This document shows, piece after piece, positions 1 through 36,183 of a stretch of DNA of 36,183 nt (positions are counted from its first letter, which is position 1; the number at the start of each line of letters is the position of its first letter). Source of the stretch: a virus; IMG/VR virus record IMGVR_UViG_3300027898_000023, positions 1 through 36,183 of that record. The stretch is one strand, 5' to 3'. The position numbers and the translations under genes are program-made. Below the pieces are notes generated by a model. It made no database searches. It was not told where the DNA came from and saw only the letters and a list, made by a program, of their open reading frames with translations.

Positions 1-1092
1 AGCAGATCCGATTACCGCGTTCTGGGCGGCTAGAGTAGCTGCTCCAGTCGGCAACGAAACAGTGCCTGTGATGTTTGTGATAGAACCGATGTTGTTAGCA
101 CCAGCAGGAAGCGCTGTTTGAAGGTCTACGTTAAGGTTACCTGACGAGTCTAAAGCTAAAGCTTGCAGTGTACCGGATTTAGAACCGGCAACCTGGGTAG
201 CCTGAGTAGGAACGGCTGATCCGGTAGCACCGTTAGCAGAGTTAGAGGTTGTTACCGTACCGCTGACTGGTATAGCAACGCCTGAAGCAGAACCTTGGAT
301 CGTGATGGCTGTAGTTGCAGACGTTCCAGGGGCTGATTGAACGTTGGATTGAAGGGCAGAAGTAGCCGCTCCAGTAGGCAGACTGACTGTGCCTGAGATG
401 TTGTTTATAGAGCCTATAGTGGCTGTTCCTGCTAACAGGGAAGCCGTTTGGGTTCCGTTAGTCTGGTTAGCCTGGATCGATGCTAGAGTGGTGTTTCCGG
501 TCGTTTGAAGGGCACTTGTACTTGCACCAGTAGGAAGGCTGACTGTTCCGGATATGTTTGAGATAGATCCGATAGAGTTTGTACCGGCAGGAAGAGGCGA
601 GTTAGGCGATAAAGCAACAACCTCAGCAGGCTGGGTAGCTGTAGCAGCTGTAGAAGCGGCTGTAACTCCTGCTGTATTCGTACCATCAGTGATTTTTGTA
701 TACCAGGCGTTGGATGCGATACCAGGGGCGCCCTGGGTTGCAGTCGTCTGTAATGCTGAAGGAATGGATTGTGTCGCCTGAAAACTTGTGTTAGCAATCG
801 TAGACGCTGAATCTAACGCAACACGCTGGGTTCCTGAACCGCCAGTACCGACACCAGTGTTAACCGTGTTACCGGCAACCTGGGCTAGGTTTTCACTGAC
901 GTTAACGGGAGACTGAAGGTTAACTAACAAGTTACCAGAAGCATCAGTTTGAAGAGGCTGCAGGTTTCCTGATGGATTGATACCCCCGACCTCAGTTGAG
1001 CTGGTAGGAGCGGTTGTACCGTTAGTGCCTACCGACAGGTTGGCGGATGAACTGCCTGAACTCGGGGGGTATGTTGCATAAAAGTTAGACAT
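1..1092 (-). CDS. Repeat-containing tail/virion protein (3' end off the left edge)
   Basis: The gene starts at ATG 1092 and stays open for 364 codons to the window edge, so its C-terminus is missing. The protein is rich in Thr, Ser, Ala, Asn and Gln and contains three copies of a motif of the type NISGTVSLPTGAATSALQ, about 60-110 residues apart, each preceded by IGSI. Such repeats are common in phage tail or fibre proteins and probably form beta-rich trimeric shafts; that role is inferred. The start overlaps the stop of the preceding gene by one base (TAATG), so the two are translationally coupled. No enzymatic motif is visible in the part present. Confidence 0.75.
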   Translation of the reverse strand, partial: MSNFYATYPPSSGSSSANLSVGTNGTTAPTSSTEVGGINPSGNLQPLQTDASGNLLVNLQSPVNVSENLAQVAGNTVNTGVGTGGSGTQRVALDSASTIANTSFQATQSIPSALQTTATQGAPGIASNAWYTKITDGTNTAGVTAASTAATATQPAEVVALSPNSPLPAGTNSIGSISNISGTVSLPTGASTSALQTTGNTTLASIQANQTNGTQTASLLAGTATIGSINNISGTVSLPTGAATSALQSNVQSAPGTSATTAITIQGSASGVAIPVSGTVTTSNSANGATGSAVPTQATQVAGSKSGTLQALALDSSGNLNVDLQTALPAGANNIGSITNITGTVSLPTGAATLAAQNAVIGSA

Positions 1093-1466
1093 TATTGGAC
1101 CTTCCCGGCGACAGTAACATTAAGTGTCCCTGTTCCTGAGGTTGGAGTGTAAACAAGCCGGATAGCATACCCAGCCGAGGCGTCTATATCGATGAACCCG
1201 TTACCAGAGTTACCGGAAACGGTTGGAGTAACGCTTAAAGGCAACGTAGACCACTGACCGGCGTTTATAACCTTACCAGAAGCGTCTGTTGCATACGTGT
1301 TACTAGATTGAACGCTGATGACACCGACTGGGGACGTGCCTGTCCATGAGATATCGTAAGAAATCATGGATAACATCTGAGTTATCGTGATGATAGAGGT
1401 GATTGAAGATGCCATATTCCCGTTAGTTATCACCGGGAAAGGCGTTAAAATCGGTCTACTGGCCAT
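1092..1466 (-). CDS. Small virion structural protein
   Basis: A 124-residue protein with an all-beta, Ser/Thr/Gly-rich composition. The pattern 'ISWTGTSPVGVISVQSS ... GFIDIDASAGYAIRLVYTPTSGTGTLNVTVAGK' resembles a small protein often found in phage structural blocks; this is recalled family resemblance, not a search result. The start ATG has an upstream AAAGGA Shine-Dalgarno sequence. The gene is the first one downstream of promoter-like repeat copy 1, with a 38-nt leader, and is coupled to the tail repeat gene after it. Its exact location in the particle is unknown. Confidence 0.6.
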   Translation of the reverse strand: MASRPILTPFPVITNGNMASSITSIITITQMLSMISYDISWTGTSPVGVISVQSSNTYATDASGKVINAGQWSTLPLSVTPTVSGNSGNGFIDIDASAGYAIRLVYTPTSGTGTLNVTVAGKVQ

Positions 1467-1503
1467 TTCAGCGTCCTTTGTGAGGTAAACCCTTGTGGGG
1501 CTA

Positions 1504-1523
1504 CTATAAGGCCGCTACGTCCC
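1504..1523 (-). promoter_or_regulatory. Promoter-like 20-mer, copy 1
   Basis: Exact copy of GGGACGTAGCGGCCTTATAG on the minus strand, just after the stop of the 852-residue gene and 38 nt before ATG 1466. The 3' end TATAG with an initiating G resembles promoters of T7-type RNA polymerases. It is identical to copies at 7524, 14946 and 28360. The promoter role is inferred from repetition, position and orientation. Confidence 0.7.
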
Positions 1524-1524
1524 G

Positions 1525-4083
1525 TTAACCGCGATCAGCACGGTCTGATTCACCTTCTTGGGAACCTGTTTTATAACTTTGGTTAGATTTGCCCAGTGTT
1601 GACGTGCCTTTACGAGTTTTTCCTTGGGCTCCGCCTTGTTTAGCGGGTACAGGTGGTGGCTGGAACACGGCCTGGGCTGCTTGTATGCCCATAGGACTCA
1701 TGGTTGAGTCTAAAGGTGACCCTAAAAACAAACTCATTCCTTGGCGAGTTTTATAATCAGGCATCTCGCCTTTCATCTTTGAATCCATAAGCTTTTTTGT
1801 CAATTCTTTAGACATATAACTATAAACCTCGGGGTGAAGATTTATAAGATGTTTCATATCTGTAGCATCAATCGTGCCGTTTTTAACCTTGTTCATCACA
1901 CTTAAAGGATGGATAGCGGTATTTAATGCTTTATCGTAGTTGATCTCGCTGAGTTTATCTGTTGGCATAGAATCAAACATAGGCCCTGAATCAGATTTAA
2001 CAGGGCGTATACTGTTTAGATAGTTGTATATACGTGAGCGGGCTTGTAGCATGCCTTGAGCATGTTCTGGAAACGCTTGAAGAAACGGATTACCGGCATC
2101 TTGATCCGTGGGTGCGTCCGGTTGATCAACTTCACCGCCTTCAGCGTATTGATCCGGTTTTTGGGCGGGCTGGCGATTCATGTCGCGCATCTCGTTATCT
2201 AACTGAGATTTTACGCCGCCATCCTCAACAAACTTTTTAAGTCGTTTTTTATCAGCATCAGATGCTACAGCTGAATAAGGAGGCATACTAGCTTCGGGTT
2301 TAAGCACGTTGTTTAATACCGATTTGATCAGGTATTGACCTTTGTTAACCTTGTTACCGAACTCTACAGCCTCGGGAACGGCACCAGGTACACCACTGGT
2401 AAAAGCTCGCAAAGCAAACGGTATAGCATGGTTTTTTAAAGGCTGGCCTATAGCTTTTTCAAACAAAGGCGTCAATTGTTTTACCATAGGGTCGGCCACC
2501 ATGGTCCCTACTGCGGCACCGGCTGGTCCTCCTGCGACACCACCGAGTAGAGCACCTGTTGCTCTTGTCGCAACCTTCCCCACAAGTGTAGGAATACCGC
2601 TACGATATATAGCGCTGGCTGCACGAGCGCCTAAAGGTTTAGAGTTGTTTAACACGTCTTCTGTTAGGGGCATAGGCGCCTCTTCAAAAGGACTTTCTAA
2701 CCCTAGATTACCGTGTAAATTTTCTAACTCTTGTCTAAAGTTTTTAGCAGCATCTAGATAGTTACGTAACGCCCCGGTCCGATAAGCGTTTCCGTTCTTA
2801 CCTTCTTGATTTAGGAACGTAGACACCTTGCCTAGGTCAACGACTGGCTCATTCTCAACCTTACGGGTAAACTGGGATTGAAAATCTTTTAAAGGTTTTA
2901 GATAGTTTGAGATGGCTGAGTTGTATTTTTTTTGAACAGTCCCTAGATCACCCCAGATTGACGTGTCTTCTAAAGAGTCTTTAAACCCAGTGGCTAAACT
3001 TCTAGCCGCGTTTCTGAATGGTTGTTCAGATAATGGTGCTATCTGTTTATTATACTTACCCCACTCTTGTAACTGACGTTTAAACTGCTCAGTGGCTTTA
3101 AAGATATCAGAAGGTTTAGCTGAGACAGGATTACCTTCTGCATCAGTGGGTGCTACGATGGAACGCCAGTCTTCTGCAAGACGTTGAAATTGTTTATTAT
3201 TTTGAAGTTCTTCTGGAGCCCGTTCAATCATCTCAGAAACATGGCCGATATGTTTAACAGCCTGGTTTGGATCTACGGCTTCGCCTAGTTTATCGATAAC
3301 CTGGGCTTTTATTCCAGAAGACCCTCTAGCCTCATCGCCTATCGCCGAGGTTGACTCGTGAAACTGTTGTAACTCTTGTAATAACGTGTCTGATATGTTA
3401 GAAACGCCTTTTTCAAAATGAGACTGCGCCGCTAGATCACCTAAAAACTTTTTAACAGACATCACTGATTTGGCATCGGCTACTTTTTTTAAAGCCATAC
3501 CGCCTAATCCTAAGGTACCGTTTATACCGCCGCCAACTAACCCAGACACTCCGACGTTAGATAAAGCAGATGCTAACGTTGATTCAGGATCAGTTTTACC
3601 TAACGCTGCATCAGATATCTCTTTACTGCCACCTAAAACAGCGCCCTCTGTAATACCTTTAAGAATATTAGCGCCATATTTTGACCATTTCGGTAACTGT
3701 GATATGGCAGTATTCACGCCGGTTGCAGCTTCAGCAGCCGCGTTTAATCCAACTAAACTTGCTGCACCTCCAGCAATATCACCGACAGTTTCTGCTGTTG
3801 GATGCTGCTCTAACCGCTCGCGCATGTGTTTACGGACTTCTTCTTCAGATTTACCGGTGACAGCCGCCACCATCTTTGGGATAAGTATATCCGAACCACC
3901 AAAAGTAAGTTGACTTTCGGCGGCTTGAAGGGCTGCATGTAGAGGTTCTAAAGGCGATTGAGGTTTTTCTTCAGGCTCTGTTGGTTGGGGAGGCGCTTCT
4001 CCTGGTATTACATCGCCTGGGTCAATCTCTTGACCAGAAGCTTCCGGCTCCGCTGGAATCACGTCCTTGGGATCAATATCCAT
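1525..4083 (-). CDS. Large internal virion / DNA-ejection-like protein
   Basis: 852 residues. The N-terminal 45 residues hold two copies of an 'IDP(K/G)DVIP(A/G)E' motif in an acidic, Pro-rich stretch. Alanine/glycine-rich, membrane-compatible segments lie near residues 100-195 and again near 490-540 (glycine-rich, 'ATGALLGGVAGGPAGAAVGTM'), separated by long charged helical regions. A 'YAEGGEVDQ' motif occurs near residue 645. Size, helical character and glycine-rich hydrophobic patches suggest a protein ejected with the DNA or forming the inner core of a podovirus-type particle, but no lytic or other enzyme motif is recognisable. The start overlaps the previous stop (TAATG). Confidence 0.55.
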   Translation of the reverse strand: MDIDPKDVIPAEPEASGQEIDPGDVIPGEAPPQPTEPEEKPQSPLEPLHAALQAAESQLTFGGSDILIPKMVAAVTGKSEEEVRKHMRERLEQHPTAETVGDIAGGAASLVGLNAAAEAATGVNTAISQLPKWSKYGANILKGITEGAVLGGSKEISDAALGKTDPESTLASALSNVGVSGLVGGGINGTLGLGGMALKKVADAKSVMSVKKFLGDLAAQSHFEKGVSNISDTLLQELQQFHESTSAIGDEARGSSGIKAQVIDKLGEAVDPNQAVKHIGHVSEMIERAPEELQNNKQFQRLAEDWRSIVAPTDAEGNPVSAKPSDIFKATEQFKRQLQEWGKYNKQIAPLSEQPFRNAARSLATGFKDSLEDTSIWGDLGTVQKKYNSAISNYLKPLKDFQSQFTRKVENEPVVDLGKVSTFLNQEGKNGNAYRTGALRNYLDAAKNFRQELENLHGNLGLESPFEEAPMPLTEDVLNNSKPLGARAASAIYRSGIPTLVGKVATRATGALLGGVAGGPAGAAVGTMVADPMVKQLTPLFEKAIGQPLKNHAIPFALRAFTSGVPGAVPEAVEFGNKVNKGQYLIKSVLNNVLKPEASMPPYSAVASDADKKRLKKFVEDGGVKSQLDNEMRDMNRQPAQKPDQYAEGGEVDQPDAPTDQDAGNPFLQAFPEHAQGMLQARSRIYNYLNSIRPVKSDSGPMFDSMPTDKLSEINYDKALNTAIHPLSVMNKVKNGTIDATDMKHLINLHPEVYSYMSKELTKKLMDSKMKGEMPDYKTRQGMSLFLGSPLDSTMSPMGIQAAQAVFQPPPVPAKQGGAQGKTRKGTSTLGKSNQSYKTGSQEGESDRADRG

Positions 4084-6122
4084 TATTTACCCTTGTTTGC
4101 GCTAGGATCAAACTGCCATTTACCATTGGTGAAGATGATGTGTTTTCCGGTTGGCCCGTGAACACCTTTTTGACCTTCAACAGGTTGAACATTTTCTTTA
4201 GGCGTAAACCCCATAGCTTTTAACTCTTGGATCTTACGGCCATGGTTACTGTTTATAATCTCTTCAAGTTTTGCGTTATTACCTAAAACGTCTTGAAATA
4301 CACTGGTGGGATTTTTACCAATCTGTTTATCCAGCCATTCCATTCGTCCTTTAGTCATAACCCCACTGTCCACGGCTTTACTGTAAAACGCCGTCAACTC
4401 TTCTGCTTTCTGAGCACCCTGTTCTATTATCTTATTTCTTTCTAATGGATTTAATTTAGACCAGTTCTTTTTATTAGCTTTAGCAAAAGATAGCACGTCT
4501 TTAGCTTTTGCATCAAGAATCTGCATATTTTTTACAGTTTTAGCAGCGTCTGGGTCAATTCCTTTAGAAACAGTTTGTCCCATAACCTCAGGAACACCGG
4601 GTAGGTGCCCTTGTGCCAGCATCTCGCCGGTTTTCTGGAGGGTTGGTCCAAGAATTCCGGATTTCATTATCTTTGTTTTATTTTGAAACTGTTGTTCTTG
4701 AGAATTTGGTGTTCCTGCCTGAGGTTCGTTTGAAACGTCTCCCATCATGTTCATCGCACCGACTTTCGCAGCCACTGCATCATTCATATCAGCAATTTTA
4801 GCGCCTAAAACCTCTTGAAATGAATTTAAAGCGGCTAATCGTTTGTCTTTTTCAGGTCCAGGAGGCATCTTGTTGGCCATCGCAACCTGATCGTGGAACG
4901 ATTTCATTATTATGCTGTTGATGGTGTTCTGTTGAGTCTTTAAACCCGTTTCTGCAAGTGCATTACTGGCCTGAGCATCTGTTAATTTACCTTGTTCGCG
5001 TAACAGTTTAATCTGTTGCTCGTTTAAAGGCTCTTCCATCGAATGTAATCTATAGAACGTGTTTTTACTATTAAACTGCTGTTTTTGTTTCTCAAGATCT
5101 GATGCGATGATCTTGTCCATCATCTCAAGTGCTGCGTTCGGCTGTTTTGTTAACCCGGACCCGATACCACCTAATACTATTGAAAACAACGCTCCAATTT
5201 TAGCCGGTGTACTGGCCTCACCGTATAAACTTTCAACACTTTTAGGATCAATATGACCCTGCATAAAATCGTCGTTTGTAGCCTTGGCTTTTTGATTCAG
5301 CTCGTCTTTAATGCTTTGATAAGCCTGTTCTGGGGTTCGGGCTGGTACGACTGGTTGTTCCTGATCATCAGCCGGTTTAGCCATCTGAGCCTCAGATACG
5401 TCGGTTGTTTCGGGCTCAGGCATAGATGGTTGGGTGCCTTGTGCTGGAGCTTGTGACGAGTCAGGGCTGTTAGGCGCTGAAACCTGTGATTGAACGGGTG
5501 CCGGGGCTTGCGGTTGAGGCGCAAGTTCAGACGGAGGCGGAGTTTGTGCTACGTTTGTCTGGGGTGCAGGCTGACCCACGTTGATAACGACGGGGCCTTT
5601 TTGTTCGGGTTTAACATCAGTTGTTTCTGGAGCGTTATCATCTTTTGATACAGGTTCTTTCGAGCCTTCTTCATACATTTTTCTAGGTTCATCTTGGCAT
5701 TCACCCCCGTGGGCCATACCGCCGCAGTATGCGCAGTATTTAGCGACTTTACCGCCCTCGGCCATCTTCGCGGTCTTCTCAGACTCTTTAAACGCCTCTT
5801 TGGTTGGAGCGCCTTCACTACCGGGTTTACGCATATGTTCATGCGAACCATGTTTAATACGTTCCTGTTTAGCATGTATGTTAGCATATAATCCGGGCTG
5901 TCCGCCTTCGGCTAGCTGGTCCACCTTAGACTCACGGTGTTGATCGTCTGTAGCAGCGTTTTTGCCTACGGCTGATAACGCTTTTAAAGCGGTTACGTTG
6001 TCTTTATTAAGACCTTTATGGGCCAACGTGATCTGATGACCGTCTTGATGGCGAAGCGTGGTTGAATGATCATCACCTTTAACATATTTAAACTTGTTAA
6101 GATCAACTTTAATGTTACCCAT
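4083..6122 (-). CDS. Virion-associated protein with AEGG motifs
   Basis: 679 residues with three parts. The N-terminal ~160 residues are charged and contain 'QLAEGGQ' and 'KMAEGGK' followed by a cysteine cluster (CAYCGG...GGEC). Residues ~165-270 are a Pro/Gln/Ala-rich linker. The remainder is predicted helical and coiled-coil-like. No catalytic motif was recognised. It sits between two other putative internal virion proteins and is coupled to both by TAATG overlaps, so a role in the particle interior or tail is likely. The AEGG motifs are shared with several other virion genes in this window. Confidence 0.55.
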   Translation of the reverse strand: MGNIKVDLNKFKYVKGDDHSTTLRHQDGHQITLAHKGLNKDNVTALKALSAVGKNAATDDQHRESKVDQLAEGGQPGLYANIHAKQERIKHGSHEHMRKPGSEGAPTKEAFKESEKTAKMAEGGKVAKYCAYCGGMAHGGECQDEPRKMYEEGSKEPVSKDDNAPETTDVKPEQKGPVVINVGQPAPQTNVAQTPPPSELAPQPQAPAPVQSQVSAPNSPDSSQAPAQGTQPSMPEPETTDVSEAQMAKPADDQEQPVVPARTPEQAYQSIKDELNQKAKATNDDFMQGHIDPKSVESLYGEASTPAKIGALFSIVLGGIGSGLTKQPNAALEMMDKIIASDLEKQKQQFNSKNTFYRLHSMEEPLNEQQIKLLREQGKLTDAQASNALAETGLKTQQNTINSIIMKSFHDQVAMANKMPPGPEKDKRLAALNSFQEVLGAKIADMNDAVAAKVGAMNMMGDVSNEPQAGTPNSQEQQFQNKTKIMKSGILGPTLQKTGEMLAQGHLPGVPEVMGQTVSKGIDPDAAKTVKNMQILDAKAKDVLSFAKANKKNWSKLNPLERNKIIEQGAQKAEELTAFYSKAVDSGVMTKGRMEWLDKQIGKNPTSVFQDVLGNNAKLEEIINSNHGRKIQELKAMGFTPKENVQPVEGQKGVHGPTGKHIIFTNGKWQFDPSANKGK

Positions 6123-7459
6123 TATTTCCTTTTAGGGAGCGCGCCCTTTTTGGCAAACACGTCACGAACAAACTGGATAGCTTTTTCTTCACTGTCTTTA
6201 GATTGTGTGACAGAACGAGGAATCACAATACTGCCTTCTTTAGGGTTAGCTTTAACTATATCGTTAGCATAACTGTTTTTAGCACCGCCGACAACAGGTT
6301 TACCAGGTACGGTTTTACCGTCTCGGATAGGATTAGCTTGGCCCATAGCAGCTTTTTTAGCCGTTTCTGGATCTAAAACTTTTTCCCCCGGTGAAAGTAA
6401 AGCAGGTACGTTGCCGCCTAGCTCCATTCGAATCTGACCGCCACGAGCAGCCATCCTCGTGTCTGGGGATGGATTTGGGGCTATAGTATTGATTGACGGT
6501 TGTTGGCCTGAATTATCCAAAGCCCCACCAGAAACAGTAGATTTAGGTACTGGGGTAGGCGAGGAACTAAACGCGCTTATCAAACCATTAGTAATCCCTG
6601 CGCCAACCTTATTCATACCGTTATAAAGCCCGGATTTGTCAGACGAGTTGGCCATCCCCTGCGCAAACCGCCCTAAAGCTGAAGATGGCGTTTTTACAGG
6701 GTTTGGAGATGATGTAACATCAGCTGACCCTTCTGCATACATCTTACGAATCTCTCCGCCACCTGCCGCTAACGCTGCTTTAGTACCCGCAGCAGCGGCT
6801 CCACCGAGTAGTCCGCCCAAAATTTGACCCTGCATCGCTTGGTTGCCTTGCGCAATACCGGCGTTAGCTTGGTTTTGTTGAGCAGTATTAGATATGTTAG
6901 CTTGGTTTTGATTTGTTATAGCGTTAAGGATGTTACTTTGTTCGTTTTGGGCAGCATTACTATACCCTTGGACACCTTGTAAAGCGTTGGTAGCCTGGGT
7001 GTTAGCAATTCCTGCTTGCTGATTTAAAGCGTTTAAACTTTGGTTAGCCTGAAGCGTGGCTGCCTGACCTGCGGCGTTTTGTTGTGTAGCGGCGCCTTGT
7101 TGGGCCGCCTGTCTAGCCGCTAAACCGACGTTTGCACTAGATCCTCGTTGCCCGGCTAATAAAGAGGCCGTGTTGGCTACGTTTGCGCCTGTTGCCTGGG
7201 CTAACTGAGCTTGGGCAGGGTTTGGGCCTGTACCATTGGCTACGCCAGTTAAAGCGTTAAACACCTGGGATTGGTTACCTAGCCCGTTTTGTCCTAATAA
7301 AGACTGTAAAAACGCTTGTTGTTGAGATAAAGCGTTTGTAGACGTGTTGTATTGATCTTGGGCTTGCTGGGTAGTGGCTGGGTTTATTACTGGGGCAGAT
7401 TGAGCTTGAAAACCTGCGCCTGAATTAGTGTTAGTTAACGCACCGACGATTGCAGACAT
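6122..7459 (-). CDS. Gln/Asn/Ala-rich internal virion protein
   Basis: 445 residues. The first ~210 residues are very rich in Gln, Asn and Ala in helical repeats, followed by a glycine/alanine-rich hydrophobic stretch (ILGGLLGGAAAAG). The C-terminal third contains 'AARGGQIRMELGG', 'VPALLSPGEKVL' and 'VPGKPVVGG...NSYANDIVKA', a pattern seen in structural proteins of tailed phages. Related motifs 'LAAGGGEIRKMYAEGS' occur mid-protein. It is the first gene after promoter-like copy 2. Its Shine-Dalgarno AGGAG lies 5-9 nt before ATG 7459 and can pair with an upstream leader segment. A role in DNA ejection or the inner head is inferred. Confidence 0.55.
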   Translation of the reverse strand: MSAIVGALTNTNSGAGFQAQSAPVINPATTQQAQDQYNTSTNALSQQQAFLQSLLGQNGLGNQSQVFNALTGVANGTGPNPAQAQLAQATGANVANTASLLAGQRGSSANVGLAARQAAQQGAATQQNAAGQAATLQANQSLNALNQQAGIANTQATNALQGVQGYSNAAQNEQSNILNAITNQNQANISNTAQQNQANAGIAQGNQAMQGQILGGLLGGAAAAGTKAALAAGGGEIRKMYAEGSADVTSSPNPVKTPSSALGRFAQGMANSSDKSGLYNGMNKVGAGITNGLISAFSSSPTPVPKSTVSGGALDNSGQQPSINTIAPNPSPDTRMAARGGQIRMELGGNVPALLSPGEKVLDPETAKKAAMGQANPIRDGKTVPGKPVVGGAKNSYANDIVKANPKEGSIVIPRSVTQSKDSEEKAIQFVRDVFAKKGALPKRK

Positions 7460-7523
7460 GGTTCTCCTAGGCGAGGATACCCCGTAGCAGACGTTTTAAG
7501 TCTAGGAGGGCTGACGGGGACCT
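7460..7523 (-). promoter_or_regulatory. Structured leader that can mask a ribosome binding site
   Basis: In the 5' leader of the 445-residue gene, CCCCGT (7519-7514) pairs with ACGGGG (7485-7480), and CTCCTAG (7508-7502) pairs with CTAGGAG (7470-7464), which contains the Shine-Dalgarno sequence. The order a-b-a'-b' defines a possible H-type pseudoknot that would hide the ribosome binding site. The pairings are visible; regulation is inferred. Confidence 0.5.
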
Positions 7524-7543
7524 CTATAAGGCCGCTACGTCCC
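7524..7543 (-). promoter_or_regulatory. Promoter-like 20-mer, copy 2
   Basis: Exact minus-strand copy of GGGACGTAGCGGCCTTATAG. It overlaps the stop codon of the upstream acetyltransferase gene (GGGACGTAG encodes its last residues Gly-Thr-stop). The proposed start G is at 7524, 65 nt before the ATG of the 445-residue gene. Copies 2 and 3 also share TGATT immediately upstream. Confidence 0.7.
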
Positions 7544-7939
7544 AATCAGTTTAGCGATGATGGTCTCAGGAACGACGTGGTAGCCTATAGACTGGGCTCT
7601 GGACAGGATACCCGCGTCTTTGGTATGACAGATCAACCCTACGATTTTAAGGCGTTTAGCCTCGTTTTCCAGCTCGTTTACTATAGATTCTAAAGCTTTA
7701 TGGCGAATCTGGCTGCCAAACAACGCGGAACTGGTCAGCGTATCTATCTGGCCGTAACAGGGCTCTAATCTTCTTAAAAACCCAGCCGCTACCGGGGTTT
7801 TACCAATGTATGCGATATACCCGATCTTAGGCAAAGTACGGGTTGTTATCAGGTTTACGTGCTGGTAATGGTTACTTGTAAGGATATCAAGTAGGTCGTC
7901 TAGATGTTTATGTTTAAATGGCGTTATATTGATTTCTAT
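7535..7939 (-). CDS. GNAT-like acetyltransferase, probable AUA start
   Basis: The conserved part reads 'IGYIAYIGKTPVAAGFLRR...GQIDTLTS...LKIVGLICHTKDAGILSRAQSIGYHVVPETI', which matches small GNAT-fold proteins of tailed phages. The usual start would be TTG at 7834 (99 residues), but the same frame continues upstream with sensible sequence (EINITPFKHKHLDDLLDIL) to an in-frame stop. The best initiation site is ATA at 7939, which overlaps the previous stop as ATAG and has GAGG 9 nt upstream, giving 134 residues. No ATG, GTG or TTG exists in that extension. The substrate is unknown, and loss of a conserved start by mutation or sequencing error is an alternative. Confidence 0.6.
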   Translation of the reverse strand: MEINITPFKHKHLDDLLDILTSNHYQHVNLITTRTLPKIGYIAYIGKTPVAAGFLRRLEPCYGQIDTLTSSALFGSQIRHKALESIVNELENEAKRLKIVGLICHTKDAGILSRAQSIGYHVVPETIIAKLIGT

Positions 7940-8124
7940 GGCTTATCCTCGTTTTGAAATAAACCGTGTTTTTCCATTAAATCTTTTTGTTGTTTTGGAG
8001 TAACTTCTCCATAAAACATCTCAAACAGCATACAGTCTTCTAGGTATGCGTAAACTTGACGAATATTAATCTGGGCCTCCAGCCATCTAGCTATCTCAGG
8101 TTTAACCCCAGTAACTTTTATCAT
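7936..8124 (-). CDS. Small hypothetical protein
   Basis: 62 residues, starting at ATG 8124 with AGGAG six bases upstream; a longer frame to 8196 exists but would run through a structured noncoding element and lacks a ribosome binding site. The protein is acidic and helical (EIARWLEAQINIRQVYAYLE) with no recognised domain. It overlaps the acetyltransferase start, so the two are probably co-translated. Family unknown. Confidence 0.6.
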   Translation of the reverse strand: MIKVTGVKPEIARWLEAQINIRQVYAYLEDCMLFEMFYGEVTPKQQKDLMEKHGLFQNEDKP

Positions 8125-8138
8125 ATAAACTCCTAAAG

Positions 8139-8314
8139 TGAGAGTGCCGGGCGCGAATCCGGCTATGCCAATGCAGTTGTCCTGGTCGTAGGGCATTGGA
8201 CCCCTTGACGCTTTTACGTCTTCACCGCGCGCGTCTCCAGTGGAAGGGAAAACACCCCGTCATTTGCATAACTCGAAGTTATACTTCCACAGCTTATTGC
8301 ACGCTGACTCTCAA
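8139..8314 (-). ncRNA. Structured RNA element A
   Basis: A 175-nt noncoding element upstream of the 62-residue gene. A closing stem TGAGAGT (8313-8307) pairs with ACTCTCA (8145-8139). After a 2-nt linker, GCGTG (8304-8300) pairs with CGCGC (8233-8229), enclosing GTGGAAG (8290-8284) with CTTCCAC (8246-8240). A further stem CCAATGC/GCATTGG follows, then a hairpin GCCGG-ATTCGCGC-CCGGC (8163-8146) directly abuts the closing stem, as a T-arm does in tRNA. It is paralogous to element B. No known RNA class fits. Confidence 0.6.
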
Positions 8315-8315
8315 G

Positions 8316-8389
8316 GAACTGTTCAGACCAAGATTGCCACTCTATGATTGCACCAGTGCTTGAATTCCAGGTGTCAATCTGAACAGTTC
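8316..8389 (-). other. Long perfect-stem hairpin C
   Basis: GAACTGTTCAGA (8389-8378) and TCTGAACAGTTC (8327-8316) form a perfect 12-bp stem. Inside it ATTG(A)CACC can pair with GGTGCAAT, leaving a loop that contains GAATTC. The 74-nt element lies exactly between structured elements A and B. It could separate two RNAs or be a processing site; it lacks the T-run of an intrinsic terminator. Confidence 0.55.
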
Positions 8390-8397
8390 ATTCAAAG

Positions 8398-8530
8398 TTG
8401 AGAGGGTCGGGCGCGACTCCGACTATTGCAAAAAACAAGGTGTAGCGCTTGTCCCGCGTGTCTCCAGTGGCCGCTGTTCTCGAGATTCTTGGTCCCGCCA
8501 CGCACCACAGCTTTCCACGCCGCCTCTCAA
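8398..8530 (-). ncRNA. Structured RNA element B
   Basis: A 133-nt paralogue of element A, starting 16 nt after the stop of the upstream gene. The closing stem TTGAGAGG (8530-8523) pairs with CCTCTCAA (8405-8398). After a 2-nt linker, GCGTG (8520-8516) pairs with CACGC (8460-8456), and GTGG (8508-8505) with CCAC (8470-8467). The hairpin GTCGG-AGTCGCGC-CCGAC (8423-8406) abuts the closing stem. Shared blocks with A are AAGCTGTGG and CCACTGGAGAC. A hairpin ACAAG/CTTGT followed by TTTTT lies between CACGC and the terminal hairpin. Confidence 0.6.
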
Positions 8531-8545
8531 ATACTAGTATACACA

Positions 8546-11500
8546 TCAACCGAACGATTGTCCAGCTTTGTTTGTTCGGTATCCTTTTTTCATACCGACA
8601 ACCATGTTTAATCCTGATAATGTTAACCCGCGTCCCGAGTTGACACCGTAACTAGGATCAAAAATCTCCTGGATAGATACCTGGAATGATTCGCATTTCT
8701 GTGTTTGTGGGAATAACCTAGCCTCGAATACGTTTCCTGGTCCGCCCCACGCTTGTCCTGATCCCCAGACAGCCTCACCGCCCCATTGTGGGACGTAGTT
8801 ATCTGGTATCACCGTGGTTTGTTGGGTTGCACTAGGGTTATAATCATACGAAAGTCCAACACTCAGATTGAACGGAGTATAGTACGTACCCAGTAATAAA
8901 AGCTGGTAAAATCGTTCGTATCCCTGTAACCCGGCAGCATTAATCCAGCCAGTCGTTACCGCCATGAGTACAGGCTGAGACCCGTCTAGATAAGTCCCAG
9001 GTGTTTCTTGGAATAACTGTCCAAAACTGTTTAGATAGGTTTGGTGAGTCTGGTATAAACATGAGGAGATGGCAAACGAGTTTGTAAACGTCCCCCATTG
9101 ATTAAAATAGTAATCATACATCAATGTTACACTGTTGTTTAACACGAATCTCACCTGGTTTGTGGCAGGGATAGCTAACGCAGACACCACGGTTTGAGTG
9201 TTATACGCCTCTACAGGTGCACCGATGTAGTTTGTACTTAGATCTCTACCAAGTAACCAGATGCCTTTATCAGATTGAAACATAAGCCCGTTGGGCATAA
9301 GTACGATACTTGAAGGGTTCGAGCATCCGACGGCTGATGTGATAAAGATAGGGTCTGAGAATGATGAGTTAGCCCCGGTGTTATCAGGACCAGCCCCTGT
9401 TATATAGTATATAGCGTCTTGTTTAAATATGATCAGCTTGTCATCCATCGCACCTAAAGCTGTCATAGGTCCAGTTGAGCCTTGAGACCCTGAGGTAGGG
9501 GCGATGTATAACGTCAAAAGATCAGACATCTCAACAGGCGTTGACTGGATCACCTGTTTAGAAAACCATAACAGGTTAGGGTCCTCAGCATCAATCAAAA
9601 ACAGCCGAGCTTGAAACAAAGCAGACGCGATAGAGGCTGGAGGTGCGATGTTTTCCACCACTCCGCCGGTTGTATAGATTATATTCTGCCCGGTGATACT
9701 CGTGTCAGCCTGGGTGTCAGTAAACGTGACATAGTCGGCTGTTGTGCTGTTGATCAGAGGCGATGTAACGGATGTTACCTGATAGTATACCTGCTGACCG
9801 ACGCTCCATCTATACACCACAACCCGGACAGGATTCGCGCCTGTTTTATATGTCAGGCGTAAGGTTGGGATAGTTAAGGTCACCGTGTTGGTGCTGGTTC
9901 CGGCGCTTGTTAGGTTGACGGATAAAGGTATACTAGGGGCTGATCTGTGTAGGTTACCCTGTCCATCTGTCCATTCATAGGTTACCTGGTAGTAGTACTG
10001 CTGGGCTGTCATAGACCCGCCCGTTGTCGTGGTGGCGTAGCCTATATTCTCGGGCCATACCTGGAATCCAAGTTCAACAGGTTTAACGCCGTCATACTGC
10101 CAGGTTTGACCGCCGGTAAGCTGAAGTGATCCGGCTATCTCCGAGCTGTACTGGGCCGTGCTGTTGATGTTAAACCCTGCTATATTTATGCCTGTTTGGC
10201 TGTATAATGCTGTTGTTACAACACCGGCTTGGTTGGTGCCTTTGTTGATGTTGGTTAAAAAGTCTTTATAAAGGTACGCCATCCAATACGTCGAGTTGAC
10301 GTAGGACACGTTTGATAACACCTGGGAGGCTGCGTACCCACCGCCGTTAGAATAAGCAAGCCTAGCATATATGTTGCCCGACAAATCTATCAAAAAATAC
10401 GTGGGTTGAGCTTGCTCGCCATACGCAGCTAGAACATACCCTGTTCCAGCAGGATTAACAAACGCTTTAGATGCTAAGCCCACCGACCTAAGGATAGTGG
10501 ATGCGGTGCCGACTGTTCCGGTTGTTGTTATCGTGTTTGTGTTGATATAGTCCGTTTTTGTAGCGGACTGGGTACCTGCCCCATAGGTGTTGTTTATCTC
10601 ATACACCAGGTTAAGGACGCCGTTGATGACTACAGAGGTCAGGGTGTTTAAGCTTTGGTTAGTGATAACCTGGGTAGGCGCTAGTATAGGTAAAAGGTTT
10701 TGGTTACGGCAGATAGAATACCCGTTTTTACTTGTGCTATCCCAGATAGTGAACCAGGCTTTAGCTGTAGACCCTGAGGTATCCATAGCCACCGACACCA
10801 GGTTAGCCGTGTACCCGCTAACTATACTCGGGGAAGCTAACAGAAGAAACTGGGTCAGGGTTGTCATAGCAAACGTGTTAGATCCGGTTGCGTATCCTAT
10901 ATATAGACTACCGTTTGCAACGGCTGCATCATACCCGCAGGTGGTTGATGAGAGAACGCCTGTTGCTATATCCTGAACAGTGTTAGGCACGCTTGGGTTA
11001 TTGATAGGGATAGCTATATAACTAAGATGCTGATTCGTAACAGTTCTTAAAAACGTAACTATGAAGTAAGGTCCTAATACGAATACTCTAGAGTTACTAG
11101 ACGTAGCGCCTAAAGAAACCCTTGGAACTACCTGAGCACCTGTAACACTATCAGAAACCTGGTAATAAGATACCCCGCTGCTATCGGTATAAGTGAAACA
11201 AGCTAATCCTGTAGACGCGACAGCAGTGTCTGGGGATGATTGGCTGGTTGATGTGCGGCAGATGGTTTGATCAGTCAGTTTAACGGGCTGAACTATACCC
11301 TGGTTAAGCCATTGATTCGTATCACCGCTGTATGTGTATAGGTTGGCGCCCGTGGCGACAAGGTTACCGTTAAGCGTGGTGATGTTTGTTTGGTTTTTGT
11401 TAGGAAGGGTGCTGATCTCAGCAAACCCGTTTCGTTTAGTCAGACGACCTGTTGAATCGAATACCGAGTTCTGCATCTTAGAAAACGAGCCGATCTGAAG

Positions 11501-11572
11501 CTGATAAGGATCAGACTTAGTATCAACACCTTTACTAAAATTGATAGGAATTGCTTGTTTTTGGAGTGCCAT
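8546..11572 (-). CDS. Large tail protein (nozzle/tail tubular B-like)
   Basis: 1008 residues, beta-rich with many Ser, Thr, Tyr and Gly. The N-terminus 'NFSKGVDTKSDPYQL' followed by 'GRLTKRNGFAEI' is a pattern I associate with large tail proteins in metagenomic podovirus-like genomes. Its size, beta-rich composition and position downstream of the adaptor and adhesin genes match tail tubular protein B or nozzle proteins, but no sequence motif proves this. The start ATG 11572 has AAGGAATT just upstream. A 420-nt noncoding region with structured elements follows it. Confidence 0.55.
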   Translation of the reverse strand: MALQKQAIPINFSKGVDTKSDPYQLQIGSFSKMQNSVFDSTGRLTKRNGFAEISTLPNKNQTNITTLNGNLVATGANLYTYSGDTNQWLNQGIVQPVKLTDQTICRTSTSQSSPDTAVASTGLACFTYTDSSGVSYYQVSDSVTGAQVVPRVSLGATSSNSRVFVLGPYFIVTFLRTVTNQHLSYIAIPINNPSVPNTVQDIATGVLSSTTCGYDAAVANGSLYIGYATGSNTFAMTTLTQFLLLASPSIVSGYTANLVSVAMDTSGSTAKAWFTIWDSTSKNGYSICRNQNLLPILAPTQVITNQSLNTLTSVVINGVLNLVYEINNTYGAGTQSATKTDYINTNTITTTGTVGTASTILRSVGLASKAFVNPAGTGYVLAAYGEQAQPTYFLIDLSGNIYARLAYSNGGGYAASQVLSNVSYVNSTYWMAYLYKDFLTNINKGTNQAGVVTTALYSQTGINIAGFNINSTAQYSSEIAGSLQLTGGQTWQYDGVKPVELGFQVWPENIGYATTTTGGSMTAQQYYYQVTYEWTDGQGNLHRSAPSIPLSVNLTSAGTSTNTVTLTIPTLRLTYKTGANPVRVVVYRWSVGQQVYYQVTSVTSPLINSTTADYVTFTDTQADTSITGQNIIYTTGGVVENIAPPASIASALFQARLFLIDAEDPNLLWFSKQVIQSTPVEMSDLLTLYIAPTSGSQGSTGPMTALGAMDDKLIIFKQDAIYYITGAGPDNTGANSSFSDPIFITSAVGCSNPSSIVLMPNGLMFQSDKGIWLLGRDLSTNYIGAPVEAYNTQTVVSALAIPATNQVRFVLNNSVTLMYDYYFNQWGTFTNSFAISSCLYQTHQTYLNSFGQLFQETPGTYLDGSQPVLMAVTTGWINAAGLQGYERFYQLLLLGTYYTPFNLSVGLSYDYNPSATQQTTVIPDNYVPQWGGEAVWGSGQAWGGPGNVFEARLFPQTQKCESFQVSIQEIFDPSYGVNSGRGLTLSGLNMVVGMKKGYRTNKAGQSFG

Positions 11573-11578
11573 AATTCC

Positions 11579-13039
11579 TTAGTAAAAGATTTGGATACAA
11601 CCAGAACCACCGGAACCGCCAGACGCACCGCTTACACCGCCGGCGCCTCCGCCTCCGTTACCCGCGCTACCGCCTGATCCGATCGTGATAGAATAACTGT
11701 TACCGGGTGTGACGTTAACAAAATACAGGTATGATTTAGCACCAGCACCACCGCCACCAGCACCGCCGTTATGGCCGCCAGTTTCAGAACCGCCGTTACC
11801 GCCGGCACCACCGGCAGCCGTACTGCCTCCTGCACCGGATGAGGTTCCCCCTCCACCGAACGCAGATGCACCGCCGTAACCAGGGTTAAACCCGCCACTT
11901 GCTCCGTTAGATGAATGGTACGGGGATGCAGCTCCATTAGAGTTACCTCCGCCGCCGGCTGTAGAGCCGTTACCGCCTGGGTAGCAGTCGTATCCGCCTG
12001 TTGCATCATTACTACCGCCGGAACCACCTGCACCAGTGCCTCCGCCGTTATCGTTAGCCCCGCCAGCGCCGCCTCCGCGTCCGCCGTAGAAGTTGATGGT
12101 TCCGTTGAAACTAGATGTTCCACCGTCTCCACCAGACCCACCGGCACTGCGTTGTCCACCGCCACCGCCTCCGCCGCCTCCGCCCGCGCCAAATATAGCG
12201 ATGCGGCTGACGTTAGAGGGTGCTGTAAATGTCCCGTTAGAAGTGTATGTTACCGTGCCTGTATTTAAGCTTAAACCAGCTGCCGATATACTTGCTGCTG
12301 TGATAGATCCTGTTTGGATGTTAGAGCTTGTGATGGTGTTTGCAGCGATCTGCGTGCCTGTTATACCGCCGGCAGGTACGCCTATCACGTTTGAGTTGAT
12401 GGTGATGGTACTGCCGTCTACCGTATAGGGTGCAGCCATATTACCGGCGTTATCCAGCGTCATGATCTTTTGTGAAGAAGGGATAGCGGGTAACTGGATG
12501 CCGTAGTTACTAGTCAGGTTAGCAGGGGCTGATAATGTTAACGCGTAGGTGCTGTTAGGGCTTAGGTTACGCATTATAAGTGCGCCAGCGTCTAGGTTGG
12601 CGGCTGTTGATCCTGCGGATTGAAACACTATAGTACTATCGCCGGACACAAACGTAGCTGAGGCAGGTGACACCAGGTTAGCGATTGTTCCGCTAGATCC
12701 AGCGACTGATCCTGATCTTGTCATCTGGATGTTGTTGCCTAACCCGTCTACATAGTAAAGGTCATACCCGTAGGTATAAAGGCTGTAGTCTGTTGAAATT
12801 GTTGTAGTTTGTACTGTAAAAGTCAGGGCAGCTAAACTAGTGATACTGTTAGAGTTAAAACTTAAGGCGCTGTTGATGTTTATAGCGGCAGGAGTAATCT
12901 GTACGCCTTTACCGGTTGTATGGTCATGGCTGTCAAGAAGGCTTAGATCGTTGTTTATATCGGTAGCATACTGAGGACCGTATTCCTGGCCGACTGTAGG
13001 GACGATAAGTGACATGTTAGCTGTGATAGTTGATGCCAT
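11579..13039 (-). CDS. Tail fibre/adhesin with polyglycine-rich tip
   Basis: 486 residues, starting at ATG 13039, which overlaps the previous stop (TGATG). The N-terminal ~265 residues are fibre-like, with the phage-typical 'DINNDLSLLDSHDHTTGKGVQI' region near residue 30-50. From about residue 284 the protein becomes extremely glycine-rich (long GG runs with Ser, Asn, Ala and aromatic residues) to about residue 430, then closes with 'YFVNVTPGNSYSITIGSGG' and 'GCIQIFY'. Such domains can form polyglycine II helix sandwiches like those known from the gp38 adhesin of phage S16. It is the best candidate for the receptor-binding tip. Confidence 0.7.
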   Translation of the reverse strand: MASTITANMSLIVPTVGQEYGPQYATDINNDLSLLDSHDHTTGKGVQITPAAININSALSFNSNSITSLAALTFTVQTTTISTDYSLYTYGYDLYYVDGLGNNIQMTRSGSVAGSSGTIANLVSPASATFVSGDSTIVFQSAGSTAANLDAGALIMRNLSPNSTYALTLSAPANLTSNYGIQLPAIPSSQKIMTLDNAGNMAAPYTVDGSTITINSNVIGVPAGGITGTQIAANTITSSNIQTGSITAASISAAGLSLNTGTVTYTSNGTFTAPSNVSRIAIFGAGGGGGGGGGGQRSAGGSGGDGGTSSFNGTINFYGGRGGGAGGANDNGGGTGAGGSGGSNDATGGYDCYPGGNGSTAGGGGNSNGAASPYHSSNGASGGFNPGYGGASAFGGGGTSSGAGGSTAAGGAGGNGGSETGGHNGGAGGGGAGAKSYLYFVNVTPGNSYSITIGSGGSAGNGGGGAGGVSGASGGSGGSGCIQIFY

Positions 13040-13326
13040 CAGTAAACCCACAAGTTAACGGTACAAGCGGCTGAGCTTGTAAGCGTCAAGGTTAAATTGT
13101 TAAACGCGGCTGATCTGTATACTGTAGCCGCCCCGTTGATATCTGTTAAAAACCAACCCTGTTGAGTTTGACCCAGCAGGTGATTTATCACGTTAGTTCC
13201 AGAAACCAGTTTTACGTTGGTTAACTGTAACCCCTGAAGTATAGGGTTAGCTAACACCGGGTTAAGCTCCTGAGCCCACCGAGTTTGCGCCATCTCCCAA
13301 GGTAACTTCTGAGGTAACGTAGCCAT
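13039..13326 (-). CDS. Small virion protein
   Basis: 95 residues from ATG 13326, which overlaps the stop of the adaptor gene (TAATG); a longer frame to 13365 has no better start. The N-terminal 'LPQKLPWEMAQTRWAQELNPVL' and the later 'NHLLGQTQQGWFLTDINGAATVYRSAAFNNLTLTLTSSA' resemble a small beta-rich protein found beside tail genes in many phages. The protein lies between adaptor and adhesin genes and is coupled to both. It probably is a minor tail component or assembly factor; function unproven. Confidence 0.6.
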   Translation of the reverse strand: MATLPQKLPWEMAQTRWAQELNPVLANPILQGLQLTNVKLVSGTNVINHLLGQTQQGWFLTDINGAATVYRSAAFNNLTLTLTSSAACTVNLWVY

Positions 13327-14384
13327 TAAAACCCACCGATAGAGCCGTTGCGGCCCCCTTGCCAACCGTTTGCCCAGTTTCCAAAGTTAACATCAGAGAT
13401 AGTGTCTGGCATTCCGGCGTCTCTGTTAGCTGCTGTCTCTTCGATACGTTTTTGAAGGGCTGCTAACTGCATAACAAGGCTAGTTGTGTCAGATTCCTCT
13501 TTAGTTAAAGCGTAGTATGCTGCTTTAACGATGACATATTCTACCCATCCTGAGATTCCGACAGTGGTAGTATCTGTATCCTGTAAAAGCTCTGTTAAAC
13601 GTGGGATATACCATAACCTGAGTTTTTGACCGGCTGAAGGCGTAGGAATAAACTCGATCTGATTAGTGCCAAGTAGTCTATATTGCAGGTTAAATACGCC
13701 ATATATCGTACTTGCCGTGTTAGGGTAAACGAATCGGTTTCTGTCTGAGAAGTTAAACTTGTTAACGGTAACATATCCGTTAGCCGCTGTATTCAAAGCT
13801 AGATCAACACCGACTAGTTTATAGAAAGGAGCTGGCGTGAATACAGTCTGTCCGTCCACACCGTTTGTAAACGTGTTAGATCCGTTAGGCAAAGCATAAA
13901 GAAACGTGGTTCCGTCAGCAGCAAACTGGACAGGCGTGGCTATATAATAATCCTCAAACGTCGTAACTAAAAGATCGTAAAGCTCAAACATGGCTTGATT
14001 TATATAGTTACGCCATTCCGGGATGGTTACAAAGTTTGAATTCACCCTGTCAGCCCGTTGCATGGCTGCTAACCGGATCTGACTAAGTGTCATCTCACCC
14101 GTAGGTGCTGGGATAGCGCTAGCTGGAGTCGTATAAGGGCTTGTAACGGTGCCGTTTGATGCAGCGACCTGATACCAGTATTGGACGCCTAGAGCTGCGG
14201 TGCTATCTAGATAAGAAGTAGCCAAAGGCGTACCTGAAACAGTCGCGATCGTAGTATAAGTTATCTGGTCCTGACTACGTTGGACGATATATGAGGTAGC
14301 GCCAGGCGATAAAGCCCAGCTAACCAGGACTTGCTGATTAGCCGTTTGGACGTAAAACTGCTGTGGTATTCCTAAGCTTGCCAT
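13326..14384 (-). CDS. FN3-domain head-tail adaptor
   Basis: 352 residues. Residues 1 to about 92 look like one fibronectin type III/Ig-like domain (VLVSWALSPGATSYIVQRSQD...YWYQVAASNGTVTSPYTTP). Residues ~97-352 resemble adaptor proteins of the tail tubular A or gp11 type, with 'EWRNYINQAMFELYDLLVTTFEDYYI' and a helical C-terminus 'EYVIVKAAYYALTKEES'. It would sit between the portal and the tail nozzle. The fused N-terminal domain may decorate the outside of the neck. The start ATG 14384 has AAGGG five bases upstream. Confidence 0.65.
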   Translation of the reverse strand: MASLGIPQQFYVQTANQQVLVSWALSPGATSYIVQRSQDQITYTTIATVSGTPLATSYLDSTAALGVQYWYQVAASNGTVTSPYTTPASAIPAPTGEMTLSQIRLAAMQRADRVNSNFVTIPEWRNYINQAMFELYDLLVTTFEDYYIATPVQFAADGTTFLYALPNGSNTFTNGVDGQTVFTPAPFYKLVGVDLALNTAANGYVTVNKFNFSDRNRFVYPNTASTIYGVFNLQYRLLGTNQIEFIPTPSAGQKLRLWYIPRLTELLQDTDTTTVGISGWVEYVIVKAAYYALTKEESDTTSLVMQLAALQKRIEETAANRDAGMPDTISDVNFGNWANGWQGGRNGSIGGF

Positions 14385-14411
14385 TTCACCCTTCTATATT
14401 CGGGCTAGTGG

Positions 14412-14834
14412 TTAAACTGCTGTCGAATCGTTTAACAAAAAGATCAGTTGTAGTACTGCGCCTGAGTTAGGATTAGCTACAGTTCCAGCTAAAACAGTCT
14501 GGAATGAGAACTGAGACTGGGGCTGTTGACCTGTAGTAATAGTGGCCATCGCTCCAACCTGCTCGATATCGTTGAATCCAGACGTACCAGACGCAACACG
14601 GGCTGATCCGCTGATGATGCCTAACAAAGAGGTGTAGCTGTCAGCCAAAGTCACCTGGTAGGTTCCTGTAGCAGACTTGGTGATGCTTGAGATCATTGAG
14701 TTTGCGCCTGTACTTGATGACGTGAAGCTTGAAACAGCTCCAGTCGCACCGATCGTCACCTGGACGTCGATGATTACAGGTTTAGCGTGCATCTGGAATA
14801 TTTTTCCGCCGTTGGCGAAGTTACGATTTGCCAT
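14412..14834 (-). CDS. Small virion protein, possible decoration protein
   Basis: 140 residues, beta-rich, beginning 'MANRNFANGGKIFQMHAKP' and carrying a 'FANGG' motif related to AEGG motifs elsewhere. The 'VTIGATGAVSSFTS...ITKSATGTYQVTLADSY' section resembles small phage virion proteins. It is the first gene after promoter-like copy 3 and has a 112-nt structured leader, implying strong and regulated expression, as expected for an abundant structural protein. A decoration or tail role is inferred. Confidence 0.55.
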   Translation of the reverse strand: MANRNFANGGKIFQMHAKPVIIDVQVTIGATGAVSSFTSSSTGANSMISSITKSATGTYQVTLADSYTSLLGIISGSARVASGTSGFNDIEQVGAMATITTGQQPQSQFSFQTVLAGTVANPNSGAVLQLIFLLNDSTAV

Positions 14835-14945
14835 AGTATCCTCTTAAATCCCTTATATTTGACTAGAGGCGGTTTCCCGGCATAGTCTCACCGTCTGGCC
14901 AGGGCTAGCCTCGCGGGGTAGGGCTAGAGGATATCTCGGGCCTTA
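14835..14945 (-). promoter_or_regulatory. Structured leader with anti-Shine-Dalgarno pairing
   Basis: The 112-nt leader of the 140-residue gene contains hairpin CTAGCC/GGCTAG (14927-14922 with 14910-14905) and a GACTA/TAGTC stem (14887-14883 with 14865-14861). ATCCTCT (14932-14926) can pair perfectly with AGAGGAT (14844-14838), the ribosome binding site before ATG 14834. A second CCTCTAG lies nearer the start. This suggests alternative folds controlling translation. Confidence 0.45.
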
Positions 14946-14965
14946 CTATAAGGCCGCTACGTCCC
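14946..14965 (-). promoter_or_regulatory. Promoter-like 20-mer, copy 3
   Basis: Exact minus-strand copy of GGGACGTAGCGGCCTTATAG, starting two bases after the stop of the 105-residue gene. The proposed start G is at 14946. It opens the tail gene block. Confidence 0.7.
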
Positions 14966-14967
14966 AA

Positions 14968-15285
14968 TCACGTTTTAAGGGGGTCTAAAGGCTCTATACG
15001 TCGTTTATTTTTAAAATCCACCCGAACCACGGTTTTTTTAAATACCCCGGGGGTAACTTCTTGCACATGGTCAAATGCTACCTGAGTTTCGTTGTAGTTG
15101 GCCAGGGCTTCTTCTATACTTTTAAAAGGTCCTACGCCTCTGGGCATCTTCGGATCAGCCCAATATATGGTTCCGGGAGAATCTTTATCCTTGTTATAAG
15201 GGAATATACTAGATACGCTGGTTACCTTGAATATATGTAACCCTAACTTGTCGATACTAACCAGGTGTTCTCGTAATGATAACAT
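14968..15285 (-). CDS. Hypothetical protein
   Basis: 105 residues, ATG 15285 with AAGGAG seven bases upstream and only one base after the previous stop. A Pro/Lys-rich, mixed-fold protein with 'SPGTIYWADPKMPRGVGPFKSIEEALANYNETQ'; no domain recognised. It is the last gene of the accessory block before promoter copy 3. Confidence 0.55.
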   Translation of the reverse strand: MLSLREHLVSIDKLGLHIFKVTSVSSIFPYNKDKDSPGTIYWADPKMPRGVGPFKSIEEALANYNETQVAFDHVQEVTPGVFKKTVVRVDFKNKRRIEPLDPLKT

Positions 15286-15286
15286 G

Positions 15287-15508
15287 TCACTCCTTTATCC
15301 CTATCTGCCGTTCTTTATCATAGATAGGCTCACCTTTCATCGTTTCTACCACATAATCCCAGTTATTATAACTAGATACGTAGTTTTTTATGTAAAGATA
15401 AGCACTATTCCCGTTATTCAAGGGTATGTTGTCTTGAACTATTGTACCATTTTGAGATACGATCCGCCACATATATTTACTTGTTTGTCGCATTATCAAC
15501 GTATTCAT
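15287..15508 (-). CDS. Small hypothetical protein
   Basis: 73 residues, start overlapping the upstream stop (ATGA). It contains a beta-rich 'YMWRIVSQNGTIVQDNIPLNNGNSAYLYIKNYVSS' stretch that could be a small fold with a repeated strand-turn-strand pattern. No homologous family recognised. Its position directly after a secreted protein gene suggests co-expression. Confidence 0.5.
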   Translation of the reverse strand: MNTLIMRQTSKYMWRIVSQNGTIVQDNIPLNNGNSAYLYIKNYVSSYNNWDYVVETMKGEPIYDKERQIGIKE

Positions 15509-16116
15509 TTTAGATCATCCGTATATTTGAGTTTTACTCCATGCCAAGAGTTTACTTTCCCATCCACCAGGTACACGCGGCAATAGCTGTAATCACAAAA
15601 TTTATCATTACTGTATTTAAACTCGTCCGGTTCATAATAAGACCCCCTGGTTACCGATTCCGGAGCGCCAAACGTGAATAGTAACTGCTGCTTAGTCATT
15701 CCTTTATGTAGCCTGGGATTTTCATTTTCTTGATACACAAACGGGGTAAACTCGTCATTAACTATCTTCTCAATGGCTACTGGGGCGCGGGTATGTGCTT
15801 TATCTTGGATGTTAAACACCAAAAGACGGTAGCATTTGTATCCCATCAACGTTCTGTCGCAGGTGGTTCTTTTAGGCACCACGTTAACCTGTTTACGATT
15901 ACATCTGTTAGAGATAGCGCATAACTTGTCAAACTCAAGTTTAGCGTTATCAAACGCTTTAGACCTAGCCTCGTTCTCATCTTTACCGGATGCAACACCG
16001 CAGGCTAGGATGTTTGAATCCTCCATCAAACTGGATTCCTGGGTGCAAAGCCAGTCTTCTTTAGCCAGAGAACGAGATGTGATGATTAAAACTATGATCA
16101 TTAATACTTGTTTCAT
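15505..16116 (-). CDS. Secreted protein with SmpA/OmlA (BamE)-like domain
   Basis: 203 residues from ATG 16116 (GGAGG six bases upstream). Residues 1-18 (MKQVLMIIVLIITSRSLA) form a Sec signal peptide. Residues ~38-66 show 'CGVASGKDENEARSKAFDNA', similar to periplasmic proteins of the LPP20 type. Residues ~138-190, 'GMTKQQLLFTFGAPESVTRG ... CDYSYCRVYLVDGKV', fit the SmpA/OmlA pattern known from BamE. Eight cysteines after the signal peptide point to disulfides in the periplasm. A phage copy could interact with the host outer-membrane assembly machinery; this is inference. Confidence 0.6.
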   Translation of the reverse strand: MKQVLMIIVLIITSRSLAKEDWLCTQESSLMEDSNILACGVASGKDENEARSKAFDNAKLEFDKLCAISNRCNRKQVNVVPKRTTCDRTLMGYKCYRLLVFNIQDKAHTRAPVAIEKIVNDEFTPFVYQENENPRLHKGMTKQQLLFTFGAPESVTRGSYYEPDEFKYSNDKFCDYSYCRVYLVDGKVNSWHGVKLKYTDDLK

Positions 16117-16124
16117 GTTACCTC

Positions 16125-16358
16125 CTACCATCTAAACTTAGGGTTGATTGCTTTTACCGCGTCAAGCTCATCTTTTTCTATCATGTTAGTTATGATTGAT
16201 TTTTTAAGCAGGTCAGATACCAGGATGTCTTCTAAAGTGTATAAACAATTTTGATAAGTAACAGTAGTATAGCAGATGCCGGTGATCTTAACTAAGGTTG
16301 CTTTTTCTTTTAACCCTAAACTGTTCCAGATCTTTTTTAAACATCGTTTTGTATTCAT
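16125..16358 (-). CDS. Small hypothetical protein
   Basis: 77 residues from ATG 16358, chosen over an upstream ATG because GGAGG lies five bases before it. The N-terminus is lysine-rich; the middle 'YQNCLYTLEDILVSDLLKKSIITNMIEKDEL' is helical. No domain recognised. It precedes the secreted SmpA/OmlA-like protein by eight bases. Confidence 0.55.
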   Translation of the reverse strand: MNTKRCLKKIWNSLGLKEKATLVKITGICYTTVTYQNCLYTLEDILVSDLLKKSIITNMIEKDELDAVKAINPKFRW

Positions 16359-16415
16359 ATAGCCTCCATACATAGGATAACTAAGAATAATGAATACTGC
16401 AATAATATTAGTTAT

Positions 16416-16682
16416 TTAGTCTCGTTTTGAGACGTAATCCTGAAGTTTTATCAAAGCCCCCATATACCTGTTATGGACGGCTGATTTAGATACGTTTATC
16501 TTTTTAGCGTACTCTATCAATGAAACACCGTGCATGATTGCTAATACCACACGGTATTCGGCTGGCGTAAGCGTAAGCATGCCTCGCACAAGGATGTTTA
16601 AACGCTCTTTCGCGATTATGTTAGATACGATGTTAGGTGAGTGTTGGCCTTCTAGCATGCCGAGTTTGTTTACGTTTGACAT
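16416..16682 (-). CDS. Helix-turn-helix protein (sigma region 4/LuxR-like)
   Basis: 88 residues from ATG 16682, overlapping the previous stop (TGATG). The C-terminal half 'LTPAEYRVVLAIMHGVSLIEYAKKINVSKSAVHNRYMGALIKLQ' has the form of a sigma-70 region 4 or LuxR-type helix-turn-helix with the recognition helix at SKSAVHNRY. The same 'SKSAVH' signature occurs in the HTH protein at 30757-31134. It is probably a DNA-binding regulator, target unknown. Confidence 0.65.
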   Translation of the reverse strand: MSNVNKLGMLEGQHSPNIVSNIIAKERLNILVRGMLTLTPAEYRVVLAIMHGVSLIEYAKKINVSKSAVHNRYMGALIKLQDYVSKRD

Positions 16683-16867
16683 CACATACCTTTCTTATAA
16701 GGTGGATGATAGACCGGAGGCGTATCCTGACGACACGCCATCGGGCTACATCTGCATACGACTGCCAGATCGTCAGGATCCTGGCATCGCATGGGTTCGC
16801 TAGAACACGCCATCAACATGATCAAACATACGAATAACAATATTTTAGCAAACCTAAGATACATCAT
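16682..16867 (-). CDS. Small lipoprotein, possible outer-membrane spanin
   Basis: 61 residues starting with a lipoprotein signal: a hydrophobic 'FAKILLFVCLIMLMAC' with lipobox LMAC (Cys ~21). The mature part is short, cysteine-containing and proline-rich (DTPPVYHPPYKKG). These features match o-spanin (Rz1-like) subunits, which span from the outer membrane in Gram-negative hosts, but no partner i-spanin is clear. It overlaps the upstream gene by four bases (ATGA). Confidence 0.55.
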   Translation of the reverse strand: MMYLRFAKILLFVCLIMLMACSSEPMRCQDPDDLAVVCRCSPMACRQDTPPVYHPPYKKGM

Positions 16868-17127
16868 ACAGGGCCTTTATCTTTCAGGCGCTCCAAAACC
16901 AGCTTAGTTTTGTTTTTAATCGCTCGGGTAACGTCTCTCACCGGGCCTACAACAAGCTGGTATTCTGCCTGAGCCTCTGTATAAGCCTCGGTTTCTTTAA
17001 ACGCCTCGTTCTCTTCGTTCTGGATCTGAAGCCGAACGATCATCTGTTTTAACTCATCCACAGTCATCGCCTGGATACTGGATACAAATGTCTCATCGAC
17101 GCCTTTAGGTAATTTTGTTTTACTCAT
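16864..17127 (-). CDS. Small helical hypothetical protein
   Basis: 87 residues from ATG 17127 (TGATG overlap with the membrane peptide gene). Highly charged and helical, with 'ELKQMIVRLQIQNEENEAFKETEAYTEAQAEYQL' suggesting a coiled coil. No transmembrane segment, so it is not an obvious i-spanin despite preceding a lipoprotein gene. Function unknown. Confidence 0.55.
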   Translation of the reverse strand: MSKTKLPKGVDETFVSSIQAMTVDELKQMIVRLQIQNEENEAFKETEAYTEAQAEYQLVVGPVRDVTRAIKNKTKLVLERLKDKGPV

Positions 17128-17243
17128 CAATCCTCCGTTAATGCTTTATATGTTAAAAAAATTCCTGCCCATGTTACAAAACTAAGTATAAACAAGCCTA
17201 AAACCAGAACACCTGTATAGAACCAGGTTATAACCGTTTCCAT
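17127..17243 (-). CDS. Single-span membrane peptide
   Basis: A 38-residue reading frame below usual length cut-offs, supported by ribosome binding site GGAGG four bases upstream and TGATG overlaps at both ends. Residues ~9-33 (YTGVLVLGLFILSFVTWAGIFLTY) form one transmembrane helix. A pinholin-like or accessory lysis peptide is possible; unproven. Confidence 0.6.
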   Translation of the reverse strand: METVITWFYTGVLVLGLFILSFVTWAGIFLTYKALTED

Positions 17244-17872
17244 CAGTCCTCCGTTGAGGCGTTGCATTGTTTACAATACTGGTACTTGCGCCATCCGCTG
17301 TTATAATCGGCCCAGTCGTGTCGCCCTGACTTACAGTCCACGCGTGGGGCAGAACTGTTAGCCAGGGCTATGTATGCTGTCTCAACAAACTCTCTAGCCT
17401 CTGTAAAAGCAGGACTCGACCCGTTAGGCGTTATCTCGCAAAGAACATATGAATCAGTATCAAGGTTTCGACGTACAACCTCAAACACCTTGTCGTCAGG
17501 AAGATCCGTACCCCAGACGATTGGTACCAGCTGCTGACCGATATCGTATTTATGTTTTACTGCTGCTACAAGGGAAGCGTATTGAACGGGCAGGATTTGA
17601 GTAAGATGATGGCTTGTTAAAGTGCTGGGTTGAACCGTGGGATTTGTTAGGATAAGCGGTAGACCCGCGGCATTACAAAGCACCATGTTTTTAAGGCCTA
17701 ACCTAGACACAGTAGTGAAAGTGTTTTCGAGGCTAGGGAAAGCTGTGTTTAGAACTCGTTTAACTGTGATAAAATAGATATTACCTGGGTCGTCTTCAAT
17801 TACCTGATACACGTATGTGTAAGCTTTCTGTTTTGGGTCTGTAAAATAATCGCCGACTTGAAACTTGCTCAT
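17243..17872 (-). CDS. Hypothetical protein with C-terminal zinc-finger-like motif
   Basis: 209 residues from ATG 17872 (AAGGAG six bases upstream; ATGA overlap with the subtilase stop). The N-terminal part 'FQVGDYFTDPKQKAYTYVYQVIEDD' is a small beta domain. The last ~25 residues contain a Cys/His cluster (CKSGRHDW...YCKQC) compatible with zinc binding. No known family recognised. Confidence 0.5.
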   Translation of the reverse strand: MSKFQVGDYFTDPKQKAYTYVYQVIEDDPGNIYFITVKRVLNTAFPSLENTFTTVSRLGLKNMVLCNAAGLPLILTNPTVQPSTLTSHHLTQILPVQYASLVAAVKHKYDIGQQLVPIVWGTDLPDDKVFEVVRRNLDTDSYVLCEITPNGSSPAFTEAREFVETAYIALANSSAPRVDCKSGRHDWADYNSGWRKYQYCKQCNASTED

Positions 17873-18627
17873 TTTTGACTCCTTATCCATTTACCGGTTG
17901 CTACCGCTGTAGCCTGGGATGTTCCTGTCATCGTTATCCCGTACCCTGTAACATTAACACCGATCTCCCACACGTTCAATCTTTTTCCGTAGTTTGAGCC
18001 GGTATGATACGTTCCATCTTGATTCAGGTTGCCAACGACGATCACGCGAGGGTCTGCCATAGCTGGGTAGAAATGAAATTTGTCGATATCCAGGCCATAG
18101 TTACCGGCTGCTGCAAACATCTTTCCGCCGTGGTCTAAATATGATCGGACGGCAGCGTCTTCGTCTGAATCTTCAGCATTCCCGCCTCCGCTGAAGTTGA
18201 TCACGTCGGCATGAAGTTCTTCCGCGTATCTGATGGCTCTGACGGCAGCTTTACCCGTCAGATCGCGAGACATGTTAGGATCAAAATATTTAAGAACGAT
18301 GATACAGAAGTTTAAAGGTCCGGCTGTATCTTGGATAACACCGACGATATTGGTGCCATGGCTGTCGTTATCTTTGGGAACAGGGGTTGAGATACCTAGG
18401 AATAGTTTAGACCCCAGGTTTGTAAAGTCGCGATGGCCGTAGCGACAGAGTCGGTTGTTGCCCCAGGCACCAGCGTTATCGTATCCGAACCCGGTGTCGA
18501 TGACAGCGATTCGTAGCTGATGAGCGCCTTCAGGGTTACGGACGAGGGGCTGACAGGATTGTTGTAGCGAGGCGATAAGGAGTGCTACCAGGGTTATGTA
18601 TGTTACGAATAATAGATCACGTTTCAT
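17869..18627 (-). CDS. Secreted subtilisin-like serine protease
   Basis: 252 residues from ATG 18627, chosen because it forms an ATGA overlap with the upstream stop and begins with a signal sequence (KRDLLFVTYITLVALLIASLQQSC). The peptidase S8 triad is present: Asp44 (AVIDTGFG), His90 (DSHGTNIVG) and Ser227 (MTGTSQATA), with oxyanion Asn166 (AAAGNYG). There is no propeptide. The QQSC cleavage region is a weak lipobox. A phage-encoded exported subtilase could modify envelope proteins or aid lysis; virion protein processing is less likely given the signal peptide. Confidence 0.8.
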   Translation of the reverse strand: MKRDLLFVTYITLVALLIASLQQSCQPLVRNPEGAHQLRIAVIDTGFGYDNAGAWGNNRLCRYGHRDFTNLGSKLFLGISTPVPKDNDSHGTNIVGVIQDTAGPLNFCIIVLKYFDPNMSRDLTGKAAVRAIRYAEELHADVINFSGGGNAEDSDEDAAVRSYLDHGGKMFAAAGNYGLDIDKFHFYPAMADPRVIVVGNLNQDGTYHTGSNYGKRLNVWEIGVNVTGYGITMTGTSQATAVATGKWIRSQK

Positions 18628-18818
18628 TCGGAGTCCTCGTGATCCATAGCTGCAAATAGAGTAGCCGGAAACACAGGTATAAATAAAACCCATCCTAATA
18701 TACAAAGGTACGGATGATCTTTCACTTGAGATGCGAGTAAAGCACACAGTCCTACAATTAAAACAACACCGACGCTTATTATTAATGCTACACAGTATTC
18801 GCGTAAAAAAGTTTTCAT
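18624..18818 (-). CDS. Two-span membrane protein, holin candidate
   Basis: 64 residues with two hydrophobic helices at about 10-32 and 39-58, joined by a short charged turn (SQVKDHPY), and an acidic tail. Size and topology fit class II holins, although many unrelated small phage membrane proteins look similar. It overlaps the secreted subtilase gene (ATGA), which links the two functionally or at least in expression. Confidence 0.5.
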   Translation of the reverse strand: MKTFLREYCVALIISVGVVLIVGLCALLASQVKDHPYLCILGWVLFIPVFPATLFAAMDHEDSE

Positions 18819-18955
18819 GTATCCCCTTTGTATTTAATATTACCGCAGATTTCGCACTGTAACACGCATTCATGGCAGCCTCTGTATTGTATTTCTCGAA
18901 CTAATCTCCATTTATGCGGGCATAATCCTAATAAAAATCTTAAAAATCGAATCAT
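18815..18955 (-). CDS. Small cysteine-rich protein
   Basis: 46 residues from ATG 18955. Cysteines in 'CPHKW...CHEC...CEIC' suggest a small zinc ribbon. No family recognised. Overlaps the next gene by four bases. Confidence 0.45.
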   Translation of the reverse strand: MIRFLRFLLGLCPHKWRLVREIQYRGCHECVLQCEICGNIKYKGDT

Positions 18956-18959
18956 ATAA

Positions 18960-19121
18960 TTAACCCCACATCGCGTTGATTTCGCTGTCCAGCTCGTCCT
19001 GAAGCTTGCAAACCTCGTCATCCGTCAACTCCCGGCCTGTAGAGATCTCCCAGGCTCGACCGATGTACCGGCTGCCATCTTTATTCCTGTCAAGTTGTAA
19101 CTCGTATCCTGCTATGATCAT
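18960..19121 (-). CDS. Small hypothetical protein
   Basis: 53 residues from ATG 19121, with GGAGG five bases upstream and an ATGA overlap with the preceding gene. The sequence 'GYELQLDRNKDGSRYIGRAWEISTGRELTDDEVCKLQDELDSEI' is acidic and helical at its end. Function unknown. Confidence 0.5.
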   Translation of the reverse strand: MIIAGYELQLDRNKDGSRYIGRAWEISTGRELTDDEVCKLQDELDSEINAMWG

Positions 19122-19288
19122 AAAGCCTCCATCTGCCGAATCTGGTCCAGGCATTGTTTACGTGTACTGCATGTTTGTAGTTTATCGCCGTTCTTCGTGA
19201 TCTGCCAACATTTACTCGGGGTTTGCTGGACCGTGTATACGTTAGATCCTGTAGTAAAGGTGTACTGGCTTTTAGTTAGTTTTTTCAT
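19118..19288 (-). CDS. Small hypothetical protein
   Basis: 56 residues from ATG 19288 (GGAGG four bases upstream). 'NVYTVQQTPSKCWQITKNGDKLQTCSTRKQCLDQIRQ' resembles small DUF1508-like folds in which a strand pair carries residues around W and a short helix ends the repeat; this resemblance is tentative. Confidence 0.45.
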   Translation of the reverse strand: MKKLTKSQYTFTTGSNVYTVQQTPSKCWQITKNGDKLQTCSTRKQCLDQIRQMEAL

Positions 19289-19352
19289 TTGTCCTCCGGT
19301 GGCAAAAACTAGATACAAACACAGATTAGATCAAACCTAGCAAAAAGACAAA

Positions 19353-20381
19353 TTAATTTCTTTTAGGGTAGGGAAATGTTTCAAACTGAATCGTTTTTTT
19401 AAGTTGCTTTTCTTCGCGTTTGTCTTTACCTAAGATAAGCGCGTACTTGCCTTTAGCTGGCTGAGTGACTACTGTGTAACGCGCAATTTCTTCGTTCGCA
19501 CGGGCCGTTAACTTTAATCTTATGTCGTTAGGAATAGCAGAGATGTCTTGATACCCGTTAGGTTTGCACCATTCTTTCTGCCATTTGATGCCTAATTGTT
19601 TTGCCCATCTCTTCATTGCAGACGTTTTCGTAAAGTCTCGTTTGCTAACTATCTTACCTGAGGGTAACTGTACGCCACTCGTAACTCCCCACTGCTGACC
19701 TAGGTATAAAAAATTACATGCCTGGTAAATTGTTCCGATCTCACCAGCGGAAGGGTCTGAATAACAAGTAAACAGTCTTTTATGCGTGTTATCCACCATC
19801 CAGCGACACGCAAACATGACTAACCTACTATTAAGGTTTTTAGGGGCCCAGCTTGCAGCCGCACCTCGTTGAATCAAAGCTTCAAACTGTTTATATCGGG
19901 TTGGCATGGTGGGTTCTGACATAAGCACGACGCAAGCCAGCTTACCCTCGTGTCGGGCTGTAAAGCACCATTTTACTGCCCACCCAACTTTCCCTAACCA
20001 CTCGTACCTTTCAATGAATCTGATGTGCTCTTTTGACATGTTTTCAGCCGTCAACTCAAAGTCTTGAGCTTTTAGATCAAATCTAAACCCGGCGGCTAAA
20101 TCTTCAGCAACCGTGTCGTCCCTTCTAATTTTTTGCCAGCAAACTCCGTCTAGCTTTATGTCTGGTTTAACCGGAGCACTGGTGGTGTTTTTAAACTTTT
20201 TAACGACAGATTTAGCGGTTTTAACGCGTTCGGGGTTAAGTAGTTTAAGAGTCTTAGGATGTCGTCTAGCTTCGGCTCTGCACACCTTACACCTGTAAGC
20301 ATAGCCGTCTTTGTTTGCGGTTTTGCGACTAAACATTTCTAAAGGTTTAATTTGTTTGCATTTAGAGCATTTTTTATTCAT
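19353..20381 (-). CDS. Mom-like GNAT-fold protein with N-terminal zinc ribbon
   Basis: 342 residues. The N-terminus holds a zinc-ribbon pattern, CSKC (5-8) and CKVC (31-34), typical of phage HNH-type nucleases. A basic linker leads to a core with 'RYEWLG' (125-130), 'NLNSRLVMFACRWMVD' (~182-197), 'CYSDP' (206-210) and 'GTIYQACNFLYLG' (216-228), a pattern shared with the Mom family, whose Mu member modifies adenine in DNA. The start ATG lies inside the end of the nuclease gene. A DNA-modifying role is inferred from the family pattern; no homology search was possible. Confidence 0.6.
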   Translation of the reverse strand: MNKKCSKCKQIKPLEMFSRKTANKDGYAYRCKVCRAEARRHPKTLKLLNPERVKTAKSVVKKFKNTTSAPVKPDIKLDGVCWQKIRRDDTVAEDLAAGFRFDLKAQDFELTAENMSKEHIRFIERYEWLGKVGWAVKWCFTARHEGKLACVVLMSEPTMPTRYKQFEALIQRGAAASWAPKNLNSRLVMFACRWMVDNTHKRLFTCYSDPSAGEIGTIYQACNFLYLGQQWGVTSGVQLPSGKIVSKRDFTKTSAMKRWAKQLGIKWQKEWCKPNGYQDISAIPNDIRLKLTARANEEIARYTVVTQPAKGKYALILGKDKREEKQLKKTIQFETFPYPKRN

Positions 20382-20838
20382 GTTTACCGTGCTTTTTTAA
20401 ATAATTGATAGCTTTTTGTAAAGTTTGTATGTCGTCTTTAAATCGTCCTAATCCATTGTTACAGTTGTAACACAAAAGACCCCTTACAGCACCGCTGACG
20501 TGGTCGTGATCCACATGAAGCAATTTAGCAGAATGGCCAAGCGCGCATCTACCGCCCTGCTCGTTAAACATTCGTTCCCATTCGGCTAGCGCTTGGGGGC
20601 CTGTTAAATGAGGCCAATATTTTTTAGACAATTTTTTGCCTCGAATCTCGTCTGCATGTTTTTTGTTGTACGCTTTGTTGCGTTCGTTATCGTTAGGGTT
20701 ACGAGACCTATAGTCTATACGTTCTGCATACCTACAATCTTTGCATCGGGATTTAAGGCCTATGGTACCGTTGTGATACCGCCGGACGTCGAACTCTGAG
20801 TGTGGTTTTGATATGCCGCATTTTTTACAAGTTTTCAT
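20374..20838 (-). CDS. Endonuclease VII-like His-Me finger nuclease
   Basis: 154 residues from ATG 20838; a longer frame to 20916 would run through the terminator. Residues 1-35 carry a zinc-binding pattern CKKC...CKDC. The C-terminal half has the recombination endonuclease VII signature: C98 in 'GRCALGH', His108-Asp110-His111-His113 (LHVDHDHV), then 'GAVRGLLCYNCNNGLGRFKDD'. The family cuts branched DNA or acts as a mobile nuclease. The gene follows a strong terminator and precedes the Mom-like gene, so the pair may be an inserted module. No Shine-Dalgarno sequence is seen; a TATAG motif ends five bases before the ATG. Confidence 0.75.
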   Translation of the reverse strand: MKTCKKCGISKPHSEFDVRRYHNGTIGLKSRCKDCRYAERIDYRSRNPNDNERNKAYNKKHADEIRGKKLSKKYWPHLTGPQALAEWERMFNEQGGRCALGHSAKLLHVDHDHVSGAVRGLLCYNCNNGLGRFKDDIQTLQKAINYLKKHGKHE

Positions 20839-20842
20839 GATT

Positions 20843-20867
20843 CTATAGTGCCACACATCTGTGTGGC
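20843..20867 (-). promoter_or_regulatory. Hairpin plus CACTATAG promoter-like motif
   Basis: Minus strand: hairpin GCCACAC/GTGTGGC (20867-20861 with 20856-20850) runs into CACTATAG (20850-20843), directly before the endonuclease ATG. Its last 12 bases partly match the 20-mer promoter (GGC..TATAG). It could be a weaker variant promoter giving an almost leaderless mRNA; low certainty. Confidence 0.3.
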
Positions 20868-20874
20868 TTGCAAT

Positions 20875-20902
20875 AAAAAACCCAGGGATTTTTGCCCCTG
20901 GG
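20875..20902 (-). terminator. Rho-independent terminator after the major capsid gene
   Basis: Minus strand: a perfect 7-bp stem CCCAGGG (20902-20896 on the 5' side) with CCCTGGG (20887-20881), followed by TTTTTT (20880-20875). It lies 31 bases after the capsid stop and ends the head gene transcript. Confidence 0.85.
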
Positions 20903-20932
20903 TCAAAATGATACATTTTATTTTAAGTCAGG

Positions 20933-22081
20933 TTAAGCCGACAACTGGACAACGCAGTTCCAGCCGGGGGCCGAACAAATCAAGTTGCCGTAGTAGGCAA
21001 TACGAATTTCAAGGGCATCGGCTGATCCGACTCGTAGTCCCTCGAGACCTTCCATACCATAGGTGAGTATGTGCGGAACCTTGCCCAACGAGCGCAGTTT
21101 CCATGTATTCATAGTCAACAGGTATGCCGTCTGAGGAGGGCACGATCTGTCGGCCAACACAGTTACGCGGCCATAAGCAGATTGGAAGGTGATACCTTCA
21201 AACGCTACCTCAACCTCGTCGTGGTTAACTTGGACGTATTGCACTTTAGCACCCAAAGCGTTGACTAGAGCAGCATAACTAGCGAAATCCATGATACAAA
21301 GATCGGGTTTTCCGCCCTCTCTGTTCAAGAACGCCAGTGCGCTTGTCATACCTTCCTCAATCGTCTGGGACTGAGCGTTATAACGCAATCCAGCCAAACG
21401 AGTGGGGTCTGCGGACCTGTTAACGCCCCAGAATGAGTCACTAGAACTTGGTGAAGTTGTAGGAATCCATGCAGCCAAACCAGACAATGCCAGGTTAGAA
21501 GCGGTTCCTAAAGCACCAGTTGAAGGGATATCACCAGCAATCGACAGGTAAGCTTGTCCTGATCCGATAGCCCAGTTACTAGACAACGTGGCAGCCGATG
21601 CTGTACCAGTGATAACACCAGTTGCACGGTTAACAGCTGTAACAGTAACTGTATCAGAAGAAGGCACTCCACCAGCAGAAGTTGATGCTACTAAAAGCAT
21701 TCCAACCTCAAACGCAACGATCTGTTGAGCGTTTGTCAAAGGCAGAACGACTCCACCAGCAGCAGTACCGCCAGTTTGAGACGAACTAGAGCTAGAGATA
21801 CCACGGGTAGCAGTACCATCACCAAACAGCTCGAACGCTATGTTATTGGTAATATTACGAAATCCCGCATCCATCTGTAACTTGGCAGCATCAACAAAAG
21901 CGCCAGCATTACTTTTAGTTTGTTCCATCAAAAGGTTAGTAATTGTAACCAGTTGATAGTCTTCCACCACATAAACGAAGAAACTAGCAAGCGATGTTGC
22001 AGTTTGTTGGTTTTGGGCGTTAGAGAACGTATGAGAACGACCTTGGGGTGTTCCATACTCTAATGGTACGGGGATATATTT
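20933..22081 (-). CDS. Major capsid protein, exon 3 of 3 (bulk of the gene)
   Basis: Encodes the C-terminal 382 residues, beginning 'KYIPVPLEYGTPQGRS'. The frame has no start of its own at its true 5' end. Joining exon 1 (22949-23039), exon 2 (22847-22908) and this exon gives a continuous 433-residue protein whose N-terminus (ALKELYTDDKEYMKDLVYKE + NPFLALVPKNESPDG) matches, in order, the start of capsid proteins in related phages as I know them. The Ser/Gly/Thr-rich stretch at 'GISSSSSSQTGG' is a plausible surface loop. It follows the scaffold gene and ends before a strong terminator. Fold assumed HK97-like; no motif proves it. Confidence 0.8.
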   Translation of the reverse strand, partial: KYIPVPLEYGTPQGRSHTFSNAQNQQTATSLASFFVYVVEDYQLVTITNLLMEQTKSNAGAFVDAAKLQMDAGFRNITNNIAFELFGDGTATRGISSSSSSQTGGTAAGGVVLPLTNAQQIVAFEVGMLLVASTSAGGVPSSDTVTVTAVNRATGVITGTASAATLSSNWAIGSGQAYLSIAGDIPSTGALGTASNLALSGLAAWIPTTSPSSSDSFWGVNRSADPTRLAGLRYNAQSQTIEEGMTSALAFLNREGGKPDLCIMDFASYAALVNALGAKVQYVQVNHDEVEVAFEGITFQSAYGRVTVLADRSCPPQTAYLLTMNTWKLRSLGKVPHILTYGMEGLEGLRVGSADALEIRIAYYGNLICSAPGWNCVVQLSA

Positions 22082-22846
22082 CAGTGGCCTTTCGGCCTGT
22101 TATCGTAGTGGCTTTTTATCCTCTACTTCTTACAGTTTCCTGTAAGCTCAGCGTACATTTTCATCTTTTAAAGATGCAGAACACTCTTGGGAGTTTTTTA
22201 TTCTGTTACTACCGCCCTTGCTTATATTTTCATCTGCCCACATTGGTTGCAGATTAGTATAATGAGCGGCTTGTTTGAATTGCTCGGAATCCGTTAAATC
22301 AAATAAAGACAAAGCCTTAATATGATCTACGTGCCATCCATCTACTCCCCAATTTTCCCAAGACATTCCTGGTTGAAATTTAGATTCTAGATAGGTTTTT
22401 AACTCAGCTACAGAACACCCTAGGTCTTTTACTGCCGAACCTTTTTTATCGCCACGTGTGAAAAATTTTCCAATTCTTGTACGTAAATTATGCGCAATTC
22501 TAAAGTTTAGGTCAGTATTAAATCTAGTTTGCCAATCTTTGTTAATGGCTTCCTTGTTTTTTATCCTAAAAGCTTTTTTCTTAGCTTTTAAAATATCAGC
22601 GTTTTTAGCCTTATACTCTCTCATGTAAGCCTGTTTTGCTGGCGACATATTTCTATGCTGACGGCAAACTCCGATCTTATTATGTTTATTGAGTTTTTTG
22701 CTACAAACACTGCAATTCACAGTTTCAACTCCTACGCGTTACGGTGGCTAAGTTATGTTATTATCCTAGCTTACCTCGGTATTCCCTTGGCTGTCAAGCT
22801 TTAGGGTTCACCGATTTTGTTCTGTTTAACGCTGGCAATTATATCT
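22082..22846 (-). other. Group I intron (765 nt) in the capsid gene
   Basis: The 5' exon end CGCTGGT pairs with intron GCCAGCG as P1, with a U.G pair at the splice site. ATATAATT before it pairs (7 of 8) with the 3' exon start AAATATAT as P10. The intron ends in G (22082). CGGT/ACCG (22813-22810 with 22780-22777) and CCCT/AGGG (22806-22803 with 22787-22784) form P4-P5. CGTAG (22736-22732) pairs with CTACG (22108-22104) as P7. Terminal GNRA hairpins CTTACAG-GAAA-CTGTAAG and GGCC-GAAA-GGCC precede the 3' end. Splicing joins GGT to AAA in frame. An HNH gene lies inside. Confidence 0.75.
22148..22720 (-). CDS. HNH homing endonuclease inside the intron
   Basis: 190 residues from GTG 22720 with AGGAG eight bases upstream. 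Residues 3-21 hold a cysteine/histidine zinc pattern (CSVCSKK...CRQH). The HNH core lies at 'WHVDHIKALSLFDL' (His130, Asp132, His133) and 'YTNLQPMWADENISKGG' (Asn156, Asn165). Such enzymes spread their host intron by cutting intron-lacking alleles. The gene occupies the loop between the P7 strands, and the frame's end is followed by the P9-like hairpins. Its codon use appears more A/T-rich than its neighbours. Confidence 0.85.
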   Translation of the reverse strand: MNCSVCSKKLNKHNKIGVCRQHRNMSPAKQAYMREYKAKNADILKAKKKAFRIKNKEAINKDWQTRFNTDLNFRIAHNLRTRIGKFFTRGDKKGSAVKDLGCSVAELKTYLESKFQPGMSWENWGVDGWHVDHIKALSLFDLTDSEQFKQAAHYTNLQPMWADENISKGGSNRIKNSQECSASLKDENVR

Positions 22847-22908
22847 ACCAGCGAATCCGTCTGGCGACTCATTCTTGGGCACTAGGGCCAAAAATGGGTT
22901 CTCCTTAT
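22847..22908 (-). CDS. Major capsid protein, exon 2 of 3
   Basis: A 62-nt coding island: the last two bases of a Tyr codon, then K E N P F L A L V P K N E S P D G F A G. It supplies exactly the 20 residues missing between exons 1 and 3 in the capsid N-terminal arm. Its first six bases ATAAGG pair with CCTTAT inside the 40-nt insert before it. Confidence 0.8.
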
Positions 22909-22948
22909 CGTTTTCCAGAGGATTATCTCGGCATAAGGTATTGAAATT
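22909..22948 (-). other. 40-nt core-less group I-like mini-intron
   Basis: Removing these 40 bases restores the capsid frame (GTG T + AT AAG gives Val-Tyr-Lys); leaving them gives an immediate TAA stop. The 5' exon ATCTCG(T)GT (22957-22949) pairs with GCCGAGAT (22932-22925) as P1, with one bulged U and U.G at the splice site. CCTTAT (22938-22933), just 5' of that G, pairs perfectly with the 3' exon start ATAAGG (22908-22903) as P10. The insert ends in G. Only 16 nt follow P1, so no catalytic core can fit. Confidence 0.7.
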
Positions 22949-23039
22949 ACACGAGATCTTTCATATATTCTTTATCGTCAGTATATAATTCTTTTAAAGC
23001 AGCGATCTGATTCGCGCTATTTGCATATACAGCAGCCAT
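22949..23039 (-). CDS. Major capsid protein, exon 1 of 3
   Basis: Encodes 30 residues from ATG 23039 (GGAG six bases upstream) plus the first base of Tyr31: an N-terminal arm with 'NQIAALKELYTDDKEYMKDLV'. An in-frame TAA follows unless the 40-nt insert is removed. A small hairpin CCCCA-TGG-TGGGG (23085-23073) lies in the 5' untranslated region after the scaffold stop. Confidence 0.8.
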
Positions 23040-23128
23040 TGGCTACTCCTTTAATTAAGTTTGATACCTATTCCCCACCATGGGGCGTCAGTATTGGCTT
23101 ATCATGCGCCTTTCGACGACTCACAGAA

Positions 23129-24172
23129 TCAGCCTTTATTTAACTCACCTCTGAACGCAAGGATTGCACGATCTTTCGCCGATAGCTTCCGGGCTGAAGA
23201 CGAGGCATTCGTCAGTGTTTTCATCTGTGGCTGCTCAGGTTCAGAAGGCTTTTGTGTCTGCTTTTGGGGTTGGCTAGCTACGCCAAGCTTCTGTTTAATC
23301 TTACCAATTTGTGTTAACTTCATGGCCTCTTCAATCAGGTAATCTTCTACCTGCTGAGCGGCTTCTTCTACTGATAACAATACTCCGTCTTGGGAGTACG
23401 TCTTCTCGATCAGCTCCACCACATCATCGATTGATCTTGTGGCCTTTACCGTCTCGAACGCTGGGTCTGTGGATACCAGCTGGGTTACATCATTTTTAAT
23501 CTGCTTTAATGCTGCCTGGTATGCCTGGGTTTGTTGATCCTGGGCTTGTTTCCGTGTTTCCTGGTTAGCAGATTCTAGTTCCCTGATCTTTGACTCAAGT
23601 TTACTTATGGTGGCGTTTATTCTTGGGTCTACAGGTGTGTTGTTTAACAGTTGTTGCGTCAGATCATCGTATGATAATCCAGCTTCTTGAAGGGCGGTGA
23701 ACGCGTCCTGTTTAAACAGATCTTTAGGGATATACGATGACTTGTCTAGCTCGTATTTTTTAAGTAGTTCTGCCTCTTTAGCCTGAAGTTCAGCTTCACG
23801 GGCTTTTAAAGCTTGCTCCTGTTGCTGGACTCGGGCTCTTAAAGCCTTCTCTTGACGAGCGAGTTTAGCGAACTGACTAGAGAGTTGGGGATCCTCTTGC
23901 CTAGGAGCTTCAGCAGGCGCTTGAGTCTCTTGACTGTCTACAGATTCCTCAACTAGTACGGGGCGTCCCGTTCTTTGAGGCTGGATAGCTGTCATCTCTT
24001 CTGGTGATATACTGTTCTGGTTTTGTACCACCTGTTGGGGTGGTTGAGGGGATGCAGGCTCACTGGATGCCTGGTTAAACGCCGCTATAGCTGCTGCTTT
24101 AGCTTGGGCGGGGCTACGACCTTGAGTTTGAGGGGGCAAGATGGAAGGGCCGGGAATAGGTTTTACGTTCAT
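23129..24172 (-). CDS. Capsid scaffold protein
   Basis: 347 residues. A Pro/Gln/Ala-rich N-terminal third, then a long coiled coil (RARVQQQEQALKAREAELQAKEAELLKKYELDK) and a charged C-terminus ending 'SAKDRAILAFRGELNKG'. Such composition directly before the major capsid gene is typical of phage scaffolds, which template the procapsid and leave before packaging. The start overlaps the previous stop (ATGA). A capsid-binding C-terminal helix is likely. Function inferred from composition and position. Confidence 0.8.
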   Translation of the reverse strand: MNVKPIPGPSILPPQTQGRSPAQAKAAAIAAFNQASSEPASPQPPQQVVQNQNSISPEEMTAIQPQRTGRPVLVEESVDSQETQAPAEAPRQEDPQLSSQFAKLARQEKALRARVQQQEQALKAREAELQAKEAELLKKYELDKSSYIPKDLFKQDAFTALQEAGLSYDDLTQQLLNNTPVDPRINATISKLESKIRELESANQETRKQAQDQQTQAYQAALKQIKNDVTQLVSTDPAFETVKATRSIDDVVELIEKTYSQDGVLLSVEEAAQQVEDYLIEEAMKLTQIGKIKQKLGVASQPQKQTQKPSEPEQPQMKTLTNASSSARKLSAKDRAILAFRGELNKG

Positions 24173-24525
24173 TTTACATTCCTTTGTAAGGGGGTTACTG
24201 TATGGTTAGCTAAAAATTGAGGTCTGTCGGTTATTAATTTTACGCGATATGTTGGTTTTTTTGACACCCAGGTGTATTCGTAGGTTGTTGCGTACTCGTA
24301 AGGTTTTCCTTCAATTGTTAAAAATAAGAAAAAATATGCAGGGCCTGTTTCAGCAAAATTACAAACTTGCCATTTGATCATTATTCCTATCCAACGGGTG
24401 TTTAAAGACACAGAACCCCGCAAACCCATCAGGAATCTGGTCCACAAACTATACTTAGGCTTGTAGTACCTGGTATATAACGTGTTTATACGGTTCTGCA
24501 TCTCTGCTTCGTCTTGTTTTGTCAA
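24169..24525 (-). CDS. Hypothetical protein between portal and scaffold
   Basis: 118 residues from TTG 24525 (AAGG close upstream); an alternative ATG is at 24501. The middle is hydrophobic and aromatic (MIKWQVCNFAETGPAYFFLFLTIEG), followed by a beta-rich part. No domain recognised. Overlaps scaffold start (ATGA), so it is expressed with the head genes. Confidence 0.5.
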   Translation of the reverse strand: MTKQDEAEMQNRINTLYTRYYKPKYSLWTRFLMGLRGSVSLNTRWIGIMIKWQVCNFAETGPAYFFLFLTIEGKPYEYATTYEYTWVSKKPTYRVKLITDRPQFLANHTVTPLQRNVK

Positions 24526-24528
24526 ACC

Positions 24529-26424
24529 TTATCCTTGGTTAGCGTTGGGTACTAATGGACTTTGTGGTAACGGTTGTGGGTTTGCCTGGGGTGTAGGCTG
24601 TGGCGCGGTCGGCGCAGGTGGGGGCATTGCTGCTTGTTTGATAGCTTGGATCTGGATGAAGAAGTCTCTAAGCATCTGGGCTTTTTCTTCTTCAAGTTTA
24701 GCCTGTCCGTATAGGTTGATGTACTGGGTGACAAGCTGGGTAGCTAGGTTTAGGTCCATGAAAGGATCTGGGGGCGTGTATTTACCCTCTTCAATGATAT
24801 CATCCAGGATCTGGAATATACGCTCTTCACCGGCGTTAGCTAGTTTTTCAACCTGCTCAAGGTCTGGGTAGTCTAAAAGTCTACGCCCTTCCTGGAGACT
24901 GATCATACCGGACTGAACCATCTCGGTGACCTTTTGAAGTCTGCCGGCAGGGTCTTTAGGTAATGCTGACTGGGTATAACACTGGATGATGAAGCTGTCG
25001 TTAACCAGGTCAGCTTTTTCTAAATTGATCTCTTTAGTACTGTTTTTGTTAGGATATACGGTAGAATATTCACCGTCTCGTTCACAGATGTCTTTAGCTA
25101 GGTCGATTACCTGGTAAGCCAACTTAACAAAAAGGTTATCATAACGGCGGGATAAGCTAGCAAAACGATCAGTACTGATATCGTCATAAGATCTAATTGC
25201 TTCACCCGAGTCCAGACCTTGGGGTTTTTGGCTAGTCGCTTGGAGTGCAGACACACCAGATTGTTGGTATCCGTATTGTATAAGTTTGTCTCGTTCTGCA
25301 TAAAGCTCCGGAGCGTTGCTAGGTGCTACCTCGTAACTTGGCTTAACTCCACGGTATTTTACGATAACACCGACCTCATTATTATGGTGGGCAGCCACAA
25401 CTTTAGATCCGTCTTCCTGGAATACTCGGGGTACGCCGACGAGTTTGATAGCCCGACTGATGGTGTATAACAAGCTGTTAAGCTCCATCTGGGTGCCCAT
25501 AAGTTGTTCAGCTATCCCCTGACCCCAGAATCCTAAAAGCTGGTCTGAGTAGTTGATAAACGTGAATGGGAATTTAGGTTTTGTGTATTCCTCGTCTACA
25601 AGGTATCCAGACGAGCATGCTAATATGTGTCTACCGTCGCGGGCTTTAGGTCCCGAAGGCAGGTGCCAGCCTTCAACAACCATCACCAGGTCTGATACGG
25701 TGCGGTTTGAATCCGATGAGTTGTCTACCGTTGATCTGGCGGCCATCTCAAGCTTAGTTTTAAACTTAGGGAACGCGGCCATCAGAACTTTACGGTCTAC
25801 CAGCTTCATCCGGTAAAGCTGTCGTAGGTCAGACTCGCCGTATGTGCCCTCGTTCATATCAACCAGCAGCTCTGTAAGCAACACGCGCTCCATAGCTACG
25901 CGTTTTTCCTGGTCTTCGTAAACGTGGATTATACCGGTGCCTGTTACCAGGGCGTCTCGGAAGATTTTGCTTGCTAGATCGTACGTATTACAGTGGTAAA
26001 ACTCGCCTTGTATGAAGTTGTTAAGCTTTTTAGCCAGGCTACGTTGTTTATAATCACTATTATCTGTCAGGAACACTGGCATAGGCCTAGACTGCGTTAT
26101 ACGGCTCACCAGGGTGTCTGTAACCGATTGGATAAGGTTGAACGTAGGGCGTTCTTGAGGCAGCCCCATCGTCTGGTCCATCTTAGAGATGTTGTTACCA
26201 GCGAACGAGTACAAGCTTTTATTACCGTATAAACGAGCATAAACGGCTGTCTGGCGGTATCTGTAGGCTTGGGACTCTTTCAGGTAAGCCGCAGTCGTAA
26301 GCATCAGGTTGGCCGATTTATCGCCATTACTTTCCTCCCACCAGTCGTACATCTGCATCGCCTCGTCCATCGGACGGGTTTTGAAGGTTACTGAGTTACT
26401 GCGTTTACCTGGGGTTATCTTCAT
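24529..26424 (-). CDS. Portal protein
   Basis: 631 residues, about the size of podovirus-type portals. It begins with a helical region, contains 'RPTFNLIQSVTDTLVSRI', 'RDALVTGTGIIHVYED', 'LLGFWGQGIAEQLMGTQMELN' and 'GLDSGEAIRSYDDI', all patterns typical of portals, and ends in a Pro/Gln-rich tail. The portal forms the dodecameric ring that joins the terminase and later the tail. Located immediately before the scaffold cluster and after small virion genes. The start overlaps the preceding stop. Confidence 0.85.
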   Translation of the reverse strand: MKITPGKRSNSVTFKTRPMDEAMQMYDWWEESNGDKSANLMLTTAAYLKESQAYRYRQTAVYARLYGNKSLYSFAGNNISKMDQTMGLPQERPTFNLIQSVTDTLVSRITQSRPMPVFLTDNSDYKQRSLAKKLNNFIQGEFYHCNTYDLASKIFRDALVTGTGIIHVYEDQEKRVAMERVLLTELLVDMNEGTYGESDLRQLYRMKLVDRKVLMAAFPKFKTKLEMAARSTVDNSSDSNRTVSDLVMVVEGWHLPSGPKARDGRHILACSSGYLVDEEYTKPKFPFTFINYSDQLLGFWGQGIAEQLMGTQMELNSLLYTISRAIKLVGVPRVFQEDGSKVVAAHHNNEVGVIVKYRGVKPSYEVAPSNAPELYAERDKLIQYGYQQSGVSALQATSQKPQGLDSGEAIRSYDDISTDRFASLSRRYDNLFVKLAYQVIDLAKDICERDGEYSTVYPNKNSTKEINLEKADLVNDSFIIQCYTQSALPKDPAGRLQKVTEMVQSGMISLQEGRRLLDYPDLEQVEKLANAGEERIFQILDDIIEEGKYTPPDPFMDLNLATQLVTQYINLYGQAKLEEEKAQMLRDFFIQIQAIKQAAMPPPAPTAPQPTPQANPQPLPQSPLVPNANQG

Positions 26425-26696
26425 TGTTCTTTACCTGTCTCCCAGACTGAAGGATCGCTTGATCCGAATAACAACTGTTCCTCGGTGAGGTCGTCTGTAG
26501 GTATGCGAAGTTCTTCAGTTATACCGCCGGGGGCGTAGGTTTGTGTGGTGCTGGGTTGGACGGGTTTTACACGTTGAACTGTTTCAGGCTTCGTACCTAA
26601 AACCATCTCAATGCCGTCTACCTTTATGATATCGACGCCGGATTTACGGCAGAGATCGATAACCTTTTTAAGGTCTTGAATTGTTTCGACTTTCAC
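26421..26696 (-). CDS. Small protein preceding the portal
   Basis: 91 residues from GTG 26696 (AAGGATG upstream). Contains 'CRKSGVDIIKVDGIEMVLG', 'YAPGGITEELRIPTDDLTEEQLLFGSS'. This arrangement beside portal genes is one I recognise from other podovirus-like genomes, but no function is known. The 'YAPGG' resembles the AEGG motifs. Confidence 0.55.
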   Translation of the reverse strand: MKVETIQDLKKVIDLCRKSGVDIIKVDGIEMVLGTKPETVQRVKPVQPSTTQTYAPGGITEELRIPTDDLTEEQLLFGSSDPSVWETGKEQ

Positions 26697-26708
26697 AGAA
26701 CATCCTTG

Positions 26709-28031
26709 TTAGAATTGTCGTCGTGATTTCATTTTTCTACGGATTGAGGAAACCATATCGTGTTCATCCTCATCTAGGTTATCTCCATGCTCGTTTGAAT
26801 CCATGGGATCGTCAGCATGCCAGAGGTCCTGATCATAGTTTTCTTTTAAAGCTTCGTGCTCGTTTTGTCTGTAGTATTCGTTTGGACTTTCTTCAGCGTT
26901 ATTTTTCTCAAGGTCGACCTGTCCGCCTTCAGCCATCATCTTACGACGTTTACGCGCCATGATTGCAGCTGCTAAAGAGTTATGACGTTCGTCCATCTCT
27001 TCCTCATCCAGCATCCCGCCTTCTGCATGGCCTAATAAAGCCTTGTTTTCGCCGGCTGAGATACTTGGATCATAGTCGTCTGGAGCAGTTTTCTGTTTAC
27101 CGGTGTCATCGCCTTTATTGTAGTCTGTTTTATTAGGCTGCATAGCTTCTTTAAACGTTTCAACAGGATGCATCAATCGGTCAAAGTCTGACATACCGCC
27201 TTTAGCAAAATGCTGGGCATCGTATTCTTCTCGAGAAGGACCTTTTTCCATGTCGTCATGGTCACCTGGCATCAGGTTTTTAGGGTCCTGATCTTCTTCA
27301 ACTTTACGCCCGTATTCGTCAAGTAGATGGGCTTTAAAAGCTTGACTCTCTACCATACGAGGGCTTTTGATTGGAGTCATCTTATCGCGTTTCATACGCA
27401 TGATCTCTGATCTATCCCTGATTTCTTCTTGAGTATTCGGACGGTCTTCTGTTTGGAAATCTTCCTCAATCTCACCGCCCTCAGCAAGGCCCTTAAGTTT
27501 GGGGTTTGGCATAGATTTAAGCTCAGATAAAGTTTCGCGGTGCATTGGTTTAACATGGGATGCTTCTGCTTTAGCATATCTAATATTTTGTTTTTCTGGT
27601 TGACTTCCGTAATCGCGCAATTTAGCGCCGGATTCACTGATGCCGCCGCTTTGGCCCTTATAGCCGTGCTGATGTACCCCTCTTTGATTTTGATTAGCTT
27701 CAGTGTCAGTTCGAACCATTCCACTTTTTCCAGACATTTTACTTCTGTCTTCGGGCATCCCACCTTCAGCGAATCCCATGTTTTTCTTCATGTCGGACCA
27801 GCTAGCGATGCCGGCTTCATTAGTGGCTGAGTTGTTTTTACCGGCGTTCTGGTTTTTAGTAGCTACCCCGTTTTCCGCCACATTTCCGCCATCAGCCATC
27901 TTCTTTTTAGGGGCACGGCGTTTCATGTCGTATGCGATTGCTAAACTTTGGGCTTGGGGTTTACCGTGTTCCATCTCAGTTTCGATGTTCTTTTTAAAGG
28001 CTTTTTGGGATCGTGATTTGATCAAAGGCAT
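26709..28031 (-). CDS. Virion-associated protein with six AEGG-type motifs
   Basis: 440 residues, highly charged and probably disordered. The N-terminal pattern 'MPLIKSRSQKAFKKNIETE ... GKPQAQSLAIAYDMKRR' is found in phage structural proteins next to portal genes, as I recall. Six motifs follow: ADGGN, AEGGM, AEGGE, AKGGM, AEGGM and AEGGQ, each preceded by a hydrophobic or His residue and followed by acidic residues, at spacing from about 40 to 110 residues. The composition suggests a flexible head protein or assembly factor. The start overlaps the previous stop. Confidence 0.55.
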   Translation of the reverse strand: MPLIKSRSQKAFKKNIETEMEHGKPQAQSLAIAYDMKRRAPKKKMADGGNVAENGVATKNQNAGKNNSATNEAGIASWSDMKKNMGFAEGGMPEDRSKMSGKSGMVRTDTEANQNQRGVHQHGYKGQSGGISESGAKLRDYGSQPEKQNIRYAKAEASHVKPMHRETLSELKSMPNPKLKGLAEGGEIEEDFQTEDRPNTQEEIRDRSEIMRMKRDKMTPIKSPRMVESQAFKAHLLDEYGRKVEEDQDPKNLMPGDHDDMEKGPSREEYDAQHFAKGGMSDFDRLMHPVETFKEAMQPNKTDYNKGDDTGKQKTAPDDYDPSISAGENKALLGHAEGGMLDEEEMDERHNSLAAAIMARKRRKMMAEGGQVDLEKNNAEESPNEYYRQNEHEALKENYDQDLWHADDPMDSNEHGDNLDEDEHDMVSSIRRKMKSRRQF

Positions 28032-28342
28032 TATTTCATCTCCTGAGCGGCTTTAGCGTTCTGTGACTTAAAACTGTTATCTTCGTGCTCACCTTCGGCG
28101 TGAGGCATCGCGTCCGCGATCTCAAATGCTGATCTTAAAGCCTCGGCCATACGTTTAACGTCCTGGGCTTGGATAGCGCGAAGTAGGTCTTTTGCACATT
28201 CTTCGATAGCTTCTGTAGCCATCTCTTCTAATTCATTAGGCTTTTCTTCGTTTGGGTCTACCGGTTTTTCGTCAGGTTTACGCATCTTTGTCATGATGCC
28301 TGAGGACGCGGACTGGTTATTGAGCTTTAAAAATGGCAGCAC
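28031..28342 (-). CDS. Small virion protein; first gene of head block
   Basis: 103 residues from GTG 28342 with GGAGG four bases upstream; a longer frame to a TTG at 28381 would translate the promoter-like repeat and is rejected. Acidic and helical with 'AMPHAEGEHED' near the end. It is the first gene after promoter-like copy 4, with an 18-nt leader. Role unknown but presumably structural. Confidence 0.6.
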   Translation of the reverse strand: MLPFLKLNNQSASSGIMTKMRKPDEKPVDPNEEKPNELEEMATEAIEECAKDLLRAIQAQDVKRMAEALRSAFEIADAMPHAEGEHEDNSFKSQNAKAAQEMK

Positions 28343-28359
28343 TTGGCCTCCGAGGGTGT

Positions 28360-28379
28360 CTATAAGGCCGCTACGTCCC
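28360..28379 (-). promoter_or_regulatory. Promoter-like 20-mer, copy 4
   Basis: Exact minus-strand copy of GGGACGTAGCGGCCTTATAG between the terminase stop and the first head gene, with proposed start G at 28360 and a short 18-nt leader. It divides replication/packaging genes from the head block. Confidence 0.7.
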
Positions 28380-28432
28380 AAAACGGGTGTATTAACCTCA
28401 TTTTAACCCAATTAACCACGTTTTTAAGGTAG

Positions 28433-29872
28433 TTAGTCCCATTTTGTGTCCTCCCCGTTCTGCCAGGCCTGGTAGTTTTCCGCTTGTTTAGCGTGTTCTA
28501 GGGCTTGTTCAAACATGGAGTCTGTCTGTTGTTTATACCAGGCTGGGGTACCGGGTTTAGGCTTGTTCTCAGGGGGCTGGTACGCGTAGGCAGGGCTTAG
28601 TTTAAAAGCGTATAACACAGCGTCTATTATATCACTGTGGAATCGGTCACTTATCTTGATTCGCTCGGGTGTGGATTTATCCCGGTCAATCTCCACCAGG
28701 TAGCTGTCTTGTACGAACCTGGATTTTTCAGGTGCTTTAAAATGGCCACGTCTCATCGCATCGTTCAGGAACGCTATATTCTCCATCTTACGGGTTTTGT
28801 CGGCGGCTTCTACAGGTATCTGGTGACGTTTGATCATCTCTTCGCCGATCTTTTTACCCAGGCCTCCCATATCCATGACAACCTTATATGCGCTATACTT
28901 TTTGATAAGATGCTGCGCCTGTTCTACCAGCTCAGTGATACCCTGTTTAGCAACGACTAGTTCTTCTACCAGATATGTTACAGGATCGTGTTCGGAATGG
29001 GCTAAAATTGCTAAAGCATCAGCATCTTTCCACCCCACGTCAATCCCTAGGATGTAGTTATATTTGGCGGGGGGAAGATCTGTGTAATGGTTTATGGTAT
29101 GGTTATATTGCAACACCAGGGAGTTAAGGTCTAGTACCCACCGTCCGAACCACTCGCGCTGGATACTGGGGTCATCTACCTTGATACCGCGTCGTTTTAA
29201 CTCTCGATCTAATATCTCCTGGTGAGTTTTACCGGATTTAGCCTCGATATGAGGGTTATCCCAAAAAGTCCAGCCGTGTTTCGACCAGGTCTCGTTTTTC
29301 ACCGAGCACTCGTGAAAATAGCCCCCGGGTACTGGGGCTGGAGTTCCGATTAAGCATAATGACCCGGCATAATCCATCAACGCCGGGCCGATTATATCGT
29401 CGATTAGGTCCTTGATATACTCCTTAAAGGACTGACACTCGTCTATGTAACATAATTTAATTGCCAACCCTCGAAACTTCTCGATCTCGGATTGATCTTT
29501 CGCGCCAGATAGATACAACGTAGACCCGTTTGGAAAGGACATGGAGAGTTCTGTCTCGTCTGTCGTACCACCAAGTTTGAATTTGTCGTTGATGTTTACG
29601 AGTTCTTTCCAGATGATCTTTTTTGCGTTGTTTCTTGACAGGGTGATGTATAAACACGTTACCCCTTTATTATTTATACAGGTGTGTATCAGGTGGGCGG
29701 CGCATGATATAGTTTTACCGGCTCGTCTTGAGCATACGGCAGCTTTAAACGGGTTTGGATCTTCTACAAACGCAAGCTGCTTATCAAAAAGAAACTGAGA
29801 CAAGTTGAATTTTCGACCATAAAACTGGTCAACCTCAACCTGTTCAGTCGGCTTTTTTATTACCCGTCTCAC
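28433..29872 (-). CDS. terL: Terminase large subunit
   Basis: 479 residues from GTG 29872 (GTGA overlap). The ATPase domain has Walker A 'SRRAGKT' (48-54), Walker B 'LCYIDE' (140-145) and 'LIGTPAPVPGG' as the coupling motif (~174-184). The C-terminal RNase H-like nuclease has Asp278 (GIDVGW), Asp334 (VVMDMGG) and Asp417 (HSDIIDAV). It packages DNA through the portal and cuts the ends. Length fits the family. It is followed by a short spacer and promoter copy 4. Confidence 0.95.
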   Translation of the reverse strand: MRRVIKKPTEQVEVDQFYGRKFNLSQFLFDKQLAFVEDPNPFKAAVCSRRAGKTISCAAHLIHTCINNKGVTCLYITLSRNNAKKIIWKELVNINDKFKLGGTTDETELSMSFPNGSTLYLSGAKDQSEIEKFRGLAIKLCYIDECQSFKEYIKDLIDDIIGPALMDYAGSLCLIGTPAPVPGGYFHECSVKNETWSKHGWTFWDNPHIEAKSGKTHQEILDRELKRRGIKVDDPSIQREWFGRWVLDLNSLVLQYNHTINHYTDLPPAKYNYILGIDVGWKDADALAILAHSEHDPVTYLVEELVVAKQGITELVEQAQHLIKKYSAYKVVMDMGGLGKKIGEEMIKRHQIPVEAADKTRKMENIAFLNDAMRRGHFKAPEKSRFVQDSYLVEIDRDKSTPERIKISDRFHSDIIDAVLYAFKLSPAYAYQPPENKPKPGTPAWYKQQTDSMFEQALEHAKQAENYQAWQNGEDTKWD

Positions 29873-30102
29873 TCGCCCTCAACCAGAAGTTTAAAGTTTG
29901 TAACGGGAACTAGCATCTTTGTTTTAACATTTTTAGCTACGTTATATGCCTCAACTTCTAGCAAAGTGTCGCCAAGAAGGGTCATCTTAGTTACTTTGAT
30001 GGTACCTGGCTTATCCGGGCTGGTGTCGAGGTTTTTGTCAATATTACCTAGTCCTTTATCAAATAAGACGTCATGGGCGTAGGCTCTGATGATGTTTTTC
30101 AT
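29869..30102 (-). CDS. Small hypothetical protein
   Basis: 77 residues, overlapping both neighbours by four bases. The sequence 'GTIKVTKMTLLGDTLLEVEAYNVAKNVKTKMLVPVTNFKLL' predicts several beta strands. No family recognised; position directly before the terminase suggests a packaging or head accessory role. Confidence 0.5.
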   Translation of the reverse strand: MKNIIRAYAHDVLFDKGLGNIDKNLDTSPDKPGTIKVTKMTLLGDTLLEVEAYNVAKNVKTKMLVPVTNFKLLVEGE

Positions 30103-30320
30103 GTAGTCTCCTCTTTCTTTTGTGCGTCTAACTGTTTGCGGGCTGCGCCTTCTCGGTTAAGCTTAAGTAGCCGATTATTAACCTCGACCAGCTCGTCTGT
30201 TAACACGTCCACCTGGTATTGCAGTTGTCCTGCGCGGAAAAACTCTTGGTTAGCTTCTTTTTCGATCTCGGCTAACTCTCTGGGCACCTTAGGTGCGTTC
30301 AACTTCACTTTTGTCATCAT
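30099..30320 (-). CDS. Small coiled-coil protein
   Basis: 73 residues (ATG 30320 or 30317; the latter is better spaced from AGGAG). One long amphipathic helix 'AEIEKEANQEFFRAGQLQYQVDVLTDELVEVNNRLLKL', so a coiled coil or oligomeric adaptor. No family recognised. Confidence 0.5.
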   Translation of the reverse strand: MMTKVKLNAPKVPRELAEIEKEANQEFFRAGQLQYQVDVLTDELVEVNNRLLKLNREGAARKQLDAQKKEETT

Positions 30321-30325
30321 ATCTC

Positions 30326-30760
30326 CTATGGTTTAAAAGGGTTAAAGATTATGTTTGGGTACTTTTTTAATATACTTGCGTTCCTGAGATCTATATCATC
30401 GTTCACCACGATGTTTGATACCGAGGTGATTGAGGGCGGTATCAGTGTTCTGGCTATACCGTGACCCCTCCACTGCTTTTTAACATACACCCACACCAGG
30501 TTAGTTAGGTCTTGGCTTACCACACTATAACCGATGATGGTGTCTGGATCGTCTGGTAAACAGGCGACAAATATAGCATTATTTTGTCCTTTGATGATAG
30601 CCTCGGAGATGGGTTTGTAGTTTTTAAAAAACGTGTCTTTGGGCACCAGATTGAAGAAAGGATTACCGTAGTATACCCCCCTAAGAAAGGTAGCGTGGAT
30701 AAAGTTTGCGTCTTCCGGTTTAGATGCCCTGATGTTGTATAATCCTCTAAAGTCGCTCAT
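30326..30760 (-). CDS. GNAT-family acetyltransferase
   Basis: 144 residues with the acetyl-CoA binding signature 'VYVKKQWRGHGIARTL' (Q96-R98-G99-x-G101). Preceding strands include 'DPDTIIGYSVV'. GNATs in phages can modify host proteins, tRNA or antibiotics; substrate unknown. The start overlaps the HTH gene (ATGA). Confidence 0.7.
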   Translation of the reverse strand: MSDFRGLYNIRASKPEDANFIHATFLRGVYYGNPFFNLVPKDTFFKNYKPISEAIIKGQNNAIFVACLPDDPDTIIGYSVVSQDLTNLVWVYVKKQWRGHGIARTLIPPSITSVSNIVVNDDIDLRNASILKKYPNIIFNPFKP

Positions 30761-31134
30761 TTTAGATATTTGTCTTTCATCTGCTGCTCAAGTTTTTGGG
30801 TAACTCGGTGGACGGCTGATTTGGATGTTTTGTATAGTCCGGTTTTATTCAAAGTGTCTGCAATTTCGACACATGTTAACCCGTTTGAGTAATACTCCCA
30901 GATGATACGGTCCAGGGGTTTTTCAAACTTATGGTTCCATAAAAAGGCGGTACACATGGAGTAATATTCAAAGATAGCATCCTGCTCAATCTCAGTTTTT
31001 GTTTCCATGTTATGAGGTACAGTTCTTGATCTGAGTAACCCGCTAGGGCTTTCTATATCGTGAAAACCCGACTCTTCAAGTTTTTTATACCACTCATCTT
31101 GAAGCGATTTAAGCTCAGGTTTGCGGGTTGACAT
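30757..31134 (-). CDS. HTH protein, candidate small terminase
   Basis: 125 residues. The C-terminal helix-turn-helix 'LTCVEIADTLNKTGLYKTSKSAVHRVTQKLEQQ' (about residues 85-118) shares 'SKSAVH' with the HTH protein at 16416. Its position a few genes before the large terminase makes a small terminase possible, but a sigma-like regulator is equally possible. Confidence 0.55.
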   Translation of the reverse strand: MSTRKPELKSLQDEWYKKLEESGFHDIESPSGLLRSRTVPHNMETKTEIEQDAIFEYYSMCTAFLWNHKFEKPLDRIIWEYYSNGLTCVEIADTLNKTGLYKTSKSAVHRVTQKLEQQMKDKYLK

Positions 31135-31486
31135 TAGCTACTTCCGACGTCGGTGTAGTAGCTTCTACAGGTTGAGCTTCTGCTTTAGCAGCTTCTGCTT
31201 TAGCAGCTTCTTCTTGTGCTGCTTTTTGTTTAGCTTTAAGGTCTTCTATAACCTGGCCTGCGACCTGGCTAGATGCAGCCTTAATCAACACGTTAGCAAA
31301 ATATTCCAAAGGTACGTGACCTTCGTGGGATTTTAGTCCCCAGATAGCGCCTGCAAGTGCAAACCGCATCGAGTCATTATCAGGCAGTTTAGTCATGCCG
31401 ATGATCTCTTTAGCCCATGCATCAAAATCAGCCATCCCGATAGGTAGCTGAACTTTCTTAGGTTCCTTTTTAAATAGTCTCATCAT
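31115..31486 (-). CDS. Hypothetical protein with Ala/Glu-rich tail
   Basis: 123 residues; ATG 31486 or adjacent ATG 31483, AAGGAG just upstream. N-terminal mixed domain 'DFDAWAKEIIGMTKLPDNDSMRFALAGAIWGL', then a helical tail with 'AAKAEAAKAEAQ' encoded by a 15-base direct repeat. It overlaps the HTH gene by 20 bases. Function unknown. Its own sigma-70-like promoter lies upstream. Confidence 0.55.
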   Translation of the reverse strand: MMRLFKKEPKKVQLPIGMADFDAWAKEIIGMTKLPDNDSMRFALAGAIWGLKSHEGHVPLEYFANVLIKAASSQVAGQVIEDLKAKQKAAQEEAAKAEAAKAEAQPVEATTPTSEVANVNPQT

Positions 31487-31501
31487 AGTCTCCTTATGTT
31501 T

Positions 31502-31529
31502 ATTATGCCTTAAAATAAGACAAAATCAA
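31502..31529 (-). promoter_or_regulatory. Sigma-70-like promoter
   Basis: Minus strand TTGATT (31529-31524), 16-nt spacer, CATAAT (31507-31502), in the 49-nt gap between the polymerase and the 123-residue gene. Matches are 4/6 and 5/6 to the bacterial consensus. A host-polymerase promoter for the middle genes is plausible. Confidence 0.4.
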
Positions 31530-31535
31530 CTATTT

Positions 31536-33635
31536 TTACACTTCTGATAAATTTATTCCTATCTTAGGTATAGCCTCTAGCTTGACACCTGGTAGGTGTA
31601 CAGTATTTTCCATAGCATCTTGTAGTAAAAGACTAATGTTTTCAGCATCTTGTGCGTCACACTCGACTACTAATGAATCGTGTACCTGGACTACGATGTT
31701 ACACTCAATCCCCACCTCCTGAGTGTTCTTTTTAAATCCTATGGCAGCCCGGTTAACTATACTGGCTGCTGTTCCTTGTATCCTATGATTCACCGACAGG
31801 TTGAGGATGGTCCTAGCCTCGTAAGGAAGATCAGCGTGTTCTGATCTGCCGTATATAGCAGTTATATCTTTGGCTTTAGGAATACGCCTAGGACGTCCAA
31901 ATAGGTTGACTACCTGGCCATCTCGTTTTGCCATCTCGTGAGAACTAGTCATCATCTTTTTAACATCAGGAAACTTTTCAAAATAACTATCGATGTCTTC
32001 CTGCGTAGCGTCGATACTCTTTTTAGTAGTACTCGCCAGCTGGTGCGCTGTGGCTCCGTAGGTACTTGCTAACGCGATGACTTTAGATAGGTCTCGTAGT
32101 TTTTTGTATTTGATGCCGAACGCGTTTGGTGAGCCATCTTTCCTTGGAACGCAGTCGTACTTACCGTACACCTCCATACCGATGACTGAGTAAAAATCAT
32201 CTTCACCCTCAAACGCGGCCATAAGACGCACGTCCTGGCTCATGAACGCGAATACTCGTGGCTCTAGTTGTGAATAGTCAGCCCCTACAAATACCTTGCC
32301 TGGACGAGATATAACACATTCTTTGATACGTTTATCGTCTCTAGGTAAGTTTTGAAAGTTCGGATTTGAGCTGGAGTACCGCCCTGAGGTGGTTCCCGTC
32401 TGTTTAAAGCTAGGTTTAATCACACCATAGGATACTCGAGATCCTATGCCTTCTACATACGTGGTAAGTATCTTGTCTGTTTTTTTGTACTCAAGTAGTT
32501 TTTGAATCCATTTAAAATAGGGTGCATACTTACTCAGGATCTTATCGTTACACTCGGTGTACGACCAGGGGGCTTTGATCTTTTTAGCGTTCCTGGTTTT
32601 ACCATTGATCGTAATCTTGGGTACGTATACCTGTCCTTCTCGTTTTAAACACAACTCTATAAACTGTTTTCGATCTGATGGGGTATAGGGAAGTTTAGCC
32701 ATGCCTAAAGCTCGACAAACTGTTTTACCTTCTGCCGTAAGATTACCAAATTCTAGCCCTAGTTTACCGAACAGTAGCCAGCTCATCTGCACGTTTGATC
32801 CGATGTTGAACGTGGTTTTTTTGTTATCGCCTGGGTATTGTTCTTTTATATGCTCTGCAATCTCAGTATATATAAAATTCCTCGCTTCTAAACATTCCGC
32901 TTCTAGAGTCTTTTTAAGAGCCGTTAACTTCTTAGTATCTATAGCTAGCCCTACGGTATTCAACTCATACGTTACTAACCTTAGTAAGGGCATAGATTCT
33001 TCTTCATAAAAGAATGTTTCTAATCCTTGTTCATACAGCTCCTGGACGAGAATCAAGAATAGCATATATGTTAGGTATGCGTCTTTAGCTCCGTAGTATG
33101 CAAGTAGGCTGCTGTCCGCTTTATACATATCTTTGTTTTTAATGGTCCACTCGCCTCCGTTTTCAATAACCGAAGCCTTCATCAGCTCCTGTTCTTCCGT
33201 CGCGTCCTCACCAAAATACTGTTTAGCAAGCTCTTTTAATCCCACACGTCGATTTTCGTCTAAAAGGTGGGCTAACACCATGGTGTCGGTGTGCAGCGCG
33301 TCGATAAGCCTTGTGTTAAAAAAAGCCTGGGCCATCTGACAGTCAAACACGCCGTTATGCATTATCAGCTGTTTATGTTTTAACACCTCTAAAAGGCGTG
33401 TTACAGCCTCTTTTGTAGGTAGGTAGTCTAATGTTTGGTTTATAGGGTCCCATTTAGCAAGGATAGCGTAATAAGCCGTGTCTTCGTTAAAACAAACAGA
33501 CACCCCAATTATTTCGTGGGATGTCGTTAACCCGGTAGTTTCGCAGTCATATGCAACGTACTCGGCTTGCTCAACTTGTTTAATTAACATGTCAATGCTT
33601 GATACTGTTTCCAGTATTACTAGTTTTGGAGACAC
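31536..33635 (-). CDS. Family A DNA polymerase with 3'-5' exonuclease
   Basis: 699 residues from GTG 33635 (AAGGAGGA upstream), overlapping the helicase gene by 44 bases. Exonuclease: Asp30/Glu32 (YDCETTGL), 'HNGVFD' (93-98), 'YYGAKDA' (Asp185). Polymerase: 'TSGRYSSSNPNFQNLP' (~416-431), motif A 'DYSQLEPR' (Asp453), motif B R514...K518...Y526, motif C 'VHDS' (651-654). The position equivalent to E. coli Pol I Phe762 is Leu522, and the glutamate of HDE is Ser654. It is the replicative polymerase. Confidence 0.95.
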   Translation of the reverse strand: MSPKLVILETVSSIDMLIKQVEQAEYVAYDCETTGLTTSHEIIGVSVCFNEDTAYYAILAKWDPINQTLDYLPTKEAVTRLLEVLKHKQLIMHNGVFDCQMAQAFFNTRLIDALHTDTMVLAHLLDENRRVGLKELAKQYFGEDATEEQELMKASVIENGGEWTIKNKDMYKADSSLLAYYGAKDAYLTYMLFLILVQELYEQGLETFFYEEESMPLLRLVTYELNTVGLAIDTKKLTALKKTLEAECLEARNFIYTEIAEHIKEQYPGDNKKTTFNIGSNVQMSWLLFGKLGLEFGNLTAEGKTVCRALGMAKLPYTPSDRKQFIELCLKREGQVYVPKITINGKTRNAKKIKAPWSYTECNDKILSKYAPYFKWIQKLLEYKKTDKILTTYVEGIGSRVSYGVIKPSFKQTGTTSGRYSSSNPNFQNLPRDDKRIKECVISRPGKVFVGADYSQLEPRVFAFMSQDVRLMAAFEGEDDFYSVIGMEVYGKYDCVPRKDGSPNAFGIKYKKLRDLSKVIALASTYGATAHQLASTTKKSIDATQEDIDSYFEKFPDVKKMMTSSHEMAKRDGQVVNLFGRPRRIPKAKDITAIYGRSEHADLPYEARTILNLSVNHRIQGTAASIVNRAAIGFKKNTQEVGIECNIVVQVHDSLVVECDAQDAENISLLLQDAMENTVHLPGVKLEAIPKIGINLSEV

Positions 33636-35460
33636 TGTCTTCCTCCTTATACGGTACCGCGTGATATGTTACCAGGTCTGTTTTCCTGTCAGCCTTCCTA
33701 AGATTTGTTGCTGTCTGTAGTCTCCAGTTAAAAGCCTGAACCTCCAGCTGGGTTAAATCTCTGAGCTGTTCTGTTTCAGGATCAAAAAGCAGATAATACG
33801 CTACGTCTTCATGGATCTTATCACGTTTAGTATGCTTATGTCGAATCTTACAAAATTTAAACGCCGTTACCGTCGGGCAGCCCTCTTCATGGTGTACGCG
33901 TTTTAACGGCTGCCACAACGTCACCAGGTAATCGCAGTACGCCTCAAAAAAGGTTGTTCCGTAGGCGGCGTCTTTATTTAGCTCTAAATCACCTATACCG
34001 GCTTTTTCACGGCTTGTCTGTGATTGCATGATAACCATCGTGTTTGTTTCTACCGCAAACGCCTTCATACTATGGCAGACATCCATCAGTTCCATAGGTT
34101 TACCGTCTTTATCTTTCTTTTTCAAAACACCGATGTGGTCTATCACCACTGATCCGACCTTGTTTCCTGTTAACCGGGTGAATTTTTTAATATACTCTTG
34201 GATCTCGTATAATGACAGATGCCTATAGTTGTTATCATCATCATAATTACTGATAACGTGGATCTTACTATGTAGCGCGGTATCAGCGCCACACATCGTT
34301 TGCCATCGTTCTGCAATCTCGTTGGCTGGCTGTTCTAAGGGTATAAAAAAGTGATGGTAATCAGGGTTCTGTTGTGCAAACCACCTAAACATGTTTAAAG
34401 CAAACGCGGTTTTACCCACACCTGACCCGGCTACCAGTCCTATCACCTGTCCAAGCCTAAATCCGTACGCGGTGTTATCTATCCTAGGGTGGCACCGGAA
34501 GGGCTGTCCTCGTTTAGTTTGAGGGCCTTTACCTAGTATGTCAGCCACGCTATTGGATAATTCTAATTTTTCTGAGTTGTCCTGTGTTTCAAAAGTCCAG
34601 ATCTTATCAATGATATTTTGAGCATACGTTATACGGTGGACAGGGGCTCGCTCTAAAGCTTTGGCGCTATTTGTTAATACTGTTGCAGCCTCGTCTTTTT
34701 TAAACCCGTTAGCAAACATAAGATGGGCTAAACGGTAATCGCTACCACTTCGGTCATCCGAGGTGTCGGCCCATAGTTTTTTAACCTCAAGGTTTTCAAA
34801 TAAAAGTTTACCGAATTTGGCAGGTAACACGTCGTGGATTTTTGGTGATTTAGTTGGGTTATACACCGAGTCGTAGTGTCGTTGACAAAACTGCTCATCA
34901 GACTGAGTGATTGGAGGCAGTAGTTTATGTAATTCTTCTGCCGTATACTGGGTTAAAGACTCGTATTCTAACACACACGGTACTGGGGCACCTTTCTTTT
35001 TGGTGTTCATGGTGCCGGGAAGACGCATAAGTTGAAATATCTTACCTACGGCCTCATCGGTGTTAAGTAGCCGAGTTAACCGGCGTTGAAATCGAAGGTA
35101 ACTCATGGCATCTAAACCTGTTACGTCCCAGTAAACGTGTACACCGTTGCCTGAGTCTACCGCTTTTGTAAAAGGTATGTTGATTGATATGACTTTTTTA
35201 AGAAAGTCTTCCTTAGTCTTATAGACCCCGTCCTTGAGGTCACAATCAACAAAAACACAACTAAACGTGTCTATATCTGGCCCTTCCACAAACTTACCGG
35301 GTTGGTAAGTTGTGGGAGGGTTTGGGATGTAGTACACATTATAACCTTGGAAGTTATAATTTTTAATCTCGTCATCAGATAACTGGTTTTCGATGACTCT
35401 GGGCAGGGTTGGTTGTTCCTGCATAAGCCATTCTGGTGCGATCAATCTTACCAAAGTCAC
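33592..35460 (-). CDS. Fused AEP-type primase and DnaB-like helicase
   Basis: 622 residues from GTG 35460 (GGAGG upstream). N-terminal archaeo-eukaryotic primase-like domain: 'FVDCDLKD' with Asp72/Asp74, 'SGNGVHVYW' (103-111) and 'LPGTMNTK' (147-154). A helical linker follows (~200-310). C-terminal RecA-fold helicase: Walker A 'GSGVGKT' (345-351), Walker B 'VVIDHIG' (Asp441), and 'SQTSREKAG' downstream. It both primes and unwinds DNA for the adjacent polymerase. The combination replaces the T7-type TOPRIM primase with an AEP domain. Confidence 0.85.
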   Translation of the reverse strand: MTLVRLIAPEWLMQEQPTLPRVIENQLSDDEIKNYNFQGYNVYYIPNPPTTYQPGKFVEGPDIDTFSCVFVDCDLKDGVYKTKEDFLKKVISINIPFTKAVDSGNGVHVYWDVTGLDAMSYLRFQRRLTRLLNTDEAVGKIFQLMRLPGTMNTKKKGAPVPCVLEYESLTQYTAEELHKLLPPITQSDEQFCQRHYDSVYNPTKSPKIHDVLPAKFGKLLFENLEVKKLWADTSDDRSGSDYRLAHLMFANGFKKDEAATVLTNSAKALERAPVHRITYAQNIIDKIWTFETQDNSEKLELSNSVADILGKGPQTKRGQPFRCHPRIDNTAYGFRLGQVIGLVAGSGVGKTAFALNMFRWFAQQNPDYHHFFIPLEQPANEIAERWQTMCGADTALHSKIHVISNYDDDNNYRHLSLYEIQEYIKKFTRLTGNKVGSVVIDHIGVLKKKDKDGKPMELMDVCHSMKAFAVETNTMVIMQSQTSREKAGIGDLELNKDAAYGTTFFEAYCDYLVTLWQPLKRVHHEEGCPTVTAFKFCKIRHKHTKRDKIHEDVAYYLLFDPETEQLRDLTQLEVQAFNWRLQTATNLRKADRKTDLVTYHAVPYKEEDSVSKTSNTGNSIKH

Positions 35461-35477
35461 GAAAACCTCCAGGTTGA

Positions 35478-36053
35478 TTACTTAGACTTAGAACGCTTAG
35501 CTAACAACTCCTGTACCTTCAAACTTGCACCGGATGCTTTAGCCGCCGCTACCAAAGGCTTAGCGCCAGTCGGCAGGTGAGGAACAACCTCAGGACTATC
35601 GTCTAAATCTAACTCATTCCCACTAAAACCCACACTATCGTCCTCACTGTCAGCATCAGCAGGAACGCCAGTAACCTCAATCGTGTTCTCAGCATCAAAG
35701 TTCAACCGGAAAGTCTTCATAGGAAAACCTTTGCCGCTGTCCTTCTCACCTGCAAACTCAATCAACATAGCCGCGCCAACAGGTGAGCGGTTATACTTGC
35801 GAGTAAACCCTTCCGCTTGTTTTCGAAGCTCGTTTGCAAGAAACCCGTTACAGTTGACGCCAACAACGCCTTCTGTCGGGCTATCAAGAACAATCGTTGT
35901 TCTATCCTGCCCTGGGTTAAACTTGTTGGGGCTTGTATACTGGTACAAGTAATGCCCCTCAATCTTGGTAGGATTTTTCGTGCCTTCACGAGTTTTTCCC
36001 CCCAGGTTAACCCATTTTGTGGGCTTTTTTACACTTAAATCTTCGTATCCCAT
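35478..36053 (-). CDS. Possible ssDNA-binding or replication accessory protein
   Basis: 191 residues from ATG 36053 with GGAGG four bases upstream; the frame stays open further upstream but only across the hexanucleotide array. N-terminal 'GYEDLSVKKPTKWVNLGGKTREGTKNPTK' is basic. 'YLYQYTSPNKFNPGQDRTTIVLDS' and 'RLNFDAENTIEV' are beta-rich. An acidic segment (DADSEDDSVGFSGNELDLDDSPE) and a basic C-terminus follow. Its place before primase-helicase and the acidic region make a single-stranded DNA-binding role possible; not proven. Confidence 0.5.
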   Translation of the reverse strand: MGYEDLSVKKPTKWVNLGGKTREGTKNPTKIEGHYLYQYTSPNKFNPGQDRTTIVLDSPTEGVVGVNCNGFLANELRKQAEGFTRKYNRSPVGAAMLIEFAGEKDSGKGFPMKTFRLNFDAENTIEVTGVPADADSEDDSVGFSGNELDLDDSPEVVPHLPTGAKPLVAAAKASGASLKVQELLAKRSKSK

Positions 36054-36072
36054 TTTACCTCCTTCGGTAAAG

Positions 36073-36183
36073 TTATTTTTTATAAAGACAACAAACCTGA
36101 TTTTGACCGCGACAACGACCCCGATCCCGACTCCGACTGCGACCGCGACCACGACCCCGACCGCGACAACGACCCCGCCCGCG
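36073..36183 (-). repeat. Degenerate hexanucleotide array; possible end of an RG-rich gene
   Basis: From about 36105 to the edge the minus strand repeats GTCGNN about twelve times (GTCGCG, GTCGGG, GTCGTG and similar). One frame reads Arg-Gly/Arg-Ser repeats and ends at TAA 36073-36075, 20 bases before the next ATG, so it may be the C-terminus of an upstream gene cut by the edge. The other frames give Val-Ala/Gly or Asp-X repeats, so coding is uncertain. Confidence 0.5.

What the first reader, a model, noticed from the sequence alone, without database searches (positions are those of the whole stretch)
22082..23039. Core-less mini-intron sits 62 nt from a complete group I intron: possible trans-acting core
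Two inserts flank a 62-nt exon. The second has visible P1, P4-P5, P7 and P10 pairings plus an HNH gene; the first has only P1 and P10 and a terminal G. Known: group I cores recognise the P1 helix largely by shape and can act on separate P1 substrates in vitro. Inference: the core of the larger intron may dock the P1-P10 helix of the smaller one and splice both. This would be an autonomous/non-autonomous pair in one transcript.
Basis: inference. Interest (0 to 1): 0.85.

Follow-up and report, generated by a model that had tools for sequence, protein, structure and literature searches.

The report
Coreless mini-introns borrowing a neighbour's ribozyme
In the capsid gene of this virus and at least 20 related genes, tiny 30-63 base introns carry only the guide needed to mark their splice sites, and they occur only where a complete self-splicing intron sits just downstream, which suggests that one ribozyme core removes both introns, something known so far only from engineered RNAs.

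Summary
The major capsid gene (minus strand) holds a 40-nt insert (22948-22909), a 62-nt exon, and a complete 765-nt group IA intron with an HNH gene (22846-22082). Removing both restores the capsid protein exactly. The 40-nt insert is one of a family. Among 99 homologous genes in IMG/VR, 21 carry such mini-inserts (30-59 nt, seven sites). All 21 also carry a full group I intron; none of the 70 genes without a full intron has one. All 28 minis found (24 genes, two pairs near-identical) follow one rule: exon ends in U, insert ends in G, and the insert holds one continuous guide pairing with both exons (P10, then a G that wobbles with the U, then P1). The guide changes along with the exons. None has a group I core. 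Every mini lies upstream of a full intron, about 20-120 exon nt away. Ribosome bypassing is excluded by mismatched take-off and landing codons in 28/28. The best reading is a non-autonomous group I intron, spliced by the core of the downstream intron. Splicing itself has not been shown. Engineered RNAs do this (spliceozymes); I found no natural report.

The parts
22949..23039 (-). MCP exon 1 (30 codons + 1 nt), ends in U
   Evidence: conserved N-terminus in homologues
22909..22948 (-). 40-nt core-less mini-intron
22947..22949 (-). in-frame UAA spanning the 5' splice site, upstream of the guide
   Evidence: an in-frame stop lies within 22 of 23 minis
22949..22957 (-). P1, exon strand (AUCUCGUGU, U22951 bulged, U22949 at splice site)
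22933..22938 (-). guide, P10 half (CCUUAU), pairs with 3' exon AUAAGG 22908-22903
22925..22932 (-). guide, P1 half (G22932 wobbles with splice-site U; CCGAGAU)
22847..22908 (-). MCP exon 2 (62 nt), between mini and full intron
22082..22846 (-). complete group IA intron, P2-less, omega-G at 22082
22830..22853 (-). P1 of the full intron (exon CGCUGGU with intron GCCAGCG, U.G)
22819..22824 (-). P3 5' strand CAGAAC (3' strand GUUCUG at 22182-22177)
   Evidence: P3 covaries in homologous introns
22774..22815 (-). P4-P5 (AUCGGUGAACCC ... GGGAAUACCGAGG)
22733..22737 (-). P7 5' strand GCGUA (3' strand UACGC at 22155-22151), G-binding helix
22148..22720 (-). HNH / endonuclease VII-like ORF (190 aa) inside the core, in the P7.2 region; its 3' end overlaps P3', P8 and P7'
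22105..22126 (-). P9.1 hairpin GUAGAG..CACUAC
20933..22081 (-). MCP exon 3 (SU10-like major capsid protein)

Best explanation
The 40-nt insert is a non-autonomous group I intron that keeps only the substrate half: one guide strand which pairs with both exons (P1 and P10), a U.G pair at the 5' splice site and a 3'-terminal G. It is removed from the MCP pre-mRNA by ordinary two-step group I chemistry. The active site belongs to the complete P2-less group IA intron 62 nt downstream in the same transcript, whose core accepts the mini's P1-P10 helix before, or instead of, its own P1. One ribozyme core thus serves two introns. Shown here: anatomy, guide rule, covariation, strict co-occurrence with full introns, fixed order (mini upstream of a full intron). 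Inferred: that splicing occurs, that the downstream core is the catalyst, and that the mini is removed while still tethered to it. A possible evolutionary role, speculative, is that a spliceable mini keeps a site occupied against rival homing endonucleases.
For: 1) In all 28 minis the boundaries U|...G| restore the MCP protein, and the insert holds a contiguous guide P10 (4-8 bp) + G + P1. Shuffle p is about 0.001 in most and 0.007 at most. Pairing a mini with exons of another site reaches the lowest own score in 5/380 cases. 2) The guide follows exon changes at one site: CCUUAU/AUAAGG, CUUUAU/AUAAAG, UUUGU/ACAAA, UAGCGU/ACGCUA. 3) 21/29 genes with a full intron have minis, 0/70 without; Fisher 2.7e-15 uncorrected. 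On the tree mini and full change together in about 8 of 8 independent supported pairs, p 0.008. 4) All 28 have a full intron downstream, about 20-120 exon nt away, also where it lacks an ORF. 5) P10 is stronger in minis than in full introns, p 4e-7, and the last two nt are alike (mostly UG). 6) An in-frame stop lies within 22/23 minis, in 18 of them at most one codon past the 5' splice site. 7) A near relative (L304, 96% over the upstream 165 nt) has the empty site where L465 has its mini and full intron. 8) Engineered group I ribozymes excise introns in trans (PMC4094466).
Against: No RNA data. Co-occurrence and proximity could partly reflect joint transfer of an allele by homing and co-conversion. 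P1 in the window and its three allele-mates needs one bulged U. One P2-less full intron has no mini (L510), and one mini (L461, site 46.0) sits directly upstream of a P2-containing intron, so the P2 trend is not absolute. In every natural case known to me P1 is covalently joined to its own core.
Confidence: 0.8

Rival explanations
1. The mini is a group I substrate, but the core comes from another molecule (excised intron RNA, another intron of the virus or host, or a protein aid), not from the downstream intron in the same transcript.
For: The guide rule alone does not say which core acts. Engineered cores work in trans (PMC4094466).
Against: Minis are never found in a gene without its own full intron, and always lie close upstream of one. 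A freely diffusing core would predict minis elsewhere; scans of about 2.6 Mb of fetched DNA and of 97 other intron contexts found no clear excess.
Confidence: 0.11
2. Ribosome bypassing as in T4 gene 60: the mini stays in the mRNA and ribosomes hop over it.
For: A stop codon follows within a few codons of the exon end and a hairpin includes the exon end, as in gene 60. T4's coding gap lies beside a homing endonuclease (own knowledge: Bonocora et al. 2011).
Against: Take-off and landing codons match in 0 of 28. Bypassing gives no reason for P10, for U|..G| ends, or for dependence on a group I intron.
Confidence: 0.02
3. The insert is read through by a +1 frameshift, or is an error or decay product in a broken gene.
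For: In the window the 40 nt are open in the +1 frame.
Against: Mini lengths fall in all three classes modulo 3, and 22 of 23 hold an in-frame stop. The same kind of insert recurs at seven or more sites in independent metagenomes with exactly restored protein.
Confidence: 0.02
4. Minis are chiefly DNA-level blocks against homing endonucleases (as proposed for MobA and the T4 bypass element). Association with full introns is by co-conversion, and removal uses an unknown route.
For: Most neighbouring full introns carry HNH genes; mini and full appear and vanish together; the mini at 51.0 in L048 occupies the site of a full intron in the window, L038, L057 and L307.
Against: Neighbouring introns without any ORF (L040/L041, L465, L308 at 55.0, L461 at 424.1) also have minis. 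It does not explain the P1-P10 guide, omega-G or the constant order. It can be true as the evolutionary reason together with the best explanation.
Confidence: 0.05

Closest known systems
Phage group IA introns with homing endonuclease (T4 td, SPO1, Twort, LittleE capsid intron)
   Same: The large intron has the IA core (P3-P8, P7.2, P9.1), U.G at the 5' splice site, omega-G and an HNH gene. A capsid gene as host has precedent: LittleE, PMC3706429.
   Different: The mini keeps only P1 and P10 and has no P3-P8 core.
Group I spliceozymes and trans-excision ribozymes (engineered)
   Same: A group I core removes an internal stretch defined by P1, P10 and a terminal G from another RNA segment (PMC4094466).
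   Different: Engineered. There the guide belongs to the ribozyme; here it belongs to the mini-intron, so the core must accept a ready-made P1-P10 helix.
T4 gene 60 bypass element with MobA
   Same: A short non-coding insert in a phage gene near a homing endonuclease, hairpin at the exon end, early stop codon.
   Different: No matched codons (0/28); group I splice-site rules are obeyed instead.
Group III introns of Euglena plastids
   Same: Drastically shortened introns thought to rely on parts supplied by others (general knowledge; PMC4424553 and PMC3534033 were only listed).
   Different: They derive from group II introns, with other boundaries and chemistry.
Exon skipping between tandem group I introns (Twort orf142)
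   Same: A group I core using splice sites of a neighbouring intron in one transcript (general knowledge).
   Different: There both introns have cores, and the joining of foreign sites is an alternative product.

Membership tests
Group I intron (large intron, 22846-22082) | U.G pair at the 5' splice site within P1, and omega-G at the 3' end | tested here: met
Group I intron (large intron, 22846-22082) | Catalytic core P3-P8 with covariation | tested here: met
   Alignment of 22 homologous introns, P3 and P7 strands covarying or conserved; window strands located
Group I intron (large intron, 22846-22082) | Match to the Rfam models | tested here: not met
   No match at gathering score or E up to 10; even ORF-less compact introns of the set are missed, so this is taken as low model sensitivity
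Group I intron (large intron, 22846-22082) | Guanosine-dependent self-splicing | not testable with these tools
   needs in vitro transcription
Group I intron (40-nt mini) | U.G at the 5' splice site, P1, P10, terminal G | tested here: met
Group I intron (40-nt mini) | Catalytic core P3-P8 | tested here: not met
   30-63 nt, of which the guide takes about 12-15; no room for a core. Not filed as a group I intron; filed as a group I-type substrate
T4 gene 60-type bypass element | Matched take-off and landing codons | tested here: not met
   0 of 28
Trans-excision / spliceozyme system | Guide sequence carried by the ribozyme | tested here: not met
   The guide lies in the mini itself (PMC4094466)
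Trans-excision / spliceozyme system | A core elsewhere removes the insert | not testable with these tools
   inferred from co-occurrence and order

The most novel reading that the evidence does not exclude
A natural autonomous/non-autonomous pair of group I introns: guide-only introns of 30-63 nt, carrying their own splice-site template, spliced by the active site of a complete intron in the same transcript. It would be a group I counterpart of a spliceosome-like division of labour, recurrent in the capsid genes of one uncultured phage group.
Probability: 0.8. Interest if true: 0.95.

Novelty: categorically new. Interest (0 to 1): 0.93.

Why it matters
Group I introns are taken to be self-contained: each must bring its own core. 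A family of introns reduced to a guide, living off a neighbour's core, would be the first natural case in which one group I active site serves several introns in one mRNA. It would show how splicing can be divided between a catalyst and bare substrates, the step that spliceosome origin models need for group II introns. It gives a ready natural system of more than 20 variants with covarying guides to test P1 docking, and it warns that phage gene callers and Rfam miss short introns that break capsid genes.

Tried and rejected
Rfam search at gathering score and relaxed: no group I match. First IMG/VR pattern for the window-type mini was too loose and returned chance matches. tblastn of the MCP against cultured phages: no match. 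Genome contigs: no relative. De novo scan for minis over 2.6 Mb: the MCP minis, plus 24 other hits against 31 in the shuffled control. Scan around 97 other phage group I introns: 18 weak hits against 10.7 in control, none convincing; detection rate on known minis 15/23. Idea that minis need the HNH gene: rejected, ORF-less neighbours also have minis. Idea that a P2-less core always has a mini: not absolute (L510 without one; L461 with a mini before a P2-containing intron). Ribosome bypassing: rejected by codon test. Length changes of 15-27 nt near residue 190 are in-frame loop variation, not introns.

Full report
What is in the window. The window is an IMG/VR virus record of 36,183 bases. The gene in question, on the minus strand, is the major capsid protein (SU10-like MCP, Pfam PF17236 and phrog_9953), lying near the terminase and portal genes. 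Read as DNA it stops after 30 codons. Removing 22948-22909 (40 nt) and 22846-22082 (765 nt) joins exons of 91, 62 and 1149 nt into a 433-aa protein. Homologues in IMG/VR match that protein over its full length, mostly without any interruption.

The large intron. Its P1 pairs exon CGCUGGU with intron GCCAGCG, giving a U.G at the splice site, and it ends in G. An alignment of 22 homologous introns with ORFs cut out shows a group IA core: P3 with clear covariation, P4-P5-P6, P7 (GCGUA/UACGC), P7.1/7.2, P8, P9.1 and a last hairpin before the 3' splice site. In the window the HNH ORF sits in the P7.2 region and its end overlaps P3', P8 and P7'. Its relatives include introns in Staphylococcus phages and in a DNA polymerase gene of an Alicyclobacillus phage. 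Rfam does not recognise any of these introns.

The 40-nt insert belongs to a family. I collected 99 different MCP genes from IMG/VR and aligned each to the protein with a script that allows introns of any length and phase. Twenty-one genes carry 23 mini-inserts of 30-59 nt at seven sites (residue.phase 22.0, 28.0, 30.0, 30.1, 34.0, 46.0, 51.0). A search for the IA core in IMG/VR added three genes with five more: L465 (35.0), L522 (30.0 and 51.0; a divergent MCP, 58% identity) and L461 (46.0 and, near the C-terminus, 413.1). L040/L041 carry identical inserts and L072/L268 share one, so independent sequences are slightly fewer.

One rule for all. In every mini the last exon base is U and the last insert base is G, with the protein restored exactly. 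Inside lies one contiguous guide: the reverse complement of the first 4-8 bases of the 3' exon (P10), a G opposite the splice-site U, and the reverse complement of the end of the 5' exon (P1). Examples: window CCUUAU-G-C-CGAGAU (one exon U bulged), L047 AUUCUUU-G-UCGUCU, L040 AACGG-G-UUCUCUU, L048 AUACUU-G-CCCGCG. Shuffled inserts reach the real score with p about 0.001, at most 0.007; inserts paired with exons of another site reach the lowest real score in 5 of 380 trials. At site 30.1 the P10 half follows exon changes: CCUUAU/AUAAGG, CUUUAU/AUAAAG, UUUGU/ACAAA, UAGCGU/ACGCUA; at 46.0 CCGUC/GACGG and ACCAUC/GAUGGU. Twenty-two of 23 minis contain an in-frame stop, in 18 cases no more than one codon after the splice site, ahead of the guide. 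Lengths fall in all three classes modulo three, so they are not coding.

Dependence on a complete intron. Of the 99 genes, 21 have mini and full intron, 8 a full intron only, 70 neither, and none a mini only (Fisher 2.7e-15, not corrected for kinship). On a tree of 103 MCPs the mini trait changes 17 times; in about 8 of 8 independent pairs on supported branches the full intron goes the same way (p 0.008). Near relatives show the step: L304 has the empty sites where L465 has both elements. All 28 minis lie upstream of a full intron; the 23 measured are 23-119 nt from it, and the added ones are similar. The neighbour is sometimes a compact intron of about 203-210 nt, or a 346-nt one, without ORF (L040/L041, L308, L461 at 424.1, L465), so the endonuclease is not what the mini needs.

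A hint about mechanism. Full IA introns fall in two classes by the linker between P1 and P4: 13-15 nt (no P2) or 35-38 nt (P2 hairpin). In the first set a mini lies directly upstream of 18 of 20 P2-less IA introns, the other two being in genes with minis, and of 0 of 7 with P2. Later finds soften this: L510 is P2-less without a mini, and in L461 a mini precedes a P2-containing intron. A P1 not locked by P2 may be easier to exchange; this is inference. Minis have stronger P10 than full introns (4-8 bp against a median of 3; p 4e-7), as expected if P10 must hold the 3' exon without the help of an attached core. Some sites are held by a full intron in one virus and a mini in another: 51.0 (window and L048) and 413.1 (L328 and L461), which suggests that minis arise by deletion of full introns.

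Proposed working. The downstream intron folds its core. The mini's P1-P10 helix, upstream on a short tether, docks in the core in place of the intron's own P1. Guanosine attacks after the exon U, the freed exon attacks after the mini's terminal G, and exons 1 and 2 are joined. The full intron then removes itself. Order is inferred: if the full intron left first, the tether would be gone.

Rivals. Bypassing as in T4 gene 60 fails the codon test (0/28). Frameshifting or decay fails on stops, lengths and recurrence. A core acting from another molecule cannot be excluded, but the strict presence of a full intron in the same gene and the constant order speak against it. A protective role against homing endonucleases may be the evolutionary reason and is compatible.

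Known or new. Engineered Tetrahymena ribozymes excise internal stretches in trans (PMC4094466); there the guide is part of the ribozyme, here of the mini. My searches of the open literature found no natural example; subscription papers and preprints are mostly not covered. The mini is not a group I intron, since it lacks a core, but appears to work as a group I substrate. I call the pair categorically new, with the caution that no splicing was observed.

Noticed in passing
window 19353-20381 (-): A 342-aa protein with a Cys-rich N-terminus (KCSKCKQIKPLEMF..YRCKVC) and a C-terminal Mom family domain (PF25680), directly after a free-standing endonuclease VII gene.
   Followed up: no
window 20374-20916 (-): Free-standing endonuclease VII/HNH gene (PF02945) immediately downstream of the MCP gene, a second endonuclease besides the intron-encoded one.
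   Followed up: no
L040, L308, L306, L324, L055 (site 407.1), L328 (site 413.1), L461 (site 424.1): A second, compact class of group I introns (about 202-227 nt, no ORF, motif AUUGACUUGG) in the same MCP genes, unseen by Rfam.
   Followed up: partly
L461: One MCP gene with five interruptions: minis at 46.0 and 413.1, full introns at 53.0, 311.0 and 424.1.
   Followed up: partly
L020 and L320, MCP residue 346: L020 has a stop codon in an otherwise intact MCP gene at residue 346; L320 has a one-base shift near the same place, perhaps a sequencing error.
   Followed up: partly
L522, site 89.2: A 181-nt insert, shorter than the other compact introns, in a divergent MCP gene; class not determined.
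   Followed up: no

Follow-up and report, generated by a model that had tools for sequence, protein, structure and literature searches.

A 40-nt insert in a phage major capsid gene probably represents a guide-only group I intron that lacks a catalytic core and that would be excised at the RNA level by the core of a full group I intron located downstream in the same gene. We refer to such inserts as mini-introns. This one was found in a 36,183-nt stretch of viral DNA (hereafter, the window), whose major capsid gene, encoded on the minus strand, is interrupted twice: by the 40-nt insert and by an intron of 765 nt. Spliced alignment places the insert exactly at positions 22909–22948 (minus strand; AATTTC...AAAACG), with a U directly before it and a G as its last nucleotide. 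Exon 1 (22949–23039, minus strand), as read from the joined-exon translation, encodes MAAVY...KDLV and the first base of a Tyr codon and is conserved in intact relatives. Exon 2 (22847–22908, minus strand; YKENPFLALVPKNESPDGFAG) separates the mini-intron from the full intron and is 62 nt long, and exon 3 (20933–22081, minus strand) runs from KYIPVPLEYG to the stop codon and matches PF17236 (SU10_MCP) and phrog_9953. The three exons joined together encode an unbroken SU10-like major capsid protein of 433 amino acids followed by a stop codon, and the intact relatives of this gene present the same sequence without a break. In the unspliced transcript, exon 1, whose 3' end reads ...GATCTCGTGT, runs straight into a stop codon (GTG TAA). 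These results confirm two elements of the original prediction: the insert in the capsid gene is real, since removing it together with the 765-nt intron restores the intact protein, and TAA directly follows exon 1. The element had been placed at 22909–22957, but only its first 40 positions constitute the insert; the extra 9 nt belong to exon 1, where they form a strand of P1. Finally, because inserts of the same type were found in dozens of independent contigs, an assembly artefact can be excluded.

The insert pairs with both of its flanking exons. The hexamer CCTTAT (22933–22938, minus strand) forms P10 with the start of exon 2, ATAAGG (22908–22903), through six perfect pairs. The P1 guide GCCGAGAT (22925–22932, minus strand) pairs with the end of exon 1 (ATCTCGtGT), with a U.G pair at the junction and one bulged U in the exon strand; the 5' strand of this P1 corresponds to the last 9 nt of exon 1, ATCTCGTGT (22957–22949, minus strand). 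Both pairings had been proposed initially, as had the terminal G, and all three are present as described, the insert ending in AAAACG. The combined P1 and P10 pairing of this single insert was significant relative to shuffled inserts (p = 0.005). We further identified a third helix, which we call Px. Its strand in the insert, AATCCTCTGG (22915–22924, minus strand), lies directly after the P1 guide and pairs with the end of exon 2 (22864–22854, CCAGAcGGATT). The exon bases immediately following the Px strand, CGCTGGT (22853–22847), constitute the P1 strand of the full intron. The P1 of the mini-intron, Px and the P1 of the full intron are consecutive without a gap, and the same arrangement is obtained in the unconstrained fold (z = −4.05). 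The original prediction had correctly counted that only 16 nt remain in the insert but overlooked that 10 of these form Px with exon 2. It had likewise overlooked the full group I intron downstream, the tie between Px and that intron, and the recurrence of the inserts in at least three capsid families.

The full intron of the window (22082–22846, minus strand; 765 nt) ends in ...CACTG and possesses the terminal G. Its P1 guide, GCCAGCG (22836–22830), forms a P1 with a U.G pair, and its core contains P3 (CAGAACA, 22824–22818, and TGTTCTG, 22183–22177), P7 (GCGTA, 22737–22733, and TACGC, 22155–22151) and P8 (22176–22162), all on the minus strand; it has no P2. These pairings were read from the sequence and checked, and the same positions covary in relatives: P3, P7 and P8 follow the canonical order, and P3 and P7 covary (read by eye in aligned relatives and checked in the window), and the P7 of the relatives reads GACTA/TAGTC within textbook R and S segments. 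The structure, with core pairings read by eye, indicates that the partner in the window is a group I intron. The Rfam group I model (RF00028) matched neither the window nor the related loci nor the compact relatives with textbook P3 and P7, and this model appears insensitive to this intron lineage. Because textbook compact introns are also missed, we gave no weight to the missing Rfam match as evidence. Introns of about 200 nt with textbook P3 and P7 (L016, L391, L075 and others) are not seen by Rfam, which implies that phage surveys based on Rfam miss this lineage. The full intron also contains an open reading frame of 190 amino acids (22148–22720, minus strand), which lies between the 5' strand of P7 and the end of its 3' strand and presents a weak match to the endonuclease VII family phrog_1035. 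The 3' end of this frame codes across the 3' strand of P3, P8 and the 3' strand of P7, and its stop codon TGA (22150–22148) is located just past the latter. A separate endonuclease VII gene (20374–20916) lies just downstream of the capsid gene and adjoins the gene of a Mom-like DNA modification protein (19353–20381, minus strand; PF25680, phrog_1384), whose N-terminus contains a zinc-ribbon-like segment that it shares with endonuclease VII-type proteins. The phage genome also encodes a subtilisin-like serine protease (17869–18873, minus strand; PF00082).

We found a total of 44 distinct inserts of 28–63 nt in two capsid families. For the family of the window (family A), searching viral contigs with the protein sequence of exon 3 yielded 77 loci, and a profile search added more. 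Loci were analyzed by spliced alignment, in which breaks were allowed anywhere and in any phase without splice-site preference. The gene is unbroken in most family A loci, and many loci carry inserts of 30–63 nt, which occupy eight sites in all (residues 22, 28, 30, 31, 34, 46, 51 and 408). The insert-bearing loci of this family also carry full introns of 180–890 nt. Indels of 12–21 nt at residue 157 and at residues 184–237 are multiples of three; they were considered ordinary codon differences and left out, and two loci were left out as misalignments (L073 and L074; a distant homologue and a partial gene). No match to family A was found in the phage database, and a scan of genome contigs for relatives found none. 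The second family (family B; phrog_1357, PF25209) was found by applying a de novo detector to loci fetched by intron-core patterns, and its sample consists of 80 fetched relatives together with the pattern loci. It presents 20 distinct mini-introns of 28–40 nt at residues 90–95, in each case with a full intron after it at residue 100, 108 or 125; full introns located elsewhere in family B (e.g., 18 at residue 107) are never accompanied by a mini-intron. The de novo scan added further mini-introns, including those of a third family of P22-coat-like genes (PF11651). Four of these genes contain mini-introns of 34–41 nt, with the three-helix fold in three of the four, and intact relatives (Xanthomonas phage PBR31, MW202674) read through the mini-intron site unbroken. 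For the pattern-fetched loci, the background of the detector was about 2.5 shuffled versus 16 real matches per scan at first and 3 versus 25 with stricter settings, and the lowest-scoring real matches are probably due to chance.

The guide pairings seen in the window are shared by the other inserts. All 44 inserts are preceded by a U and end in a G, and among the first 22 distinct inserts this combination was available in every case among the one to three placements that are equivalent at the protein level; two later inserts fit as well. In a test permitting any pair at the splice site, a G was found opposite the last exon U in 22/22 inserts. A P1 containing the U.G pair occurs in 44/44 inserts, and P10 measures 4 bp or more in 43/44. 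The order of the guides is the same in each insert, with the bases before the G of this pair pairing with the start of the 3' exon and the bases after it with the 5' exon. The mean P1+P10 score was 12.5 when inserts were paired with their own exons versus 6.1 with the exons of other sites. We also observed compensating changes in both helices. In P1, the window has GATCTCG in the exon paired with CGAGAT in the insert, and L015 has GACCTCG paired with CGAGG; in P10, exon ATAAG pairs with CTTAT, exon ACAAA with TTTGT (L018), and exons AAA and AAG with TTT and CTT, respectively (L063). The exon side of these changes consists mostly of synonymous codon differences, which the non-coding insert follows. 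P10 is longer on average in the mini-introns than in the full introns (respectively, 5.2 and 3.0 bp; p = 5e-10), the two values coming from searches that scored P10 slightly differently. These results provide good support for the non-autonomous, core-less group I intron of the original prediction.

We further analyzed the third helix across the inserts. The pairing between the insert tail and exon 2 was strongly significant over 22 inserts (Fisher p about 2e-18), and Px also shows compensating changes on both sides. All three helices were recovered in the unconstrained minimum-energy fold for 40 of 43 inserts. The exon separating the mini-intron from the next intron measures 21–91 nt in all 44 cases except two (112 nt in L021 and 303 nt in L063). 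In 41/44 inserts, Px ends 5–9 nt (nearly always 7–8) before the 5' splice site of the next intron, compared with 16.1 expected from shuffled tails; when limiting the comparison to exons 2 of at least 45 nt, this abutment was found in 13/15 inserts versus 4.0 expected. The exceptions are L021 and L063, where Px does not abut the distant full intron, and, narrowly, the insert at residue 46 of L068. When the mini-intron is fixed at residue 31, Px is shifted downstream with a full intron at residue 55 relative to one at residue 51. Similarly, for mini-introns at residue 91 in family B, Px moves from about nucleotide 10 to about nucleotide 32 of exon 2 as the full intron moves from residue 100 to residue 108. 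The sequences thus indicate that the position of Px follows the full intron and not the mini-intron. Two loci present a pair of mini-introns before a single full intron (L005:307–477 and L077:2728–2917), and in both the first mini-intron has its Px directly against the 5' site of the second one. The orphan-like mini-intron of L021 (L021:3282–3393) has a Px that ends 8 nt before the residue-30 site, which is empty in this locus but occupied by a full intron in L001 and L072; this placement is possibly the trace of a lost partner intron.

The mini-introns are also strongly associated with full introns. Every mini-intron has a full group I intron downstream of it in its gene, and no mini-intron was found in intronless genes: 25/29 full-intron loci versus 0/60 intronless loci in family A (p = 3e-18) and 20/42 versus 0/37 in family B (p = 2e-7), with P-values that overstate independence because the loci are related by descent. 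Three mini-intron sites of family A (residues 51, 30 and 408) correspond to full-intron sites in other phages. The occurrence of core-less mini-introns at full-intron sites suggests that mini-introns arose from full introns that lost their core. The full introns of families A and B present two layouts, either a long P1 (7–9 bp) without P2 or a short P1 (4–5 bp) followed by a P2 hairpin. Nearly all partner introns lack P2, with the guide reaching P3 in about 8–10 nt; the exception is the partner at residue 53 of L068, which has a P2. We rejected the idea that the absence of P2 predicts a mini-intron, as many P2-less introns of family B have none. The lack of P2 looks permissive for a mini-intron, but not sufficient. 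Several capsid genes (L316, L414, L439, L444 and L077) contain between three and six introns, which is unusually dense for phage genes.

The catalytic core that defines group I introns (P3–P8, with the guanosine site in P7) is absent from the mini-introns, since 28–63 nt mostly taken by three guides leave no room for it. The initial statement that the insert cannot self-splice therefore stands, yet a catalytic core is available in cis: a complete core is found in the full intron downstream of all mini-introns, and the one in the window possesses P3, P7 and P8. Although the insert lacks the defining core of a group I intron, it would work like one by borrowing that of its neighbor. The mini-intron would act as a continuous strand of three guides, P10, P1 and Px, in which P10 and Px hold exon 2 by its start and its end, respectively, and P1 holds the end of exon 1; the 3' splice site of the mini-intron would sit in the Px loop. 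Group I introns usually present the guide, then P2, then P3. The order in the precursor would here be the P1 of the mini-intron, Px, the P1 of the full intron and the P3...P7 core; because Px lies against the P1 of the full intron and P2 is absent, Px would take the place of P2 and the P1 of the full intron that of P2.1. The core would dock the P1 of the mini-intron and guanosine would attack after the U at the 5' splice site; the strong P10 would then present the 3' site, allowing exon 1 to be ligated to exon 2; finally, the full intron would dock its own P1 and splice itself. Removal of the mini-intron before the full intron would be obligatory, and one ribozyme would remove two introns in turn. 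Direct splicing of exon 1 to exon 3 was rejected, as the P10 of the mini-intron matches exon 2 and the joining of exons 1 and 3 would read GTG TAA. Some observations speak against a borrowed core: the mini-intron has no P9.0 of its own to bring its terminal G to the guanosine site, Px does not abut the full intron in L021 and L063, and the partner at residue 53 of L068 has a P2. What is observed is the inserts, the three helices with their compensating changes, the tracking of the full intron by Px and the co-occurrence with full introns. It is likely, based on these patterns, that the group I introns of phage capsid genes include a non-autonomous class that retains nothing but guides. Some of these introns are chained in pairs (L005/L006 and L077), and a single ribozyme downstream would excise them in cis, always in the same order, by a relay of P1 helices.

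Other explanations of the inserts must be considered. Ribosomes might hop over the insert by translational bypass of the type found in T4 gene 60 or in the byps of Magnusiomyces mitochondria, since the inserts have a comparable length, form hairpins and in many cases contain an early stop codon. However, none of the 44 inserts has a landing triplet that agrees with the take-off codon or with its amino acid, which leaves the translational skipping suggested as an alternative in the original prediction unsupported. Moreover, three reading phases occur, the insert lengths are spread 13/15/16 over the three remainders modulo three, and bypass predicts neither the U and G at the insert boundaries nor the G.U junction pair, the P10 helix or the need for a group I intron downstream. 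Bypass is extremely unlikely. It is also very unlikely that the inserts represent assembly errors or dead remnants that lost their core and left a capsid gene that is broken or restarted at an internal codon. The insert does stop the frame, and exon 2 contains AAGGAG followed by TTG; but 44 distinct inserts from independent contigs retain the boundary U and G as well as the P1, P10 and Px helices, in which changes compensate each other, and the protein sequence of exon 1 is kept in loci with and without mini-introns.

A splicing reaction could instead be provided in trans, by the group I core of another transcript or of a free intron, or by a protein factor. Group I cores dock P1 independently of its base sequence and trans-acting versions have been engineered (PMC4094466), and two mini-introns (L021 and L063) have no adjacent partner. 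This explanation seems unlikely, as Px follows the position of the cis intron downstream and lies against the P1 of this intron, a helix that exists in the unspliced precursor only, and mini-introns were never found in genes without a full intron. Finally, homing immunity would concern the reason for the inserts rather than their chemistry: the mini-intron would spoil the cut site of the intron endonuclease and travel by co-conversion. Partner introns often encode endonucleases, and the mini-introns of family B are tied to certain full-intron sites (residues 100, 108 and 125, never 107). Against this, mini-introns also accompany partner introns of 195–251 nt, which are too small for an endonuclease gene (L016, L068, L072, L316, L391, L424 and L471), and Px is left unexplained. 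Homing immunity is possible but rather doubtful; it is compatible with excision by a borrowed core and may be a reason why mini-introns persist.

The spliceosome is believed to have arisen from group II introns that lost their autonomy. If our interpretation is true, introns reduced to guides and relying on the core of a neighbor would constitute a minimal group I parallel of this loss; among group I introns, they would be the natural equivalent of self-splicing giving way to a splicing machine that several introns share. It would also mean that very short introns (down to 28 nt) are hidden in essential phage genes, which gene callers read as broken capsid genes, and it would offer a compact design for guide-directed RNA excision.

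To our knowledge, all described natural group I introns carry their own catalytic core. Our search of the open literature yielded no description of a natural core-less group I intron, in line with the original prediction, whose author knew of no described case, and the nearest cases are engineered. The insert of T4 gene 60 is a 50-nt bypass element that acts in translation and presents matching take-off and landing codons; mini-introns are similarly short, located in phage genes and sometimes found near homing endonuclease genes, but such matching codons were found in none of the 44. Split mitochondrial group I introns are spliced in trans after their parts assemble by pairing into one complete intron. 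Assembly by pairing is alike in the mini-introns, but here one core would serve two introns and the exon between them would be kept. Trans excision-splicing ribozymes, reportedly engineered in the Testa laboratory, excise an internal segment and join its flanks. Engineered group I spliceozymes similarly use a group I core to excise an internal RNA segment and join its flanks (PMC4094466). Both act in trans through the recognition sequences of the ribozyme itself, whereas here the removed segment carries the guides and the proposed core is that of a natural cis intron that later removes itself. Tandem group I introns have been described in orf142 of phage Twort, where both introns have cores and exon skipping occurs (PMC10136302). 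As in this gene, two adjacent pairs of group I splice sites are found in one transcript, but the P10 of the mini-intron is matched to exon 2, which indicates that this exon is kept, unlike the skipped exon of orf142. Self-splicing group I introns of phages include those of td, Twort and Bastillevirinae (PMC11878797). Mini-introns share with them the U at the 5' splice site with a G.U pair in P1, the terminal G, P10 and the order of the guides (P10, then P1), but they differ by the absence of the P3–P9 core, by their length of 28–63 nt and by the third guide that ties them to the next intron.
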